Shown one piece after another: positions 1-64,000 of a stretch of 64,000 nucleotides of DNA. The stretch lies in the NCBI RefSeq assembly GCF_017352195.1, contig NZ_CP071445.1, positions 434,001-498,000 on the forward strand, in the 5' to 3' direction. This DNA is from Sedimentibacter sp. zth1 (lineage in GTDB: Bacteria; Bacillota; Clostridia; Tissierellales; Sedimentibacteraceae). Position 1 is the stretch's first letter. Each line of letters opens with the position of its first letter. The notes under the pieces were generated by a model, which ran no database searches, was not told where the DNA came from, and saw only the letters and a program-made list of their open reading frames with translations. Both the position numbers and the translations under genes were made by a program.

Positions 1-355
1 ATTTTTGCTTTGACATATTCTCCTTATGTGCTGAAAAATAGTTTTTAAACTTTTCATAAATACTCATTAAAAATCCGAAGGCATTTTTTACAGCATTTTC
101 AGCAGTATTTAGATCTCGTATTGCGTTTATATTTAATGCAATTGTTCGTTCTACACTGCCTCTTACTTTTTTCTCAGAGACAACTGACAGAATATCGTTA
201 TTAAGCAAAATTTTAACATGGCGATAAATAGTTGTTCGTGGAACATCATTCATAAATTTGCATAAATCATTAGTAGTGATAGATTTCTCTGTGGACAACC
301 TCTGTATTATTCTCATCCTGACTGGGTTAAAAATGATATTATTAATATCTTTCAT
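1..355 (-). CDS. Winged helix-turn-helix transcriptional regulator (partial, C-terminus outside window)
   Basis: About 118 codons are visible; the gene runs off the left edge. It starts at ATG 355 behind a strong SD (GGAGGTGCAATT). The N-terminus (NPVRMRIIQRLSTEKSITTN) followed by a second helix with DVPRTTIYRHV and a wing containing KKVRGSVERT is the layout of ArsR-like winged-helix repressors. The region after about residue 75 is helical and probably a dimerisation or sensor part. Its promoter carries a palindrome in the -35/-10 spacer, so it probably represses itself. The ligand and the target genes to the left cannot be seen. Family assignment is from the HTH pattern only. Confidence 0.8.
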   Translation of the reverse strand, partial: MKDINNIIFNPVRMRIIQRLSTEKSITTNDLCKFMNDVPRTTIYRHVKILLNNDILSVVSEKKVRGSVERTIALNINAIRDLNTAENAVKNAFGFLMSIYEKFKNYFSAHKENMSKQK

Positions 356-383
356 AATTGCACCTCCATTAATACCAAATATT

Positions 384-412
384 ATTATAATACCAAAATT
401 GGTATTAGTCAA
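384..412 (-). promoter_or_regulatory. Promoter with embedded palindromic operator for the partial HTH regulator
   Basis: Read on the minus strand: TTGACT (407-412), 17-bp spacer, TATAAT (384-389). The spacer is almost entirely the inverted repeat AATACCAA-AA-TTGGTATT (389-406), and a further half-site AATACCAA lies at 371-378 near the start of the transcript. A repressor bound here would block RNA polymerase, which fits autoregulation. Confidence 0.75.
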
Positions 413-741
413 GCCCCTAAATTAAAAATAAGATGATAGAACTATAATGCTCTGATCATCTTGTAATTTCATGTTACTATTTATCATAAAAATATTGTTC
501 TGTGAATTTTTGAAATGGCAGATTGTGCAAAAAAGCAACAAATAGTTGAATATCAATTTGGAATAATAAAAAGAGTATTTGGCACGACTGCTTCTTGAAA
601 AACTCTAAGTTGTAAAATAAAATGATCAAGTTATGCAAAAAAATGTCCTATATTTAAAATTCAATGTATAATGTTAAGTGACCAAACCAAACAAATACAG
701 GGGACAAAAATATGGGACATATAAAGAATAATACATAAAGT

Positions 742-966
742 CGAAAAGGGAAACACCTAACTTATCTTGAAAAGATATTAAATCGTCTAGAAAGAAAGTA
801 TGGAGGGAAGTTGAAGAAGATATTTAAATCAATAACAGTGGATAATGGTTGTGGATTTCTGGATTATGAAGAAATAAAAAGGATTGAAACGTAGATAAAT
901 AATTATCCACGTAAAATATTAGGGTATTATTCTGCAAATAAAATTTACGAAAATAGGTTTGCTTAA
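742..966 (+). pseudogene. IS30-family transposase remnant, internally deleted
   Basis: A single reading frame of 75 codons with one internal stop (893-895) joins three pieces of an IS30-type transposase: an early piece with KGKHLTYLEKI, the catalytic-core signature SITVDNGCGFLDYE (normally T-x-D-N-G-x-E-F) and the late signature NNYPRKILGYYSA. The stretches between them in a full-length protein of about 330 residues are missing, so this is a decayed, non-mobile copy. It has no start codon of its own: a stop lies at 736-738. I recognise nothing else in the gene-free stretch 413-1021. Confidence 0.75.
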
Positions 967-1021
967 TTTAAATATGTGGGCATTACATATTGCAATTTTC
1001 ATATCGTTTCTACGTATATAT

Positions 1022-1050
1022 TTGACAAATAAATGTAAGTATAATATAAT
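1022..1050 (+). promoter_or_regulatory. Sigma-A type promoter for the membrane protein gene at 1131
   Basis: TTGACA (1022-1027), 17-bp spacer, TATAAT (1045-1050): a perfect consensus match about 80 bases before the start codon. Confidence 0.7.
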
Positions 1051-1130
1051 TAAGCATATTTAATAGGGGGTAATGTTTTGATTTATGATATCATATTTAA
1101 ATGAATACATTACTTTAGGAGTAGTGTAAA

Positions 1131-1793
1131 ATGAGAATATATGAACAAGAATCTTATAAAAAATCTGTATATAAATTAAAGAATGAGTATAAAGCGAGTA
1201 TGGAAAAAATAGAAGCATATTTTAGAGTATGTTTTTATGGTTCACGACAAGCTGAAGAACAATGTATAAATCAAATTTTAGGAGAGATAATTTCTGCACA
1301 AAAATGCTTAAAACCTATGTCAATGGTTGTTGGTAGTAATTTGAAAGAATATTGTGATAAGTACATTAAGTTTTATCAACCTGCAAATGCAAGTATATTG
1401 AAATTTTTAAAAACAACTTTAATATATGTATTTTTTATTTTATTAGTTATGGTTATTAAAACAGTTAGAGAAAGTTCTTTTTCTTCAATAGGTAATTTAC
1501 CTTTTGGTCCGCTTGAAGCGATTATAGCTTTATATGCTATAGCTTGGAGTGGATTAAGAGTAGCTATATCTAAAATAGCTATGAAAAATAATAAGCGTAT
1601 CAAATTTTTAGATATGTTTACGAATGTAATTTTCATTATTTTATTATTGCCAGTATTAGAGTTAAGCAATATAAACGTATTTGTAATTAAAGTTCCTCTA
1701 ATATTATTTTTAGGTATAATAGCTATTTTAGTAATAAGTATAGTAATGATTGGCAAAAATAAAAATCAACAAGATTTAGATTCTAAAGAATAA
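1131..1793 (+). CDS. Integral membrane protein of unknown function (helical N-terminal domain plus about four TM segments)
   Basis: 220 residues, with SD TTTAGGAG nine bases before ATG. The first 90 residues are soluble, charged and probably helical (YEQESYKKSVYKLKNEYKAS), resembling the N-terminal domains of small DUF1048/DUF1129-like membrane proteins of Firmicutes. Four hydrophobic segments follow at about 92-110, 128-147, 160-178 and 185-206. The tail is short and charged. It is a single-gene unit with its own consensus promoter and a terminator just downstream. I do not recognise a function and infer none. Confidence 0.7.
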   Translation: MRIYEQESYKKSVYKLKNEYKASMEKIEAYFRVCFYGSRQAEEQCINQILGEIISAQKCLKPMSMVVGSNLKEYCDKYIKFYQPANASILKFLKTTLIYVFFILLVMVIKTVRESSFSSIGNLPFGPLEAIIALYAIAWSGLRVAISKIAMKNNKRIKFLDMFTNVIFIILLLPVLELSNINVFVIKVPLILFLGIIAILVISIVMIGKNKNQQDLDSKE

Positions 1794-1800
1794 ATTATGT

Positions 1801-1835
1801 AGCCACAAGTATTTTTAGCGTCTTGTGGTTTTTTA
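1801..1835 (+). terminator. Rho-independent terminator after the membrane protein gene
   Basis: Inverted repeat CCACAAG (1803-1809) / CTTGTGG (1822-1828) followed by a T-rich run. Confidence 0.75.
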
Positions 1836-1923
1836 TTGTTATAAATAGTTGTCTTTGATTTGCAACATAGGGTTTGGGTTATTTATTAGTAAAATGTAAA
1901 TTGAAAGGAAGAAATTTTTAAAA

Positions 1924-2493
1924 ATGACTAAAGGAGAAAGAACGAAAAGAAAAATTTTCAAGATAGCAATAAAGCTTTTCAAGGAGAAGGGATATAATAA
2001 TGTTTTAGTTGAAGAAATAGTATCTTGTGCAAATATTGCTAAAGGGACGTTCTATATTTATTTTCCATCAAAATCATATTTAGTAGCTGAGCTTTTTGAA
2101 GAATATGATTATATGTATGATGATATGTTTGATGAAATAGTATGTTATAAAACGGCTTGCGAAAAAATAATGGTAATAGTAAAAAAAGCTTTGTCTATGA
2201 CTAATGATGAAATAGGATATGATCTTACAAGAATTGCATATCAGTCTCAATTAGAGCTTAAAACTAAATCTACTGATTTAAATCGTCCTCTATATAAAAA
2301 GTTATCACAGATAATTTCAGAAGGACAGGAAACTAAAGAATTTAATGAATTAAAGTCAGCTGATTTTTATACAATGCTTATTGTCAGAAATATAAGGGGT
2401 ACAATTTATGAATGGTGTATGTCGCAACAATCATTTGATATAGTAGAACATGGTTGTGATTATATGAAGTACATAATTAAACTATTATATTGA
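1924..2493 (+). CDS. TetR/AcrR family transcriptional regulator
   Basis: 189 residues; SD AGGAAG before ATG 1924. The N-terminal 50 residues have the TetR DNA-binding pattern: helix 1 with KIFKIAIKLFKEKGYNN, then VEEIVSCANIAKGTFYIYFPSK, where GTFYIYFPSK is the diagnostic recognition helix. The remainder is an all-helical ligand/dimer domain with no assignable ligand. It lies directly upstream of, and in the same direction as, the M24 peptidase-symporter-PepT operon, whose promoter carries a TGAC-N4-GTCA palindrome of TetR-operator style. I infer that it represses that operon; the inducer is unknown. Confidence 0.88.
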   Translation: MTKGERTKRKIFKIAIKLFKEKGYNNVLVEEIVSCANIAKGTFYIYFPSKSYLVAELFEEYDYMYDDMFDEIVCYKTACEKIMVIVKKALSMTNDEIGYDLTRIAYQSQLELKTKSTDLNRPLYKKLSQIISEGQETKEFNELKSADFYTMLIVRNIRGTIYEWCMSQQSFDIVEHGCDYMKYIIKLLY

Positions 2494-2527
2494 CTTAAAT
2501 TAGAAAAAATAAAATTTATTATATATA

Positions 2528-2577
2528 AAATATCTCAAATGTTAATTTAAAATTTAGCATAATGAGATATTTTTTTG
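2528..2577 (+). terminator. Terminator after the TetR gene
   Basis: Long hairpin with outer arms AAATATCTCA (2528-2537) / TGAGATATTT (2563-2572) and an AT-rich inner stem, followed by a T run. Confidence 0.75.
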
Positions 2578-2620
2578 TTTTAATGTTGCAATTTTTAATA
2601 AATAAAAAATTCGATTTATA

Positions 2621-2670
2621 TTGACATTATATGACAACAGTTATATAATGTAAAAAATGACTAAGGTCAT
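2621..2670 (+). promoter_or_regulatory. Consensus promoter plus putative TetR operator of the peptidase operon
   Basis: TTGACA (2621-2626), 17-bp spacer, TATAAT (2644-2649). Immediately downstream, covering the expected transcription start, is the palindrome ATGAC-TAAG-GTCAT (2657-2670). One more ATGAC half-site (2631-2635) sits in the spacer. The arrangement suits repression by the adjacent TetR protein; that link is inference. Confidence 0.75.
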
Positions 2671-2697
2671 ATTTAAAAAATGAAGGGAAGTATAGGC

Positions 2698-3789
2698 ATG
2701 AATGAAAAGTACTTACAAAATTTAGTAGAAGTAATGAAAAAAAACAAAGTCGATGCAATGTTGATAGCTCCTTCAGAAGAACTTCAATTTATATTAGGTC
2801 ATACGACTTTCTTGTGCGAGCGTTTCCAAGCGCTAATTATCAAAGATTCAGGTGATTATTTTTACATATGTAATATGCTGACTTATGATGAAATGTCTGC
2901 TGTTATGGATAAAAATCATGAAATATATGGTTGGTATGATGGGGCAGGTTACATGGATGTTGTAAAGAAAGCTTTTGAGGAAAACGATTTAATTGGCAAA
3001 ACAATAGGAGTTAATTCAACAGAAAGAGCTTTCATTGTTCTTGATATGCAAAAAAGATTAAATGTAAAATTTATTAATGGCAGACCACTACTTGAACAAA
3101 TGAGAATAATTAAAACAACTGATGAAATTGAAAATATTAAAACAGCTTGTAGAATTACAGATGAAACATTCAATTCAATTGTTAATTATGTAAAACCTGG
3201 AATGAGTGAGGGAGACATAATTAAATTTATTAAAAAAGAGTTTGCAAAAAAAGGTGCAGAATTTGGTTTTGCAATTGTAGCATCTGGATTAAACTCAGCA
3301 TTACCACACTATAATGATTGTAGTAGAATTATTGAAAAAACTGATGTATTGTTAATTGATTTTGGATGCATATATAAAGGCATGTCGTCTGATATGACTA
3401 GAACTGTATTTATTGGCGAAGCAACAAAAGATCAAATTGAAACATATAATTATGTTTTGAAATCAGAACAAACTGGAGTAAAAAAAGCTGTTTGTGGAGC
3501 ATATATACCTGATATTGATAAAGCATCAAGAGATATAATCGACGAATCTGGCTATGGAAAAACTTTTGTTACGCGTTTAGGTCACGGAATAGGTTACACA
3601 ATGCATGAAGCTCCGGATATTAAGCAAAGTAACAAAATGAATTTAGAACCTGGTATGATATTTAGTATTGAACCTGGAATTTATCGCGCAAATGAGTTTG
3701 GTGTAAGAATAGAAGATTTGGTTCTTTGCACACCTGACGGTAACGAAGTATTAAGTCATGCAAACCGTGATTTGATAATAATAAAATAA
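2698..3789 (+). CDS. M24 family metallopeptidase (Xaa-Pro aminopeptidase-like)
   Basis: 363 residues from ATG 2698, chosen because GAAGGGA lies at proper distance before it; an in-frame ATG at 2680 has only a weak, distant SD. An N-terminal creatinase-like domain (to about 135) precedes the pita-bread catalytic domain. All five dinuclear-metal ligands are present: Asp in LLIDFG and in SSDMTR, His in RLGHGIG, Glu in SIEPGIY and in VRIEDL (about 221, 232, 296, 325, 339). These enzymes remove an N-terminal residue ahead of proline in the cytoplasm. First gene of an operon with a symporter and PepT, consistent with use of imported peptides. Substrate range cannot be told. Confidence 0.9.
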   Translation: MNEKYLQNLVEVMKKNKVDAMLIAPSEELQFILGHTTFLCERFQALIIKDSGDYFYICNMLTYDEMSAVMDKNHEIYGWYDGAGYMDVVKKAFEENDLIGKTIGVNSTERAFIVLDMQKRLNVKFINGRPLLEQMRIIKTTDEIENIKTACRITDETFNSIVNYVKPGMSEGDIIKFIKKEFAKKGAEFGFAIVASGLNSALPHYNDCSRIIEKTDVLLIDFGCIYKGMSSDMTRTVFIGEATKDQIETYNYVLKSEQTGVKKAVCGAYIPDIDKASRDIIDESGYGKTFVTRLGHGIGYTMHEAPDIKQSNKMNLEPGMIFSIEPGIYRANEFGVRIEDLVLCTPDGNEVLSHANRDLIIIK

Positions 3790-3809
3790 TAATTTATTAG
3801 GAGGTCAAA

Positions 3810-5249
3810 ATGATAAAAGCAAGTCCAATTATAATTTGTTGTGTATTTATTTATTTAATATTTATTGTAGGTGTAGGTTTTTACTTATCTAAGAAAAAAG
3901 TTAAAAACTCTGATGACTTTGCTGTTGCAAGCAGAAGCTTACCAGCTGTAATTCTTATCGGAACCTTGTTGGCAACATGGTGTGGCGCAGGTGGAATCAC
4001 AGGTTCTGCAAACTTGATTTGGCAAAACGGACCGTTGTTCGGTATATTAATATTTATGGGTGCACCAATAGGAATGTTACTTTTATATTTCGTTTCTGGA
4101 CGTATTCGTAAAGCAACAACATATACAATTCCTGAACTATTTGAAATAAGATATGGTACTTCTGCCAGAGTTATATCAACTATATGTATAGTTTTGGGAT
4201 ATATTGGTATTTTAGCTTCCCAATTTAAGGCTGCAGGATATTTAATTAATCTTACTACAGGTCTTGATGTTCAGGTTGCTGTAATATGTAGTGGTATATT
4301 AATGGTTGTTCTTGCTATAACAGGAGGTATGTTTAGTGTAGCATTTACTGATGCAATTAGTGCATTCTTATTTGTTGGTGGATTTTTAATTGCAATTCCA
4401 ATATTGTCAAATAAAATCGATGTTGGATTTTTAGGAATGTTCAAAAATCTACCAGCTGGTAAAAACTCATTTATTGGTAATTTAAATATTATTCAAGCAA
4501 TAGGTTATATATTTCCTATATTTTTCCTAATATTAGGTGACCAAAATATGATACAGCGTATGGGAGCAGCAAAAAATGTTAAGACAGCAAAACGTTCTGG
4601 ATTAGGATTGGTTATTTCTGAAGTTATAGTTTGTACAATTATTATTGTTGTAGTAACAACAGGTATTTATTTGTTGCCTCAAATTGATAAACCTGATACT
4701 GTAATTTTCCAATTAGCAATTAATTTTTTACCTCCAATTATAGGTGGTGTACTAATGGCAGCATGTATGGCATTTGTTGTAACAACAGGTGACTCTTATG
4801 TTTTATCAATATCTTCAAATATTACATACGATATTTGGAACAGATTTATCAAAAAAGATGCAACTGACAAACAAAAGCTTAAATTCTTAAGATGTTCTGC
4901 TGTTGGAGTTGCAGTATTGGCATATGTTTTAGGTAGGTTTTTCCCAGATATTTTATCAGTTCAGATGTATGCATATTCAATGTACGGAGCATCAATAACA
5001 CCTGCTCTTATCTGTGCACTATTTAGTAAGAATGTTACAAAGGTCGGAGGATTATGTGGTATTATAGCCGGTGGACTTGGTACAATATTATGGGAAATAA
5101 TTTTACGTTCACCATTTGGAATTAAGAGTGCAATTATAACAGTTCCTCTTGCATTTATAGTAATTTATGTAGTATCTTACTTTACTAAAAATTCTGAATC
5201 AGTACCAATAGAAAAAATATATATAAATAGTGATGCTATAGAAGAATAA
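3810..5249 (+). CDS. Sodium:solute symporter (SSF family)
   Basis: 479 residues, strongly hydrophobic with about 13 predicted membrane segments, the SSF/LeuT-fold layout. The start follows GGAGG closely (ATTAGGAGGTCAAAATG). The early segment with TLLATWCGAGGITGSANLIWQNGP and the later ITGGMFSVAFTDAISAFLF are typical of the family (the latter region carries the sodium-binding helix-5 signature). It sits 20 bases after the M24 peptidase and 43 before pepT, so it is cotranscribed. Carriage of a peptide breakdown product such as an amino acid is inferred from the neighbours, not visible in the protein. Confidence 0.88.
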   Translation: MIKASPIIICCVFIYLIFIVGVGFYLSKKKVKNSDDFAVASRSLPAVILIGTLLATWCGAGGITGSANLIWQNGPLFGILIFMGAPIGMLLLYFVSGRIRKATTYTIPELFEIRYGTSARVISTICIVLGYIGILASQFKAAGYLINLTTGLDVQVAVICSGILMVVLAITGGMFSVAFTDAISAFLFVGGFLIAIPILSNKIDVGFLGMFKNLPAGKNSFIGNLNIIQAIGYIFPIFFLILGDQNMIQRMGAAKNVKTAKRSGLGLVISEVIVCTIIIVVVTTGIYLLPQIDKPDTVIFQLAINFLPPIIGGVLMAACMAFVVTTGDSYVLSISSNITYDIWNRFIKKDATDKQKLKFLRCSAVGVAVLAYVLGRFFPDILSVQMYAYSMYGASITPALICALFSKNVTKVGGLCGIIAGGLGTILWEIILRSPFGIKSAIITVPLAFIVIYVVSYFTKNSESVPIEKIYINSDAIEE

Positions 5250-5292
5250 ATTAAACGTAATTAATAATATTATTTATGAAAGAAGGATATTT

Positions 5293-6522
5293 ATGAAAAA
5301 TATATTAGACAGATTTTTAGATTATACTATGATTGATACGCAATCAGCATATAATCCTAAAACCGTTCCAAGTACAGAAAAACAAAAGGATTTAGGACGA
5401 ATTTTGGTTGATGAACTAAAAAAAATGGGTGCAGAAGATGCATATATGTCAGATAATGCTTGCGTATATGGTACTATTCCTGCAAATTACGATAACTGTA
5501 AAGCACCTTCAATAGGTTTTTCATCGCATCTTGATACTACTCCTGAGCTAAGCGGAAAGAATGTTAAAGCTAAGGTTGTAAAAAATTATGATGGTAAAGA
5601 TATAGTTTTAAATAAACAAGAAAATATAGTAATGGAAGTAAGTAAATTTCCACATATGAAAAATTATATTGGAAATGATTTAGTAGTAACAGATGGTACT
5701 ACACTCTTAGGAGCTGATGACAAAGCAGGTTTAGCCGAAATAATGAATATGGCTCAGTATTTCTATGAAAACCCTAATGTTAAACATGGTGAAATACAGT
5801 TCTTTTTCCCTTGTGATGAAGAAATAGGTTGTTTTGGAACTAAACAATTAGATAAATCAAAATTTAGTCCTACTTTTGCTTATACATTAGATGGAGGTCC
5901 AATAGGTGAAATAACTTATGAATGTTTTAATGCTGCAGAAGCAAAAGTTAAGATAAAAGGTGTCAATATACATCCTGGTTTATCAAAAAATCAAATGAAA
6001 AATTCTATTTTAATTGCTAAGGAATTTTTAAATATGCTTCCTGATTTTGAAACACCTGGTCATACTGAAAATTATGAAGGATATTATCATATTATTGATT
6101 TTTTAGGAGAAGTTGAACTTACTAATTTAAGATTTTATTTAAGAGACCATGATAAAGCAAAATTTGAAGTAAGAAAAAATAGAATTAAAGAAATATCAGA
6201 GTATCTAAACAAAGTCTATGGAGAGAATACCGTGGAATTTAAAGTTAATGATACATATGGTAATATGAGTGAAATGATTCTTCCACATTTCGAAATAGTT
6301 GAAGCTATACAAAATGCTATGAAATCAGTAGAGGTAAAACCTTTCTTTATTCCTATGAGAGGTGGAACAGATGGTTCTATAATGTCATTTATGGGCATAC
6401 CATGTCCTAATATCTGTACAGGTGGACATAATTTTCACGGTAGATATGAATATGTTCCTGTTCAATCTATGGAAAAAATATCATCTATATTGATTGAAAT
6501 TGTGAAAAGCTTTGCAAAATAA
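5293..6522 (+). CDS. pepT: Peptidase T (tripeptide aminopeptidase, M20B)
   Basis: 409 residues, the usual length. It has the two-zinc site of PepT: His79 and Asp81 in SSHLDTTPE, Asp142 in GADDKAG, Glu176/Glu177 in PCDEEIG, Asp200 and His379 in CTGGHNFHG. These residues coordinate the metals and the catalytic water. The family removes the N-terminal residue from tripeptides in the cytoplasm. SD GAAGGA lies before ATG 5293. Last gene of the M24-SSF-pepT operon; a bidirectional terminator follows about 100 bases on. Confidence 0.95.
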   Translation: MKNILDRFLDYTMIDTQSAYNPKTVPSTEKQKDLGRILVDELKKMGAEDAYMSDNACVYGTIPANYDNCKAPSIGFSSHLDTTPELSGKNVKAKVVKNYDGKDIVLNKQENIVMEVSKFPHMKNYIGNDLVVTDGTTLLGADDKAGLAEIMNMAQYFYENPNVKHGEIQFFFPCDEEIGCFGTKQLDKSKFSPTFAYTLDGGPIGEITYECFNAAEAKVKIKGVNIHPGLSKNQMKNSILIAKEFLNMLPDFETPGHTENYEGYYHIIDFLGEVELTNLRFYLRDHDKAKFEVRKNRIKEISEYLNKVYGENTVEFKVNDTYGNMSEMILPHFEIVEAIQNAMKSVEVKPFFIPMRGGTDGSIMSFMGIPCPNICTGGHNFHGRYEYVPVQSMEKISSILIEIVKSFAK

Positions 6523-6528
6523 AAAAGA

Positions 6529-6615
6529 GTTGCACTGGCAAGGTCTGATATAATTCATCTTTTGCATAGTGGTGTGATTGAACAGTCAGGTATACCAATA
6601 GAGATGATATTATAA
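6529..6615 (+). other. Short open frame of unknown origin, possible gene remnant
   Basis: Just after pepT an uninterrupted frame of 28 codons without a start encodes a protein-like string containing IIHLLHSGVIEQSGIPIEM. Its composition looks more like decayed coding sequence than random AT-rich spacer. I cannot assign it to a family. Confidence 0.25.
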
Positions 6616-6621
6616 TGTTTT

Positions 6622-6668
6622 AACAATAGGCGAGTTAATAGTTTATATTAATTCGCTTATTGTTTTTA
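6622..6668. terminator. Bidirectional terminator between pepT and the lipoprotein gene
   Basis: Arms around AACAATAGGCGA and TCGCTTATTGTT (with G:U pairs and an AT inner stem) are followed by T residues on the plus strand. It serves convergent genes ending at 6522 and 6682. Confidence 0.75.
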
Positions 6669-6681
6669 TTGAGACAATATA

Positions 6682-8403
6682 TTATCTATCTAAATCAACA
6701 ACATAAATGTTAAATTCATCTTTTATAATTAAAATTTTATCATCAATAATAAATGAATTATCAATATAATCACCAGGTAAAAAGTTGTTTGCACCAAACC
6801 TCATATCTTTCTCAACACTTTTACTATCAAGTGAAAATATTTTAGCAAAATACTCATGCTTATAGTGATTATATGCCCAAATAAACAATTTAGAGAAATC
6901 ACTTGAAAAACGTCTCGAAAATTCTAAATACATTCCTTCGCTTTCATATGTTTCCCGATGTTTTTCTGCATCATATTCATATGCTTCTAGATATTTTTCT
7001 GCATCATATAATTCAACATACTCATATGGCTTTATATTTAAATCATAATATCCCAAACTATAAGGAAAAACATCTGCACCATACGGTAACTTATTAGAAT
7101 ATATTCTATTATTAACAATTTTATAAATACATTGTCCTCGAGATTTATCAAATTTGATATTTTCTCCAGTTTTTATATTTACTATGCCAAAACCATTACT
7201 CCATTCATATCCTGACATACAATAGATACAGTTTTCATTATCTAACCATCCATAAGGATAATATGAATTATATTCAGATAAATTTAGGTTTTCATCTGAA
7301 ACACTTTCTAAAGTAACAATTACTTCATCCTTTTGAGTATTTTTTATGATAAGATTTCCGTTATTATCACTAAAGGCATAGTAATTGTTATCTTCACTAT
7401 ATAATTTATTTTTATCTTTTTTATTATATTGAACAATATTACCATCGATATCAATCAAATAATCTATTGAAATATCATTAGCTTTTTCATATCCAATATT
7501 TGCAATAAATCCAATTTTACTAGTATCATGTGACTTATTGTAAATTTGATTGCCAACATCAATTGTCTTTGTAACTTTATTATTATTATAATCAAAATAA
7601 CAAACCTTTAAATTATGCATCAATGAGCCATTATCTTCAATTTCAACAACTTTACCCATAAGCAAAATCAAATCTTTATCATTTACTAATACATCGTATA
7701 AACTGTATCCTGGCAAAATTGTGTTTTGGTCTATTGTGTTTGCTATACTATTGGCATTAGGATTTTCTTCAAAATATTTAGTAATATTTTGATTATCACT
7801 AAATCTATCATCTTTTGAAACAACATCTAAGGCATAGCTAAATAACTCAGCATAGCTAAGATTAGTATTATTGATAACATCTATATAATATTCTATTTTA
7901 TTATCAACACTGGCTTGAACTAAATAAATTTCATCAGTATATAAATTATTATCGTTTTTCAATTTGTTATTGATTTGTTTTTTACAATTAAACTGTATAA
8001 ATACCTTATTTATATTTACTGTTAAGTTTTCATCAATAAATTTGGGATGACGTTTTAAAATTTGACTTTTTATATCCAAAACACCATAGTCTTTATAAGT
8101 ATATTCAAGCCATTTTTTTATCCATTCTTTTTCAGTAAGTTCAGAACCCTCATCATAAATATATCTTGATAGTTCAAGATTTCTAAGTTCATCTCTGAAA
8201 TTTAAAGTACCTTCTTCATTTTTAGTATCTGTGTCAATTTCTTTCTTATCATCATTATTTATTTCATCTGCTATTGTTTTGACTTCTTCGTCCTCGCTAT
8301 TATCAATATTTGTTTGAACATCATTTGCCTTATCAAAACTACAACCTATAACTGCAAATATAATCAATAAAATCTCCAATGCCACTAATATAAGCTTTTT
8401 CAT
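6682..8403 (-). CDS. Putative lipoprotein of unknown function
   Basis: 573 residues from ATG 8403. Upstream in-frame ATGs at 8406 and 8415 exist, but the only SD (GGGGG, 8409-8413) lies inside the longer frame and positions the ribosome at 8403. The N-terminus is a type II signal peptide: KK, a hydrophobic stretch, then lipobox V-I-G-C with Cys21. A very acidic Asn/Asp/Glu-rich linker (about 22-65) precedes a soluble domain rich in Asn, Tyr and beta-prone segments; the C-terminal half repeats short beta motifs (YYAFSDNNGNLIIKN and similar), suggesting a propeller-like fold. I do not recognise the family. Monocistronic, facing pepT. Confidence 0.75.
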   Translation of the reverse strand: MKKLILVALEILLIIFAVIGCSFDKANDVQTNIDNSEDEEVKTIADEINNDDKKEIDTDTKNEEGTLNFRDELRNLELSRYIYDEGSELTEKEWIKKWLEYTYKDYGVLDIKSQILKRHPKFIDENLTVNINKVFIQFNCKKQINNKLKNDNNLYTDEIYLVQASVDNKIEYYIDVINNTNLSYAELFSYALDVVSKDDRFSDNQNITKYFEENPNANSIANTIDQNTILPGYSLYDVLVNDKDLILLMGKVVEIEDNGSLMHNLKVCYFDYNNNKVTKTIDVGNQIYNKSHDTSKIGFIANIGYEKANDISIDYLIDIDGNIVQYNKKDKNKLYSEDNNYYAFSDNNGNLIIKNTQKDEVIVTLESVSDENLNLSEYNSYYPYGWLDNENCIYCMSGYEWSNGFGIVNIKTGENIKFDKSRGQCIYKIVNNRIYSNKLPYGADVFPYSLGYYDLNIKPYEYVELYDAEKYLEAYEYDAEKHRETYESEGMYLEFSRRFSSDFSKLFIWAYNHYKHEYFAKIFSLDSKSVEKDMRFGANNFLPGDYIDNSFIIDDKILIIKDEFNIYVVDLDR

Positions 8404-8562
8404 CATATCCCCCATATCTAAATAATTTTACATAAAACATATTTTATACAATAAATCATACTATATTTTACCATAATATCATAAATTTAACCAATAGATA
8501 ATTATTTTAACTACTAATTATAAAATATGCTAAAATTCAAATAAAAAACAATTCAAAAATTC

Positions 8563-8590
8563 TTGACAATATATGCAAATATGCTAATAT
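8563..8590 (+). promoter_or_regulatory. Promoter of the arsR-oxidoreductase operon
   Basis: TTGACA (8563-8568), 16-bp spacer, TAATAT (8585-8590). The spacer holds the direct repeat ATATGC at 8571-8576 and 8579-8584, a candidate operator for the ArsR protein encoded next. Confidence 0.6.
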
Positions 8591-8621
8591 TATAATATAG
8601 TAATATAAGAGGTGAAAATTT

Positions 8622-8918
8622 ATGATTGATTTTAGTAATAAAGAAAAAATTAAGGGAATACTAACAGAAAAAGCAGAGATTTTTAAAACAATAGGTCATC
8701 CTGTTAGACTTTGCATATTGACTATGCTTATAATGGAGCAAAAAAGCAATGTAAGTGACATGCAGTTCTGTCTTGATGTTCCTCAACCATTAGTTTCTCA
8801 GCATTTAGCAAAGCTGAAATCTGCTGGTATCATTTCGTCAGAAAGAAAGGGTACAGAAATAATTTATAAAATTAAAAACGAAGAAGTAAAACATATAGTA
8901 GAACAAATTTTAGAATGA
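8622..8918 (+). CDS. ArsR/SmtB family transcriptional regulator
   Basis: 98 residues; SD AGAGGTG before ATG. Winged-helix pattern: FKTIGHPVRLCILTML, then the recognition segment VPQPLVSQHLAKLKSAGIISSERKG and the wing. Only two cysteines are present, Cys31 in the alpha-3 region and Cys50 just before the recognition helix; the classical metal motif CVC is absent. Because the stop overlaps the region before the CoA-disulfide-reductase-like gene and both share a promoter, a thiol or persulfide sensor role (as in BigR/SqrR relatives) is a reasonable inference, though the Cys positions differ from those proteins. Confidence 0.9.
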   Translation: MIDFSNKEKIKGILTEKAEIFKTIGHPVRLCILTMLIMEQKSNVSDMQFCLDVPQPLVSQHLAKLKSAGIISSERKGTEIIYKIKNEEVKHIVEQILE

Positions 8919-8935
8919 CAATTGGAGGAAATAAA

Positions 8936-11458
8936 ATGAACAAAAAGGTTTTAATTATTGGTGGTGTAGCAGGTGGTGCTAGCACTGCAGCTAGATTAAG
9001 AAGGCTTGATGAAACAGTAGAAATAATAATGTTTGAAAGAGGTTCATATATTTCCTATGCAAACTGTGGTCTTCCTTATCACATTGGCGATGTAATAAAG
9101 GAAAGAAGTTCTTTGTTGTTGCAGACTCCAGAAGCTATGACAAAAAAATATAATGTAGATGTTAGAATAGATAGTGAAGTTATTTCAATAGACAAGGAAA
9201 ATAAATATGTTGAGGTTAAGAAAACAAAAACAGGTGAAACTTATAAGGAAAATTATGATACATTAGTTATTTCAACAGGCTCATCCCCTATAAAGCCACC
9301 TATAGAAGGTATAAATACCCCTGGAATATTTACGCTTTGGACAATTCCTGATACCGATGAAATCAAAAAATTTATAAATAAAGGACATTCTAAAACAGCA
9401 GCAGTAATTGGTGGTGGATTTATAGGATTAGAAATGGCTGAAAATTTACATCATGCAGGATATGATGTAACTGTTGTTGAAATGTTAGACCAAGTTATGG
9501 CTCCTGTTGATTATGAAATGGCACAGCTTGTTCAAAAAAATATGGTCATGAATAATATTAAACTAAATTTAGGTGATGGAGTATCTAAATTTAATAGTTC
9601 AAATGATTCTATTTCTATTATACTAAATAGTGGTAAAACTATATCAGCAGATTTAGTTATTCTTTCTATTGGTGTACGTCCAAATAGTGAACTTGCTAAA
9701 AAAGCTGGCTTAACATTAAATAAACGTGGTGGTATTGTTGTAGATAAATACTTAAAAACATCCGATTCTAATATATATGCGTTAGGAGATGTTATAGAGG
9801 TAGAAGAATTTATAGGAAAAGATAAAACTATGGTTCCTCTTGCAGGACCTGCTAATAAGCAAGGTAGAATTTGTGCTAATAATATTTGTGGTGCAAATGA
9901 AGAATACAAGGGAACCCAAGGAACATCTGTAGCAAAGGTATTTGATTTAACTGTTGCTTCTACTGGGGTTAACGAGAAAACTTTAAAAAGATGGGGCTTG
10001 GTTGAGGGTAAGGATTATTTAACAGCTATCATAGCTCAAAAATCTCATGCAGGATATTATCCTGGTTCGTGCGAGTTAATCTTAAAGCTTATATTTTCTC
10101 TTGATGGGAAAAAAATATTTGGAGCACAAATTGTCGGTGAGGATGGAGTAGATAAAAGAATTGATACTATTGCAACAACTATTAGATTAGGTGGAAGCAT
10201 TTATGATTTGAAAGAATTAGAGCTTGCTTATGCACCACCTTATTCTTCAGCAAAGGATCCTGTGAATATGCTGGGTTTTGTAGCAGAAAATATAATAGAA
10301 AATAAAATTTCTTTATCAAAATGGAATGATTTAGATCCGACTAAAAAAGGTGACTACACTGTACTTGATGTGCGTGAGGACGTTGAACGTTTAGTGTTTT
10401 CAATACCAAATTCTGTTAATATACCTCTAGGTGAACTTAGAAATAGAATGGCTGAACTTAATAAAGATGATAACATAATTGTATTTTGTGCAGTTGGGGT
10501 GAGGTCCTACAATGGGCAAAGAATATTAATGGAAAATGGATTTAAAAATGTGAAAGTATATCCAGCTGGAACAAATTTTTATAAAGCAGTTTATTACAAT
10601 TATTTTAATAGCATAGAGGATAATTCGAACTCAATTAATGTATCAAATAGTAATCAAATAGACAATTCTACAAAGGAGTTGAATGAAAATATGTTAAATA
10701 ACATAAAAGCATCTATAAAAGTAGATTGCAATGGTTTGCAATGTCCAGGACCTATCATGAAGGTATATGAGACAATAAGTAAAATCAATGATGGTGATAT
10801 TATAGAAGTGTCAGCTACAGATTCTGGTTTTTCAAAAGATGTTGGAGCATGGTGTAGAAGGACAGGAAACAGATTGCTTAAAGCAGAAAAAATAGGCAAG
10901 AATAACATAGTGTTTATTCAAAAAGGATTGGACGATAAAAATTCAAATTCTCCTATGCAAAATGGAGCTAATTCTAATCAATCAGCTAATGATGGTAAAA
11001 CAATTGTTGTGTTCAGTGGTGACATGGATAAGGTATTGGCATCTTTTGTTATAGCAAATGGTGCTGCAGCAATGGGCAGACCTGTTACAATGTTCTTTAC
11101 ATTTTGGGGTCTTAATGTTCTTAGAAAAACTGAAAAACAAAACATTAAAAAACCTATTGTTGATAGGATGTTTGGTAAAATGATGCCTCAAGGTGTTAGC
11201 AAATTAAAGATTTCAAAAATGAATATGGGTGGTATGGGAACTGCCATGATGCGTAAGGTAATGAAAGATAAAAATATTGATTCTTTAGAGGATTTAATTA
11301 AAAAGGCAATGGATAACGGTGTAAAAATGATTGCTTGTACCATGTCTATGGATGTTATGGGAATTACGAAAGAAGAATTGATAGATGGTATTGAATATGC
11401 TGGTGTTGGAACGTATCTTGGAGATGCTGAGGAATCAAATGTAAATTTATTTATATAA
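8936..11458 (+). CDS. CoA-disulfide reductase-like FAD oxidoreductase fused to rhodanese, TusA and DsrE domains
   Basis: 840 residues from ATG 8936 (GGAGG seven bases before it; an earlier in-frame ATG at 8915 overlaps the arsR stop and has no SD). Domains in order: FAD/NAD(P) disulfide oxidoreductase (1-450) with FAD motif VLIIGGVAGGAS, active-site Cys44 in YANCGLPY and NAD motif AVIGGGFIGLEMAE; rhodanese (about 465-550) with loop Cys in VFCAVGVRS; TusA/SirA (about 590-665) with DCNGLQCPGPIMKV; DsrE-like domain (about 685-840) with a Cys in ACTMSMDVMG. Such fusions handle persulfides: sulfur relays from rhodanese to TusA to DsrE are known in related systems. Cytoplasmic. The ArsR regulator upstream probably controls it. 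Confidence 0.93.
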   Translation: MNKKVLIIGGVAGGASTAARLRRLDETVEIIMFERGSYISYANCGLPYHIGDVIKERSSLLLQTPEAMTKKYNVDVRIDSEVISIDKENKYVEVKKTKTGETYKENYDTLVISTGSSPIKPPIEGINTPGIFTLWTIPDTDEIKKFINKGHSKTAAVIGGGFIGLEMAENLHHAGYDVTVVEMLDQVMAPVDYEMAQLVQKNMVMNNIKLNLGDGVSKFNSSNDSISIILNSGKTISADLVILSIGVRPNSELAKKAGLTLNKRGGIVVDKYLKTSDSNIYALGDVIEVEEFIGKDKTMVPLAGPANKQGRICANNICGANEEYKGTQGTSVAKVFDLTVASTGVNEKTLKRWGLVEGKDYLTAIIAQKSHAGYYPGSCELILKLIFSLDGKKIFGAQIVGEDGVDKRIDTIATTIRLGGSIYDLKELELAYAPPYSSAKDPVNMLGFVAENIIENKISLSKWNDLDPTKKGDYTVLDVREDVERLVFSIPNSVNIPLGELRNRMAELNKDDNIIVFCAVGVRSYNGQRILMENGFKNVKVYPAGTNFYKAVYYNYFNSIEDNSNSINVSNSNQIDNSTKELNENMLNNIKASIKVDCNGLQCPGPIMKVYETISKINDGDIIEVSATDSGFSKDVGAWCRRTGNRLLKAEKIGKNNIVFIQKGLDDKNSNSPMQNGANSNQSANDGKTIVVFSGDMDKVLASFVIANGAAAMGRPVTMFFTFWGLNVLRKTEKQNIKKPIVDRMFGKMMPQGVSKLKISKMNMGGMGTAMMRKVMKDKNIDSLEDLIKKAMDNGVKMIACTMSMDVMGITKEELIDGIEYAGVGTYLGDAEESNVNLFI

Positions 11459-11575
11459 TCTATAGTTACAATTAAAGTTTATTATAAATTAAAATAGAAT
11501 AAAACAAAATATTGATTTGCAATAAAATTAATTTTAATTTTGGCTTTGCCAGACTAAATTGTTGATTTGCTACAC

Positions 11576-11610
11576 AAAATAAGGTTGTCTTGATAGACAA
11601 CCTTATTTTA
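11576..11610 (+). terminator. Strong terminator downstream of the persulfide oxidoreductase
   Basis: Perfect 15-bp arms (11576-11590 and 11595-11609) with loop TGAT. The 118 bases before it and the stretch 11611-11768 contain no gene; one open frame without a start (11631-11714) may be a remnant but is not assignable. Confidence 0.85.
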
Positions 11611-11768
11611 GTTATTTTTCTTGCTAGCTAGCGAGTTCAGCGGTAGGCATTACAGAAGATATTGCTTTAGTTCTCATCGCAAGTATTAATAGACTAATCA
11701 ATAATATGTTCTAAAGTATATTAAAATAACATAGGATACTAGTGATTAAAATAAAAGGGGAAATAGCA

Positions 11769-12107
11769 ATGGAACTAAAAAAAAGTGTTCAAACTTTTTC
11801 TAATGCAATTAAATCAACTAAAGAGTTTAGTGATTTAATTCAGGCAAAAAGAGCAATTGAAAAGAATAATATGTTAAAAAATGAAGTAATTGATTTTAAC
11901 CAAAAACTATCAAGTATCTATTCATCCAATAAGCCTCAAAATATAATTAAATCCGAAGCAGAACAACTGTTTAAAAAATTCGATTCACTTAATAAAAACA
12001 TTGAAGTTGAAAAATTCTTAAAAGCTTCAGATGAATTTAACAAAATGATGTATAGAACAAACCAGTATATGAATGAATTGGTTCAAAAAGAGTTAATTCT
12101 TAAATAA
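11769..12107 (+). CDS. YlbF/YmcA family protein
   Basis: 112 residues from ATG 11769, chosen for the SD AAAGGGGA; an upstream in-frame ATG at 11742 has none. The whole protein is helical and amphipathic, with the family pattern of an N-terminal FSNAIKSTKEFSDLIQAKRAIE helix, a central NEVIDFNQKLSSIY helix and a C-terminal helical hairpin. In Bacillus, YlbF and YmcA act with YaaT in a complex tied to RNase Y, sporulation and competence. There is no YaaT here. The gene lies 15 bases upstream of the YcaO gene and is almost certainly cotranscribed, an unusual partnership. Confidence 0.8.
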   Translation: MELKKSVQTFSNAIKSTKEFSDLIQAKRAIEKNNMLKNEVIDFNQKLSSIYSSNKPQNIIKSEAEQLFKKFDSLNKNIEVEKFLKASDEFNKMMYRTNQYMNELVQKELILK

Positions 12108-12122
12108 AGGTGGGGAATATTA

Positions 12123-13934
12123 TTGAACTTTATTAAAAAGCGTAAATATAAGGATGAATATCCACTTAATACAATCAATAAAATTAGAAACATTTTAAAT
12201 GACTTAGGAATTTTAACAGTTGAAAGTATGTGGAAACATTCAGCTAATGATTTTTTTTCTGTAACAGTTACTGTAGTTAATACAACTCTTTCAACGAATG
12301 GAAAAGGAACTACGTATGAATATGCGTTAGCTAGTGCTTATGGAGAACTTATGGAAAGGCTTCAAAATCAGGCTCCGTTCAACCTTGGTACCAATGTAAG
12401 CCAGGAAGCAATTGAATATAAAAACTTTTTTTATGCACCTGATGAAAAGCAGTTAAGTGACAATGATATTTTAAATAGCCAGGAAGAATGGATAAATAAA
12501 AAACTAGCGAAACTAAATCCTGATATTGATAAAAAAACTTTTCTTAATAAATGGAAGCAGATGTCTCATGAAAAAATCCCTTGTGACTTTATTGCAGTGC
12601 CTTTTTATAATATTAATAGTAGAATATCCTCATATATTCCTATTAAAATGCTATCCAAAATGTATATGTCTAATGGAATGTGTGCGGGAAACACTCCTGA
12701 AGAAGCATTAGTTCAGGGAATTTCCGAAATACTTGAAAGAAATGTCAATATGAAAATCATTACCAATAAGCTTACACCTCCTACTATACCCAGAGAATTT
12801 ATCAAAAAACATAAAAGAGTAGATAATCTTATATCTCAAATTGAATCAAGCGGAAATTTTGAAATTATTCTAAAAGATTGTTCATTGGGTCAAGAATTTC
12901 CGGTAATAGGAGTTATTTTTATAAACAAAGATACTCAGTCATACTTTGTAAAGTTCGGCGCCCATCCAATATTTGAACTTGCAGTGGAGCGTACTCTTAC
13001 AGAACTTTTGCAAGGTCAAGACATAAATCAAATGAAAGGCACATGTGAATTTTCATATAGAAGTTTTATTTCCGACAGTCATAGTAACTTAATAAATATT
13101 TTAGTTAATGGTTGTGGTGAATATCCTGTAGAGTTCTTTAGCGAAAAAGAAAGTTTTGAATTTAAAGAACCGGTTAATACAATTCAAATGAACAACAAAG
13201 ATATGTTAACATATCTAGTGAATCTACTTAATAAATCAGGCCATGATGTTTACGTGAGGGATGTATCATTTTTAGGATTTCCTAGCTTCCATGTAATTGT
13301 TTCGGATCTTAGTGAAATTGAAGAGATAGACGATATTCGTCAGATTGAAGACTATGTACAATTTATAAAAACGAAGAAAATGATAAGAAATTTGCATATG
13401 TTAACCAATAATGAAATGATTGAACTTGCTGATTTGATAGAACAAGCGAATTTAGGATTTGAAACGTCAATAATGCAATATTTAAACACACCTAACTGCA
13501 AATATTCTTCATGGTATTTTTCTAATTTTGACTTGTTCACTACCGCTATTTATTGCAAAATAGGCAATTATAATAAAGCTTTTAATAAAATTGAAAAGCT
13601 TTTAATTTCACTGAAATTAAATTCATGTAGCATACAAATGATTACATATTACAAGTGTATGAGGGATTATTTGGCTGCAAAAGCTGATGAACTTAATGAC
13701 ACTCAGATTATAAGAAAATTATCAGTATTTTATCAACAAGATATGATAAATGGTATAATTAATGAAATAGGGAAGCCTGAAAGTATTTTTAAGAATCATT
13801 CCACTATTAATTGTTCCAATTGTAAATTCAAATCTAATTGTGAATATATAGAAACTGAAAAAGTATATAAATTGTTAAAAGAGAAATATTCATTTGCCAA
13901 GATTGATAATAAAGAGTTAGTAAATTTGTTTTAA
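12123..13934 (+). CDS. YcaO-like ATP-dependent cyclodehydratase-family protein with C-terminal Cys motif
   Basis: 603 residues from a TTG start behind AAGGTGGGG. YcaO ATP/Mg signatures: NGKGTTYEYALASAYGELMER (Glu75, Glu78) and SNGMCAGNTPEEALVQGISE with Glu202 and Glu205. The core ends about residue 410; the rest is helical and TPR-like (NKAFNKIEKLLISL region), ending in Cys564-x2-Cys567-x5-Cys573, a likely metal or Fe-S site. The architecture (core plus helical tail) resembles E. coli YcaO more than RiPP enzymes, and the C-terminus lacks a PxPxP motif. YcaO enzymes activate amide oxygens with ATP to form azolines or thioamides. No E1-like partner is nearby. A Met/Cys-repeat protein gene faces it 180 bases downstream; whether that is its substrate is speculation. 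Confidence 0.85.
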   Translation: MNFIKKRKYKDEYPLNTINKIRNILNDLGILTVESMWKHSANDFFSVTVTVVNTTLSTNGKGTTYEYALASAYGELMERLQNQAPFNLGTNVSQEAIEYKNFFYAPDEKQLSDNDILNSQEEWINKKLAKLNPDIDKKTFLNKWKQMSHEKIPCDFIAVPFYNINSRISSYIPIKMLSKMYMSNGMCAGNTPEEALVQGISEILERNVNMKIITNKLTPPTIPREFIKKHKRVDNLISQIESSGNFEIILKDCSLGQEFPVIGVIFINKDTQSYFVKFGAHPIFELAVERTLTELLQGQDINQMKGTCEFSYRSFISDSHSNLINILVNGCGEYPVEFFSEKESFEFKEPVNTIQMNNKDMLTYLVNLLNKSGHDVYVRDVSFLGFPSFHVIVSDLSEIEEIDDIRQIEDYVQFIKTKKMIRNLHMLTNNEMIELADLIEQANLGFETSIMQYLNTPNCKYSSWYFSNFDLFTTAIYCKIGNYNKAFNKIEKLLISLKLNSCSIQMITYYKCMRDYLAAKADELNDTQIIRKLSVFYQQDMINGIINEIGKPESIFKNHSTINCSNCKFKSNCEYIETEKVYKLLKEKYSFAKIDNKELVNLF

Positions 13935-13944
13935 TAATAAGAAT

Positions 13945-13980
13945 AAGGTCTGTTATAAGCGAAAGTTATAGCAGACCTTT
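13945..13980 (+). terminator. Terminator after the YcaO gene
   Basis: 14-bp arms (13945-13958 and 13966-13979) with one G:U pair. The following T run is short. Confidence 0.7.
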
Positions 13981-14114
13981 AGAAGTATGTTTTATGTGAT
14001 TAATGCTTTGTTTTCGTCTGCTTGAATTCTTATTTACACAAAATTTTTTACACAATCAATTAAAGCCGCATATTCTATATTACTTATTGCTGCTATACCT
14101 TGAATGTTATTTAT

Positions 14115-14507
14115 TTATTTCGTACCTTTCATATTTTTCATACCTTCCATACCTTCCATGCTGTCCATGCTGTCCATGCTGTCCATGCTTTCCATACTGT
14201 CCATACTTTCCATACATTTCATGCTGTTCATGCAATGCATACTATTCATGCAACGATTACCGTTCATACATTGCATACTATGCATGCAACGATTACCATT
14301 CATACATTGCATACTATTCATACAACGATTACCGTTCATACATTGCATACTATTCATACAACGGTTACTGTTCATACACTGCATGCCTTTCATACATTGC
14401 ATACTATGCATGCCTTTCATACTTTTCATACCATGCATACCTTGCATACTCATCATTTCATTATCATTGTTAGATGGTGAAGATACTGGCATTTCATATT
14501 TATCCAT
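14115..14507 (-). CDS. Met/Cys-rich triplet-repeat protein, possible spore coat or metal-binding protein
   Basis: 130 residues. This frame was chosen over long open frames on the other strand because it has a proper SD (ATGAGGTAAATTAA before ATG 14507), an upstream sigma-K-like promoter and a regular amino-acid pattern. From residue 19 to 126 nearly every third residue is Met (36 Met in all) and the residue before it is Ser, Gly or Cys. Eleven Cys occur at exact six-residue spacing from 38 to 98, built from a 12-residue unit (NSMQCMNGNRCM) repeated about four times. Positive residues cluster N-terminally (26-41) and Glu/Asp C-terminally (100-122). Period-3 small residues suggest an extended polyproline-II-like or beta-helical rod with aligned thiols. 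No known family is recognised. Confidence 0.72.
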   Translation of the reverse strand: MDKYEMPVSSPSNNDNEMMSMQGMHGMKSMKGMHSMQCMKGMQCMNSNRCMNSMQCMNGNRCMNSMQCMNGNRCMHSMQCMNGNRCMNSMHCMNSMKCMESMDSMESMDSMDSMDSMEGMEGMKNMKGTK

Positions 14508-14548
14508 TTAATTTACCTCATTTCTTTTAAATTATTTTAAGCCTTTAA

Positions 14549-14575
14549 TATTATATGAAGTTGTTATTACTTTGT
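14549..14575 (-). promoter_or_regulatory. Sigma-K-like promoter for the Met/Cys repeat gene
   Basis: Minus strand: AC (14574-14575), 16-bp spacer, CATATAATA (14549-14557), matching the known sigma-K consensus AC-N16-CATANNNTA, 42 bases before the start codon. A sigma-A -10 (TATAAT) is embedded, but no matching -35 hexamer is seen. I recognise nothing else in the spacer 14508-14860. Confidence 0.5.
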
Positions 14576-14860
14576 TACGTAAATTGTAATACGTCTGTTC
14601 ATGTTTGGTGATTTAGAGAGAATTATTAAATTAATGAAGGTTGAATGCAATAATCAGTAAGTATAGAATTTTATTTACATATTGAATTCTTGTAATTATT
14701 CTTTAGATGTGGTATCCTATTTCCTGTGTTATGGTATTGTAAGCATAATATTTTATTTGGTATGGATAAGTACTATTGGTATTATTTTAGATTATAAATA
14801 AATTACTGACAGAGTCAGAATAATATAAAAGTTTTAAACAATTTGGGAGGACATTAAATA

Positions 14861-15739
14861 GTGAAAAAGATATTTAAAATTAAATTAGTTCGTATAATAT
14901 TATTGACAGTAGGAAGTTTAATATATGCAATAGGAATTGCGTTGTTTTTAGATCCGAACAGTCTTGCACCAGGTGGAACAACCGGAATTGCAATTATTAT
15001 AAGCAAGTTGACCAGCCTTAAAACTGGTACTTTAGTGTTATTAATTAATATTCCTATTCTTTTATTTGGATGGTGGCGTTTTGGAACAAAATTTATTTTC
15101 TCGACTATTTATGTTACTTTTATTTCATCATTCTTTATTAACATGGTTTCTGTAAATATAGTTGTCAAATATGGTGTAGTTACAAAGGATTTGTTATTAT
15201 CGGGAGTTGCAGGTGGTTCTTTGATGGCGATAGGTATGGCAATGATTTTTCGTCAGGGTGCAACTACAGGGGGAACGGATATAATTGTAAGGGCTTTGAG
15301 ACAGAAATATAGGCATATAAAAACGGGAACAATATTTATTATTACAGATTCAATAATAATTACAGCGTCAGCTATAATATTAAAAAATGTTGAAATTGCT
15401 CTGTATGCTGCCATAACCATTGTAGTAAGTAATTTTGTGTTAGATTCGGTTCTATATGGTGGAGATAGTACAAAGCTATTATATATTGTCAGTGATAAAT
15501 ATGATTTAGTTGCTAACAGAATATTAGAAGAAATTGATATCGGAGTTACATTTCTAAATGCTGAGGGCGCTTATACATCTAATGATAAAAAGGTAATCAT
15601 GTGTGTGTGTAGAAAGTACAATTATTCCAAAATTAGGGATATTGTTAAACAAGAGGATGAAAGTGCATTTTTTATTGTATCAAGTGCAAGCGAAGTGTTT
15701 GGCGATGGTTATAAAAGCCATTTTATTGAAGAAATTTAG
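14861..15739 (+). CDS. YitT family membrane protein (DUF161/DUF2179)
   Basis: 292 residues from a GTG start behind GGGAGGA. The N-terminal two thirds hold about five to six membrane segments with the family signature LDPNSLAPGGTTGIAIIISK and the related repeat RQGATTGGTDIIVRAL. The last 85 residues form the soluble DUF2179 domain (STKLLYIVSDKYDLV, VTFLNAEGAYT). Members are widespread in Firmicutes; their transported substrate, if any, is unknown. It stands alone, divergent from the Met/Cys repeat gene. Identification as YitT is secure; function is not. Confidence 0.92.
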   Translation: MKKIFKIKLVRIILLTVGSLIYAIGIALFLDPNSLAPGGTTGIAIIISKLTSLKTGTLVLLINIPILLFGWWRFGTKFIFSTIYVTFISSFFINMVSVNIVVKYGVVTKDLLLSGVAGGSLMAIGMAMIFRQGATTGGTDIIVRALRQKYRHIKTGTIFIITDSIIITASAIILKNVEIALYAAITIVVSNFVLDSVLYGGDSTKLLYIVSDKYDLVANRILEEIDIGVTFLNAEGAYTSNDKKVIMCVCRKYNYSKIRDIVKQEDESAFFIVSSASEVFGDGYKSHFIEEI

Positions 15740-15908
15740 TACATATTAATTATTTAATTTTACGGAATAAATATTGAGGAATTCTTTTTTATGTATTTAA
15801 TTCAGATGTAGCCATTTATTTCTATGATTATTTTTCAATTTAATTTTAATAATATTTATATAGGCTATTTTTAATAGCAATAAATTGGAATAAAATGATG
15901 GAGGTCAT

Positions 15909-16130
15909 ATGGCACACATAAGTAAAGATAAAAGAAATAATATTAAAAAAATACAAAACAGTATTGATAATACAATTGAAAACTATAATGAAGCTAAAAA
16001 GCAAATTGAAGTAGCAGATAGTCCAATATCTATTAGTAACCTTAAAGCAAAAAATGAGAGAAGATTAGAATCACTTTCAGGTATGAAGGATGAAATCAGG
16101 GAAGAAACAAAACATAATAAGAATAATTAA
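15909..16130 (+). CDS. tlp: Small acid-soluble spore protein, Tlp family
   Basis: 73 residues; SD GGAGG close to ATG 15909. It matches Tlp along its length: N-terminal DKRNNIKKIQNSIDNTIEN and the conserved KNERRLESLSGMKDEIREE. The protein is highly charged and helical, without hydrophobic core or cysteine. Tlp is a minor small acid-soluble spore protein made in the forespore under sigma-G in Bacillus. I could not find a convincing sigma-G promoter in the 170 bases upstream. Its presence shows the organism is, or descends from, a spore former. Confidence 0.88.
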   Translation: MAHISKDKRNNIKKIQNSIDNTIENYNEAKKQIEVADSPISISNLKAKNERRLESLSGMKDEIREETKHNKNN

Positions 16131-16203
16131 TTATAATTTTTATACTTATGGCATTAGATTAAAATTGTAAGTGTATATACATTTGTTTTATGCTTGAACA
16201 TAT

Positions 16204-16243
16204 AAAAAGGAACGATTATAACAAGATAACCGTTCCTTTTTAA
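16204..16243. terminator. Terminator between tlp and thiT (convergent)
   Basis: Arms AAAAAGGAACG (16204-16214) / CGTTCCTTTTT (16231-16241) with an AT inner stem. T runs occur in both directions. Confidence 0.8.
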
Positions 16244-16298
16244 TGATTGCGTTTAAATATAATTTTAATTATTATTTAGATATATTTATTTGTATATG

Positions 16299-16934
16299 CT
16301 AAACATTGCTAACTTTAAATCTGTCAAAGAATTTAACAAGTCCTGGAATTAATAATATTATTATTGTTATTATTCCTTCAACACCTATGTAACCAATGTT
16401 ATAATATAAAGACCATGTTACAGCATTAAAGCCTTCTGGAGCATATTCTCCGAAAAATATGGCTCCAGATAAAAATGCCATAACGTATCTTCCGAATATA
16501 CCTAAAATATAAGATTTAATTAATCCGTGATTTTGATTTCTTAATAATGCACCAATACCCAAAGCGCCGAATGCAAGAGGGTATTCTAAGAATAACTGTA
16601 CAGGATGTACAACATATGGGTTAATTAATAAATCTAATAATCCAAAAGTTATACCTGCAAGAATTCCTTGTCTTGCTCCAAATAAGTAACCAATTAAAAC
16701 AATTACAAGCATACTAAATGGTGTAATTGAGCCACCCTGAGGCATTCTGAATAGTGTTATTTGATTTAACACATAAGCTATTGTTATTAATATTGCAGTT
16801 TTAGTCATAATTTTAACATCAAATTTCTTTTGTTTACTAGATATCGCAATGATAGCTAATAATGCAAACATAACAACAACAATAACGATTTGTCCAATTG
16901 TGGACTCAACAAAATTTTGTAATAATTCTGACAT
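16299..16934 (-). CDS. thiT: Energy-coupled thiamine transporter S component ThiT
   Basis: 211 residues from ATG 16934, fixed by the SD AAGGAG; a longer frame would run back to the riboswitch. Six hydrophobic segments and the ThiT pattern: VHPVQLFLEYPLAFGALGIGALLR and the later GAIFFGEYAPEGFNAVTWSLYYN, which carry the aromatic and acidic residues that hold thiamine. ThiT is the substrate-binding membrane subunit that joins a shared ECF module (EcfA/A'/T), encoded elsewhere. A TPP riboswitch and an SD-sequestering hairpin lie upstream, confirming the thiamine link. Confidence 0.93.
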   Translation of the reverse strand: MSELLQNFVESTIGQIVIVVVMFALLAIIAISSKQKKFDVKIMTKTAILITIAYVLNQITLFRMPQGGSITPFSMLVIVLIGYLFGARQGILAGITFGLLDLLINPYVVHPVQLFLEYPLAFGALGIGALLRNQNHGLIKSYILGIFGRYVMAFLSGAIFFGEYAPEGFNAVTWSLYYNIGYIGVEGIITIIILLIPGLVKFFDRFKVSNV

Positions 16935-16941
16935 AAAAAAA

Positions 16942-16964
16942 CTCCTTATCCAATGCATAAAGAG
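16942..16964 (-). promoter_or_regulatory. Hairpin sequestering the thiT ribosome-binding site
   Basis: Minus strand arms CTCTTTAT / ATAAGGAG (one G:U pair, loop of 7) bury the AGGAG SD of thiT. With the adjacent TPP aptamer this looks like a translational expression platform. Confidence 0.65.
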
Positions 16965-16973
16965 AACTAACAC

Positions 16974-17042
16974 GCTTCCTTACGCTGGTATTAACCAGTT
17001 CAAGTTATAAGGGTAAATCTCAGCCGTTGGCTCCCCTAGCAA
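16974..17042 (-). promoter_or_regulatory. TPP (thiamine pyrophosphate) riboswitch
   Basis: Minus strand carries the THI-box core: GGGGAGCC, then GGCTGAGA, ACCCTT, GAACTGG and TAATACCAGCG followed by GGAAG. It lies about 40 bases before thiT and after a good promoter. When TPP binds, thiT expression should fall. Confidence 0.95.
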
Positions 17043-17068
17043 AATATTGTATTTACTTAACAAAAGAC

Positions 17069-17097
17069 ATTGTAGCATAATATGAAAATAATTTCAA
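17069..17097 (-). promoter_or_regulatory. Promoter of the thiT riboswitch transcript
   Basis: Minus strand TTGAAA (17092-17097), 17-bp spacer, TACAAT (17069-17074), about 25 bases before the aptamer. Confidence 0.75.
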
Positions 17098-17160
17098 GCA
17101 TTTTGTTTAATATATTTAAGATTTTGGGTAAACATAATCTGGAGGTGAGAATAGACAGAA

Positions 17161-17763
17161 ATGAATACACATGAATTGTATAAAAATATTAATAAACATA
17201 TATTAGAAGATGAAAAGCCATCCATTTACTTGAATGAAATCTTTGAAGGTGAAGTTTTTAAGCAGTATCCATTTAATTTATTGCATGAAATGAGAAATAC
17301 TGAACAGTCTAAAATTCACCATCCTGAAGGTAATGTATGGAATCATGTTATGATGGTTGTTGATGCTGCAGCAAAGATTAAGTATAAAAGTAAAAATGAA
17401 AGAGTATTTATGTGGGCAGCTTTGTTACATGATATTGGAAAACCACCAACTACCAAAATTAAAAAAGGTAGAATTATATCATATGATCATGATAAAGTTG
17501 GCGAAGAACTTTCAGAAAAATTTTTATCAGAATTCACAGATGATAAAAATTTCATTTATGATGTTTCAAAGCTTGTCAAATATCATATGCATATTTTGTA
17601 TGTAGTCAATAAGCTTCCTTTTGCAGATGTTGAAAATATGAAAAAGGAAACTGATGTAGAAGAAATAGCATTGTTAGGTTTTTGTGATAGAATGGGTAGA
17701 ACAAATAGCAATTTTGAAAAAGAAAAGAAAAATATAGAAATGTTTATAAAAGCCATCTCTTAG
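17161..17763 (+). CDS. HD-domain (HDIG) metal-dependent phosphohydrolase family protein
   Basis: 200 residues. The metal site is visible: His in HPEGNVWNHVMMV, His-Asp in WAALLHDIGKPPT, His in SYDHDKVG and KYHMHI. This HDIG pattern is shared with the HD part of bacterial CCA-adding enzymes and related small phosphohydrolases; the nucleotidyltransferase part is absent. The SD GGAGG is unusually far (15 bases) from ATG, and an in-frame stop just upstream excludes an earlier start. Substrate unknown. It is alone in its transcription unit and shares its end with a terminator. Confidence 0.8.
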   Translation: MNTHELYKNINKHILEDEKPSIYLNEIFEGEVFKQYPFNLLHEMRNTEQSKIHHPEGNVWNHVMMVVDAAAKIKYKSKNERVFMWAALLHDIGKPPTTKIKKGRIISYDHDKVGEELSEKFLSEFTDDKNFIYDVSKLVKYHMHILYVVNKLPFADVENMKKETDVEEIALLGFCDRMGRTNSNFEKEKKNIEMFIKAIS

Positions 17764-17788
17764 TTTGAATACTAGAGATGGCTTTATT
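17749..17788 (+). terminator. Terminator overlapping the end of the HD-domain gene
   Basis: Arms AGCCATCTCTTAG (17751-17763) and CTAGAGATGGCT (17772-17783), then TTTA. It includes the stop codon of the gene. Confidence 0.8.
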
Positions 17789-17817
17789 GTGTGTATTTTT
17801 TATACTACTAAATATAT

Positions 17818-18840
17818 TTATAGACTTTCTATTCTATGAATACATCTTTTGAAGTAATCTACTGGTTCACCTTCAGTTATTTTCCAATCAGTTTTAAGTA
17901 ATTCTATTGCCATGTTGTAATATTTTATTGCTTCATCATATTTTTCTTCAATTTCATATATATTTGCAATTCCTTCATATGAATCAGTATATTTAGGGCT
18001 TGGTTGCATATTACATGCTTTTATATAATTTTCAATAGCGTTATCATATTTGCATAAAGTTGCATAGAAGTTGGCTTTTGAAAACCATGACAACCAGTCA
18101 TCTGGATAATTATTAGTCATTTCATTTATGTATTTGATAGCTAAATCGATATTTCCATTTTTCTTTTCAATTAATGACTTGTAACATAGGTATCTATAGC
18201 TACCATCAACCTTCTTCATTTTTTCAAGTATTTCTCTTGCTTCTTTGCATCTTCCATCGGCTATAAGCAGATCTAAAAGCCATAGATATCCTCTGTTATA
18301 GTCAGGATGTTCACTAATAAAATTAAAATAATATTTTATCATTTCATGATGATTTGCAATATTCCAATCAACTATAACTCCATTGGTAGCCTTACTTAAA
18401 AGGTTATGATTTTCTTTACTTGTTGGGTTTAGTTTTAATGCATCAAAAGCATAATTTTTTGAGATTTCAAAATAACCATTTGCTTGTTGATTGTATAATG
18501 CTGATGACAGAGTTAATACTCTTGCTTTGTTATCGTCATCATTTAATTTTGACAATAGATATTCTTTATAGGAATCAAAAACATCCCTTGATAACATACG
18601 TTCATTATCTATTGCATTTTCTATTCTATTTAAGTGATTTTCATCAGTTAATGAAAATAATTCATCAATTGTTACTCCAAATATAACTGAAAGCTGTGGT
18701 AAAAGTGATATATCTGGTGTAGTCAAATTATTTTCCCATTTTGATATTGCCTGTGATGATATATTTAATTTTTCTGCAAGCTTTTCTTGTGTTATACCTT
18801 GCTTTAATCTAAGTACTTTAATTTTAATACCTATTTCCAT
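17818..18840 (-). CDS. XRE-type HTH regulator with C-terminal TPR domain
   Basis: 340 residues from ATG 18840, selected for the SD AAGGAGA; a longer frame to 18867 lacks one. Residues 1-60 are a Cro/CI-type HTH: IKIKVLRLKQGITQEKLAEKLNISSQAISKWEN followed by PDISLLPQLSVIFGVTIDELF. Residues from about 105 onward form helical repeats of TPR type (for example KYDNAIENYIKACNMQPSP, KYDEAIKYYNMAIELL). Proteins of this plan in Firmicutes sense peptides or other signals through the TPR part. No cognate small peptide gene was seen beside it. Confidence 0.88.
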   Translation of the reverse strand: MEIGIKIKVLRLKQGITQEKLAEKLNISSQAISKWENNLTTPDISLLPQLSVIFGVTIDELFSLTDENHLNRIENAIDNERMLSRDVFDSYKEYLLSKLNDDDNKARVLTLSSALYNQQANGYFEISKNYAFDALKLNPTSKENHNLLSKATNGVIVDWNIANHHEMIKYYFNFISEHPDYNRGYLWLLDLLIADGRCKEAREILEKMKKVDGSYRYLCYKSLIEKKNGNIDLAIKYINEMTNNYPDDWLSWFSKANFYATLCKYDNAIENYIKACNMQPSPKYTDSYEGIANIYEIEEKYDEAIKYYNMAIELLKTDWKITEGEPVDYFKRCIHRIESL

Positions 18841-18973
18841 AATAAAAATCTCCTTTAAATTGTTCAATCGATTGTAGCTTAATTCTAATATACAAATAGA
18901 TATATAACAATGACTTAATAGTTTAATCTTATATACTGTTGGTTAAATTTATTGTGGATTGTTTAATAAAATT

Positions 18974-19666
18974 TTACAAAATCTCAACAAATTTAATTCC
19001 AGTGATATTAATTGCTAACTCAATTATGTCACAGCTTTCTTTTTTGTTTTGATTTTTGATAGTTAAAATTGCACCAGAAGTTTTTTTGCATTTTAAATCG
19101 TCATTAGAAATTTCAATTTTGATAATTGTAAAATTAATTTTTTTTAATTCTGATATTAACATGCTCAAATTTCGAATATCTTCAAATTCTATATAAACTG
19201 TTCCTATTTTCGAACGAGAAGTAATAAAATAGTCTATTCTGTAAAAAAGTGTAGAAACTATAAAAATCATAATACACGAAATAATTGCTGCTTCATAAAA
19301 TCCGATTCCTATAGCGAGTCCCATACATGCTGATGCCCATAAACCAGCTGCTGTGGTAAGTCCTTTTACTTGATTTTTTGATGTTACGATTATTGTTCCT
19401 GCTCCTAAAAAACCGACACCACTAATAACCTGAGCTCCAAGTCTGGCAGTATCAGTGCCTCCAATTGTTTCGCTTATATATTGATTTGTCATCATAGCAA
19501 GAACTGAACCGATACAGACAAGTATATGCGTTCTAAATCCAGCAGGTCTGCCTTTCTTACCCCTTTGCAACCCAATTACTCCACCACAAATAGTTGCTAA
19601 TATCATTTTAAAAATGATGCTTGCAATATTAATTTTGCATAAAAAAGGATAATAATCACTAATCAT
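18974..19666 (-). CDS. MgtC/SapB family membrane protein
   Basis: 230 residues from ATG 19666 behind GGAGGG; a TTG five codons earlier lies inside that SD. N-terminal 140 residues have about four to five membrane segments with the family signature GGVIGLQRGKKGRPAGFRTHILVCIGSVLAM and SGVGFLGAGTIIV, conserved acidic and Arg residues included. The C-terminal 80 residues are a soluble ACT-like domain. MgtC proteins act in magnesium homeostasis and inhibit F-ATPase in pathogens; the exact role here is unknown. It diverges from a nitroreductase across a repeat-containing spacer. Confidence 0.9.
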   Translation of the reverse strand: MISDYYPFLCKINIASIIFKMILATICGGVIGLQRGKKGRPAGFRTHILVCIGSVLAMMTNQYISETIGGTDTARLGAQVISGVGFLGAGTIIVTSKNQVKGLTTAAGLWASACMGLAIGIGFYEAAIISCIMIFIVSTLFYRIDYFITSRSKIGTVYIEFEDIRNLSMLISELKKINFTIIKIEISNDDLKCKKTSGAILTIKNQNKKESCDIIELAINITGIKFVEIL

Positions 19667-19699
19667 ATAAAATCCCTCCAATATAGTAGTATAATAAAA

Positions 19700-19721
19700 T
19701 TTTAGTAAAATGTTACTAAAA
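19700..19721. promoter_or_regulatory. Perfect inverted repeat, candidate operator upstream of mgtC-like gene
   Basis: Arms TTTTAGTAA (19700-19708) and TTACTAAAA (19713-19721) with a 4-base spacer AATG. A single half-site TTACTAAAA recurs at 19932-19940, nearer the divergent nitroreductase gene. The cognate regulator is unknown. Confidence 0.45.
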
Positions 19722-19734
19722 TATAAATTTATAG

Positions 19735-19833
19735 ACCGTTTACGTCAAATAACTATAATATCATCATTATTGTAACATTTGCATAAATAAAAGTAAAGCT
19801 GGTCAGTATAAACCGTTTACGTCAATCAACTAT
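19735..19833 (+). repeat. Pair of 22-bp direct repeats in the mgtC/nitroreductase spacer
   Basis: ACCGTTTACGTCAA followed by two variable bases and AACTAT occurs at 19735-19756 and 19812-19833, start to start 77 bp. The copies differ at two adjacent positions. The GC-containing core stands out in an AT-rich spacer of about 350 bases that otherwise holds no gene. Function unknown; regulatory binding sites are one possibility. Confidence 0.65.
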
Positions 19834-20015
19834 GTCAATCAAGACAAGATATGAACGAATTAATTTTCCATGGTATATATGGTATAAAAGAAAAATTTTT
19901 ATTAAAAAGTAAAAGAAAACCTTTTCAAAAGTTACTAAAAATGCTAATATTAAACTATTAAGTGTAAGGAATTTTAAAAAAATTATTATATTATTATATT
20001 TAAAGGGGTATTTAA

Positions 20016-20750
20016 ATGAATGAGATAATTAAACAATTATTTGATAGAAAATCAGTTAGGCTGTATGATGATAAAAATATAGATGATGAAACTAAAAAAT
20101 TAATCTTACAATCAGCAATTCAGGCACCAACAGCAGGCAATATGTCATTGTATAGTATTATTAATATTACGGATCAAAATATTAAGGATAAATTGTCAGT
20201 AACATGTGATAATCAACCTTTTATTAAAAATGCAAAAATGGTTTTGATATTTTGTGCTGACTATTCAAGATGGTATAAAAGTTTTTGCGAAGTTGAATGT
20301 CAGGTTAGAAAACCTGATGCTGGAGATTTATTACTTGCATTTTCTGATGCTCTAATAGCTGCACAAAATACTGTTGTTGCGGCACAGTCAATGGGAGTAG
20401 GTTCATGCTATGTTGGTGATATTTTGGAAAATTATGAGGTTCACAAAGAAATGCTTAATTTACCAAAATACGTAGTTCCAGCATGCTTGGTTTTGTTTGG
20501 ATATCCAACTGAGCAACAAAAAAGCAGAGTAAAACCTAGAAGATATAAATTAGAGGATATAGTTTGCAATAATACATATTTCAAAAACAATTCAAATAAT
20601 CAGTTTAAAATGATTAAGTGCGTGACTGATAAAACTGATGAAGAAGTAACGAACTTTATTAAAGCAATATGCAAAAGAAAATGGAATTGTAATTTTAGCA
20701 AAGAAATGAGTCGCTCGGTTACTGAAATGATAAATGATTGGATTGAGTAA
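20016..20750 (+). CDS. Nitroreductase family flavoprotein (NfsA/FRP-like)
   Basis: 244 residues; AAAGGGG before ATG. The N-terminus LFDRKSVRLYDDKNIDDETKKLILQSAIQAPTAGNMSLYSII is the FMN-binding start of the family, and AAQSMGVGSCYVGDILEN is the second FMN segment. The C-terminal stretch after PRRYKLEDIV (about 185-244) has no clear match and includes Cys-containing segments (IKAICKRKWNCNF). These enzymes reduce nitro compounds, quinones or flavins with NAD(P)H in the cytoplasm; the natural substrate is not evident. Stands alone with its own terminator. Confidence 0.88.
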   Translation: MNEIIKQLFDRKSVRLYDDKNIDDETKKLILQSAIQAPTAGNMSLYSIINITDQNIKDKLSVTCDNQPFIKNAKMVLIFCADYSRWYKSFCEVECQVRKPDAGDLLLAFSDALIAAQNTVVAAQSMGVGSCYVGDILENYEVHKEMLNLPKYVVPACLVLFGYPTEQQKSRVKPRRYKLEDIVCNNTYFKNNSNNQFKMIKCVTDKTDEEVTNFIKAICKRKWNCNFSKEMSRSVTEMINDWIE

Positions 20751-20811
20751 TCTGTTTACAAGTATTTTATTTGAAGAAAAAATGATTAAATTGTTGTGAA
20801 AAAATAAATAA

Positions 20812-20848
20812 GGAATTTTAGATATGTTTTCTAAAATTCCGTTTTTTT
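20812..20848. terminator. Bidirectional terminator between nitroreductase and DUF89 genes
   Basis: Arms GGAATTTTAGA (20812-20822) / TCTAAAATTCC (20830-20840) with a T run on the plus strand and an A-rich flank on the other. Confidence 0.8.
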
Positions 20849-21707
20849 ATATCATTTTCATTACTAAATCACCAACATTACAACCAATATCTTTTGCTAC
20901 TGAATTGCACTTTGCTTTAAACAGATAGAATATATTTTTATCTTTTACTTCACTTAGTGTTTCATAGTTAGCTTGACCTTTAGCAATAATTAAATCAGCA
21001 TCTTCGAATTCCTTAATAAATTCTTGAGAGCATAAGCTCATTATTGTTCCTTGCGCATCTGAACCGTTATCTATAACTCTAACTAAATCATTTATTTTAA
21101 CGTCTAGGGCGTCTTTTATAGTTGCATCATTGACAATAGGTTCTTTTTTAACAACGTATGTTATTTTATTTTTTGGAAGTTTGCTAATAAATAGCTTGTC
21201 AAAAACAATCTCACCGGCGTTATCTGCTAAATATAATATTTTATTACTGCTTTGTAAATGTTTGATAAAATTTTCTACATCGTTACCAAATAATCTGTCG
21301 GTTATACATGTTTCTAAAGTTTTTGTTACTAATTCCTTTGTTATGTAATCATGTGCACTAAAGTCAATTATATTGCCTGCTATTGCAATTCTGCATGCAG
21401 TTTCAATAGGAGAAGTGCTTTTATTTATCATTTCTTCAAGCTTGTATGTTTCACATAATTTAAAAGCAAATTTATTGCAATCATCCTTTATTTGTTTGTA
21501 TGGGTCATCTAAATTTAACTCATCAATTACATATTTATTAAATATTCGGTTCAATTCAGGTGATGTTTCTTGAAAAGTTACGTCTCCTAACTTTTTATAT
21601 AAATTTCTTATTATATTTTGTTGGATTTCAATATTTTTTGTACTCATAGTTGCTACTTTTGTAATTTGTCTTGATAAGCAAATTAAACAGTCATAAGTTA
21701 TTTTCAT
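20847..21707 (-). CDS. DUF89 / ARMT1-like damage-control phosphatase family protein
   Basis: 286 residues. N-terminal KITYDCLICLSRQITKVA carries a CxxC pair typical of the prokaryotic branch. The catalytic metal signature is visible: ILYLADNAGEIVFDKLF (Asp-Asn), VKKEPIVNDATIKD, and the late DADLIIAKGQANYETLSE. The family contains metal-dependent phosphatases acting on harmful phosphometabolites; the substrate here is not known. SD: AGGAG before ATG 21707. Monocistronic, convergent with the nitroreductase gene. Confidence 0.88.
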   Translation of the reverse strand: MKITYDCLICLSRQITKVATMSTKNIEIQQNIIRNLYKKLGDVTFQETSPELNRIFNKYVIDELNLDDPYKQIKDDCNKFAFKLCETYKLEEMINKSTSPIETACRIAIAGNIIDFSAHDYITKELVTKTLETCITDRLFGNDVENFIKHLQSSNKILYLADNAGEIVFDKLFISKLPKNKITYVVKKEPIVNDATIKDALDVKINDLVRVIDNGSDAQGTIMSLCSQEFIKEFEDADLIIAKGQANYETLSEVKDKNIFYLFKAKCNSVAKDIGCNVGDLVMKMI

Positions 21708-21794
21708 TATTATCTCCTAAGTAAAAATAGTTTTCGTATTAATTATATGTTAAATTGTTCCTTTATTCAAATTAAATTTTAGCTGATAAATATA

Positions 21795-21823
21795 TTGACA
21801 AATTATTATAAATTTGTTAGTAT
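21795..21823 (+). promoter_or_regulatory. Promoter of the argS leader
   Basis: TTGACA (21795-21800), 17-bp spacer, TAGTAT (21818-21823). A better hexamer TATAAT at 21821-21826 would give a 20-bp spacer. Confidence 0.6.
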
Positions 21824-21849
21824 AATAAAAAATATAAGGTGGAACTAAA

Positions 21850-21897
21850 ATGAAATATAACGATTCGCAAATATTGAAGTTGAGACGCAGACGATAG
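21850..21897 (+). CDS. 15-residue arginine-rich leader peptide of argS (attenuation peptide)
   Basis: ATG 21850 follows AAGGTGG at good spacing and encodes MKYNDSQILKLRRRR, ending in four consecutive Arg codons (AGA CGC AGA CGA, 21883-21894) directly before TAG. The frame ends within an RNA region that can form alternative hairpins and is followed by an intrinsic terminator ahead of argS, the arginyl-tRNA synthetase gene. This is the hallmark of ribosome-mediated attenuation: scarcity of charged Arg-tRNA would stall the ribosome on these codons and allow read-through into argS. No T-box elements are seen. Confidence 0.8.
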   Translation: MKYNDSQILKLRRRR

Positions 21898-22002
21898 AGC
21901 TTGTATTCTTATTGATAGGTACAGGCTGATTTATGTTATGTATCTATCGTGTGAATTGTTAACATAGAGCACTGTTAGGTATATACTTAGCAGTGTTTTT
22001 TT
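21891..22002 (+). promoter_or_regulatory. Attenuator with alternative hairpins upstream of argS
   Basis: Three competing pairings are visible. ACGATAGA (21891-21898, last Arg codon and stop) pairs perfectly with TCTATCGT (21943-21950). Much of that same 3' arm (21940-21948) can instead pair with GATAGGTAC (21914-21922). The terminator has arms 21969-21979 and 21986-21996, with a T run to 22002; its 5' arm can alternatively pair as TAACA (21960-21964) with TGTTA (21973-21977). Which states exclude each other needs folding. The rest of 22003-22075 holds only the argS SD. Confidence 0.7.
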
Positions 22003-22075
22003 ATGTATTATTGTATATTTTACATAATTTTTAATTTAATATGGCCTTAAAAATTTAACCAATGGAGGATAAAAA

Positions 22076-23836
22076 ATGAAAACTTTATTACAAATATTAA
22101 CTGAAAAAGTATCTGATGCATTTAAAAAATGTGGATATAATTATGAACTTGGGAGGGTGACTGTTTCAGATAGACAAGATTTATGCGAATTCCAATGTAA
22201 TGGTGCTTTATCAGGAGCAAAGCAATATAAAAAAGCACCAAGAATTATTGCAAATGAGATTAAAGAAAAATTAGTGACTGACAGTGATTTTGAAAAGGTT
22301 GAGGTTATAGGTGCTGGCTTTATCAATATTAACATTAGTTCAAAATTATTAATTGATTATTTAGTAGAGCTAAATGCTGATAAAAGTCTTGGTATACCTC
22401 AAACTGAAAATCAAGAAACTGTTGTTGTGGATTACGGCGGACCAAATTGTGCTAAGCCTTTACATATAGGTCATCTTAGAGCAGCGATAATCGGAGAATC
22501 TTTAAAAAGAATAGCATTAAAAACAGGAAGAAATGCTATTGGTGATGTGCATTTGGGAGATTGGGGATTGCAAATTGGTTTAGTTATAGCAGAAGTTTTA
22601 GAAAGATTTCCTGAATATAATTATAACGATAACAATTTTGATGAAGAACATGAAAAAATAATTAAACTAAATGCTGAAATGCTTAATGAGATATACCCAT
22701 TTGCAAGCAAGAAGAGCAAAGAAAATACAGAGTTTAAATCATTAGCTCAACAAATCACAGCTAAAATGCAAAAAGGACATAAAGGCTATTTATCTTTATG
22801 GAAGCAGATTCTTGATATATCAAAAGATGATTTTAAAATTATTTATGATAGCTTGAATGTTCATTTTGAGTATTGGTATGGTGAAAGTGATGCTGAAAAA
22901 TATGTAGATAGACTTACCCAAATACTTGAAGATAAAAATCTACTATATGAAAGCAATGGAGCGATGGTTGTTGATGTACAACAAGAAGATGACAAAACAG
23001 AAATTCCTCCTGTTATAATTAAAAAATCTGATAATTCAAGCATATATGCAACATCAGATTTAGCTACAATACTACAAAGACAGCTTGATTTTCAACCGAC
23101 TTCAATTTGGTATGTTGTTGATTCAAGACAAAGTTTACACTTTAATCAAGTATTTAGATGTGCTAAAAAAGCTAGTATAGTTGATGAAAATGCTACACTT
23201 GAACATTTGGGATTTGGTACTATGAACGGAAAAGATGGAAAACCATTTAAAACAAGAGATGGTGGAGTTATGAAACTTTCTGATTTGTATGATATAGTGT
23301 ATGAAAAAGCTTTAGAAAAATTGAGTGAAAGTAATTTTGTAAGCAAAGAAAACATTGATGATACAGCTAAAAAAATTACAGTTGCAGCTCTTAAATTTGG
23401 AGACTTAATTAATCATAGATTAAAGGATTATGTATTTGATGTAGATAAATTTATAGCTACAAAAGGTAAAACTGGAGTATTTTTATTGTATACAGTTGCA
23501 AGAATTAATTCATTGCTTAAAAAGCTAGAAAATAGCTATGATGGTTCTTTAGACATTAAGAATATTTACTCAAAGTTAGAAAAAGAATTGTTATTGAAAA
23601 TTGCATTAACACCTGAGGTGTTTGTAAAAGCATTCAATGAAAAGGCTCCAAACTATATTTGTGATAATGCATATGATTTGGCTTCCGTTTATTCAAGTTT
23701 CTACAATGATAATCATATAACAACAGAAACAGATATGGATAAAAAGAAAACTTGGATTAGTTTATCAATGCTCGTGAAAAAAGTTCTTGTTAATCAATTG
23801 GATGCACTTGGAATTGAAACAGTTGAAGAAATGTAA
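22076..23836 (+). CDS. argS: Arginyl-tRNA synthetase
   Basis: 586 residues, close to the usual length. An N-terminal Add-1-like domain (to about 115) is followed by the class I catalytic core with GPNCAKPLHIGHLRAAIIGES (the HIGH motif), GDVHLGDWGLQIGLV, and YATSDLATILQRQ. As in many ArgRS proteins a canonical KMSKS is absent; KPFKTRDGGVMKLSDL is the equivalent region. The C-terminal anticodon (DALR) domain ends about as normal. It charges tRNA-Arg in the cytoplasm. SD GGAGGA. Controlled by an Arg4 leader peptide attenuator. Confidence 0.96.
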   Translation: MKTLLQILTEKVSDAFKKCGYNYELGRVTVSDRQDLCEFQCNGALSGAKQYKKAPRIIANEIKEKLVTDSDFEKVEVIGAGFININISSKLLIDYLVELNADKSLGIPQTENQETVVVDYGGPNCAKPLHIGHLRAAIIGESLKRIALKTGRNAIGDVHLGDWGLQIGLVIAEVLERFPEYNYNDNNFDEEHEKIIKLNAEMLNEIYPFASKKSKENTEFKSLAQQITAKMQKGHKGYLSLWKQILDISKDDFKIIYDSLNVHFEYWYGESDAEKYVDRLTQILEDKNLLYESNGAMVVDVQQEDDKTEIPPVIIKKSDNSSIYATSDLATILQRQLDFQPTSIWYVVDSRQSLHFNQVFRCAKKASIVDENATLEHLGFGTMNGKDGKPFKTRDGGVMKLSDLYDIVYEKALEKLSESNFVSKENIDDTAKKITVAALKFGDLINHRLKDYVFDVDKFIATKGKTGVFLLYTVARINSLLKKLENSYDGSLDIKNIYSKLEKELLLKIALTPEVFVKAFNEKAPNYICDNAYDLASVYSSFYNDNHITTETDMDKKKTWISLSMLVKKVLVNQLDALGIETVEEM

Positions 23837-23844
23837 TTTTAAAT

Positions 23845-23888
23845 AAAAGGTCTGTTTCTGAGTTTAATAAGAAACAGACCTTTTTATT
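23845..23888. terminator. Bidirectional terminator between argS and the Dps-like gene
   Basis: Arms AAAAGGTCTGTTTC (23845-23858) / GAAACAGACCTTTT (23871-23884), with T and A runs on the two sides. Confidence 0.85.
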
Positions 23889-24331
23889 TATTCCATTGAA
23901 CTTCTTAAAAAGTAGAGTATTTTGCCATAGTTTGTTGAATGTTGTGTAAATACATCTGTTACATCTAATTGACCAATTTCATCAGAGTATGCCATAATAT
24001 CATCTGCTAAGTATTTTAGATATTCAATCATTGATATTGCAAATTCTACTGATTGTGTAAAGTAATATGGTTTAGTTGAATCTATTGATGTTATTTTAGC
24101 ACATTTTACAGCGTCGCTTATACTCGCTTTAGGGAAAGCTTGTTGAAATCTGATCTGTTCTGCTGATATATCAATATAATCAGCTAATGTTTCATAAAGC
24201 ATACCGTAATATTCATGGTATGGAATAAAATTATTAGATAATAAATTCCAGTGTAAAATGCTCATATTTCTTTGAGCTATAGTTAAGTCGCATAAGTATT
24301 GATTTATTTTTTCAAATAATACTGTGTCCAT
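23888..24331 (-). CDS. Dps-like ferritin-superfamily protein
   Basis: 147 residues, near the Dps length. The signature ILHWNLLSNNFIPYHEYYGMLYETLADYIDISAEQI aligns with the Dps ferroxidase region: His27, His39, Asp54 and Glu58 are kept, but the position of the fourth carboxylate (H39+4; Asp67 of E. coli Dps) is Gly43. A lone N-terminal Lys-rich tail for DNA binding is missing. Dps dodecamers oxidise and store iron. SD GGGGG before ATG. A sigma-K-like promoter lies upstream, so expression late in sporulation is possible. Confidence 0.8.
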   Translation of the reverse strand: MDTVLFEKINQYLCDLTIAQRNMSILHWNLLSNNFIPYHEYYGMLYETLADYIDISAEQIRFQQAFPKASISDAVKCAKITSIDSTKPYYFTQSVEFAISMIEYLKYLADDIMAYSDEIGQLDVTDVFTQHSTNYGKILYFLRSSME

Positions 24332-24362
24332 TTTTAAATACCCCCATTTGATTTCATTAGTT

Positions 24363-24389
24363 TAATATATGTGAATTATTCATTTTTGT
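24363..24389 (-). promoter_or_regulatory. Sigma-K-like promoter for the Dps-like gene
   Basis: Minus strand AC (24388-24389), 16-bp spacer, CATATATTA (24363-24371), 31 bases before ATG 24331. Exact match to AC-N16-CATANNNTA. Confidence 0.45.
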
Positions 24390-24559
24390 TAATTTAGTTA
24401 TTCCTTTTACATAACTTGTTGAAATATTGGCTGTAAAAAAAAGACACAAGCTTGGAAACGTGAAAATTTATTATGAGTTTTTTAAAGATAATATGAAATT
24501 ATTTGAGTAAATTTGGGTATATTATATATTAGTTTATTTTACTAGAAAGGAATATACTC

Positions 24560-25756
24560 ATGATAATAAAATTAGATTTATATCAAACTGTTGCAATGGC
24601 AGTTCTAGTATTTTATATAGGTAGTGTACTAAAAAAGAGAGTAAGCTTGTTTGAAAAATATTGCATACCATCTCCAGTAGTTGGAGGAATTTTATTTGCA
24701 CTTTTAACTTTATTGCTTAATGTTACAGGATTAATGACAATTGAGACTGATGATACAATGAGAAATGTTTTTATGACACTTTTCTTTACAAGTGTAGGTT
24801 ATACAGCAAGCTTAAAATTATTAAAAAAAGGTGGTATTCAAGTGATCGTATTTGTTTTATTATGTACAGTTCTTGTTATACTTCAAAATGTAGTAGGTGT
24901 TTCTCTTGCAACGTTCTTCAAGCTTAAGCCTATATTGGGCTTGTGCGTTGGTTCTATACCTATGATAGGAGGGCATGGTACTGCAGGATCTATTGGTACA
25001 ATGCTTGAAAATATGGGTGTTAGTGGAGCTGCAACTGTTTCAGTGGCCTCTGCTACATTTGGACTCATAATGGGCGGAATGATAGGTGGACCAATTGCTA
25101 AAAAATTAATCAGCAAAAATAATTTAAGTTCCACAGCTGTTATTTCAAAAGATGGAATAGATGATTTTACAGAAGAAAGATTGGATGATGAACCTAATTT
25201 TGAACAAATGTTGAAGGCATTTTCAATGCTTTTTTTAGCAGCTGGAATAGGAAGTATAATTTCTAAACTCATTCAAAAAACAGGAATCACATTTCCATCA
25301 TACATTGGAGCAATGCTTGCAGCAGCATTTTTAAGAAATGTATCTGATGTTACAAGAAAATTTAGCATAATGGAAGATATCATTGGAATTTTAGGTAGTG
25401 TATCACTAACGTTATTTTTATCCATGGCACTTATGGGACTTAAGTTATGGGAGCTAGCAGAGCTTGCATTACCACTTGTAGTCATGCTTATTGCACAAAC
25501 AGTTTTAATGATTTTATTTTCATATTTCATAACCTACAATGTTATGGGTAGAGACTATGAAGCGGCAGTTATGTCTTCGGCATGCTGTGGGTTTGGTATG
25601 GGTGCAACACCTAATGCTATTGCTAATATGCAAGCTATAACATCTAAATATGGACCTGCACCGAAGGCTTACTTTATAGTACCATTGGTTGGAAGTTTAT
25701 TTATAGATTTTATTAATGCTAGTATTATAACAATATTTATAAACTGGCTTTTATAA
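24560..25756 (+). CDS. gltS: Sodium/glutamate symporter
   Basis: 398 residues with about ten to eleven hydrophobic segments arranged as two related halves, each holding a Gly-rich hairpin loop: SIPMIGGHGTAGSIGTMLENMGVSGAA and, later, SSACCGFGMGATPNAIANMQAI. These are the GltS re-entrant loops. GltS proteins import glutamate with sodium. SD AAAGGA before ATG 24560. It stands alone. Glutamate import fits the proteolytic, amino-acid-using character of the neighbouring genes. Confidence 0.93.
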   Translation: MIIKLDLYQTVAMAVLVFYIGSVLKKRVSLFEKYCIPSPVVGGILFALLTLLLNVTGLMTIETDDTMRNVFMTLFFTSVGYTASLKLLKKGGIQVIVFVLLCTVLVILQNVVGVSLATFFKLKPILGLCVGSIPMIGGHGTAGSIGTMLENMGVSGAATVSVASATFGLIMGGMIGGPIAKKLISKNNLSSTAVISKDGIDDFTEERLDDEPNFEQMLKAFSMLFLAAGIGSIISKLIQKTGITFPSYIGAMLAAAFLRNVSDVTRKFSIMEDIIGILGSVSLTLFLSMALMGLKLWELAELALPLVVMLIAQTVLMILFSYFITYNVMGRDYEAAVMSSACCGFGMGATPNAIANMQAITSKYGPAPKAYFIVPLVGSLFIDFINASIITIFINWLL

Positions 25757-25822
25757 TAATATGTTGGTTTAAAAAATATGGTAAAATATATTAAATATAT
25801 TGATATTATAAGGAGAATTATT

Positions 25823-26278
25823 ATGGATATAAGTAAAATAGTAATAAGAGTAGCTTCTGATGTGGACAAGCTTAAGATTGTTAAACTATCAAAAGAATGG
25901 GAACAGGAAAATAGTACATATGGTTTTTATGCTGACGAAATTGAATATATAAATGAAAACAGATGCTTTGTTGCATGTTATGAAGAAAATATTGTAGGAT
26001 ATATTATGGGTAATCTTTGTGAATCAAAAAAAATGAAAAGTATAATGCAAGAGGGTACTCAGTATTTTGAGGTGGAAGAAATATACATTACTCCTAAATA
26101 TAGAAATTTTGGTATTGGTTCAATGCTTTTTGATTATTTGGAAAATGTACTTAGTAACGAAAATATAAAAGAAATGCTGTTAAGTACAGCGACTAAAGAT
26201 TATGAGAGCATACTTAACTTTTACATAAAAAGAAAGGGTATGCAATTTTGGAGTGCAAGACTATTTAAACATTTATAA
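25823..26278 (+). CDS. GNAT family N-acetyltransferase
   Basis: 151 residues from ATG 25823, set by the SD AAGGAG; a longer frame begins at 25778 without one. Typical GNAT order: beta strands with CFVACYEENIVGYIMG, then EVEEIYITPKYRNFGIGSMLFDYLENVL, where RNFGIGSML is the acetyl-CoA pyrophosphate loop (R/Q-x-x-G-x-G/A). A late STATKDYESILNFYIKRKGM segment corresponds to the usual C-terminal part. The acceptor substrate is not evident. It lies just upstream of the repeat-protein gene but that gene has its own promoter. Confidence 0.88.
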   Translation: MDISKIVIRVASDVDKLKIVKLSKEWEQENSTYGFYADEIEYINENRCFVACYEENIVGYIMGNLCESKKMKSIMQEGTQYFEVEEIYITPKYRNFGIGSMLFDYLENVLSNENIKEMLLSTATKDYESILNFYIKRKGMQFWSARLFKHL

Positions 26279-26299
26279 AAATATAACTTAAGTTTGTAC

Positions 26300-26326
26300 A
26301 CATCTTTTTAATACATGCATAAAATA
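26300..26326 (+). promoter_or_regulatory. Sigma-K-like promoter for the Gly/Tyr/Asn-repeat Cys-rich gene
   Basis: AC (26300-26301), 16-bp spacer, CATAAAATA (26318-26326): exact match to AC-N16-CATANNNTA. The start codon is 86 bases downstream of the -10 and the intervening leader contains a pentanucleotide tract. Confidence 0.5.
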
Positions 26327-26335
26327 TACTATTAG

Positions 26336-26379
26336 ATTTAATTTAATTTAATTTAATTTAATTTAATTTAATTTAATTT
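26336..26379 (+). repeat. Pentanucleotide microsatellite (TTTAA)n
   Basis: Nearly nine uninterrupted copies of a 5-bp unit, in the presumed 5' leader between the sigma-K-like promoter and the SD of the gene at 26412. Confidence 0.9.
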
Positions 26380-26411
26380 GACTTTAAATTTTTTCTATGG
26401 AGGTGTTTTTT

Positions 26412-26939
26412 ATGTGTGAAAATTGTTCTTATAATTGTTTCGAAGATGGATATGGTAATTATTCTGGAAATGGATATGGTAATTATTCTGGAAATGGATA
26501 TGGTAATTATTCTGGAAATGGATATGGTAATTATTCTGGAAATGGATATGGTAATTATTCTGGAAATGGATATGGTAATTATTCTGGAAATGGATATGGT
26601 AATTATTCTGAAAACAGATATGATAATTGTCCTGAAAATAGATATGGTAATTATTTTGAAAATGGATATGGTAATTATTCTGGAAATGGATATGGTAATT
26701 GTTCTGAAAATAGATATGGTAATCATTATAGAAATTGTTGCTATGGTAATCATTTTGAAAATAGATATGGTAATCATTATAGAAATTGTTGCTGTAGATG
26801 TTGCTGTAGATGTTGTTGTAGATGTTGCTGTAGATGTTGCTGCAATCGCTATTACAACTGTTACGAACCTTCAGATTGTCAACAAGATTGTCATTGTTAT
26901 CCTTATCGTTGCTGGTTTTGTAGTGACAACAGATATTAA
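26412..26939 (+). CDS. Gly/Tyr/Asn-repeat protein with Cys-rich tail, possible spore coat protein
   Basis: 175 residues from ATG 26412 (GGAGGTG at good distance; the earlier in-frame ATG at 26397 precedes the SD). After MCENCSYNCFED come about seven identical 8-residue units GYGNYSGN encoded by near-perfect 24-bp DNA repeats (about 26446-26620), then diverged units (GNCSENRY, GNHYRNCC). The tail has five CCC blocks joined by Arg (CCCRCCCR pattern) followed by more Cys (to residue 170). No signal peptide or hydrophobic core is present. Low-complexity Tyr/Gly/Cys proteins of this kind occur in spore coats and exosporia, where Tyr and Cys crosslink. Family not recognised; the role is inferred from composition and promoter. 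Confidence 0.72.
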   Translation: MCENCSYNCFEDGYGNYSGNGYGNYSGNGYGNYSGNGYGNYSGNGYGNYSGNGYGNYSGNGYGNYSENRYDNCPENRYGNYFENGYGNYSGNGYGNCSENRYGNHYRNCCYGNHFENRYGNHYRNCCCRCCCRCCCRCCCRCCCNRYYNCYEPSDCQQDCHCYPYRCWFCSDNRY

Positions 26940-26944
26940 TGTAA

Positions 26945-26972
26945 AAAAAGACGGGCCCTTTCGGGCTCGTCT
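26945..26972. terminator. Shared terminator of the two convergent Cys-rich genes
   Basis: GC-rich arms GACGGGCCC (26950-26958) / GGGCTCGTC (26963-26971) with one G:U pair. Seven A residues on the left make a good T run for the minus-strand gene; the plus-strand side is weaker. Confidence 0.8.
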
Positions 26973-26987
26973 ATATTAATGTACAAA

Positions 26988-27122
26988 TTAATAATATCTT
27001 CTATTACAACCATTTCTACAGCAACATCTACGCTTACAACAACATCTAGGATAACATCTAGGATAACATGAATTCCCAAAAATTGTTCCAACTAAAAAAG
27101 CTCCTAGTAATCCACAGCACAT
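26988..27122 (-). CDS. 44-residue cysteine-rich small protein
   Basis: ATG 27122 follows AAGGAGG at ideal spacing. The product begins MCCGLLGAFLVGTIFGNSC, a hydrophobic segment that could span or touch a membrane, then has CYPRCYPRCCCKRRCCCRNG and a short Arg/Tyr-rich end. Eleven of 44 residues are Cys. The CCC-R blocks echo the tail of the convergent protein at 26412, and both share one terminator. It is too short for most gene finders. Not a known family to me; a spore-surface or metal-binding role is a guess. Confidence 0.75.
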   Translation of the reverse strand: MCCGLLGAFLVGTIFGNSCYPRCYPRCCCKRRCCCRNGCNRRYY

Positions 27123-27203
27123 AATAAAGCCTCCTTTGTTTTTCAGAATTTTAATCTATTGCAGGTAATTAGAATTAGTTAAAAATTAATGAATCTTATA
27201 CTT

Positions 27204-27230
27204 CAATATATGCATGTATTATAGATGTGT
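27204..27230 (-). promoter_or_regulatory. Weak sigma-K-like promoter for the 44-residue Cys-rich gene
   Basis: Minus strand AC (27229-27230), 16-bp spacer, CATATATTG (27204-27212): one mismatch to AC-N16-CATANNNTA. About 82 bases before ATG. Confidence 0.3.
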
Positions 27231-27265
27231 TCTGATAAGAAAATATATTTGCAAATACAATTGAT

Positions 27266-30199
27266 TTATAATACAGTAATGATTTTATCAAACAATTTCT
27301 TGTTTTCTTTTATCTTTTCACTATTTCCGAATACTACAAATAAATTTTCATCTATTACACTTGAAATTAACTTAAATTTATTTCTTATATCCTCACAAGT
27401 AACTGTTAAAATTTCTGTACGTATTTTCTGTGCAAATTCAGGTGTGTTATGTGTTATATAATTTACTACTGCTGTTCTCATTGCTTGCTGTGGGAAAAGA
27501 GGCTGATCTAATACCTGTACTGTACCAAGAATAAATTTAGTCATTTCTCTATCGTTTACTTCGAATTTTTCTATATACTTCCCAATGTTTTTGTATACAT
27601 CCAAAGTGTTTTGGAGATTTGGGTCTCTATAGCTTACAAATACTAAATTTCCTGAAGGAGATAAAATTACCATTGCACCATACGCTCCTCCTTTAATACG
27701 AATGTTGTTCCATAAATAATCTGTACTTAGAATTGTTTTTAAAACCTCAAGACTGCCATCATATGTGAAATTAAGTTTTTTGAAATTATACCCTAAAGCT
27801 ACATATTGAACACTAGATGGAGTTAAAAAGCCTTCTGTAGTGTTATTTAAAGTAAATTGATTTTTACTATTCTTAGGTTGATTATTGGGTAAAGAATAAA
27901 TAAAATCGGAACTTGCACTTAAAAATAGTTGCTTTTCATCTTTGTTACAAGTTAATCCTATAGTCAAATTCTCTTTACAAAATAGAATGTTAATTAAATT
28001 TTCTAATTCTTTATATGTTTCTTCGGCTTTCTTATCAAAATTATCTAATATATTTTTAATATTTTTAAAAAATGTAAATGAATTTGATTTTTCTCTATAG
28101 ATCATACCAGTTGAGATATGGGATAAAAGCCTAGTCACAGCTAATTGGTGGCCTGATGATGTTATCATTGCTTGTGATATAGAAATTATATTTTTAATTA
28201 TTTCTAAAAGACGTTGCTTGTCATCAAATTTTGTATTAAGTAGAATCTCTTTAACTAAATCAATTGCAGAATTTAATTTGCCTTTAACAGCTTTTACACT
28301 AATCTCGATGTATTTGTATGTTTTGTCTGTGTCTTGAGTATCTGCATATGCATTCGCATTTACTGAAATTCCACCTGTATTTATCAATATTTCATTTGAT
28401 AAAGCTTCAAAGGTGTAATTTTTAGTTTCTACTGAACCTAGTGTATGACATAAAAGTCCTAAGTATGTTAGTTTGTCATCATCAAGCATACTTGTATCAA
28501 ACATTAAATTCATATATACTATTCCACCAGTATGTGCTTCGTGAAATAAAAGTGTAGTATTATCTATTGAAATTTCCTCAATATTTAGAATTGTAGCTTT
28601 TTTATTTATATCTTTTAGCTTTAACAGCGGTATTGTATTTAATTGTTGTTCAGTGTCAGGAGTATCTTGTCTTAAATTCAATGCTTTATTTTCATTAATG
28701 ATCTTTAGAACTTCTTTATCAGTTAAGTTGTTTTTGATATTTAGCATCTTTAAATTAAATTCGTCTTCTGATTTTTTACTTAGCCCTTTTTCTGGATAAA
28801 GTGTTATTGTAGCGGTGTATTCATTTTCAAATAAATATTTTTTTATAGATTTTTCAAAACCATCGTTTTCTAACCAATTTTTCATCGTCTTTATATTCTT
28901 CTCATAACGTAATACATCTAAAGGATTATTAGTATCGTCATTGCAATATGCCCATCTTGTGATGATATTTATACCTAACATTAATCCTTTTGAAATTCCA
29001 CTTGCTCCTATTTCTCTTAGACTGAATTCTGCAGTATTTATGCATGCTTCTATCAACTTTTTATTTATACCATTTGATGCTAAATTGATTAAATTATCGT
29101 TAATTATTTTTTCTATTCTTTCTAAATTATCCTTGTTTGTATTTTCAACTACAATACTAAAAACTGGCTGTAAAACAGTATTGTCATACATACCAAATAC
29201 ATTTCCACAAAGATGTTCTTTTAATAAAGCTCTTTTGATAGGTGCTGCATCTGAGTTAATAAGTATATCAGAAAGTATCCTTATTGCCAATGACACTTCA
29301 TCATCAAGTGATGTTGAAATTACATAGCTTTTAGCAATAAATGTTTTGTTTTCTTCTAAGTCATGCTCATCTATTGTATATGGTGCAGAAATGTATTTAT
29401 TTTTTAAATTTTTAATTTCAGGTTTGTAAATTGGTATATCTTGTTTGAATGTGTAATTTGATAAATACTTATTATTAATGAACTTTAGTATAACGTTTAT
29501 ATTGCAATTGCCATATACATATATACAGCAATTACTTGGATGATAATATTTATTATAAAATTCTAAAAACTTTTCATAAGTAAGGTTTGGTATACATTTA
29601 GGGTCCCCTCCAGATACATATTTATAAAGATTATCAAATAAGGCTTTGTAAATTTCATTATTCAAAAGTGTTGTAGGTGAAGACAATGAGCCCTTCATTT
29701 CGTTGTATACAACGCCATTGATTGATAGATTATCATTTTTTTCAATTAGCTCATAATGCCAACCTTCTTGCATAAATATTTCCTTTGTTTTATCAATGCT
29801 TGGATTAAAAACTGCATCCAAATAAATATCCAAAATATTCATATAATCTTCTTCATTTTGACTAGAAAATGGATACATAGTTTTATCTTTGTAAGTCATT
29901 GCATTTAAAAACGTATTTAAAGAACCCTTCATAATTTCTAAAAAAGGTTCCTTAACAGGGAATTTATCTGAACCACAAAAAACACTGTGCTCTATGATAT
30001 GCGCAACTCCAGAATCGTCGTATGGGGGAGTTTTAAAGCCTATGTTAAATACCTTATCCTTATCTTCGTTTTGTAGATAAATCACACTGGCTTTTGTTTT
30101 TTCGTGAGTATATATTATAGCATTTGAATCAGCTTCTTGTACAAATTCTTTGTTAGAAATTTTAAAACCATCTATTACATCTCCGATGTTGTTTTCCAT
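27266..30199 (-). CDS. M16C family zinc metallopeptidase (presequence-protease/insulinase-like)
   Basis: 977 residues, the size of the PreP/M16C group. Zinc-site signature HIIEH near residue 67 (H-x-x-E-H inverted motif) within GVAHIIEHSVFCGS, plus the distal Glu in VVYNEMKGSLSS. The N-terminal catalytic half is followed by a long hinge and the second, inactive M16 half, which ends with TVQVLDQPLFPQQAMRT and the usual C-terminal fold. No signal peptide, so it is cytoplasmic and likely degrades oligopeptides. SD AAGGAG before ATG 30199. It stands alone, next to secreted subtilase genes. Confidence 0.93.
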   Translation of the reverse strand: MENNIGDVIDGFKISNKEFVQEADSNAIIYTHEKTKASVIYLQNEDKDKVFNIGFKTPPYDDSGVAHIIEHSVFCGSDKFPVKEPFLEIMKGSLNTFLNAMTYKDKTMYPFSSQNEEDYMNILDIYLDAVFNPSIDKTKEIFMQEGWHYELIEKNDNLSINGVVYNEMKGSLSSPTTLLNNEIYKALFDNLYKYVSGGDPKCIPNLTYEKFLEFYNKYYHPSNCCIYVYGNCNINVILKFINNKYLSNYTFKQDIPIYKPEIKNLKNKYISAPYTIDEHDLEENKTFIAKSYVISTSLDDEVSLAIRILSDILINSDAAPIKRALLKEHLCGNVFGMYDNTVLQPVFSIVVENTNKDNLERIEKIINDNLINLASNGINKKLIEACINTAEFSLREIGASGISKGLMLGINIITRWAYCNDDTNNPLDVLRYEKNIKTMKNWLENDGFEKSIKKYLFENEYTATITLYPEKGLSKKSEDEFNLKMLNIKNNLTDKEVLKIINENKALNLRQDTPDTEQQLNTIPLLKLKDINKKATILNIEEISIDNTTLLFHEAHTGGIVYMNLMFDTSMLDDDKLTYLGLLCHTLGSVETKNYTFEALSNEILINTGGISVNANAYADTQDTDKTYKYIEISVKAVKGKLNSAIDLVKEILLNTKFDDKQRLLEIIKNIISISQAMITSSGHQLAVTRLLSHISTGMIYREKSNSFTFFKNIKNILDNFDKKAEETYKELENLINILFCKENLTIGLTCNKDEKQLFLSASSDFIYSLPNNQPKNSKNQFTLNNTTEGFLTPSSVQYVALGYNFKKLNFTYDGSLEVLKTILSTDYLWNNIRIKGGAYGAMVILSPSGNLVFVSYRDPNLQNTLDVYKNIGKYIEKFEVNDREMTKFILGTVQVLDQPLFPQQAMRTAVVNYITHNTPEFAQKIRTEILTVTCEDIRNKFKLISSVIDENLFVVFGNSEKIKENKKLFDKIITVL

Positions 30200-30322
30200 A
30201 TATTAAATCTCCTTTTGTATAACAAATTATTTAGGTATACTGTAATGATATTATGATAACTAAAACATATTAAATTATTCAATTGAGAATTTAGAAAAAA
30301 GCTAATTTGTACATTGATAAGC

Positions 30323-30399
30323 GGTATAAATATACCAAAAATAAAATAAAAATACAAATAAGTACATATATATTTAAAAATATAATCGTATAAATATAC
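30323..30399 (+). promoter_or_regulatory. AT-palindromes upstream of the first subtilase
   Basis: GGTATA-AA-TATACC (30323-30336) and GTATA-AA-TATAC (30388-30399). A third copy, GTATA-AA-TATAC, lies at 32423-32434 before the second subtilase. Otherwise I see no gene in 30200-30529. Confidence 0.4.
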
Positions 30400-30529
30400 A
30401 AAAAGTAATAAATACGTTTAAACAACAAATACTTGCTTTAATTTATCAAAATAGCTAAAATTACACGTAGATATGCAAAAAATATTAATAATAGTTTATA
30501 TATTAGAATATAATGACGATTAAAAACAT

Positions 30530-30557
30530 TTGACAAGCTGTATAAATATGATAAAAT
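30530..30557 (+). promoter_or_regulatory. Promoter of the first subtilase
   Basis: TTGACA (30530-30535), 16-bp spacer, TAAAAT (30552-30557). The same arrangement is repeated for the second copy at 32620-32647. Confidence 0.6.
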
Positions 30558-30597
30558 ATATATAAATATAAATATACAAACTGTATAAATTGTTTAA

Positions 30598-30613
30598 AAG
30601 GTATTTGTACCTT
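30598..30613 (+). promoter_or_regulatory. Leader stem-loop conserved in both subtilase transcripts
   Basis: AAGGTA-TTTG-TACCTT, identical at 30598-30613 and 32688-32703, about 20 bases before the SD. There is no T run, so it is not a terminator; it could stabilise the mRNA. Confidence 0.5.
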
Positions 30614-30641
30614 AAAATAAAAATTATAAGGAGGACAAAAA

Positions 30642-32261
30642 ATGAAAAAGTTTTTTAGCGTAGTAGTATCATTATTACTTCTTTTTTCATTGGTGAATTG
30701 CCAAACTGCATTTGCAAATAGTTTTTTCTTCAACTCACAAGATAAAGTTGAAAATGAATTAATTATTTGTTTTGAAGCAGAAGAAGAAGACGGTGTGAAA
30801 GCATTTAATTCGACAAGTGCAATCGATGAACAAGAAGCAGCGTTAAAATCACTTGGGCTAGAAGTTAAAGGTTCAGTGATAAAATCATTGAATGACTCAA
30901 ATGACAGAATGGGAATATTTGAAGACAAAACAGAAGAAGTATTAAAATCTTTAGGATCAGTATTTTTAGTAAAATATGATTCAAAGAATTATTTTACTTC
31001 TAAACGAGCTACATCTGGTATTAAAAAACAACTAGAAAAGAAAGGGTACAAAATAAAGTATGTAGAACAAAATTATATCTATAAAGCATTAAATGTAACT
31101 CAAGACTATAATATAAGTAGTTATACTTTAAATCCAAATCAGGCATGGCATTATGAGATGATTAATGTTCCTCAAGCTTGGGAAACAACTGTTGGAAGTC
31201 CAAATGTAAAAATTGCTATATTGGATACAGGCATTGATTATAACCATGATTGCTTAAGTAATTTTGTTGATTTGAATTTATCTACAAGCTATGTAAATGA
31301 TAGTCCTATGGATGATCATAGTCATGGAACACATGTTGCAGGAACAATTGCAAGTTATGGTAGTGTTTCTGGAGTTATGAGAAATGCATCCTTGATAGCT
31401 GTAAAAGTATTAGATTCAAGTGGAAGCGGTTCAACATACGATATTCAAGAGGCAATAATATACGCTGCTAATTGTAATGCTGATGCTATCAATATGTCTT
31501 TGGGTGGAGGTTCTTATGCGCAATCAATGCAGGATGCTTGTACATATGCTATTAATCAGGGAACTGTTGTTGTAGCAGCTACTGGAAACAGTGGAACAAG
31601 CACAGTGTCATATCCTGCTAAGTACGATGGAGTTATTGGAGTTGGAAATGTACAAAGTGATGGAACAAGGGCATCAAGCTCTCAATATGGCGAGGGACTT
31701 GATATAATGGCTCCTGGAACTTACATTTATAGTACTGTTCCTAATAATAGTTTTGCATTTTACTCAGGAACTTCAATGGCAACACCTCATGTTTGTGGAG
31801 TAGTAGGACTTATGAGAGCTGCAAATCCAGATGCAACAGTAGCTGAAATATGTGATGCCATATTTGAAACAGGTCAGTATGCGGGTTCATCATATGAATA
31901 TGGAAATGGTATTATTGATGCTAATGCATGTGTGGATACTATAACAGGTACTCCAGTAGATCCACCTGAAGAAAAACAATTGAGTGTTTCAACGGAATAT
32001 TCAAGCACACGTTCTAAAATATATCAATATATTACTGTAAAGGATGAAAATAATAACGTAGTTATCGGGGCTACAGTAAACGTGGAGATCACTTGTCCTA
32101 ATGGAAGTATAATAAATAAAAATTTAACTACTGATTCCAATGGCGTAGCTTCAAATAGTATTAACGCACGATCAAATGGATATGGAACATATACTTATAA
32201 TGTAACAGTTAGTAAAATAGGTTATACTACAATTGCAATTAATGAATCTTATGAATTCTAA
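30642..32261 (+). CDS. Secreted subtilisin-like serine protease (S8), copy 1
   Basis: 539 residues; SD AAGGAGG. Signal peptide 1-26 (KKFF, hydrophobic core, AFA-like cleavage site), propeptide with I9-like character to about 155, catalytic domain about 165-435, then a C-terminal immunoglobulin-like domain (about 445-539, ITVKDENNNVVIGATVNVEI). Catalytic triad Asp195 (ILDTGIDYNHD), His228 (HSHGTHVAGT), Ser378 (YSGTSMATPH), oxyanion Asn316. Expected to be exported and self-processed. Cys residues are frequent for a secreted protein (Cys204, 278, 300, 385). No cell-wall anchor motif. First of a tandem pair. Confidence 0.95.
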   Translation: MKKFFSVVVSLLLLFSLVNCQTAFANSFFFNSQDKVENELIICFEAEEEDGVKAFNSTSAIDEQEAALKSLGLEVKGSVIKSLNDSNDRMGIFEDKTEEVLKSLGSVFLVKYDSKNYFTSKRATSGIKKQLEKKGYKIKYVEQNYIYKALNVTQDYNISSYTLNPNQAWHYEMINVPQAWETTVGSPNVKIAILDTGIDYNHDCLSNFVDLNLSTSYVNDSPMDDHSHGTHVAGTIASYGSVSGVMRNASLIAVKVLDSSGSGSTYDIQEAIIYAANCNADAINMSLGGGSYAQSMQDACTYAINQGTVVVAATGNSGTSTVSYPAKYDGVIGVGNVQSDGTRASSSQYGEGLDIMAPGTYIYSTVPNNSFAFYSGTSMATPHVCGVVGLMRAANPDATVAEICDAIFETGQYAGSSYEYGNGIIDANACVDTITGTPVDPPEEKQLSVSTEYSSTRSKIYQYITVKDENNNVVIGATVNVEITCPNGSIINKNLTTDSNGVASNSINARSNGYGTYTYNVTVSKIGYTTIAINESYEF

Positions 32262-32272
32262 GTAGCTAAATA

Positions 32273-32311
32273 AAAAGATTGCACCCTAAAATAGGGTGCA
32301 ATCTTTTTTAT
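32273..32311 (+). terminator. Terminator after subtilase copy 1
   Basis: Strong hairpin (AAAAGATTGCACCCTA and its partner) followed by TTTTTT. A near-identical loop ends copy 2. Beyond it, 32312-32619 contains no gene. Confidence 0.85.
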
Positions 32312-32422
32312 ATTGTCACCTAAAACTTCGCATTTATAAAAAATATATATGGACCTTGAAAAAACAATATTATTTAACAAATAAATAGCGTGAATCAAAC
32401 ATTCTTGTACTTTTGAAAATTA

Positions 32423-32434
32423 GTATAAATATAC
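32423..32434 (+). promoter_or_regulatory. AT-palindrome upstream of subtilase copy 2
   Basis: GTATA-AA-TATAC, the same element found upstream of copy 1. Confidence 0.35.
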
Positions 32435-32619
32435 TTAAATAAAATAAGTATACATAATTTATATAAAATGCAAGTGTATAAAAATACAAATAAGTAATAA
32501 ATGATTTTAAACAACAAATACTTGATATGATATACCAAAATATCTAAAAATGTATGTAACAATGTAAAACATATTAAAAATAGTTTATATATTAGAAATA
32601 AAATGACGATTAAAAACAT

Positions 32620-32647
32620 TTGACATACTGTATAAAAATGATAAAAT
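32620..32647 (+). promoter_or_regulatory. Promoter of the second subtilase
   Basis: TTGACA (32620-32625), 16-bp spacer, TAAAAT (32642-32647), followed by the leader hairpin at 32688-32703. Confidence 0.6.
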
Positions 32648-32731
32648 ATATATAAATATAAATAAACAAACTGTATAAATTGTTTAAAAGGTATTTGTAC
32701 CTTAAAATAAAAATTATAAGGAGGACAAAAA

Positions 32732-34354
32732 ATGAAAAAGTTTTTTAGCGTAGTATTATCATTATTACTTGTTTTTTCATTGATGAATTGCCAACCTGCA
32801 TTTGCAGATAGTTTTTTCTTCAACTCACAAGATAAAGTTGAAAATGAATTAATTATTTGTTTTGAAGCAGAAGAAGAAGACGGTGTAAAAGCATTTAATT
32901 CGACAAGTGCAATTGATGAACAAGAAGCAGCGTTAAAATCACTTGGGCTAGAAGTTAAAGGTTCAGTGATAAAATCATTGAATGACTCAAATGACAGAAT
33001 GGGCATATTTGAAGACAAAACTGAAGAAGTATTGAAATCTTTAGGATCAGTATTTTTAGTAAAATATGATTCAAAGAAATATTTTACTTCTAAACTAGCT
33101 ACATCTGGTATTAAAAAACAATTAGAAAAGCAAGGGTACAAAATCAAGTATGTAGAACAAAATTATATCTATAAAGCATTAAATGTAACTCAAGACTATA
33201 ATATAAGTAGTTATACTTTAAATCCAAATCAGGCATGGCATTATGAGATGATTAATGTTCCTCAAGCTTGGGAAACAACTGTTGGAAGTCCTGATGTAAA
33301 AATTGCTGTATTAGATACAGGTATTGATTATAATCATGATTGTTTAAGTAATTTTGTTGATCTAAATTTATCTAAAAGCTATGTAAATGATAGTCCTATG
33401 GATGATCATAGTCATGGAACACATGTTGCAGGAACAATTGCAAGTTATGGTAGTGTTTCAGGGGTTATGAGAAATGCATCATTGATAGCTGTAAAAGTAT
33501 TGGATTCAAATGGAAGTGGTTCATCATATGATATTCAAGAGGCAATAACATACGCTGCTAATTGTAATGCTGATGCTATTAACATGTCCTTAGGTGGAGG
33601 TTCTTTTTCGCAATCAATGCAAGATGCCTGCACATATGCTATTAATCAGGGAACTGTTGTTGTAGCAGCTACTGGAAATAGTGGAACAAGTACAGTGTCA
33701 TATCCTGCTAAATACGATGGAGTTATTGGGGTTGGAAATGTAAAAAGTGATAGAACAAGAGCATCGAGTTCTCAATATGGTGTAGGACTTGATATAATGG
33801 CTCCTGGAACTAACATTTATAGTACTGTTCCTAATAATAGCTTTGCATTTTACTCAGGTACTTCAATGGCAACACCTCATGTTTGTGGAGTAGTAGGGCT
33901 TATGAGAGCTGCAAATCCAGATGCAACAGTAGCTGAAATATGTGATGCTATATTTGAAACAGGTCAGTATGCAGGTCCATCAAATCAATATGGAAATGGT
34001 ATTATTGATGCTAATGCATGTGTGAATGCTATAACAGGCACTCCAGTAGATCCACCTGCAGAACAACAATTGAGTGTTTCAACTGAATATTCAAGTTGGT
34101 GGTTTATGCTATATCAAGATATCACAGTAAAGGATGAAAATAACAACGTAGTTAGCGGTGCTACAGTAAACGTTGAAATTACTTGCCCTAATGGAAGTAT
34201 AGTAAATAAAAACTTAACTACTGATTCCAATGGCGTAGCTTCTAATAGTATTAGTGCATGGTCATATGGATATGGAACATATACTTATAAGGTAACAGTA
34301 AATAAAACAGGCTATGATACAGTTATAATTAATGAAACTGTAAATTTTAATTAG
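32732..34354 (+). CDS. Secreted subtilisin-like serine protease (S8), copy 2
   Basis: 540 residues, colinear with copy 1 and very similar through signal peptide, propeptide and catalytic domain; the triad is at the same positions (Asp195, His228, Ser378 in VLDTGIDYNHD, HSHGTHVAGT, YSGTSMATPH). The C-terminal domain differs most: it has SSWWFMLYQDITV and NSISAWSYGYGTYTYKV where copy 1 has SSTRSKIYQYITV and NSINARSNGYGTYTYNV, adding Trp/aromatic residues on what is probably a binding surface. Complete with no sign of decay, so both copies are probably functional and may differ in target or attachment. Confidence 0.95.
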   Translation: MKKFFSVVLSLLLVFSLMNCQPAFADSFFFNSQDKVENELIICFEAEEEDGVKAFNSTSAIDEQEAALKSLGLEVKGSVIKSLNDSNDRMGIFEDKTEEVLKSLGSVFLVKYDSKKYFTSKLATSGIKKQLEKQGYKIKYVEQNYIYKALNVTQDYNISSYTLNPNQAWHYEMINVPQAWETTVGSPDVKIAVLDTGIDYNHDCLSNFVDLNLSKSYVNDSPMDDHSHGTHVAGTIASYGSVSGVMRNASLIAVKVLDSNGSGSSYDIQEAITYAANCNADAINMSLGGGSFSQSMQDACTYAINQGTVVVAATGNSGTSTVSYPAKYDGVIGVGNVKSDRTRASSSQYGVGLDIMAPGTNIYSTVPNNSFAFYSGTSMATPHVCGVVGLMRAANPDATVAEICDAIFETGQYAGPSNQYGNGIIDANACVNAITGTPVDPPAEQQLSVSTEYSSWWFMLYQDITVKDENNNVVSGATVNVEITCPNGSIVNKNLTTDSNGVASNSISAWSYGYGTYTYKVTVNKTGYDTVIINETVNFN

Positions 34355-34360
34355 CTAAAC

Positions 34361-34402
34361 AAAAAAATTGCACCCTAAATATAATAGGGTGCAATTTTTT
34401 TT
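34361..34402 (+). terminator. Terminator after subtilase copy 2
   Basis: Hairpin with 14-bp arms (AAAATTGCACCCTA and partner) and a run of T. Confidence 0.85.
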
Positions 34403-34410
34403 GTATTTCC

Positions 34411-34494
34411 AATAGAGTTAATAATAATGTTAAAAATGCTGGTTCTGCTGCTGAACAGATTAATTATGTTGGCTATGCTATAAAAAATAAGTAA
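34411..34494 (+). other. Short open frame without start, possible gene remnant
   Basis: 28 codons ending at TAA; includes AGSAAEQINYVGYAIKNK, which reads like the end of a secreted protein, perhaps an HtrA-type protease remnant. The remaining spacer 34495-34746 shows a hairpin (about 34648-34676) followed by T runs but no gene. Confidence 0.25.
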
Positions 34495-34746
34495 TGATAA
34501 GATAAAGCAAATGGACGAGGCTATTGACATTAAAAACAAATATTGGTATTATATGAGTATAATAAAAAGTTATCAAATTTTTCGAGAGCAATCTTTAGAA
34601 ATTTGAGCAATAGAAGTGAGACTTTACAGAAAAGAATATTCTAATCTGTGAAGGAAAATTTTAAACTTTCCTTTCATGGAGAGTTTTTTGTTTTTGTTGA
34701 GTTTAAAATGTTTGTTTAAAATATAGATTTAATTGGAGGTATAAAA

Positions 34747-35001
34747 ATGAAAAGAAAAGTAGCTGTTATAAGTGCAATTCTAGAAAGTCCAAAGGAAGCG
34801 CAAGCTGAGTTTAATAAGATTGTATCTGATTTCAAGGGTATAGTAAAAGGACGAATGGGCATTCCTTATGATGAAATGGGAATATCAGTAATATCAATTA
34901 TTATTTTTGGAACTATTGATGAAATAAATAGTTTTACTGGTAAAATAGGGAATGTAAAGGGGGTTATAGTAAAGACTTCAATTTCAAAGAAGGAAATATA
35001 A
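34747..35001 (+). CDS. TM1266-like iron-only hydrogenase system putative regulator
   Basis: 84 residues; SD GGAGG. Short alpha/beta protein of ACT/NikR-C-like fold: VAVISAILESPKEAQAEFNKIVSDFKGIVKGRMGIPY then GISVISIIIFGTIDEINSFTGKIGNVKGV. This family is a constant companion of [FeFe]-hydrogenase maturation genes. It precedes hydE by three bases and leads the operon. No DNA-binding domain is present, so a ligand-sensing or protein-interaction role is more likely than direct repression. Confidence 0.88.
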   Translation: MKRKVAVISAILESPKEAQAEFNKIVSDFKGIVKGRMGIPYDEMGISVISIIIFGTIDEINSFTGKIGNVKGVIVKTSISKKEI

Positions 35002-35004
35002 TTT

Positions 35005-36069
35005 ATGAAAAGCTTACTAAAAAAACTATATAATACTAACTCATTAGATAATGATGAACTTTTATATTTATTAGATAATATGAACGTTGAATATCAAGAG
35101 CTGTTATTTTATTATGCAAATAACACGAGGATAAGGAATTATGGGAAAAAAGTTTATATTAGAGGGCTTGTTGAATTTTCTAGTTATTGTAAAAATACAT
35201 GTAAATATTGTGGAATTAGATGTGAGAATAAAAAAGCAGACAGATATAGAATGGAATTAGAAGAAATAATAAAATGTTGTAATGAAGGAAATAAATTAGA
35301 TTATAAAACTTTTGTGTTGCAGAGTGGCGAAGATGCGTATTATACAGATGATTTATTAGTTGAAATTGTTTTGAAAATAAAGAGCTGTTTTCCTAATAGT
35401 GCTGTTACCCTTTCTATTGGGGAAAAAAGTTATTTAACTTATAAAAAATTATTTAATGCAGGTGTAGACAGATATTTGCTTAGGCACGAAACAGCATCAA
35501 AGGAATTATATAAAGAATTACATCCTAGAATGAGCTTTGAAAATAGAATGAGGTGTCTTAATGATTTAAAAGATATAGGGTATCAAGTAGGAGCTGGTTT
35601 TATAGTTGGATTGCCTAATCAAACAAATGAAGTTTTAGTTAAAGATTTATTGTATTTGAAAAAGCTTGAACCAGAAATGGTTGGAATTGGTCCTTTAATT
35701 ATACACCCTGATACCCCATTAAGAAATTTTAAATGTGGTTCGCTAAGTAAAACGTTTACATGTTTAGCTTTAACGAGATTATTGTTACCTGATGTACTAC
35801 TTCCAGCTACTACAGCTTTAAATGTTGTTGATCCTAATGGATGGGGGAAGGCTTTAAAAGTTGGAGCAAATGTTATAATGCTAAATCTTTCTCCTGGGTA
35901 TTTACGAAAAAAGTATGAATTGTATAAAGGTAAAGCTGAAGTAGTTGATGAAGCAATAAAATATTTTGAAGAAGTAAAAGAAATAATTAATAAAGCTGGT
36001 TACGAAATGGATATGTCAAGAGGAGATCATAAGAGGTGGAAAAGGAAAGAGGGGATATGCTGTGAATAA
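35005..36069 (+). CDS. hydE: [FeFe] hydrogenase H-cluster radical SAM maturase HydE
   Basis: 354 residues. Radical SAM cluster Cys62-x3-Cys66-x2-Cys69 in SSYCKNTCKYCGIRCENK, then the family patterns FVLQSGED and RYLLRHETASKELYKELHP, and GAGFIVGLPNQT. HydE acts with HydG and HydF to build the two-iron subcluster of [FeFe] hydrogenase. SAM and the central TIM barrel are complete. The stop overlaps the hydF start by 8 bases, indicating translational coupling. The hydrogenase structural genes themselves are outside the window. Confidence 0.95.
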   Translation: MKSLLKKLYNTNSLDNDELLYLLDNMNVEYQELLFYYANNTRIRNYGKKVYIRGLVEFSSYCKNTCKYCGIRCENKKADRYRMELEEIIKCCNEGNKLDYKTFVLQSGEDAYYTDDLLVEIVLKIKSCFPNSAVTLSIGEKSYLTYKKLFNAGVDRYLLRHETASKELYKELHPRMSFENRMRCLNDLKDIGYQVGAGFIVGLPNQTNEVLVKDLLYLKKLEPEMVGIGPLIIHPDTPLRNFKCGSLSKTFTCLALTRLLLPDVLLPATTALNVVDPNGWGKALKVGANVIMLNLSPGYLRKKYELYKGKAEVVDEAIKYFEEVKEIINKAGYEMDMSRGDHKRWKRKEGICCE

Positions 36070-37267
36070 TACACCTAGTTCAAATAGAATTCATATAACG
36101 ATATTTGGTAAAAGAAATGTAGGAAAATCTTCGCTTTTAAATGCAATTGTTGGACAAGATGTTTCACTTGTATCATCTATAAAGGGAACGACTACTGATC
36201 CAGTGAATAAAGCTATGGAGTTAATTCCATTAGGTCCTGTTTTGTTTATTGATACTGCTGGTTTGGATGATGAAGGTGAATTAGGTTCTCTTAGAGTACA
36301 AAGAACGCTGAAGGTTCTTGCTAAGACAGATTTTGCAATATATGTTATGGGGATTAATGATATTGATGAAAGTGCTTATAAAGAAGCAGAGAAAAATTTC
36401 AAGAAATTTCATATTCCTTTTATGACTGTAATAAATAAAATGGATACTGTTTCTAAAGAAAATTTAAAAAATATAAGGGAAAAATATAAAGATTGGCAAG
36501 TGATATCTTCAACTAGAGGCGATAATATATTACAGCTTAAAGACGAACTGATAAAAAAAATACAGGCTGATAAAAAAGAAATACCAATTGTAGGTGATTT
36601 AGTTCCATATAATGGAAAAGTAGTCTTGGTAGTTCCTATTGATTCAGAAGCTCCAAATGGTAGGCTTATTTTGCCACAGGTACAGTTAATAAGGGATTGC
36701 TTAGACCATGGAATAAAGAGTTATGTAGTTAGAGATACAGAACTCAAGTCAGCTCTTTCTGACTTGAAGGATATTGATTTAGTTATTACGGATTCACAGG
36801 CATTTAAGAAAGTAAATGAAATAGTACCTGCAAATATTAAATTAACATCATTTTCTATATTACTTTCGAGAGTAAAAGGAGATATAGATGAATTTTTGAA
36901 GGGAATTAATGCTATAGAAAAATTGAGAGATAATGCAAATATATTAATATCAGAAAGCTGTACACATAATCAAAGTCATGAAGATATAGGTAGAGTGAAA
37001 ATCCCAAGAGGGCTTAATAAGTATACTGGAAAGAAGTTTAATTATGATTTTAAAACAGGGCAAGATTTCCCAACGGACTTAGGGAGATATGATCTAGTGA
37101 TTCATTGTGCATCATGTATGTTTAACAGAAAAGCTATGAGTACAAGAATAGAATTTTGCAGAGAAAAGAATGTACCTATTACTAATTATGGAATGCTTTT
37201 AGCCTATTTAAGCGGCATATTGCCGAGAACAATAGAGATTTTTAAAACTTTTAAAGGAGGTTATTAA
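36062..37267 (+). CDS. hydF: [FeFe] hydrogenase H-cluster maturation GTPase HydF
   Basis: 401 residues from a GTG start overlapping hydE. N-terminal GTPase: P-loop FGKRNVGKSSLLNAIVGQ, switch region TTTDPVNK, FIDTAGLDD, NKMD. The C-terminal [4Fe-4S] domain has the conserved Cys-x-His (ESCTHNQSHED) and, after a spacer, His-Cys-x-x-Cys (VIHCASCMF). HydF is the scaffold that receives the assembled subcluster and passes it to the hydrogenase. Sequence is complete and of normal length. Confidence 0.95.
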   Translation: MNNTPSSNRIHITIFGKRNVGKSSLLNAIVGQDVSLVSSIKGTTTDPVNKAMELIPLGPVLFIDTAGLDDEGELGSLRVQRTLKVLAKTDFAIYVMGINDIDESAYKEAEKNFKKFHIPFMTVINKMDTVSKENLKNIREKYKDWQVISSTRGDNILQLKDELIKKIQADKKEIPIVGDLVPYNGKVVLVVPIDSEAPNGRLILPQVQLIRDCLDHGIKSYVVRDTELKSALSDLKDIDLVITDSQAFKKVNEIVPANIKLTSFSILLSRVKGDIDEFLKGINAIEKLRDNANILISESCTHNQSHEDIGRVKIPRGLNKYTGKKFNYDFKTGQDFPTDLGRYDLVIHCASCMFNRKAMSTRIEFCREKNVPITNYGMLLAYLSGILPRTIEIFKTFKGGY

Positions 37268-37268
37268 A

Positions 37269-38765
37269 TTGTCAAAATTAAAACCTGAGGAATGGGCAGC
37301 ACAAGTAGTAAAACAAAAGGAAATTGATAAGTATTTAATTAATGGAAAGAGTTTTATTGATGAGGAAACGATTAATAAAAAACTAGCTAGTAATCAAAAT
37401 CCAGATAAACAATTTATAAGGGATATTATAAAAAAATCTCTTTCGATAACTAGATTGGATCCAGATGAAACAGCTGCATTATTAAATGTAAAAGATGAAG
37501 ATTTATGGGAAGAACTATATGAGGCAGCAGGAGAAGTAAAACGAAAGGTTTATGATAATAGAATCGTATTTTTTGCACCATTATATTGCAGTAATCTTTG
37601 CGTTAATAGCTGTTTGTATTGTGGATTTAGAAAAGAAAATCCTGATGAAAAACGTAGAATTTTAAATATGGAAAAAATAAAAAAAGAAACTGAATGTGTT
37701 ATAGGTGAAGGACATAAAAGAATGATTGTAGTTTATGGTGAGCATCCTTTATCTGATGCTGATTATATGGCTGATTCAATTAGAGCCGTATATAGTGTTA
37801 AGAAAAAAGCAAAACATGGGTATGGCAATATCAGAAGAGTAAATATTAATGCAGCACCTATGTCAATAGTAGATTTAAGTAAATTACATAAAGTAGGTAT
37901 TGGAACTTATCAGGTTTTCCAAGAAACTTATAATCGTAAATTATATGAAAAGATACATCCAGCTGGCCCAAAATCAAATTATTTATGGAGATTGTATTCG
38001 TTACATAGAGCAATGGATGCAGGTATTGATGATATAGCAATAGGTGCATTATTTGGATTATATGATTGGCGTTTTGAAGTTATGGGACTTTTATATCATA
38101 CAATTGATTTAGAAAGACAATTTGGTATTGGACCACATACTATTTCTTTCCCTAGAGTAACTCCAGCAATTGGTTCAGAACTTAGTACTCAATCAAAATA
38201 TTTAGTTAATGATGCTGATTTTAAAAAATTAGTTACTGTATTACGTTTATCCGTTCCTTATACTGGATTGATTGTAACTGTTAGAGAAAAGCCTGGAATA
38301 AAAAGAGAAGTAATTAAGGTTGGATGTACTCAAACAGATGCATCAACTAAGATTGGTATTGGTGCATATAGTGAAAAAGCTAATCCTAAAGATGATGATA
38401 CGCAACAGTTTACGCTTGGTGATACGAGAAGATTGGATGAAGTTATAAAAGAATTTGCAGATATGGGCATGATAGCATCATTTTGTACAGCGGGCTATAG
38501 ATGTGGAAGAACTGGCGATAAAATAATGGGATTATTAAAAGAATGTGTAGAAGGAAAATTCTGCAAGCTGAATGCTGCTCTTACTTTTAGAGAATATCTA
38601 AATGATTATGCTTCTGAAGAAACAAGGGTAGTAGGAGAAAAGGTATTGTTAAAAGAAATTGAAAAAATTAAAACAATGCCATTTTATCAAGAACATAATA
38701 TAGTACAAAAATTTAATCAATATTATGAAAGGATTTCAAATGGAGAAAGGGACTTGTATTTATAA
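37269..38765 (+). CDS. hydG: [FeFe] hydrogenase H-cluster radical SAM maturase HydG, altered C-terminal motif
   Basis: 498 residues from TTG 37269 (AAAGGAGG eight bases before). Radical SAM Cys111-x3-Cys115-x2-Cys118 (CVNSCLYCGF) with KMIVVYGEHP-like region and ETYNRKLYEKIHPAGPKSNY. HydG cleaves tyrosine to give CO and cyanide for the H-cluster. The usual C-terminal cluster motif C-x2-C-x22-C would be Cys406, residue 409 and Cys432; here residue 409 is Gly (FCTAGYRCGRTGDK), while an extra Cys412 lies three residues on and Cys426 further along. Whether Cys412 replaces the ligand is not clear from sequence. Otherwise full length. Confidence 0.93.
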   Translation: MSKLKPEEWAAQVVKQKEIDKYLINGKSFIDEETINKKLASNQNPDKQFIRDIIKKSLSITRLDPDETAALLNVKDEDLWEELYEAAGEVKRKVYDNRIVFFAPLYCSNLCVNSCLYCGFRKENPDEKRRILNMEKIKKETECVIGEGHKRMIVVYGEHPLSDADYMADSIRAVYSVKKKAKHGYGNIRRVNINAAPMSIVDLSKLHKVGIGTYQVFQETYNRKLYEKIHPAGPKSNYLWRLYSLHRAMDAGIDDIAIGALFGLYDWRFEVMGLLYHTIDLERQFGIGPHTISFPRVTPAIGSELSTQSKYLVNDADFKKLVTVLRLSVPYTGLIVTVREKPGIKREVIKVGCTQTDASTKIGIGAYSEKANPKDDDTQQFTLGDTRRLDEVIKEFADMGMIASFCTAGYRCGRTGDKIMGLLKECVEGKFCKLNAALTFREYLNDYASEETRVVGEKVLLKEIEKIKTMPFYQEHNIVQKFNQYYERISNGERDLYL

Positions 38766-39030
38766 GGAGTTAATAGATATTGCTAAAGGTAAGACGTCAA
38801 AAGATAAACTAAATAGTATTGCAGAATTTGTCTATCAAAAATACAATGTAAAGATAAATTTTTGTCAGATATTTGGAAATCGATGGTCTTTTTATGCTGG
38901 TTCGATTGATTTAATTACAGTTCAGGCTCGTATTAAGTTGACAGATAAAATAGGAATATTTATTGAAGACAATAATTTGGATGAACATGTTTGGAATGAG
39001 TTATTATCAGATATAAAAAAAGTAATTTAA
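38740..39030 (+). CDS. Hypothetical protein overlapping hydG
   Basis: 96 residues from ATG 38740, where AAAGGA precedes at good spacing; an in-frame ATG at 38725 is possible. It overlaps the end of hydG by 26 bases, a sign of translational coupling in the maturation operon. Sequence is mixed alpha/beta, soluble (GTCIYKELIDIAKGKTSKDK, KINFCQIFGNRWSFYAGSID, IGIFIEDNNLDEHVWNELL), two Cys only. No family recognised. Its position as last gene after hydG suggests a link to the hydrogenase system, but this is inference. Confidence 0.65.
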   Translation: MEKGTCIYKELIDIAKGKTSKDKLNSIAEFVYQKYNVKINFCQIFGNRWSFYAGSIDLITVQARIKLTDKIGIFIEDNNLDEHVWNELLSDIKKVI

Positions 39031-39064
39031 AGCAGTAAAATACACCTTTTTCCCTTTGATATGC

Positions 39065-39211
39065 TCCCCTTAAGGTAGACAGTAGAAATAAATAAACTGT
39101 TTATTTTAAGGAGGAGTATTTTTTATGGGAAGGAAATCTTAACTAGCTAAATATATACTTGATGGAGAAGAAGGTTTCAAGGATCATACAGTTGTATATG
39201 TAATTAAATGA
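39065..39211 (+). mobile_element. Possible IS3-like insertion sequence end remnant
   Basis: CTCCCCTTAAGGTAGACAG (39065-39083) resembles terminal repeats of IS3-family elements, followed by a hairpin and SD AAGGAGGAG and a broken orfA-like start (MGRKS then stop, then LAKYILDGEEGFKDHTVVYV). No second end or transposase core is present. Low certainty. Confidence 0.3.
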
Positions 39212-39240
39212 TTGACATATAATAATAATTGTAATATACT
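39212..39240 (+). promoter_or_regulatory. Promoter of the cytX-thiMED operon
   Basis: TTGACA (39212-39217), 17-bp spacer, TATACT (39235-39240), directly before the TPP aptamer. Confidence 0.8.
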
Positions 39241-39254
39241 TTCATTGATTAGAT

Positions 39255-39333
39255 ATTCGGGAGCTTGTTTATAGGCTGAGAGGAAACTTTAGTTTCGACC
39301 GTACCTGATTTGGATAATGCCAACGTAGGGATA
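39255..39333 (+). promoter_or_regulatory. TPP riboswitch of the thiamine salvage operon
   Basis: THI-box core: GGGAGC, GGCTGAGAGG, variable P3 arm, GACCGTACCTGATTTGGATAA, TGCCAACGTAGGGA. Followed 45 bases later by a terminator hairpin. Confidence 0.95.
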
Positions 39334-39378
39334 AATTATTGATTATAAATATTAAAGTATTAATCACGAAAATTTATA

Positions 39379-39410
39379 GGGCATATCCGAATGGGTATGT
39401 CCTTTTCTTT
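39379..39410 (+). terminator. Riboswitch-controlled intrinsic terminator
   Basis: Arms GGGCATATCC (39379-39388) / GGGTATGTCC (39393-39402) with G:U pairs, loop GAAT, T-rich tail. It precedes the SD of cytX, giving transcriptional control by TPP. Confidence 0.85.
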
Positions 39411-39468
39411 GTTATTTAAATCGATAACTATTTGCCAGAATAATCTAAATAAATTATTAGGAGTTAAA

Positions 39469-40668
39469 ATGAATAAATCAACAAAATTAACAAATGCTAG
39501 CCAAGGGCTATTGTGGTTTGGTGCTGCTATATCATTGGCAGAAATATTGACAGGTGCTTTAATTGCTCCAATTGGATTTGAAAAAGGATTATTAGCAATT
39601 GTAATTGGACATGTTATAGGATGCGTTATATTGTATTTTGCAGGATTAATTGGAGCAAAATCTAAATTATCAGCTATTGAATCAACTCGTTTATCATTTG
39701 GAAAATATGGTTCTTATATTTTCTCTGTTCTAAATATTCTACAACTTGTTGGTTGGACAGCAGTTATGATAATCAATGGTGCAAAAGCTATAAATGTAGT
39801 TACGCTTAATTCATTCAATTTTCAAAATGAAATAGTTTGGTGTGTTTTGATTGCTGCACTTATGGGTGTGTGGATAATTATTGGATTTGAAAATTTGAGC
39901 AAAGTTAATAAAATAGCGGTAAATTTATTATTTATATTTGTTGTTATTTTAGGATTTGTAGTGTTTAAGTCTAATTCAAAAATTGTATTTGATGCATCGC
40001 AAAGTATATCATTTGGTGCTGCTGTAGAATTAAGTGTTATTATGCCTTTATCATGGTTGCCGTTGATATCAGACTATACTAAAAGTTCTAAAGATGAGAC
40101 AAAGGGTACTCTATTTAGTGCTATAGGTTATTTTATCGGAAGTTGTTTTATGTATATCATAGGTATTGGTGCAGCATTATATGCAGGAAATTCTGATATT
40201 TCAGTTATTTTATCAGCTGCTGGTTTACCAATTATTGCACTTGTTATAGTAATGTTTTCAACTGTAACAACAGGATTCTTAGATGTTTATTCTGCTGCTG
40301 TAAGTTATGTTAATCTTAATAAAAAGGCAAACGAAAAAATAATTTCAGTTATTATTTGTATCATAGGATTAGTAATAGCTATAACTGTACCAACGAGTCA
40401 ATTTGAACCGTTTCTATATCTTATAGGTTCAGTATTTGCACCATTATTTGCAATTACAATAACAGATTTCTTTATAATTAAAAATAATAAATTGAATAAA
40501 AACAATGTATTTAATTTAAAAAATTCTATTATATGGGTTATAGGCGTTGTATTATATCGAATTTTCATGAATATAGATACAATATTAGGTAGTACATTGC
40601 CTGTAATGGTTGCTATATCTATAATCTGTATAGTAGTAAATTACATAATAAAATCAATAAAAAAATAA
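39469..40668 (+). CDS. cytX: CytX family hydroxymethylpyrimidine permease
   Basis: 399 residues from ATG 39469, fixed by AGGAG; a longer frame starting at 39391 would include the riboswitch terminator. About 12 hydrophobic segments, NCS1-type, with TNASQGLLWFGAAISLAEILTGALIAPIGFEKG and SVIMPLSWLPLISDYTKSSKDETKG typical of CytX. CytX is predicted to import the HMP moiety of thiamine. First gene of the TPP-riboswitch operon with thiM, thiE and thiD, which fits. Confidence 0.92.
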   Translation: MNKSTKLTNASQGLLWFGAAISLAEILTGALIAPIGFEKGLLAIVIGHVIGCVILYFAGLIGAKSKLSAIESTRLSFGKYGSYIFSVLNILQLVGWTAVMIINGAKAINVVTLNSFNFQNEIVWCVLIAALMGVWIIIGFENLSKVNKIAVNLLFIFVVILGFVVFKSNSKIVFDASQSISFGAAVELSVIMPLSWLPLISDYTKSSKDETKGTLFSAIGYFIGSCFMYIIGIGAALYAGNSDISVILSAAGLPIIALVIVMFSTVTTGFLDVYSAAVSYVNLNKKANEKIISVIICIIGLVIAITVPTSQFEPFLYLIGSVFAPLFAITITDFFIIKNNKLNKNNVFNLKNSIIWVIGVVLYRIFMNIDTILGSTLPVMVAISIICIVVNYIIKSIKK

Positions 40669-40691
40669 TATCTTTTGGAGGAAAAGACAAA

Positions 40692-41516
40692 ATGTTTGAA
40701 CAAATAATAACTAATGTAAAGAATAAAACACCACTTGTGCACGCGATTACAAATTATGTTACTGTAAATGACTGTGCAAATGCAATCCTTGCTTGTGGAG
40801 GTTCACCAATCATGGCTGATGATGCAAATGAGGTTGAAGATATAACAAGTATATGTAACTCACTTGTTATTAATATTGGAACATTGAATAAGAATACAAT
40901 TGAAGCAATGGAGCTTGCAGGTAAAAAGGCAAATGAGATTGGGCATCCTGTTATTTTGGACCCAGTAGGAGTCGGTGCTTCTGCATTGAGAAATCAATGT
41001 GTTAGTAGACTTTTGAAGTCAGTTAAATTTTCTGTTATTAGAGGAAATATATCAGAAATAAAATCTGTTTATAAAGGTAGTGGTTCAACAAGTGGTGTTG
41101 ATGCAAATCAAGCGGATATCGTGACAAAAGACAATATAGATACAACTATTGAAATTGCAAAAGAGTTAAGTAAAACTACAGGAGCGGTTATAGCAATTAG
41201 CGGAGAATATGATATTATCACAGATGGTAAAAAAGCTTATATAATTAAAAATGGACATCCTGTGATGACAAAAATTACTGGCAGTGGTTGCATGTCAACT
41301 AGCGTGATTGGAGCTTTTGTCGGAGCGAATTATGAGGCTATATTGGATAGCACAGCTGCTGCGGTTGCGTGTATGGGGCTATCAGGTGAGTTAGCTTGTG
41401 AAAAAATAGTTAAAAAAGATGAAGGCTTATCTTCACTTAGAACATATATGATAGATTATATAGGCAAGATGGATGAAAAAATGTTAAATAGAGGTATTAA
41501 AATTGAAATTAAATAA
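40692..41516 (+). CDS. thiM: Hydroxyethylthiazole kinase
   Basis: 274 residues; TTTTGGAGG before ATG. PfkB-like fold with VTVNDCANAILACGGSPIMADD (substrate pocket) and KITGSGCMSTSVIGAFVGAN, whose GSGC carries the catalytic Cys. It phosphorylates 4-methyl-5-hydroxyethylthiazole for salvage. Its end overlaps the thiE start by 14 bases. Confidence 0.96.
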   Translation: MFEQIITNVKNKTPLVHAITNYVTVNDCANAILACGGSPIMADDANEVEDITSICNSLVINIGTLNKNTIEAMELAGKKANEIGHPVILDPVGVGASALRNQCVSRLLKSVKFSVIRGNISEIKSVYKGSGSTSGVDANQADIVTKDNIDTTIEIAKELSKTTGAVIAISGEYDIITDGKKAYIIKNGHPVMTKITGSGCMSTSVIGAFVGANYEAILDSTAAAVACMGLSGELACEKIVKKDEGLSSLRTYMIDYIGKMDEKMLNRGIKIEIK

Positions 41517-42144
41517 AAATACAATGCTTATGTATGTTGTAACGGATAGAACTTGGCTAGGTAACAACAGTTTAGCCGAACAAGTTGAAGAAGCAATAAA
41601 AGCTGGTGCTACATTTGTACAGCTTAGAGAAAAAGATGCAACTCATGATGAATTTTTACAATTAGCTAAAGAAATTAAAAAAATTACTGATAAATACAAT
41701 GTACCATTTGTTATAAATGATAATATTGATATAGCTGTTGAAGTTGATGCAGATGGTGTACACATTGGTCAAAATGATGAGGAACTTTTAAGTGCAAGAA
41801 AAAGATTAGGTGAAAATAAAATTATTGGTGTTTCTACACAAACTGTTGAGCAGGCCAAATTAGCAGAGAAAAATGGAGCAGATTATATAGGGGTGGGTGC
41901 AGCATTTTCAACTAGTACAAAAAATGATGCAGATACATTACCACATCAACAATTTGTAGATGTATGCTCTTCTGTATCTATTCCAGTTGTAGCGATTGGT
42001 GGAATAGATAAAGATAATATCATGAAGCTAAAAGAAACACATGTTGATGGTGTAGCAGTTATATCTGCTATATTTGCAAAAAAGGATATATATAAGGCAA
42101 CTTCAGAATTATTAGATTTATCGAAGCAAATGGTAAATGATTAA
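41503..42144 (+). CDS. thiE: Thiamine phosphate synthase
   Basis: 213 residues from TTG 41503, supported by AGAGGT upstream in thiM; the next ATG (41524) has no SD. TIM-barrel enzyme with MYVVTDRTW, AGATFVQLREKDATHDEF, FVINDNIDIAVEVDADGVHIGQNDE, GVGAAFSTSTKNDADTL and VVAIGGIDKDN. It couples HMP-PP with the thiazole phosphate to form thiamine phosphate. Cytoplasmic. Confidence 0.96.
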   Translation: MKLNKNTMLMYVVTDRTWLGNNSLAEQVEEAIKAGATFVQLREKDATHDEFLQLAKEIKKITDKYNVPFVINDNIDIAVEVDADGVHIGQNDEELLSARKRLGENKIIGVSTQTVEQAKLAEKNGADYIGVGAAFSTSTKNDADTLPHQQFVDVCSSVSIPVVAIGGIDKDNIMKLKETHVDGVAVISAIFAKKDIYKATSELLDLSKQMVND

Positions 42145-42192
42145 TGAAGTACGCAATATTTGATTTAGTTTTAATGAAATGGAGGATATATT

Positions 42193-42972
42193 ATGAAAAA
42201 AGTTTTAACAATTGCTGGTTCTGATTGTAGTGGTGGAGCAGGTATTCAAGCTGATATAAAGACTATAACTGTTCATAGAATGTATGCAATGAGCGCTATA
42301 ACTGCACTTACAGCTCAAAATACTACGGGGGTATATGGTATATTAGAGGCTGACAAAGATTTTGTTGCTAATCAAATGGATTGTATATTCCAAGATATTT
42401 ATCCTGATGCTGTAAAAATAGGGATGGTTTCTAATGCTGAAATAATAAAAATTATAGCTGATAAGCTAAAGGAATATAATGCACAAAACATAGTTTTAGA
42501 CCCAGTTATGGTTGCTACAAGTGGTAGTAAGCTTTTGAATGATGATGCAATTGATACGCTTGTCAATAATTTGATTCCTCTTGCAACGGTTATAACTCCA
42601 AACACAAGAGAAGCAGAATGCTTAACTGATATACAGATAGAAACAAAAGAAGATATGGAATTAGCAGCAAAGAAAATTTCAGAAAAATACAAAGGGTATA
42701 TATTAATAAAAGGTGGCCATTTAAAAGAATGCAGTGATGATTTATTATTTGTAAATGGTGTGTCATATTGGTTTGAACAGGAAAATATTCAAAATGACAA
42801 TACTCATGGAACAGGCTGTACATTATCTTCTGCAATAGCATGTAATCTTGCAAAAGGTTTAGATATAGTTGAAAGTATTAAAAATGCAAAAGAATATATA
42901 ACAGGAGCTTTAAAAGCAAATTTAAACATCGGAAAAGGCAGTGGACCTTTAATGCATAACTTTAATATATAA
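42193..42972 (+). CDS. thiD: Bifunctional hydroxymethylpyrimidine kinase/phosphomethylpyrimidine kinase
   Basis: 259 residues; TGGAGGA before ATG. Ribokinase fold with TIAGSDCSGGAGIQADIKT and HRMYAMSAITALTAQNTTGV at the substrate site, and THGTGCTLSSAIACNLA, the anion-hole GTGC region. It phosphorylates HMP twice to HMP-PP for thiE. Last gene of the salvage operon, followed by a strong terminator. No thiC or thiG is in the window, consistent with salvage here. Confidence 0.95.
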   Translation: MKKVLTIAGSDCSGGAGIQADIKTITVHRMYAMSAITALTAQNTTGVYGILEADKDFVANQMDCIFQDIYPDAVKIGMVSNAEIIKIIADKLKEYNAQNIVLDPVMVATSGSKLLNDDAIDTLVNNLIPLATVITPNTREAECLTDIQIETKEDMELAAKKISEKYKGYILIKGGHLKECSDDLLFVNGVSYWFEQENIQNDNTHGTGCTLSSAIACNLAKGLDIVESIKNAKEYITGALKANLNIGKGSGPLMHNFNI

Positions 42973-42994
42973 ATATTTGAATTAAGGCAATAAT

Positions 42995-43034
42995 CAAAAA
43001 TGGTATCTATACTTTAAAAAGATACCATTTTTGA
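42995..43034. terminator. Bidirectional terminator between thiD and the dinB operon
   Basis: Perfect 14-bp arms CAAAAATGGTATCT (42995-43008) / AGATACCATTTTTG (43020-43033). Confidence 0.85.
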
Positions 43035-43249
43035 CTGTCAATTTCATATTTTATTTCATATATATCTTTTTCGTTCTGAAGGCATGTAAATACAATTCTG
43101 TGATTTCCAGCAAGAAGCTCGTCGTGTGTTTTTACAACCTTATCAATTTGTATAGTTTTTTCATCCTCACGCTTAAATCTAAGCGGTATAATAGTTCCAT
43201 CAGGTTTAAAAGCTGCCAAAACTTTAATGTTTTCATTTACAATTTTCAT
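43007..43249 (-). CDS. Small hypothetical protein cotranscribed with dinB
   Basis: 80 residues, 17 bases downstream of dinB in the same direction. Beta-rich, soluble: KVLAAFKPDGTIIPLRFKREDEKTIQIDKVVK then RIVFTCLQNEKDIYEIKYEI and YLFKV. Similar short genes accompany DinB-type polymerases in clostridia, but I know of no assigned function. The SD (GGAG) is rather distant. Transcribed from the LexA-box promoter, so probably damage-inducible. Confidence 0.65.
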   Translation of the reverse strand: MKIVNENIKVLAAFKPDGTIIPLRFKREDEKTIQIDKVVKTHDELLAGNHRIVFTCLQNEKDIYEIKYEIDSQKWYLFKV

Positions 43250-43266
43250 TTAAATAATCATACTCC

Positions 43267-44508
43267 TTACAAATTACTACTCATTCCGATATATTCATCT
43301 GATGGATAGCCTCCAAGTAAAGGTTGAAAATCTGTGTTTGCAAACATTCCTCTAATTATTGAGGTGTCACCATACTTATATCTTATTTTATCAATAGTTT
43401 TGTCTAAATCTTCGTTTTTTTTCGTTTCGTTATCTTCAAATATACTTATTTGTCTTGATGTACTAAAATCTAAATCTGAAACTCCTACTCCAAGTTGCCT
43501 AATAGGATTTCCATCCCAAATGTTGTCAAACAAATTGCATATGTTTTCATATATAGTATTGGTACAATCTGTTGTAAATGAAAGCTTTCTTTGTCGTGAT
43601 AGATATGAAAAATCACTGTATTTTATTCCTATACTTACAACTGTACAGTAAGCTTTTGCTTCTCTTAGTCTCCAAGCAGTTACCTCTATAAGACTTAAAA
43701 GTATTGTATGCGCAGTTTCTTTATCAGTAACATCAAATTTTAGTGTGCTACTATTGCCAACACTCTTAATTTGTTCTTCGCCTTTGAATTCTGAGTTATC
43801 TTTTCCCCAAGAATAATTGTAAATTAGTCTGCCGTGTGATTTTAAAAGTGCGGATAGTGCATTGTAATCATAATTGGCTAAATCTCCAATAGTGTGAATA
43901 CCTATTTTTTCAAGCTTTTGATTAGTTTTTCTACCTACCATGAATAAATCACCAACTGGCAAAGGCCACATTTTATCTTTTATCTCATTTGGAAAGCATG
44001 TATGACATTTGTTAGGTTTTTCAAAATCTCCAGCCATTTTTGCAAGTAATTTATTTTCCGAAATACCAATATTTACAGTATATCCAAACATTTCGTGAAT
44101 CTTAGTTCTAATATGATGTGACATTTTTATAGCTTTTTCTCTTGACATATCAGTAAACCTTATAAAACACTCATCTATACTAAACGGTTCTACATCTGGA
44201 GTAAATGTTTTTAAAAATTCTCTTAGTTTTTTGCTTGCTTTAGTATAAATGTTATAATCAGGAGGAACAACAAGTAGGTTAGGACATTTCTGTCTTGCTT
44301 CAAACAAAGATTCTCCAGTTTGGATTTTATATTTTTTAGCAGGTACAGATTTAGCTAACACTATACCATGCCTGCTTTTTTCGTTTCCTCCTATGACAGA
44401 AGGGACTTCGCGTATATCCCTTTCTATACCAATTTGTTTTTCGTGTGTAGCTTGCCATGATAAAAAGGCAGAGTTTACATCAATATGCATAATAATATTT
44501 GTAGACAT
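43267..44508 (-). CDS. dinB: DNA polymerase IV (Y-family)
   Basis: 413 residues; GGTG before ATG 44508. Y-family palm: MHIDVNSAFLSWQA (Asp of metal site A) and EPFSIDECFIRFTDM (Asp-Glu of site B). Thumb HhH region GRKTNQKLEKIGIHTIGDLANYD and a little-finger domain with LGVGVSDL follow. It copies damaged DNA with low fidelity. A LexA/DinR box lies in the promoter, so it belongs to the SOS response. Confidence 0.95.
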   Translation of the reverse strand: MSTNIIMHIDVNSAFLSWQATHEKQIGIERDIREVPSVIGGNEKSRHGIVLAKSVPAKKYKIQTGESLFEARQKCPNLLVVPPDYNIYTKASKKLREFLKTFTPDVEPFSIDECFIRFTDMSREKAIKMSHHIRTKIHEMFGYTVNIGISENKLLAKMAGDFEKPNKCHTCFPNEIKDKMWPLPVGDLFMVGRKTNQKLEKIGIHTIGDLANYDYNALSALLKSHGRLIYNYSWGKDNSEFKGEEQIKSVGNSSTLKFDVTDKETAHTILLSLIEVTAWRLREAKAYCTVVSIGIKYSDFSYLSRQRKLSFTTDCTNTIYENICNLFDNIWDGNPIRQLGVGVSDLDFSTSRQISIFEDNETKKNEDLDKTIDKIRYKYGDTSIIRGMFANTDFQPLLGGYPSDEYIGMSSNL

Positions 44509-44539
44509 TATAAATCACCAGAATTCTTTATTTGTATTT

Positions 44540-44568
44540 ATTATAGCAAACAATCGTTCGAATGTAAA
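44540..44568 (-). promoter_or_regulatory. SOS promoter of dinB with LexA/DinR box
   Basis: Minus strand: TTTACA (44563-44568), 17-bp spacer, TATAAT (44540-44545). The spacer holds CGAAC-GATT-GTTTG (44547-44560), a close match to the Gram-positive LexA operator CGAAC-N4-GTTYG. Confidence 0.85.
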
Positions 44569-44713
44569 TATATATTTTTTATTCTTCTATAGAAACTATT
44601 ATATCATATATATAATTTACCATAATTTTAATTATAATAAAACTTTTAAATGGCAATAATATATATGTCTTTAAAATTTGATTATCTAAGAAACAGAAAG
44701 GTAATAACTGGCA

Positions 44714-45520
44714 ATGAAAAACAAAATTAAATTATATGGATTTAATAATTTAACTAAAACTTTAAGCTTTAATATTTATGACGTTTGTTATGCTAAAGGA
44801 GAAAAAGAACAAAAAGAATATGTTGATTATATTGATGAACAATACAATTCAGAAAGACTTACCAATATTTTATGTGAAGTTACCAATATAATTGGAGCAC
44901 ATGTGTTAAATATTTCTAAACAAGACTACGATCCCCAAGGAGCAAGTGTGACTATACTGATATCAGAAGACTCTATAGATGAAAAAATATTAGATAATTC
45001 TTGTAATGGTGGAAAGCATATTTTGAAACCCAAAACGGTACTTGCGCATTTAGACAAGAGCCATGTAACTGTGCATACTTATCCTGAATATCATCCATAC
45101 AATTCAATAGCGACATTTAGAGTGGATATAGATGTATCAACCTGTGGGAAAGTTTCACCGCTAAATGCGCTTGATTATCTTATAGGAAGCTTTGATTCAG
45201 ATATTATAGCTATAGATTATAGAGTTAGAGGATTTACAAGAGACGTTAATGGTAAAAAATGTTTTATTGATCATGAAATACGTTCTATTCAAGACTATAT
45301 AGATGAAGAAACATTAAAAAAATATGACGCAATGGACATGAATGTATATCAAACAAATTTGTTTCACACAAAAATGCTTATAAAAGATATAAATCTGCAA
45401 AATTATTTATTCAAAATGGATACAAATGAATTTTTGCCACAAGAAAGATTGTCAATTAGCAACAATTTGCGTAAAGAAATGATAGAGATTTTTAATGGCT
45501 TAAATATATATGATAAATAA
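44714..45520 (+). CDS. speD: S-adenosylmethionine decarboxylase proenzyme (E. coli type)
   Basis: 268 residues, the length of the proteobacterial-type SpeD. The self-cleavage site is Lys115-Ser116 in [18 protein letters not shown], where Ser116 becomes the pyruvoyl group. It decarboxylates SAM to provide aminopropyl groups. Directly followed by speE (30 bases). SD AGAAAGG is moderately placed. Divergent from dinB. Confidence 0.95.
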
Positions 45521-45550
45521 ATAATATTTTGAAATTACGGAGGTAAAAAA

Positions 45551-46411
45551 ATGGAATTATGGTTTACAGAAAATCACTCAGAAGAAGTTAGATTTTCAAT
45601 AAAGGTAGATAAACAATTATATTCAGGACAAAGCCCTTTTCAAAGGATAGATATACTTGATACAAAGGAATTTGGAAGAATATTTACACTTGATGGATAT
45701 ATTATGGTAACTGAAAAAGACGAATTTATATATCACGATATGATTGTACATGTTCCAATGGCAACAAACCCTAACATAAAAAAAGTATTAGTAATAGGTG
45801 CTGGAGATGGTGGAACAGTTAGAGAACTAACAAGATATAAAACTATAGAAAAAATTGATATGGTTGAGATAGATAAACAGGTTGTAGATGTATGCAAAGA
45901 ATATTTTAAACAAACTGCATGTGCCTTTGAAGATAGTAGAGTAAATTTATACTTTGAGGACGGAATAAAATTTGTGAAAACAAAATCTAATGAATATGAT
46001 TTAATTATAGTAGATTCAACAGATCCAATTGGACCAGGAGAAGGACTATTTACAAGAGAGTTTTATAAAGATTGTTTTAATGCTCTTAATGATGATGGAA
46101 TACTTGTAAATCAACATGAAAGTCCATATTATGAAATGTTTGCAAAGCAAATGAAAAGAGCACATAAACGTATAGAAGAATTTTTCCCAATATGTAGTGT
46201 ATATCAAGTTCACATACCAACATATTCATCAGGACATTGGTTGTTCGGATTTGCTTCGAAAAAGTATAATCCTGTAAATGATTTAGATGCTAAGGCGTGG
46301 AATGATTTAGGTTTGGAAACTAAGTATTATAATACAGATATTCACGTAGGGAGCTTCATGCTACCAAACTATGTTAAGGATATGCTAAAAAAATCTTGTG
46401 AAGAAGAATAA
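45551..46411 (+). CDS. speE: Spermidine synthase
   Basis: 286 residues; ACGGAGG before ATG. Contains KVLVIGAGDGGTVRELTRY (decarboxylated-SAM motif), ELWFTENHSEEVRFSIKVDKQLYSGQSPFQRIDI, IVDSTDPIGPGEGLFTREFY with catalytic Asp, and QHESPYYE. It transfers the aminopropyl group from decarboxylated SAM to putrescine. Second gene of a speDE operon; putrescine supply is not encoded here. Confidence 0.96.
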   Translation: MELWFTENHSEEVRFSIKVDKQLYSGQSPFQRIDILDTKEFGRIFTLDGYIMVTEKDEFIYHDMIVHVPMATNPNIKKVLVIGAGDGGTVRELTRYKTIEKIDMVEIDKQVVDVCKEYFKQTACAFEDSRVNLYFEDGIKFVKTKSNEYDLIIVDSTDPIGPGEGLFTREFYKDCFNALNDDGILVNQHESPYYEMFAKQMKRAHKRIEEFFPICSVYQVHIPTYSSGHWLFGFASKKYNPVNDLDAKAWNDLGLETKYYNTDIHVGSFMLPNYVKDMLKKSCEEE

Positions 46412-46429
46412 AAAATATATTATTAAAAT

Positions 46430-46470
46430 GAAGGTAGGTTAGCACATACATACTACCTATCTTCTTTTTT
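46430..46470. terminator. Bidirectional terminator after speE
   Basis: Arms GAAGGTAGGT (46430-46439) / ACCTATCTTC (46455-46464) followed by T7. It overlaps the end of the convergent coiled-coil gene. Confidence 0.75.
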
Positions 46471-46680
46471 TATTAATTCTTGTTCTCTTTCGTTTAAAAT
46501 CTGTTCTTTTTCTTCTAATCGTCTTTCTTTTTCTTTGAGCCTAAATTCCATAGCTTTTAAAGCTTTTTCTTTTAATTCAAGACTTTTTTGCTTTGCCTTT
46601 AAAATAGCATCAGTAGAAGGCTTAGATGCTTTTTTTATATAACAGCTATTTGTAAATTGATAATATTCTTCATCTTTCAT
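46453..46680 (-). CDS. Small coiled-coil protein of unknown function
   Basis: 75 residues from ATG 46680, chosen for AGAGGTG upstream; an earlier in-frame ATG (46689) lies in that SD. After MKDEEYYQFTNSCYIKKASK the last 50 residues form one long, highly charged helix with heptads (KALKAMEFRLKEKERRLEEK), a coiled coil. No signal peptide or other domain. Function unknown. Confidence 0.65.
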   Translation of the reverse strand: MKDEEYYQFTNSCYIKKASKPSTDAILKAKQKSLELKEKALKAMEFRLKEKERRLEEKEQILNEREQELIKKEDR

Positions 46681-46818
46681 AAAAATCACCTCTGAAATAA
46701 TATAATTATTATATCATAAAGTAATATAACAATAAATAACCAAATATGTTGATTATAGTATCATATAATGGTAATATAATGATAATTATATTGTTTTAAG
46801 GAGGCAGTTAGTATTAAG

Positions 46819-47787
46819 ATGGAGAATTTAAGTAAAAAAAGTCCAAAACAAACAATCTCACAAATAGGGGTAGCATTATTTATATTTGTGTTAATAGCAC
46901 AAGCAATTCAATTTCCGTTAGTTAAGATAATGCTATTATTTGATGAAAATGTATCATCACAACCATGGTTCCTATTTGTAGTTTCTGCAATAAGCTTGTA
47001 TTTGATAGGATTTCCAATTTATTTAATACTTATGAAGAAAATACCTACTAAAAAATTGGTTAAACCAGAAGAAGATAAAAAATATTCTATAAAAGAAATA
47101 ATAACATTTTTTCTAATAAGCTATACAGCTGCAATATTATTAAATCTAGTAAGTACAGCAGTTAATTTATTAATATCTATGATGAAAGGCTCAGAAGTGA
47201 TAAATCCTCTTGAGAAAGTTATTTCAGGATCAAGCATATGGTATGTGTTGATATTTGCATGTATACTAGCGCCAATTATGGAAGAAATAATATTTAGAAA
47301 AATACTTATTGACAAATTAAGTAGATTTGGTAGCACGGTAGCCATAGTTATTTCAGCATATGCGTTTGCTTTGTTTCATGGGAATTTGTCACAGCTTTTA
47401 TATGCTTTTGTATTAGGACTTATATTTGCATATATAACAGTTAAATCAGGTACTGTAAAATACTCTATAATTTTACATGTGTTAGTGAATTTTACAGGAT
47501 CGTGTGTGCCATTTATAGTTATGAATTTAGGCGAGAATGCAATTGTTGTCTTAGGAATAATTATGTGGATAGTAGTTATATCTGGAATAGTACTTTTTTT
47601 CAAAAAAAGAAAAGTATTATTTGCTAAAATTGGAGACAATGTATCAGAAAACGAGGAAGTATATATGAATGGTGAATTAATATATGAAAATGATAAGTTG
47701 CCACTTAGTAAAGCTTTTTTTAATGTTGGTATGCTTATGTTTTTAGCTATTTCAATTGTTATGATAATATTTGCTATAATGCAGTAA
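46819..47787 (+). CDS. CPBP family intramembrane metalloprotease
   Basis: 322 residues with about eight membrane segments. The CPBP (Abi/CAAX-like) motifs are present: EEIIFRKILIDKL (EExxxR) and FALFHGN (FxxxH), plus a further H/N in the SIILHVLVNFTG segment. Members cleave within membranes and in clostridia are often unlinked to prenylation. The SD AGGAGG is 14 bases from the ATG, longer than usual, but no better in-frame start is evident. Substrate unknown. Confidence 0.85.
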   Translation: MENLSKKSPKQTISQIGVALFIFVLIAQAIQFPLVKIMLLFDENVSSQPWFLFVVSAISLYLIGFPIYLILMKKIPTKKLVKPEEDKKYSIKEIITFFLISYTAAILLNLVSTAVNLLISMMKGSEVINPLEKVISGSSIWYVLIFACILAPIMEEIIFRKILIDKLSRFGSTVAIVISAYAFALFHGNLSQLLYAFVLGLIFAYITVKSGTVKYSIILHVLVNFTGSCVPFIVMNLGENAIVVLGIIMWIVVISGIVLFFKKRKVLFAKIGDNVSENEEVYMNGELIYENDKLPLSKAFFNVGMLMFLAISIVMIIFAIMQ

Positions 47788-47805
47788 ATAAGTAAGTATT
47801 CTAAG

Positions 47806-47858
47806 AAAAGCCTATAAAATTGTGTTCAAAACGGGACACAATTTTATAGGCTTTTTTA
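47806..47858 (+). terminator. Terminator after the CPBP gene
   Basis: Long arms (AAAGCCTATAAAATTGTGT and partner) with an 11-base loop and T run. Confidence 0.85.
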
Positions 47859-47926
47859 TATACTATTATTCTAATTACAAACTTGTCTCATATATATAGA
47901 TATATAACTCATAAGCGGAGGTAAAA

Positions 47927-50638
47927 ATGTCTATAAAGAAAAAAAAATCAAAAAAATTTAGTGGATTAACGGATAAAGATGTTAAAAAATCAAGGATTAG
48001 ATATGGCTCTAATGAAATTACTAAGAAAAAAAACAAATCTTTTTTAGCTCAATATGGAGAAAGCTTTGGAGATCCAACAATTAAAATTTTACTAGTTGCA
48101 TTATTTCTAAATGTCATATTCTTCATAAAAAATTTTAATTGGTTTGAATCAATAGGAATTGCTGTTTCGATTATTTTAGCAACATTGGTATCTACTATAT
48201 CAGAGTATGGTAGTCAATTAGCATTTGAAAAACTAATGGAGGACTCTAAAAAAGTAAAATGTAAGGTGTGGAGAAATTATGAACTTATAGAGGTGTTAAG
48301 CCAAGAAATAGTAGTAGGAGATTTTGTTCAGCTACAGGCAGGTGATAAAATACCAGCGGATGGAATTTTGACTTATGGCTCTATTGATGTTGATCAATCA
48401 GCTTTAAATGGAGAAACAGAAGAAATTCACAAGATTGCAATAGTTGATTTAAATGAAACAAAAATGAATGATAAAAACTTGTTAAATCCCAATATGTTAT
48501 TTAGTGGTGGGATAGTTTGCGATGGAGAAGGTATAATGTTAGTTCATGCTATTGGTGATAGTACATTTTATGGAACATTAGCATTAGAATTGCAAGAAGA
48601 AAAACAAGATAGTCCACTGAAAAAGCGACTAACACAATTAGCAAAAACAATTAGTAGATTTGGATATTTGTGTGCTATATTGATATTTTTATCATCCTTG
48701 TTTAATTCAGTAGTTATAAGCAATGATTTTAATATAGTAAAAATTGCAACATATATATTTACGCCATATGCTTTAATTCATGATGTGATAAGAGCAGCTC
48801 TTCTTGCAGTAACTATTATAGTTGTAGCTGTACCTGAGGGTTTGCCGTTGATGATAACAGTAGTTTTATCATCAAATATGAAAAAGATGGTAAAAGATAA
48901 TGTATTGGTTAGAAAACTTGTAGGAATTGAAACAGCAGGAAGTTTAAATATTCTTTTTACCGATAAAACTGGAACATTAACAACAGGTAAATTAAAGGTA
49001 GATACTTTTATTTCAGGTGATTGTACGAGTTATAGAAGTTCGTATGAATTAAATAAATGTAAAAAACTATGGAGATTATTATACATATCGTCAATTTATA
49101 ATAATAGTTCTCAAAAGGGAATAGAAAATCACAAAAAGACAATAATCGGAGGTAATTCAACAGATAAGGCTATATTTGAGTACGCTCTAAGGCATCCAGT
49201 TAAAAATTTGAATATAAACAAACTAGATATTATTCAGTTTAAAAGTGAAAATAAATATGCAACTACTAGTATTTCGGGTGATTTAAATATAACACTTATA
49301 AAAGGAGCTCCTGAAAAAATATTACCAAAATGCACAATGTATTATGATATTAATGGTAATAAGTCAAATTTAAATAATATTTTTACTATAACCACTAAAG
49401 TAAGAGAATTATCCAATAATGGTATAAGAGTTCTTGCTATTGCAACATCTGAAAAACATATTTCACAAGGTTCTCAAGAAAATAATTTTTCAAATTTAAC
49501 CTTGGTAGGTGTAGTGGGTATAAGGGATAAAATTAGAGAAAATGCATATGAAAGCATTGATGAGGCTACAAAAGCAGGTGTGCAAATTATCATGATAACA
49601 GGTGACGGAAGAGATACAGCAACTGCTATTGCAACAGAGTTAGGATTGTTGGAGGATAAAAATAAAAGAGTAGTAATTACATCAGATGAACTAAATAAAA
49701 TGGAAAACAAAGAAGTAAAAAGAATTTTTCCATCACTTAAAGTAGTTGCAAGGGCACTACCAAGTGATAAAACAAGACTTGTTAAAGTAGCTCAAAATAT
49801 GGGTATGGTAGTAGGAATGACAGGCGATGGAGTTAATGATGCTCCGGCTCTAAAAAAAGCAGATGTTGGTTTCTCAATGGGTAGTGGTACTGAAATAGCT
49901 AAAGAGGCAAGTGATATAATTATTTTGGATAATAACTTTTTATCAATAACAAAAGCGATACTTTATGGAAGAACAATATTCAAAAGCATAAGAAAATTTA
50001 TTATATTTCAGCTGTCTATCAACGTTTGTGCAGTTGGAATATCGTTGATAGGACAATTTATGGGGTTTGATACACCTATAACGGTAGTTCAAATGCTATG
50101 GATTAATATGGTTATGGATACACTTGCGGGCTTAGCATTTGCTGGTGAATCGCCACTTCCAGAGTATATGGAGGAAAAGCCTAAAAAATTGAATGAAAAA
50201 ATTATTAATAAATACATGGGTTCGCAAATTTTGTTTGCAGGAGTATTTACTACGTTAATGTCAATAGCTTTTTTGAAATTGCCTATAATCAATAATTTGT
50301 TTAGGCAATCATCAAATGATAGATATTTGCTCACAGGATTTTTTGCATTTTTTATGTTTGCAGCAGTATTCAATAGTATGAATGCAAGAACTCAAAGATT
50401 GAATTTATTTGCACATTTATTTAAAAATAAAGCATTTGTAGTTATAATGACTCTTGTTTTAGTAACTCAGATAATTTTAATTTACTTTGGGGGACCAGTT
50501 TTTAGGGCATATGGATTAACGTTAAAAGAGCTTAGAATATGTATTATGTTTGCCTTTTTAGTAATTCCAATAGATTTAATTAGAAAGGCATTACTAAGAA
50601 TGAAGGCTACAAAAGAGGAAATTGCAAAATTTTTATAG
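47927..50638 (+). CDS. Cation-translocating P-type ATPase, calcium (type II) class
   Basis: 903 residues. Phosphorylation site Asp346 in FTDKTGTLTTG; actuator LNGETEEI (TGE-like); hinge TGDGVNDAPALKKADVGFSMG; ion-binding M4 VPEGLP and M6 WINMVMDTLAGLAFAGE, with Asn/Asp of the calcium site. It resembles SERCA/PMCA-like bacterial calcium pumps that export Ca2+ with ATP. SD GGAGG before ATG. Transmembrane, monocistronic. Ion specificity is inferred from these motifs. Confidence 0.9.
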   Translation: MSIKKKKSKKFSGLTDKDVKKSRIRYGSNEITKKKNKSFLAQYGESFGDPTIKILLVALFLNVIFFIKNFNWFESIGIAVSIILATLVSTISEYGSQLAFEKLMEDSKKVKCKVWRNYELIEVLSQEIVVGDFVQLQAGDKIPADGILTYGSIDVDQSALNGETEEIHKIAIVDLNETKMNDKNLLNPNMLFSGGIVCDGEGIMLVHAIGDSTFYGTLALELQEEKQDSPLKKRLTQLAKTISRFGYLCAILIFLSSLFNSVVISNDFNIVKIATYIFTPYALIHDVIRAALLAVTIIVVAVPEGLPLMITVVLSSNMKKMVKDNVLVRKLVGIETAGSLNILFTDKTGTLTTGKLKVDTFISGDCTSYRSSYELNKCKKLWRLLYISSIYNNSSQKGIENHKKTIIGGNSTDKAIFEYALRHPVKNLNINKLDIIQFKSENKYATTSISGDLNITLIKGAPEKILPKCTMYYDINGNKSNLNNIFTITTKVRELSNNGIRVLAIATSEKHISQGSQENNFSNLTLVGVVGIRDKIRENAYESIDEATKAGVQIIMITGDGRDTATAIATELGLLEDKNKRVVITSDELNKMENKEVKRIFPSLKVVARALPSDKTRLVKVAQNMGMVVGMTGDGVNDAPALKKADVGFSMGSGTEIAKEASDIIILDNNFLSITKAILYGRTIFKSIRKFIIFQLSINVCAVGISLIGQFMGFDTPITVVQMLWINMVMDTLAGLAFAGESPLPEYMEEKPKKLNEKIINKYMGSQILFAGVFTTLMSIAFLKLPIINNLFRQSSNDRYLLTGFFAFFMFAAVFNSMNARTQRLNLFAHLFKNKAFVVIMTLVLVTQIILIYFGGPVFRAYGLTLKELRICIMFAFLVIPIDLIRKALLRMKATKEEIAKFL

Positions 50639-50693
50639 TATAAAAATGTTTATTTATAAAAAAGATTATTTAAAAATTATTTTTGAAAATCTC

Positions 50694-50724
50694 TTGACAT
50701 TAGTATGATACTATAGTTTAGTAT
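50694..50724 (+). promoter_or_regulatory. Promoter and palindromic operator of the MATE gene
   Basis: TTGACA (50694-50699); possible -10 TAGTAT (50719-50724, spacing 19). Between them the perfect palindrome TAGTAT-G-ATACTA (50701-50713), with a further half-site in the -10, suggests a repressor site. Confidence 0.5.
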
Positions 50725-50744
50725 TATACATAGAGGTGATATCA

Positions 50745-52085
50745 ATGAAAAAAAATTTTTTTAGGTATGTGGTACCTTCTGTTTTAGCAATGTGGGTATA
50801 TGCTTTATACACTATGGTGGATGGCATGTTCGTTGCTAAAGGTGTTGGTGAATATGCATTAGCTGCAATCAATTTATCGATGCCAATGATAAATACAATA
50901 TTTGCTGTTTCAATATTATTTGCTATTGGAACTTCAACAATTACATCAATTTTCTTAGGTCAAAAAGAAATAAGAAAAGCAAAAGAAGCTTTTAGTATGA
51001 ATATGAGTGTGCTTTTTGCCACTTGAATAGCTTTTATTGTTTTATGTTTGCTTAACATTGATGCTTTAGTTAATTTTCTTGGAGCAACAGATGCTACAAG
51101 GGAATATGTTAAGGAATATTTAACAATAATATTGTTCTTTAGTTGCTTTCAAATGTTGTCTTATTATATGGAGGTACTAGTAAAAGCAGATGGTTATCCT
51201 AAATTAGCAACAATCGGTGCATGCACCGCAGCTTGTTGCAATATAGTTTTAGACTATATATTTGTTATTAAACTAGGTTTTGGGATTAAGGGTGCAGCTT
51301 ATGCAACAGGAATTGCCCAAATGCTTTCCGCAACACTGTTTTTTATACATTTTCTGAGAAAAAAATCTATATTAGGATTTTGTAAATTTAGAATTAGTTT
51401 ATCGACAATTAAACGTACACTATGTATTGGTTTTCCAGATTTTATAGCTGAAATTTCAACAGGAATTACTATATTTATGTTTAATAAGGTAATATTGCTT
51501 ACGATAGGTGATATTGGAGTTGTAACATATACTGTTATTTCATATGCAAGTAATATGGTTTTAAATACAATGCTTGCTGTATCACAAGGTGTACAGCCAC
51601 TTATAAGCTTTAATTTTGGTAAAAAAGATAATAATGCTATATTTATTTATTTTAAATTAGCACTAAAAGTAGTAACTGTTTTTTCAATATTATCATATGG
51701 AATTTGTACTGTGTTTTCCAATACAATTTGTAGAGTGTTTATAAATTCTAATGAAGTTAATTTAATTAATTACTCAATTAAGTCATTAAGAATTTATGCT
51801 CTATCCTATTTAATAGTTGGATATAATGTCGTGTTAGCTGGTTTTTATTCATCTGTAGAAAAACCAAAATTTGCACTAGTTATATCTCTTGGCAGAGGAC
51901 TTATAGTTATATCAATTGTTCTTGTATTTATGACAAATCTATTTGGAGATACAGGCATTTGGTTATCACCATTTATATCTGAAATATTGGTTTTAATTGT
52001 TTCGATTGGAATATTTATAAAACAATTTTTGTGCTATTTCAACAATAAAAAAATATCAAACAAAATAAAAATAATTCAACAATAA
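50745..52085 (+). pseudogene. MATE family efflux transporter interrupted by one in-frame stop
   Basis: From ATG 50745 (GAGGTG upstream) the frame runs through MATE sequence (VVPSVLAMWVYALYTMVDGMFVAKGVGEYALAAINLSMP) until TGA at 51024-51026, and continues in the same frame without other damage to 52085 (YTVISYASNMVLNTMLAVSQGVQPLISFNFGKK, the second MATE half). Total about 446 codons, the normal length. A single change, for example TGG to TGA, would explain it. The second part has no good SD next to its first ATG, so it is probably not translated alone. A sequencing error is possible. Confidence 0.85.
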
Positions 52086-52103
52086 TATAAATCTAAAATT
52101 ATC

Positions 52104-52134
52104 AAAACATGAGGATTACACCTCATGTTTTTTC
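52104..52134 (+). terminator. Terminator after the MATE pseudogene
   Basis: AAAACATGAGG / CCTCATGTTTT arms around ATTACA with T run. I recognise no gene in the spacer to 52327. Confidence 0.85.
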
Positions 52135-52327
52135 ATACGCATAATAAATTATTTTATACAAAAATTTCCTTTAATTCACTGAATTATTGTGTCAATTTAT
52201 AAATTATAAAGTAGAATAATATGTTAAAGCTCAGATAAACGTTGAAAAATAGGGAAAAACACAGGTTGACTTTGAATTGTATGCTATGTAATATTAAGTT
52301 AAAAATACAAAAGGGGTGTTATTTGTT

Positions 52328-55300
52328 ATGAAAAAGTTTAAATTTGTCTCTATGTTTTTAACATTTCTATTGCTAATGTCATGCTTTACAAGCTCATTAG
52401 CAATAGAGCAAGATCAAACAGTTCAGCTATTAAGTCAGAAGCATAATAGTGAAGAAAAGATTAAGGTTATAATAGAGTTATTTGATGAAAGTATTATAGA
52501 CCATAGTGTAAATCAAAACTTAAATTCCAAAGAATTTATTCAATCTAGTCAAGCAAAAGCTTTAAGAAAAAAATTGGTAGGAACACAAAAACAAGTTCAA
52601 GAGCAAATAAGTAAGCAATTAAATTATGCAATAGAGTATAAGCATAATTATACTTATACATTTAACGGTTTTGCAGCAAAAATTCATGCATTAGATTTGG
52701 ACAAGATAAAGGCGTTGCCAAATGTAAAAGATGTTTATGTTGATGTAAAGTATGAAAGACCAACTCCAGATATGACATCTGCAACTGACATAACATATGC
52801 TCCATTAATATGGGATTTGGACTATAAAGGAGAAGGAACAGTTGTAGCAGTTATAGATACAGGCATAGATCCAAACCATGAATTGATGGTTTTGTCAGAT
52901 GACAGCACAGCTACACTAACTAAAGATAGCATAGCTGCTGTTTTAGGAGAATTAAATGCAAAAGAAATCAAAAATAATTTAACTGTAGATGGTGTTTATC
53001 AATCAGCTAAAATGCCATATACATTTGATTATGCAGACAGTGATACAGATGCAACTGTAGGAAATAGCGAACATGGCGTTCATGTTTCAGGTATAATTGG
53101 AGCAAATATGGCTAATTGTCCAGAACAGTTTAACGGTGTTGCACCAGAAGCACAGATAATTGGTATGAAAGTATTTTCTGATGCTGAGGATGGAGCATAT
53201 TCATCAGATATATTTGCCGCTGTTGAAGATTCAGTAACACTTGGCGTTGACGTAATGAATTTAAGCTTAGGTAGCCCTGCTGGATTTACCAAATATGTAG
53301 GTTATAAAGAGTTAGATTCTGCAAGAATATATGACAATGCAAGAAAAGCTGGAGTAATAGCTATGATTTCAGCTGGAAATGAAGATCATATAGGCGCAGG
53401 CGGAAATTATATGGGTTATCCAACTACTAAAAATACTGACACAGCATTAGTTGGAAGTCCATCAAGCAACTATTCTGCAACATCAGTAGCAAGTATGGAA
53501 AACACATTTCAGAATTCTAAATACATTTATAGTGCAAGTTTAGATAGACGTATTGTATATGCTGATATATCTGAAGATAACCCAGATGGCCAATTCCCAT
53601 TTATAGAAACATTGAGTGGTTCTACATATGAATATGTATACTGCGGAATAGGTGAAGAAGAAGACTTTGAAGGGAAAAATTTAGACGGCAAAATAGCATT
53701 AATATCTAGAGGTGCTATAAATTTTAGTGATAAGGTTGCTAATGCGGCTATACATGGTGCAATAGGAGCAATTGTGTTTAATAACAGAGATGAAGATAGA
53801 TTAGTAAATATGTCTGGTACTGAAACTCAATCAATACCATCATGCTTTATATTTATGGAAGATGGTATAGCACTTTTTAATGCTGAAGTTAAAGAAATAA
53901 CGGTAGATAACGAACTTATTGGATTGGTACCTAATAAAACAGCTGGTCAAATGAGTGGTTTTACATCTTGGGGACCAAATCCTGATTTATCATTCAAACC
54001 TGAGGTAACTGCACCGGGTGGTAAAATATATTCTACTATAAGCAATAATGAGTATGCTGTTATGAGTGGAACATCAATGGCAGCGCCTCATGCAGCAGGT
54101 GGAGCAGCTCTTGTAAAACAATATATAAATGAAAAATTCTCTAACTTGAAAGATACAAAAAAAGCAGAATTAGTGGAAAATTTAATTATGAGTACTTCTC
54201 GTGTAATGTTAGATCCAGATTATTATCAATATTCACCTAGAAGACAGGGTAGTGGTTTGTTGAATCTATATGGTGCAATAAATACAGAAGCATATCTATT
54301 GAATAAGAAGACTGGAAAAGCAAAAGTTGAATTAAAAGACAAATTAGGTGATGAGTATAAGGTAACTTTTGATGTAATAAATTTTTCTGATGAAACAAGA
54401 AACTATGAATTGCAAGGTTCTGCATTGACGGAACAACCTGTAGGTTGGCCTTATAGTGAAAATGAGTATGTTACGTTCCCTAATGCGTTAATAATTTCAT
54501 CTGAAATGACTTACAAAGGTGAAAGTATCAATGTTGTTTCAGATGTATCAACATCAAGTGCTATAATAACTGATGGCGAAGCTACAATAGAAGTTAAACC
54601 TAACAGTAAAGCTACAATAACTATAAATGTAAAATTGGATAGTGAATATACAGATGCTTTATCAAGTATTTATAGCAATGGATTTTTCGTTGAAGGATTT
54701 ATCGAATTACTAGCTTTGGATGAAGGGGAACCTAATTTAAGCATACCATATATGGGATATTACGGAGAATGGGATGCTGCTCCTATCGTTGATAGTTTCT
54801 TATTATATGATGGAAGTTCATTCTATTTTAATTATAATAATTACTATTATGGTGGACTTATGTATTCACCTTCAAATGGTAGTATATTAGGGATAGATTT
54901 CAACGGAATGACTGATTACAATTATATTACAATAACTCCTAATGGTGATGGTAAAGAAGATGACATAACAGCTAATATTGCTTTATTAAGAAATGCAAGA
55001 AATATAGCTATCAGTATAAAAGACGCAGATAATAAGCTTATTAAAAAACTTTCAAGTGATGATTATTATAGAAAAGAAGCATATGATGCAATATATGATA
55101 TGATTTCAACAACTGATTTTACAGATGGTGGTACATGGGATGGTACTGATAAAAAAGGCAACGTAGTAGAAAATGGACAATATTATTATGAAATAGTAGC
55201 AAATATTGACTATAAAAATTCTACTCCACAAACATACCAAATACCAGTATTTTTGGATACAGCAAAGCCTAAGATGACTTCATGCTTTATTACAAATAAA

Positions 55301-55597
55301 GAGGATAGAAAATTATTAAATATTGTATTAGAAGACAATGGAACTATGGGGTATGTCGAATTTTACAATAACGTTGATGAATTATTCTATGAAGATACTG
55401 AAGATATAATGACAGATAATGTTAAATCTTTTATCATAGATGTTACAAATGATGAAAATATTACAATTGTTTGCTCAGATTTAGGAGAAAACATTTTATC
55501 TCAAAAGCTTAATATACAATATATAGAAGACAATCCTCTAGTAGGAGAAATATCTATAGATGATACCGAGCCAATAAGACTAATAAGTACAAAATAG
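52328..55597 (+). CDS. Large cell-envelope subtilisin-like protease (lactocepin/C5a-peptidase type)
   Basis: 1089 residues from ATG 52328 (AGGGGTG upstream; a GTG at 52316 lies too close to it). Signal peptide 1-26; I9-type propeptide; S8 catalytic domain with Asp177 (VAVIDTGIDPNHE), His249 (SEHGVHVSGI) and Ser583 (MSGTSMAAPHAAG); a PA domain inserted between them (about 385-540, with ALISRGAINFSDKVANAAIHGA); Fn3-like C5a-peptidase domain after 640; and an FlgD-like Ig domain near 870-960 (DGGTWDGTDKKGNVVENGQYYYEI). It lacks an LPxTG or other wall-sorting motif, so it is probably released or held by other means. Confidence 0.93.
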   Translation: MKKFKFVSMFLTFLLLMSCFTSSLAIEQDQTVQLLSQKHNSEEKIKVIIELFDESIIDHSVNQNLNSKEFIQSSQAKALRKKLVGTQKQVQEQISKQLNYAIEYKHNYTYTFNGFAAKIHALDLDKIKALPNVKDVYVDVKYERPTPDMTSATDITYAPLIWDLDYKGEGTVVAVIDTGIDPNHELMVLSDDSTATLTKDSIAAVLGELNAKEIKNNLTVDGVYQSAKMPYTFDYADSDTDATVGNSEHGVHVSGIIGANMANCPEQFNGVAPEAQIIGMKVFSDAEDGAYSSDIFAAVEDSVTLGVDVMNLSLGSPAGFTKYVGYKELDSARIYDNARKAGVIAMISAGNEDHIGAGGNYMGYPTTKNTDTALVGSPSSNYSATSVASMENTFQNSKYIYSASLDRRIVYADISEDNPDGQFPFIETLSGSTYEYVYCGIGEEEDFEGKNLDGKIALISRGAINFSDKVANAAIHGAIGAIVFNNRDEDRLVNMSGTETQSIPSCFIFMEDGIALFNAEVKEITVDNELIGLVPNKTAGQMSGFTSWGPNPDLSFKPEVTAPGGKIYSTISNNEYAVMSGTSMAAPHAAGGAALVKQYINEKFSNLKDTKKAELVENLIMSTSRVMLDPDYYQYSPRRQGSGLLNLYGAINTEAYLLNKKTGKAKVELKDKLGDEYKVTFDVINFSDETRNYELQGSALTEQPVGWPYSENEYVTFPNALIISSEMTYKGESINVVSDVSTSSAIITDGEATIEVKPNSKATITINVKLDSEYTDALSSIYSNGFFVEGFIELLALDEGEPNLSIPYMGYYGEWDAAPIVDSFLLYDGSSFYFNYNNYYYGGLMYSPSNGSILGIDFNGMTDYNYITITPNGDGKEDDITANIALLRNARNIAISIKDADNKLIKKLSSDDYYRKEAYDAIYDMISTTDFTDGGTWDGTDKKGNVVENGQYYYEIVANIDYKNSTPQTYQIPVFLDTAKPKMTSCFITNKEDRKLLNIVLEDNGTMGYVEFYNNVDELFYEDTEDIMTDNVKSFIIDVTNDENITIVCSDLGENILSQKLNIQYIEDNPLVGEISIDDTEPIRLISTK

Positions 55598-55653
55598 TAA
55601 TAAATCCATAAAAATAAGTTTGATTGCTCAATTAATTATAATAAGTAGTTAAG

Positions 55654-55693
55654 AAAAAGCAGAACCATTAGAAAATAGTGGTTCTGCTTTTAT
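55654..55693 (+). terminator. Terminator after the envelope protease
   Basis: Arms AAAAGCAGAACCA / TGGTTCTGCTTTT flanking TTAGAAAATAG. Confidence 0.85.
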
Positions 55694-55763
55694 ATTTGGT
55701 TATTTACAATAATTTAATCATAAATATACTAAATAGTAATATATTTAGTATAGGGGGGAGAGT

Positions 55764-56114
55764 ATGAAAATCACTTATTTATTAAAATTTTCAGTATTAA
55801 TGATGATATTGATACTTTTGATGTTTTTGATATTATCACTAATAACATATTTTTTCGAATCAAGCAAAATAGTAGGGTACATATATAATTTTGTAGCGCC
55901 AATATGTATTTTTGTAGTAGCGTTTTCATATGCTATGAAATGTGGAGAGAGAGGTTTGTTAAGGGGACTTGAGGTTTGGGCAGTATATTTCATAATTATT
56001 AGTTTTCTCAAATTCACCGTGTTAGAGGGTGCTAATATTAATATGTTGAAACACTTAATCTTTATTCCTGTTGGAATAATCGGTGGAATTTTGGGAGTAA
56101 ATTTTCACAAATAA
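55764..56114 (+). CDS. TIGR04086 family membrane protein
   Basis: 116 residues; GGGGGGAG before ATG. Four hydrophobic segments (about 5-30, 42-60, 75-92, 98-113) with KCGERGLLRGLEVWAVYF between the second and third, typical of this small clostridial family. It is found beside the SCIFF genes in many clostridia, as here, but its job is unknown. Just upstream of scfA. Confidence 0.85.
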   Translation: MKITYLLKFSVLMMILILLMFLILSLITYFFESSKIVGYIYNFVAPICIFVVAFSYAMKCGERGLLRGLEVWAVYFIIISFLKFTVLEGANINMLKHLIFIPVGIIGGILGVNFHK

Positions 56115-56187
56115 AAAAAAACTTTTTATTTTATATTAAACATGTTATAATCTAACGGTTAATTAAAGTTTATTTAGGAGGCGTAAT

Positions 56188-56328
56188 ATGAAACATATCA
56201 AAACTTTAAACAAGACTAAACTTACAGATAACTTAAATCACAAAGGCTGTGGAGAATGTCAAACTTCTTGTCAATCAGCATGCAAGACATCTTGTACTGT
56301 AGGAAATCAACAGTGCGAGAATCAATAA
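56188..56328 (+). CDS. scfA: SCIFF ranthipeptide precursor (six-cysteine peptide)
   Basis: 46 residues, SD TAGGAGG. The leader KHIKTLNKTKLTDNLNHK is followed by six Cys at 21, 24, 28, 32, 36 and 43 (CGECQTSCQSACKTSC). This is the near-universal clostridial SCIFF peptide; its maturase ScfB installs thioether crosslinks (gamma-type, ranthipeptides). It is reported to have a role in quorum and metabolic control in some clostridia. Two terminator-like hairpins separate it from scfB, so the peptide is probably made in excess of its enzyme. Confidence 0.96.
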   Translation: MKHIKTLNKTKLTDNLNHKGCGECQTSCQSACKTSCTVGNQQCENQ

Positions 56329-56330
56329 AT

Positions 56331-56360
56331 TGTAGTGGTTTTCTACCACTGCTTTTTTAT
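56331..56360 (+). terminator. Terminator-like hairpin immediately after scfA
   Basis: Arms AGTGGT/ACCACT with a loop of about 5 and TTTTTT. Confidence 0.7.
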
Positions 56361-56396
56361 GTTATGTAATGTGACAATTTAATCATTGCATAAAGT

Positions 56397-56438
56397 AGAA
56401 TTGCCCACTTTTTATATTAACTAGGGCATTCTTTTTTG
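56397..56438 (+). terminator. Second hairpin and T run between scfA and scfB
   Basis: AGAAT(T)GCCC / GGGCATTCT arms with one bulge, then TTTTT. Confidence 0.6.
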
Positions 56439-56491
56439 TGTAAATGAACTGATGTTAAAATAATATATATAATTAAATTTGGAGGAACTAA

Positions 56492-57838
56492 ATGGTACAT
56501 TTATTTAAGATTGATGATGTGTTTTCAGCTGTAGATACGAATAGTGGAAGTGTACACATCTTGGATGAAATAACATATGACTTATTGCAAGATGAGTGTT
56601 TTAGAACAGAAGAAGAATTAAACAAGTTGTTAAATAAATATAGCAAAGAAGAAATTGATGAAGCTATAGGTGAAATTGAAGAATTAATTAAGAATGGTAT
56701 GCTTTATACAGAACCTGTAAATGTTAACAAGCACATAAAAACAGCAGTTAAAGCACTTTGCTTAAATGTTGCACATGATTGTAATTTAAAATGTGATTAT
56801 TGTTTCGCTTCACAGGGGAATTTTGGTGGAACACCATGCTTGATGCCATTTGAAGTAGGTAAGAAGGCATTAGATTTCTTGGTTGCGAATTCAGGAAATA
56901 GAATAAATCTCGAAGTTGACTTTTTTGGTGGAGAACCCTTGATGAATTTTGATGTTGTAAAACAATTAGTTCATTATGGAAGAAGCATAGAAAAAGAGCA
57001 TAACAAGCACTTTAGATTTACGACAACTACTAACGGTGTATTGTTAGATGATGATAAAATAGATTTTATTAATGAAAATATGGACAACGTAGTATTAAGT
57101 TTAGATGGTAGAAAAGAAGTTAATGATAGAATGAGAAAAACTATTAATAACCAAGGTAGCTACGATATAATTGTTGAAAAATTTAAAAAATTAGTAGAGA
57201 AAAGAAAAGATAAAAGTTATTTTGCAAGAGGAACTTTTACAGCATACAATCTTGATTTTTCAGAAGACGTTAAACATATGCACGAATTAGGGTTCAAAAG
57301 TATTTCTGTAGAGCCTGTAGTTACTGAACCAACCGAGCCATATGCATTATTAGATAAACATATTGATAAACTAAAGAGTGAATATGAAAATCTTGCTAGA
57401 TATTTTGTAGAAGCTAATAAAAATAAAGAAAATGGATTTGATTTCTTTCATTTTTTTATAGATTTTGATAACGGACCTTGTCTTTACAAACGTTCAATAG
57501 GATGTGGTGCAGGAGTTGAATACTTAGCAGTAACTCCAGAAGGTGATTTTTATCCATGTCATCAATTTGTTGGTGATGAGAGATTTATCATTGGTAATGT
57601 TGATAATGGAATAGTTAAAAAAGAAATCTGCAATGGATTTGGCTGTGTTACTGTAAACAGCAAAGAAAAATGTAGAAATTGCTGGGCAAAATACTACTGT
57701 AGTGGTGGATGTCATGCTAACGCATTCAATTTTAATGGTACAATAAAAGAACCATATTCAGTTGGTTGTGAGCTTGAAAAGAAAAGAGTAGAGTGTGCTA
57801 TTTATATAAAAGCTAAGCAACAGCAAAATATGGAATAA
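56492..57838 (+). CDS. scfB: SCIFF radical SAM maturase
   Basis: 448 residues; GGAGGAA before ATG. An N-terminal peptide-binding (RRE-like) segment (IDDVFSAVDTNSGSVHILDEITYDLLQ) precedes the radical SAM site Cys-x3-Cys-x2-Cys (NVAHDCNLKCDYCFA). The C-terminal SPASM domain has auxiliary Cys in GPCLYKRSIGCGAGVEYLAVTPEGDFYPCHQF and CRNCWAKYYCSGGCHAN. It forms the thioether bonds of ScfA. Sits upstream of secD in the standard clostridial order. Confidence 0.96.
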   Translation: MVHLFKIDDVFSAVDTNSGSVHILDEITYDLLQDECFRTEEELNKLLNKYSKEEIDEAIGEIEELIKNGMLYTEPVNVNKHIKTAVKALCLNVAHDCNLKCDYCFASQGNFGGTPCLMPFEVGKKALDFLVANSGNRINLEVDFFGGEPLMNFDVVKQLVHYGRSIEKEHNKHFRFTTTTNGVLLDDDKIDFINENMDNVVLSLDGRKEVNDRMRKTINNQGSYDIIVEKFKKLVEKRKDKSYFARGTFTAYNLDFSEDVKHMHELGFKSISVEPVVTEPTEPYALLDKHIDKLKSEYENLARYFVEANKNKENGFDFFHFFIDFDNGPCLYKRSIGCGAGVEYLAVTPEGDFYPCHQFVGDERFIIGNVDNGIVKKEICNGFGCVTVNSKEKCRNCWAKYYCSGGCHANAFNFNGTIKEPYSVGCELEKKRVECAIYIKAKQQQNME

Positions 57839-57922
57839 AAATCAAATGCATGTACTATAACTGATTGACTAATTTTGAAAGACGTTATATAATTAGATGT
57901 TATATTATACTAAAGGAGAAGA

Positions 57923-59206
57923 ATGATGAAAACAAGAAATACAATAATCTTTGCTATTGTCATAGTACTTGTTGCGTTTTTTGCGTATACTTCGATTTGT
58001 GGATTATCAATTGGTAATTTCACTATTGATCCTATTTCTGAAGATCTTGAATTAGGTTTGGATTTAAAGGGTGGAGTATATGTTGTATTAGAAGCACAGA
58101 CAGATATAACAGGTACTGAGCTTGATAGAAAAATGAAAGAAGCAAAGTTGATAATTGAAGAAAGAGTTAATGGTTTGGGCGTATCAGAACCAAATATTAC
58201 AATTGAAAGTGGTAACAGAATAAGAGTTGAGCTTGCTGGACTTAAAGACCCACAGGAAGCAATCGATTTAATTGGTAAAACTGCACTTTTGCAATTTGTA
58301 GATGCCGAAGGTAAAGTTTTATTAACAGGACAAAATGTTAAAGAAGCAGAAGCTATACTTTATGAAAACAAACCTGCTGTTAGCTTGAAATTTGACTCTG
58401 AAGGTGCAAAAATATTCAAAGAAGAAACTAAAAGATTAAGTGAAGCACTTGCAAAGGATCCAAAATATGATACAAGCATATCTATAGTTTTGGACGGAAA
58501 AACTCAATCTATGCCATATGTTTCAGAGACTATATCTTCTGGGGAAAGTGTAATATCAGGTAATTTTACAACTGAAAAGGCTGCTAATTTAGCAACTGTA
58601 ATTAGAGCAGGTGCTTTACCAGTTGAATTAAAGGAAATGGAAGTTTCAGCTATTGGTCCAACACTTGGATTAGAGTCTTTTGATAAAAGTGTTAAAGCAG
58701 CATTGATAGGAATTATATTAATATTTATATTTATGATAGCAGTTTATAGATTGCCTGGTATCATAGCAAGTATTGCGTTATCTATATATATACTAATAGT
58801 TCTTTCATTTATGATTGCAATTCATGCAAAACTTACATTGCCAGGTATTGCTGGTTTGATACTGTCAATTGGTATGGCGGTAGATGCAAATGTTGTAATT
58901 TTTGAAAGAATAAAAGAAGAAATAAAAATGGGAAAAACAACAAGAGTTGCTGTAAAATCAGGATTTAAACGTGCATTAACTTCTATTATAGATGCTAATG
59001 TAACTACGATGATTTCAGGTCTTGTATTATTCTATTTTGGTACAGGAATGATAAAAGGATTTGCTGTTACATTGATTATAGGTTTGGTAGTATCTGTATT
59101 AACTGCAGTTGTAATTACTAGAGCACTCCTCAACTTAGTGATTAGTATGGGTATAGGCAAAAGCCATAAGTTGTTTGGAGTTAAGGAGGTAAAAAATGAA
59201 AATTAA
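57923..59206 (+). CDS. secD: Protein translocase subunit SecD
   Basis: 427 residues from ATG 57923 or the adjacent 57926 behind AAGGAG. Six membrane segments with a large external P1 domain after the first: LGLDLKGGVYVVLEAQTD is the D1 motif. Later, SIGMAVDANVVIFERIKEEI is the D5 motif of the RND fold. SecD with SecF uses proton motive force to help Sec export, needed for the secreted proteases here. Overlaps secF by 11 bases. Confidence 0.95.
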   Translation: MMKTRNTIIFAIVIVLVAFFAYTSICGLSIGNFTIDPISEDLELGLDLKGGVYVVLEAQTDITGTELDRKMKEAKLIIEERVNGLGVSEPNITIESGNRIRVELAGLKDPQEAIDLIGKTALLQFVDAEGKVLLTGQNVKEAEAILYENKPAVSLKFDSEGAKIFKEETKRLSEALAKDPKYDTSISIVLDGKTQSMPYVSETISSGESVISGNFTTEKAANLATVIRAGALPVELKEMEVSAIGPTLGLESFDKSVKAALIGIILIFIFMIAVYRLPGIIASIALSIYILIVLSFMIAIHAKLTLPGIAGLILSIGMAVDANVVIFERIKEEIKMGKTTRVAVKSGFKRALTSIIDANVTTMISGLVLFYFGTGMIKGFAVTLIIGLVVSVLTAVVITRALLNLVISMGIGKSHKLFGVKEVKNEN

Positions 59207-60092
59207 TGTTACTAAATATATGAAAATGTTCATTACAATCTCTTTAATAATTATATTTACAGGGTTGTTATTTGTTATATTCAGAGGTTTTAATCAAGGT
59301 ATTGATTTTACCGGTGGTACACTTATACAAATAGATTTTGGTGAAAAAAAATCTGTTGATGAACTTAGAGAGATAACTGATACTTTAGATAAAAACGCAA
59401 GCATAGTTCACGCTGGCGATGATCGATCACAAGTTATTATAAGAACATCAAAAAGTATGGAAAATGATGAGAGACTAGAATTCTTTAAATTATTTAAAGA
59501 AAAATTTAATTTATCTGATGAAGCTTTAATTAATCAAAAGAAATTTGAACCTTCAATTGGTGGTGAAACACAATTAAAAGCACTAGTTTCAGTAATAATA
59601 GCTACTATTTTTATGCTGATATATATTTCAATTAGATTTGAATTTAGATTTGGTATAGCAGCAATTGTTGCGTTATTACATGACGTGTTAATAAGTGTTG
59701 CAGTATATGCAATATTTAAATTGCCGCTTAATAGTTCATTTATAGCTGCAATTTTAACAATAGTAGGTTATTCGATAAATGATACAATAGTAGTTTTTGA
59801 TAGAATTAGAGAAAACGTAAAAGGTATGAGAAAAGCAACATTTGAAGATATAGTTAACACGAGTGTTGGTCAAACAGTTAGAAGATCTATAAATACATCT
59901 ATAACAACTTTAATGGCTATAGCTGCGTTGTATATTTTTGGTGTTGAATCAATCAAAGATTTTGCGTTGCCATTAATTATTGGTGTGCTTGCTGGTACTT
60001 ATTCATCAATATTTATAGCAAGTCCTACATGGTATTTTTTATCAACAAGAAAAAGCAAAGTAAATCGTTACAATGCAAATAAAATAAAATAA
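59196..60092 (+). CDS. secF: Protein translocase subunit SecF
   Basis: 298 residues; AAGGAGG upstream within secD. FNQGIDFTGGTLIQIDFG (F1 motif) and VGYSINDTIVVFDRIREN (F4 motif), six membrane segments. Partner of SecD. Followed by an AT-rich terminator. Confidence 0.95.
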   Translation: MKINVTKYMKMFITISLIIIFTGLLFVIFRGFNQGIDFTGGTLIQIDFGEKKSVDELREITDTLDKNASIVHAGDDRSQVIIRTSKSMENDERLEFFKLFKEKFNLSDEALINQKKFEPSIGGETQLKALVSVIIATIFMLIYISIRFEFRFGIAAIVALLHDVLISVAVYAIFKLPLNSSFIAAILTIVGYSINDTIVVFDRIRENVKGMRKATFEDIVNTSVGQTVRRSINTSITTLMAIAALYIFGVESIKDFALPLIIGVLAGTYSSIFIASPTWYFLSTRKSKVNRYNANKIK

Positions 60093-60117
60093 AATATTAA
60101 TTTAATAGTAAAATAGC

Positions 60118-60166
60118 CAAATTCTAATTGTATTTTTAGTGAATATAATTAGAATTTGTTGTTTTA
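60118..60166 (+). terminator. Terminator after secF
   Basis: Arms CAAATTCTAATT (60118-60129) / AATTAGAATTTG (60147-60158) then TTGTTTTAT. Confidence 0.7.
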
Positions 60167-60198
60167 TAAAGAATTTTTCAATAATTTAGTAATAATTA

Positions 60199-60228
60199 TT
60201 GAAAATAAGCGTCTACATATAGTATAAT
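60199..60228 (+). promoter_or_regulatory. Promoter of the lapA-recJ unit
   Basis: TTGAAA (60199-60204), 18-bp spacer, TATAAT (60223-60228). Confidence 0.55.
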
Positions 60229-60270
60229 AAATTAATTAATTAAATATTATAAATTAGAGAGGAGATAAAT

Positions 60271-60813
60271 ATGCAATTTGGTTTTATTTTTGCATTAATT
60301 GTTTCAATATTAATTTCTGTTTTTGCTATACAAAATGCTAATATGGTTTCCATTGATTTGTTTTTTGCAAGTTTTCAAATATCTCAAGCAGTAGTAATTT
60401 TAGTTTCTGTAGCTGTAGGTGCTATCATAGCAGTAATATTGGGAAGTGTAAGACAAATAAAAGGCATGTCGAATACTAAAGACATAAAAAACAAGTTAAA
60501 ACTTTTTGAATCTGAAAATGCACAGTTAAATCAAGATATTTTGACTTATGAAAGTGATATTGAAGTATTGCGTAATGAAAAAACGGATCAAGAAGATCAG
60601 CTTGCTAAGCTTAGAGTTGAAAAAAGTGAGTATCAGGGAAAAATAGATGAGTTAAAAGTGCAATTAAATGAAAAGCAGCAGTATATTGAAAAGCAGCAGA
60701 TTGCATTAGAACAACAATGTACTGAAAATGACAATAATGTTACTAGTGAAAATGAAAATATTGATAATGCATATTTAGAAGAGGAGAATGAAAAAGGTCA
60801 AACTGAAAGTTAA
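60271..60813 (+). CDS. LapA-domain membrane protein with coiled-coil tail
   Basis: 180 residues; GAGGAG before ATG. Two membrane segments (about 3-20, 40-62) as in LapA/YciM-region proteins: FALIVSILISVFAIQNANMVSIDLFF and VVILVSVAVGAIIAVILGSVRQIKG. The remainder is a long charged coiled coil rich in Glu, Gln and Lys. The N-terminal part fits LapA; the tail is longer than in E. coli LapA. Overlaps recJ by 26 bases. Confidence 0.85.
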   Translation: MQFGFIFALIVSILISVFAIQNANMVSIDLFFASFQISQAVVILVSVAVGAIIAVILGSVRQIKGMSNTKDIKNKLKLFESENAQLNQDILTYESDIEVLRNEKTDQEDQLAKLRVEKSEYQGKIDELKVQLNEKQQYIEKQQIALEQQCTENDNNVTSENENIDNAYLEEENEKGQTES

Positions 60814-62704
60814 TAGTTTTTCAAGTGATGATATAAATCTCATAACTAAAACATTTGGACTTACTGAGATTTCTGCTAATATTTTATTAAACAGAGGTCT
60901 TAATACAGTTGAAAAAATAAACTGTTTTTTAAATCCAAAGTTTAAGTATTTTGAAAATCCATTAAATTTTAAAGACCTTGATTTAGGTTGTAAAAGGATT
61001 TTAAAAGCATTAACCAATCATGAGAAAATTTTAGTATATGGTGATTATGATGTCGATGGTACAACATCTATTAGTCAATTTGTTCTTTATTTAAGAGCTG
61101 CGGGAGCAGATGTTAATTATTATGTTCCTGACAGAGAAAGCGAAGGATACGGAATAAGTGATGGCTTTCTAAATAAACTTGATAAAATGCAAATAGATTT
61201 GTTGATTACAGTAGATTGTGGTATTTCTGAAGTTTGTGCTATTGATAAAATTAATACACTAGGTTTAGAGGTGATTTTGATTGATCACCATCAATGTGGA
61301 GAAATTATACCAAACGCTTATGCAGTTATTAACCCTAAACAAAAGGATTGCTTGTCAAAAAATAAGAACTTATGTGCTTCTGGATTGAGTTTTAAGTTTT
61401 TATCGCATTTAAATACTTACTTAAAAATTGATAACATTGAGAATACTTTGTTAGAATTAGCGTGCTTGGGAACAATAGCTGATATAGTTGAATTAGTTAA
61501 TGATAATAGAATTATTACTTATAATGGGCTTAAGTTAATTAATAATACTAAATTAATTGGATTAAAAAAATTGATTGAAGTTGCAGGAATAAAAGACAAA
61601 AAAATAGATGCGTTTCATATAGGATATATTATTGCTCCAAGAATAAATGCTGCTGGAAGGATGAGTAGTGCTAAAAAGGCAGTAGAACTTCTTTTGTCAG
61701 AAGATGAAGAAGTTGCAGAATCGATAGCTAATGAATTAGAAAGTCTAAATATATTAAGGAAAGAAACTGAGCAATGTATTTTTAATGAAGCAATAAAGAA
61801 AATTGAAGATAATTTTCTTTATAAAAAAAATATAATTGTTGTTTCAGGTGAAAATTGGCACGAGGGTGTTCTTGGAATAGTAGCATCTAGGATAACTGAA
61901 AAGTATGGTAAACCTACGATTGTTATTTCTGTTAAAGGTGAAATAGGAAAAGCATCAGCAAGAAGCTTAGAATATTTAGATATTTACGAATCACTTTGTA
62001 CGGTGGATTATTTGCTTGATAAATTTGGAGGACATAAGTTAGCAGCGGGATTGACTATCAAAAAATCCAACATAAATGAATTTTATAATGAACTTAATAA
62101 ATACATTGATAGGATAGTAAATAAGGATAGTGTTCAGAAGGTTATTTGCGTTGATTCATATATTAATGTAAAAAATATTAATTATACATTGTATGAAGAA
62201 ATACGTAGATTTGAACCTTATGGTCATGGTAACAGTAAGCCTTTGTTTGCTGTTGTTGATTTTTCAATTTATAATTTAAAAATGGTAGGTAAAGATAAAA
62301 ATCACATTAGTTTTACAATTGTTGATGATAATTTATCTATTAAAGCAATTGGTTTTGATAAAATTACTATATTGCAGAAAATTCTTTTGTCACCACCGTC
62401 AATTATTGTAAGTATTAATGAAAATGAGTTTAGAGGGAATAAAGAGCTCCAATTAATTTTACATGATATAGAAGATTTTATTTATGAAAAGCAAGATATT
62501 GATAGTAATAAAATAAGAATAGTTAATTCTGTAATTAATAAAACCAAGTCAAAAATAATAAAGACAAATATTTTTGATTTTGCAAATAAAATTAGCAGAC
62601 TATATAACACTGAAATTACTGTTGACAATATAATTTGCATATTAGAAAATGAAAGTAATATTGAGTATATTTTAAAAAATGGTATACTATACATTAGAAA
62701 ATAG
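60788..62704 (+). CDS. recJ: Single-stranded-DNA-specific exonuclease RecJ
   Basis: 638 residues; GAGGAGA before ATG inside lapA. DHH-family active site: YGDYDVDGTTSI (Asp86, Asp88, Asp90), TVDCGI (Asp143), LIDHHQCG (Asp166-His-His). DHHA1 domain with ASGLSFKFL and INAAGRMSSAKKAVELL, then the OB-type C-terminal domain. Digests ssDNA 5' to 3' in recombination and repair. Cotranscribed with apt. Confidence 0.95.
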   Translation: MKKVKLKVNSFSSDDINLITKTFGLTEISANILLNRGLNTVEKINCFLNPKFKYFENPLNFKDLDLGCKRILKALTNHEKILVYGDYDVDGTTSISQFVLYLRAAGADVNYYVPDRESEGYGISDGFLNKLDKMQIDLLITVDCGISEVCAIDKINTLGLEVILIDHHQCGEIIPNAYAVINPKQKDCLSKNKNLCASGLSFKFLSHLNTYLKIDNIENTLLELACLGTIADIVELVNDNRIITYNGLKLINNTKLIGLKKLIEVAGIKDKKIDAFHIGYIIAPRINAAGRMSSAKKAVELLLSEDEEVAESIANELESLNILRKETEQCIFNEAIKKIEDNFLYKKNIIVVSGENWHEGVLGIVASRITEKYGKPTIVISVKGEIGKASARSLEYLDIYESLCTVDYLLDKFGGHKLAAGLTIKKSNINEFYNELNKYIDRIVNKDSVQKVICVDSYINVKNINYTLYEEIRRFEPYGHGNSKPLFAVVDFSIYNLKMVGKDKNHISFTIVDDNLSIKAIGFDKITILQKILLSPPSIIVSINENEFRGNKELQLILHDIEDFIYEKQDIDSNKIRIVNSVINKTKSKIIKTNIFDFANKISRLYNTEITVDNIICILENESNIEYILKNGILYIRK

Positions 62705-62716
62705 TAGGAGGGAAAC

Positions 62717-63229
62717 ATGAGTTTAAAAGATAAAATCAGAGTATTTGAGGATTATCCAACGAAGGGGATTAGTTTTAAGGATATAACAACATTATTAAAA
62801 GATGGTGAAAGTTTTAGAAAATGTATTGACATGTTAGATGAAAAATTTAAAGATTGTCAAGTTGATATAGTAGTAGGTCCAGAATCAAGAGGATTTATAT
62901 TTGCAACTCCGCTAGCATATTTATTAAATGCGGGTTTCGTTCCTGTAAGAAAACCAGGTAAACTTCCTGGAGAAACAATAAAGTATACTTATGATTTAGA
63001 GTATGGCTCTGATTCATTGGAGATTCACAAAGATGCAATTATAAAAGGTCAAAATGTATTAATTGTTGATGATTTATTAGCAACTGGCGGAACAATGAAG
63101 GCAACAGCTAATTTAGTTGAACAATTAGGCGGAAATGTAGTTGGTTTAGGCTTTTTGATAGAGCTAGAGGATTTGAATGGTAGAGATAAACTTTCAGGAT
63201 ATGAAGTAGAATCATTGGTTAAATACTAA
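62717..63229 (+). CDS. apt: Adenine phosphoribosyltransferase
   Basis: 170 residues; GTAGGAGGG before ATG. Type I PRTase: [38 protein letters not shown], and PRPP loop [16 protein letters not shown]. It converts adenine and PRPP to AMP. Conserved order recJ-apt-rel is as in most Firmicutes. Confidence 0.97.
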
Positions 63230-63251
63230 AGGTTGGATATTTTCAACCTTT
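63228..63251 (+). promoter_or_regulatory. Hairpin in the apt-rel spacer
   Basis: AAAGGTTG / CAACCTTT with an 8-base loop and no T run. Probably an mRNA processing or stability structure rather than a terminator. Confidence 0.45.
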
Positions 63252-63280
63252 AAATATAACGTAAATAAGGGTGATATCAT

Positions 63281-64000
63281 ATGATAGAAAACATTTTAAA
63301 TAGAATAGAATCGTATAGTCCTACAGCTAATGTTGAAATTGTTATAAAAGCCTATACGTACGCTGAAATGGCACATTCTACAGCTCCCGCTCGCTTATCT
63401 GGAGAAAGATACTTTATTCATCCATATAGCGTAGCTATAATATTGTGTGATATGCATATGGATGTTCAAACTATTGCAGCTGGATTATTGCATGACGTAG
63501 TTGAAGATACTGGAAAAACTTATGATGACATAGCAAAAGAGTTTGGCAAAGAAATTGCGGATATGGTAGATGGTGTTACTAAATTAAGCAAGGTCAAATA
63601 TAGAAATAAGGAAGAGCGTCAAGCTGAAAGTTTGAGAAAAATGATTATTGCAATGTCAAAGGACATAAGAGTAGTTATTATTAAACTTGCAGATAGATTA
63701 CACAACATAAGAACATTAGAATATATGCCTGAAAATAAGCAAAAACAAAAAGCTATGGAAACGTTAGAAATCTATGCTCCAATAGCTAATAGACTTGGTA
63801 TGGCTTCTATTAAATGGGAGTTAGAGGATATATCCTTAAAATATATTGATAGAGAAGGCTATGAAGATTTAGAAGAAAAAGTAAGTCAAAAGATTGAAGA
63901 ACGAAGAGAATTTATTAAAAGTATTGTTGATATAATAAAACTTAAGTTGCATGAGGCTAAATTATTCATAGAAGAAGTTACAGGAAGACCGAAAAGTTTG
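63281..64000 (+). CDS. rel: Bifunctional (p)ppGpp synthetase/hydrolase Rel (partial, 3' end outside window)
   Basis: 240 codons from ATG 63281 (AAGGGTGA upstream), open to the window end. The visible part is the hydrolase domain: RYFIHPYSVAIILCDM, GLLHDVVEDTGKTYDD (HD metal site), KLADRLHNIRTLEYM and YAPIANRLGMASIKWELEDISLKY, where the synthetase begins to the right. It makes and degrades (p)ppGpp in the stringent response. Last gene of the conserved secDF-recJ-apt-rel cluster. Confidence 0.96.
   Translation, partial: MIENILNRIESYSPTANVEIVIKAYTYAEMAHSTAPARLSGERYFIHPYSVAIILCDMHMDVQTIAAGLLHDVVEDTGKTYDDIAKEFGKEIADMVDGVTKLSKVKYRNKEERQAESLRKMIIAMSKDIRVVIIKLADRLHNIRTLEYMPENKQKQKAMETLEIYAPIANRLGMASIKWELEDISLKYIDREGYEDLEEKVSQKIEERREFIKSIVDIIKLKLHEAKLFIEEVTGRPKSL

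Follow-up and report, generated by a model that had tools for sequence, protein, structure and literature searches.

A putative arginine leader-peptide attenuator upstream of a second arginyl-tRNA synthetase gene in Sedimentibacter sp. zth1

Background

How is the arginyl-tRNA synthetase (ArgRS) gene argS controlled that lies within a stretch of 64,000 nucleotides of the Sedimentibacter sp. zth1 genome (contig NZ_CP071445.1, positions 434,001 to 498,000; referred to as the window, whose coordinates are used below unless stated otherwise), and does the short open reading frame (ORF) upstream of it, which ends in a run of arginine codons, take part in this control? A preliminary description of this DNA had proposed attenuation by an arginine leader peptide. 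Our analysis supports this proposal as the best reading of the locus, with changes, in that an antiterminator is added to the set of structures and the controlled gene is the second ArgRS gene of the genome. We put the probability at roughly 85% that the region is a ribosome-mediated transcription attenuator which senses Arg-tRNA charging and acts on this second ArgRS.

Results

The window argS encodes a protein that matches TIGR00456 with 372 bits (cut-off 261.65) and contains all three Pfam domains (N-terminal, catalytic and DALR), so the gene downstream acts in the metabolism of the very amino acid that the leader would sense. Another intact argS is located at 1391409-1393046 of the genome; its product is 30% identical and reaches 534 bits against TIGR00456, and upstream of it neither a T-box nor, by eye, a leader was found. 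The window copy is a second ArgRS gene, probably an acquired one. Since both of its neighbours are encoded on the opposite strand (an ARMT1-like damage-control phosphatase gene on the 5' side and a weakly Dps-like gene, 40 bits versus a cut-off of 114, on the 3' side), argS stands alone. The features of the locus are compiled in Table 1.

Table 1. Sequence features and predicted RNA structures of the argS leader region
Feature	Position	Strand	Basis or remark
Sigma-70-like promoter TTGACA-17-TAGTAT	21795-21823	+	10/12 matches, TG ahead of second hexamer
Shine-Dalgarno sequence of leader ORF, AAGGTGG	21836-21842	+	Sequence reading; 7 nt 5' of ATG
Leader ORF, 15 codons, product MKYNDSQILKLRRRR, then stop	21850-21897	+	Sequence reading, shuffle test
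Arg codons AGA CGC AGA CGA	21883-21894	+	Stop codon TAG at 21895-21897
Hairpin A (segments 1:2), directly 3' of stop codon	21898-21927	+	Folding
Hairpin B (segments 2:3)	21914-21948	+	Folding
Antiterminator (segments 3:4), arms 21937-21952 and 21969-21985	21937-21985	+	Folding
Intrinsic terminator (segments 4:5), 15 pairs and U tract	21966-21999	+	Terminator scan, folding
Shine-Dalgarno sequence of argS, GGAGGA	22064-22069	+	Sequence reading
argS, gene of the second arginyl-tRNA synthetase (586 aa)	22076-23836	+	TIGR00456, Pfam

The sequence bears out the earlier description of a 15-residue ORF with a Shine-Dalgarno (SD) sequence and four arginine codons directly 5' of its stop (ATG AAA TAT AAC GAT TCG CAA ATA TTG AAG TTG AGA CGC AGA CGA TAG), a leader ORF with a run of cognate codons. 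Among the 16241 codons of long window open frames (200 codons or more, both strands, counted from the first ATG, some frames possibly being spurious), arginine is encoded by AGA 297, AGG 48, CGT 41, CGA 12, CGC 3 and CGG 2 times; the leader thus combines the commonest arginine codon with rare ones. The promoter-like sequence ahead of the ORF has an alternative second hexamer, TATAAT at 21821-21826, with a 20-nt spacer from TTGACA, and promoter-like sites are commonplace in such AT-rich DNA (8 in 21600-22150 versus 5.7 +/- 2.0 in shuffles).

The terminator might simply lower constitutive transcription of argS, the arginine-rich ORF being a product of chance or untranslated. We regard this as unlikely, since none of 20000 dinucleotide shuffles of 21795-22075 yielded an SD-led ORF of 6 to 40 codons with RRRR within its last eight residues (RRR was reached in 13 of the 20000), and since the gene under control encodes an ArgRS. 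In the 3.13-Mb genome, the pattern of four MGN codons followed by TAR, which covers TAA and TAG but not TGA stops, matches 23 times; eight of these matches consist of four true arginine codons when read by hand, and by eye one of the eight, that preceding argS, is part of a short ORF with an SD sequence and a terminator downstream.

A terminator-like site was detected once in 21600-22150, compared with 0.0 +/- 0.1 in shuffles; it lies between the leader ORF and argS, with its 3' end 76 bp from the gene, and thus confirms the intrinsic terminator noted previously. The leader as a whole (21830-22010) folds better than all of 200 shuffles (z -4.5). Strong structure would also be expected of a leader RNA that binds a ligand or a protein independently of translation, such as a riboswitch or a target of ArgRS autoregulation. 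We consider this very improbable, as no Rfam family was found over the leader at gathering thresholds, nor over the window argS with 1.5 kb on either side (locus L001) at E values up to 1, and as it leaves the arginine run and the SD sequence unexplained.

Folding also agrees with the mutually exclusive hairpins sharing a 3' arm at 21940-21950 that had been described, in the form of hairpin B and the antiterminator, in both of which this stretch pairs; it is, in addition, complementary to the CGATAG at the end of the leader ORF. The antiterminator and the decisive hairpin just 3' of the stop codon, hairpin A, extend the earlier set of elements. We modelled the co-transcriptional state as an RNA ending at 21985, ahead of the emergence of the terminator 3' arm. 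If this RNA is free from 21898, hairpin A and the antiterminator are predicted together (-22.3 kcal/mol); an RNA accessible only from about 21902 folds mainly into hairpin B and lacks the antiterminator. For the ribosome-free RNA at 37 C, hairpin B has a probability of 0.91-0.93 and the 3:4 antiterminator one of 0.000-0.002, while at least 10 pairs to the terminator 5' arm are formed with a probability of 0.35 under default parameters at 37 C (0.09-0.69 over nine combinations of parameter set and temperature). As hairpin B dominates without translation at 37 C, the default state is probably off.

We then scanned the leader codon by codon, setting the leading edge of the ribosome at +13 from the A-site codon, a distance taken from the toeprints of Staphylococcus aureus ribosomes at arginine codons (PMC13009471). 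The probability of an antiterminator of at least 10 pairs in RNA ending at 21985 was 0.91 at Leu11, 1.0 at Arg12, 0.99 at Arg13, 0.43 at Arg14, 0.02 at Arg15 and 0.05 at the stop codon, so that the predicted fold varies with ribosome position. Escherichia coli trpL and pheM, analysed as controls with a threshold of 6 pairs owing to their shorter arms, responded alike: trpL gave 0.59 and 0.64 at its two Trp codons and 0 both at the stop codon and without a ribosome, and pheM gave 0.93-0.99 at the Phe codons, 0.003 at the stop codon and 0.007 without a ribosome. The high value at Leu11 indicates that the switch is not limited to arginine codons; in both controls the codons adjoining the Trp or Phe codons were on as well. 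In all nine combinations of parameter set and temperature, the argS leader was on at Arg12 (0.73-1.0) and off at the stop codon (0.01-0.06), with 0.40-0.99 at Arg13 and 0.28-0.97 at Arg14; the Langdon2018 parameters gave only 0.40-0.44 at Arg13. The best stall positions for the antiterminator thus carry AGA and CGC, two codons for which the genome probably uses separate tRNA-Arg species.

Switching between antiterminator and terminator by ribosome position was also predicted for 61 of 1500 shuffles and is therefore not rare by chance, which favours the reading of the ORF as a chance occurrence; against that reading, the arginine run occupies the place at which the position of the ribosome selects the hairpin, as do the corresponding codons in trpL and pheM. 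The individual segment pairings were equalled or exceeded in 20 (1x2), 5 (2x3) and 40 (3x4) of 2000 shuffles each. By one measure of energy gain the native sequence did not stand out (332 of 1000 shuffles were equally good), and a first joint test requiring at least 7 pairs was passed by 56 of 2000 shuffles, the native sequence narrowly missing its threshold (0.22 versus 0.2). At equilibrium the full terminator prevails (P ~1) in all ribosome states tested, so antitermination must be kinetic. The predicted folds by themselves thus constitute moderate evidence, and they draw their strength from the fit to the placement of the arginine codons and to the controlled gene.

A stall at Arg12 would yield the antiterminator also if the leader encoded an arrest peptide, in which KLR followed by RRR stalls ribosomes that have bound a ligand or an antibiotic, the signal being drug stress instead of tRNA charging. 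The K-L-R of the leader peptide fits the +X+ arrest motif of macrolide-bound ribosomes. This alternative seems very improbable to us, because the downstream gene is argS and not a resistance gene, and because four arginine codons including the rare CGC and CGA are more than +X+ requires.

Control by a T-box can be rejected for the window argS: no match to RF00230 was found in the window at gathering thresholds, and none in L001 at E values up to 1, in agreement with the absence of a T-box signature noted before. The genome contains 14 T-box matches, 12 of them above the cut-off and none at either argS. The first long open frame downstream of 13 of them is leuS, asnS, pheS, hisS, proS, valS, metG, ileS, tyrS, serS, trpS, aspS or thrS, and the two matches below the cut-off are those before aspS and thrS. 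The remaining one (L184, G000:C1:2764900-2767400) precedes a gene for a GltP/DctA-like symporter; the specifier of this T-box might reveal which amino acid is transported.

Close matches to the window ArgRS (E 1e-147 or better, the next being 8e-87) are present in at least nine of the 249 genomes of the order, its own included, with up to five candidates scored per genome. In a tenth genome (G014) the match is limited to a fragment (L038, 44% identity over residues 374-586), and this genome was dropped. In all eight other genomes a T-box is located upstream of argS (L011, L012, L119-L124), with 92.9 to 128 bits; the lowest score, that of L011, narrowly misses the cut-off of 93, and for L124, whose match spans residues 124-585 only, the gene start was read by eye. 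The specifier loops of these T-boxes read GAAGAGG (five), GAAGAGA (two) and GAAAAGG (one). Among the T-boxes of the Sedimentibacter sp. zth1 genome, read by eye, the cognate codon follows GAA after one further nucleotide (GAA-N-codon) in eight (asnS, pheS, valS, metG, ileS, tyrS, aspS, thrS) and immediately in four (leuS, hisS, proS, trpS). In the former frame the eight relatives specify AGG or AGA (Arg), in the latter GAG or AAG (Glu or Lys); because their T-boxes precede ArgRS genes, the Arg reading is likelier, and judged by sequence the T-boxes on the second argS genes of the order likely have an Arg specifier. For a second ArgRS of this type, control by arginine is thus to be expected. 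An exact T-box core is also present at 3 of 47 principal-type argS loci and at 4 of 40 further ones picked from the matches listed.

Conservation of the leader, which the earlier proposal would have predicted, was not found: neither the 143 argS loci scanned (all of 144 except the fragment L038, and including that of the window) nor 40 further argS upstream stretches contain another convincing arginine leader, and the relatives within the order have T-boxes in its place. At five of the 143 loci (L001, L035, L047, L084 and L136) an SD-led ORF has RRR close to its end. Those of L047 (MLSPNAAVKSRRRRR) and L084 are contained in an upstream open frame of 292-297 codons which ends 7-22 nt before argS, and sister loci show similar arginine-rich reads within that frame; we therefore take both for out-of-frame coding sequence. 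The ORF of L035 resembles arginine-rich reads in other principal-argS loci of the family and probably represents the end of the upstream gene read out of frame, and L136 also contains a T-box core. A crude terminator test was positive at L001 and L136 only; in L001 it was misplaced (32 nt after the stop codon), and we did not rely on it.

Beyond the order, seven other genomes among 391 of the class encode a homologue (E up to 1e-190, 53-57% identity), with no T-box at gathering thresholds and no such leader by eye. For the best 80 of 308 relatives, a T-box core within 600 nt upstream was found in none, and an SD-led RRR ORF in two, the above-mentioned L047 and L084; the 40 further principal-type argS loci have no RRR leader. 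Searches with the leader DNA (E up to 0.001, up to three candidates scored per genome) matched at least 30 of the 249 genomes, all matches outside its own genome being short (the longest about 70 nt), with no match on a plasmid. Two of them, L196 (a promoter before another coding sequence) and L197 (unrelated), were rejected as homologous leaders, and a weak 56-nt match lies elsewhere in the same genome. The putative attenuator is thus known from one genome, with regulatory codons and alternative stems not found conserved in the loci examined, which is what one would also see if the ORF were there by chance.

In a midpoint-rooted tree of 25 sequences, the window ArgRS, on a long branch, groups with Oscillospiraceae-type enzymes (support 100/100), while seven of the eight copies with T-boxes (L124 was left out) form one clade nearer Lachnospiraceae-type enzymes. 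A single clade uniting the window ArgRS with these seven copies was rejected (p-AU 0.0002), the constrained set of eight sequences having been chosen after an earlier quick tree had been seen; that tree of 63 sequences had placed both groups next to each other (96) and carried a long-branch warning. Replacement of a T-box by a leader peptide at one and the same gene finds no support in the tree of 25 sequences.

Discussion

The arginine run precedes the gene of the synthetase for the very amino acid it would sense. According to the mechanism we propose, transcription would begin near 21830 and the leader ORF would be translated. As long as Arg-tRNA is charged, the ribosome would reach the stop codon and cover the RNA to about 21907, blocking hairpin A; hairpin B would then form and keep segment 3, so that the terminator could fold and argS would remain untranscribed. 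When Arg-tRNA is poorly charged, the ribosome would stall with the first (AGA) or second (CGC) arginine codon in the A site, hairpin A would form, and segment 3 would be free to pair with the terminator 5' arm. This antiterminator would allow the polymerase to read through into argS, and the second ArgRS might restore charging.

Cognate codon runs before a synthetase gene are known from E. coli pheST, whose attenuator contains the leader pheM. The argS leader is like pheM in this organisation and in its response in the fold scan; pheST differs in that it concerns Phe and the principal synthetase of a Gram-negative bacterium. Among Firmicutes, His leader peptides have been predicted for the paralogs hisS* and hisZ of bacilli, beside a T-box-controlled hisS (Naville and Gautheret 2010, PMC2965389), and the authors speak of switching between sensing systems. 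As in the present case, leader-peptide attenuation is predicted for a synthetase-family paralog whose related copies are under T-boxes, but there it is His in many bacilli and here Arg in one genome. For an Arg leader peptide before argS, which the preliminary description had called uncommon, no report was found in the openly accessible literature searched. Leader-peptide control of synthetase paralogs beside T-boxes is already described for His, and its extension to arginine and ArgRS appears to be new.

Other systems share single traits with the argS leader. His attenuators have also been predicted in Clostridia (PMC9413887); those of the his operons of the Bacillus cereus group, Peptostreptococcaceae/Lutispora and Erysipelotrichales have three to five consecutive regulatory codons, a terminator and an antiterminator, but sense His and control biosynthetic operons. 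Attenuators predicted for Streptomyces trpS2 and leuS (PMC1262725) likewise represent ribosome-mediated control of a synthetase gene, an additional one in the TrpRS cases, in Actinobacteria and for Trp or Leu instead of Arg. Salmonella orf34-speF (PMC6386406) comes close in its logic, with consecutive arginine codons, a hairpin after the stop codon that is blocked by a ribosome at the stop and set free by an arginine stall; it differs in controlling an ornithine decarboxylase via Rho, RNase G and access to the ribosome binding site (RBS), not via an intrinsic terminator. In S. aureus, the leader peptide rbfL (MVLKYRKR) also senses arginine in a Firmicute, but acts on translation initiation by blocking the rbf RBS and represses upon arginine limitation (PMC13009471); a Leu-rich attenuator peptide is described from the same species (PMC5794164). 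In a B. cereus strain, one of three argS genes is T-box-regulated (PMC2494555).

The T-box-preceded second argS genes of the order (L011, L012, L119-L124) have the same gene role as the window argS, probably the same signal, and a terminator-based control, but rely on direct tRNA binding without a leader peptide and differ in the origin of argS. With likely Arg T-boxes in eight relatives and a shared origin rejected by the tree, the two lineages seem to use different arginine controls, and the simplest story that these sequences suggest is that a second ArgRS was acquired on two separate occasions and came each time under arginine control by a different device. The locus thus offers a natural comparison within one order: second ArgRS genes differ in origin and in device, T-box or leader peptide, and both kinds seem to respond to the charging of tRNA-Arg. 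Leader-peptide transcription attenuation, it appears, extends to arginine and to ArgRS as well, and does so in a genome with T-box matches ahead of thirteen other synthetase genes.

One might speculate that a second ArgRS was acquired at least twice in the order, each time under a sensor of uncharged tRNA-Arg of unrelated mechanism (T-box or leader peptide), because the extra enzyme tolerates stress or an inhibitor and comes into use solely upon a block of the principal ArgRS. A parallel exists in an indolmycin-resistant TrpRS, and Vecchione and Sello (2010) reportedly treat an auxiliary antibiotic-resistant TrpRS gene. We consider this explanation doubtful; if true, it would suggest that these habitats contain an ArgRS inhibitor not yet recognised.

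Several further features of the window were noted in passing. On the forward strand, 26397-26939 contains a 180-aa ORF in which about 14 copies of a 24-bp tandem repeat (GYGNYSGN) give way to 12-bp Cys-Cys-Cys-Arg repeats, with no Pfam match at E values up to 0.001 and with a GC-rich inverted repeat, seen by eye, after it at about 26950. An array of 9/18/27/36-bp tandem repeats occupies 14126-14450, and two TPP riboswitches are located at 16960-17047 (reverse strand) and 39247-39349 (forward strand).
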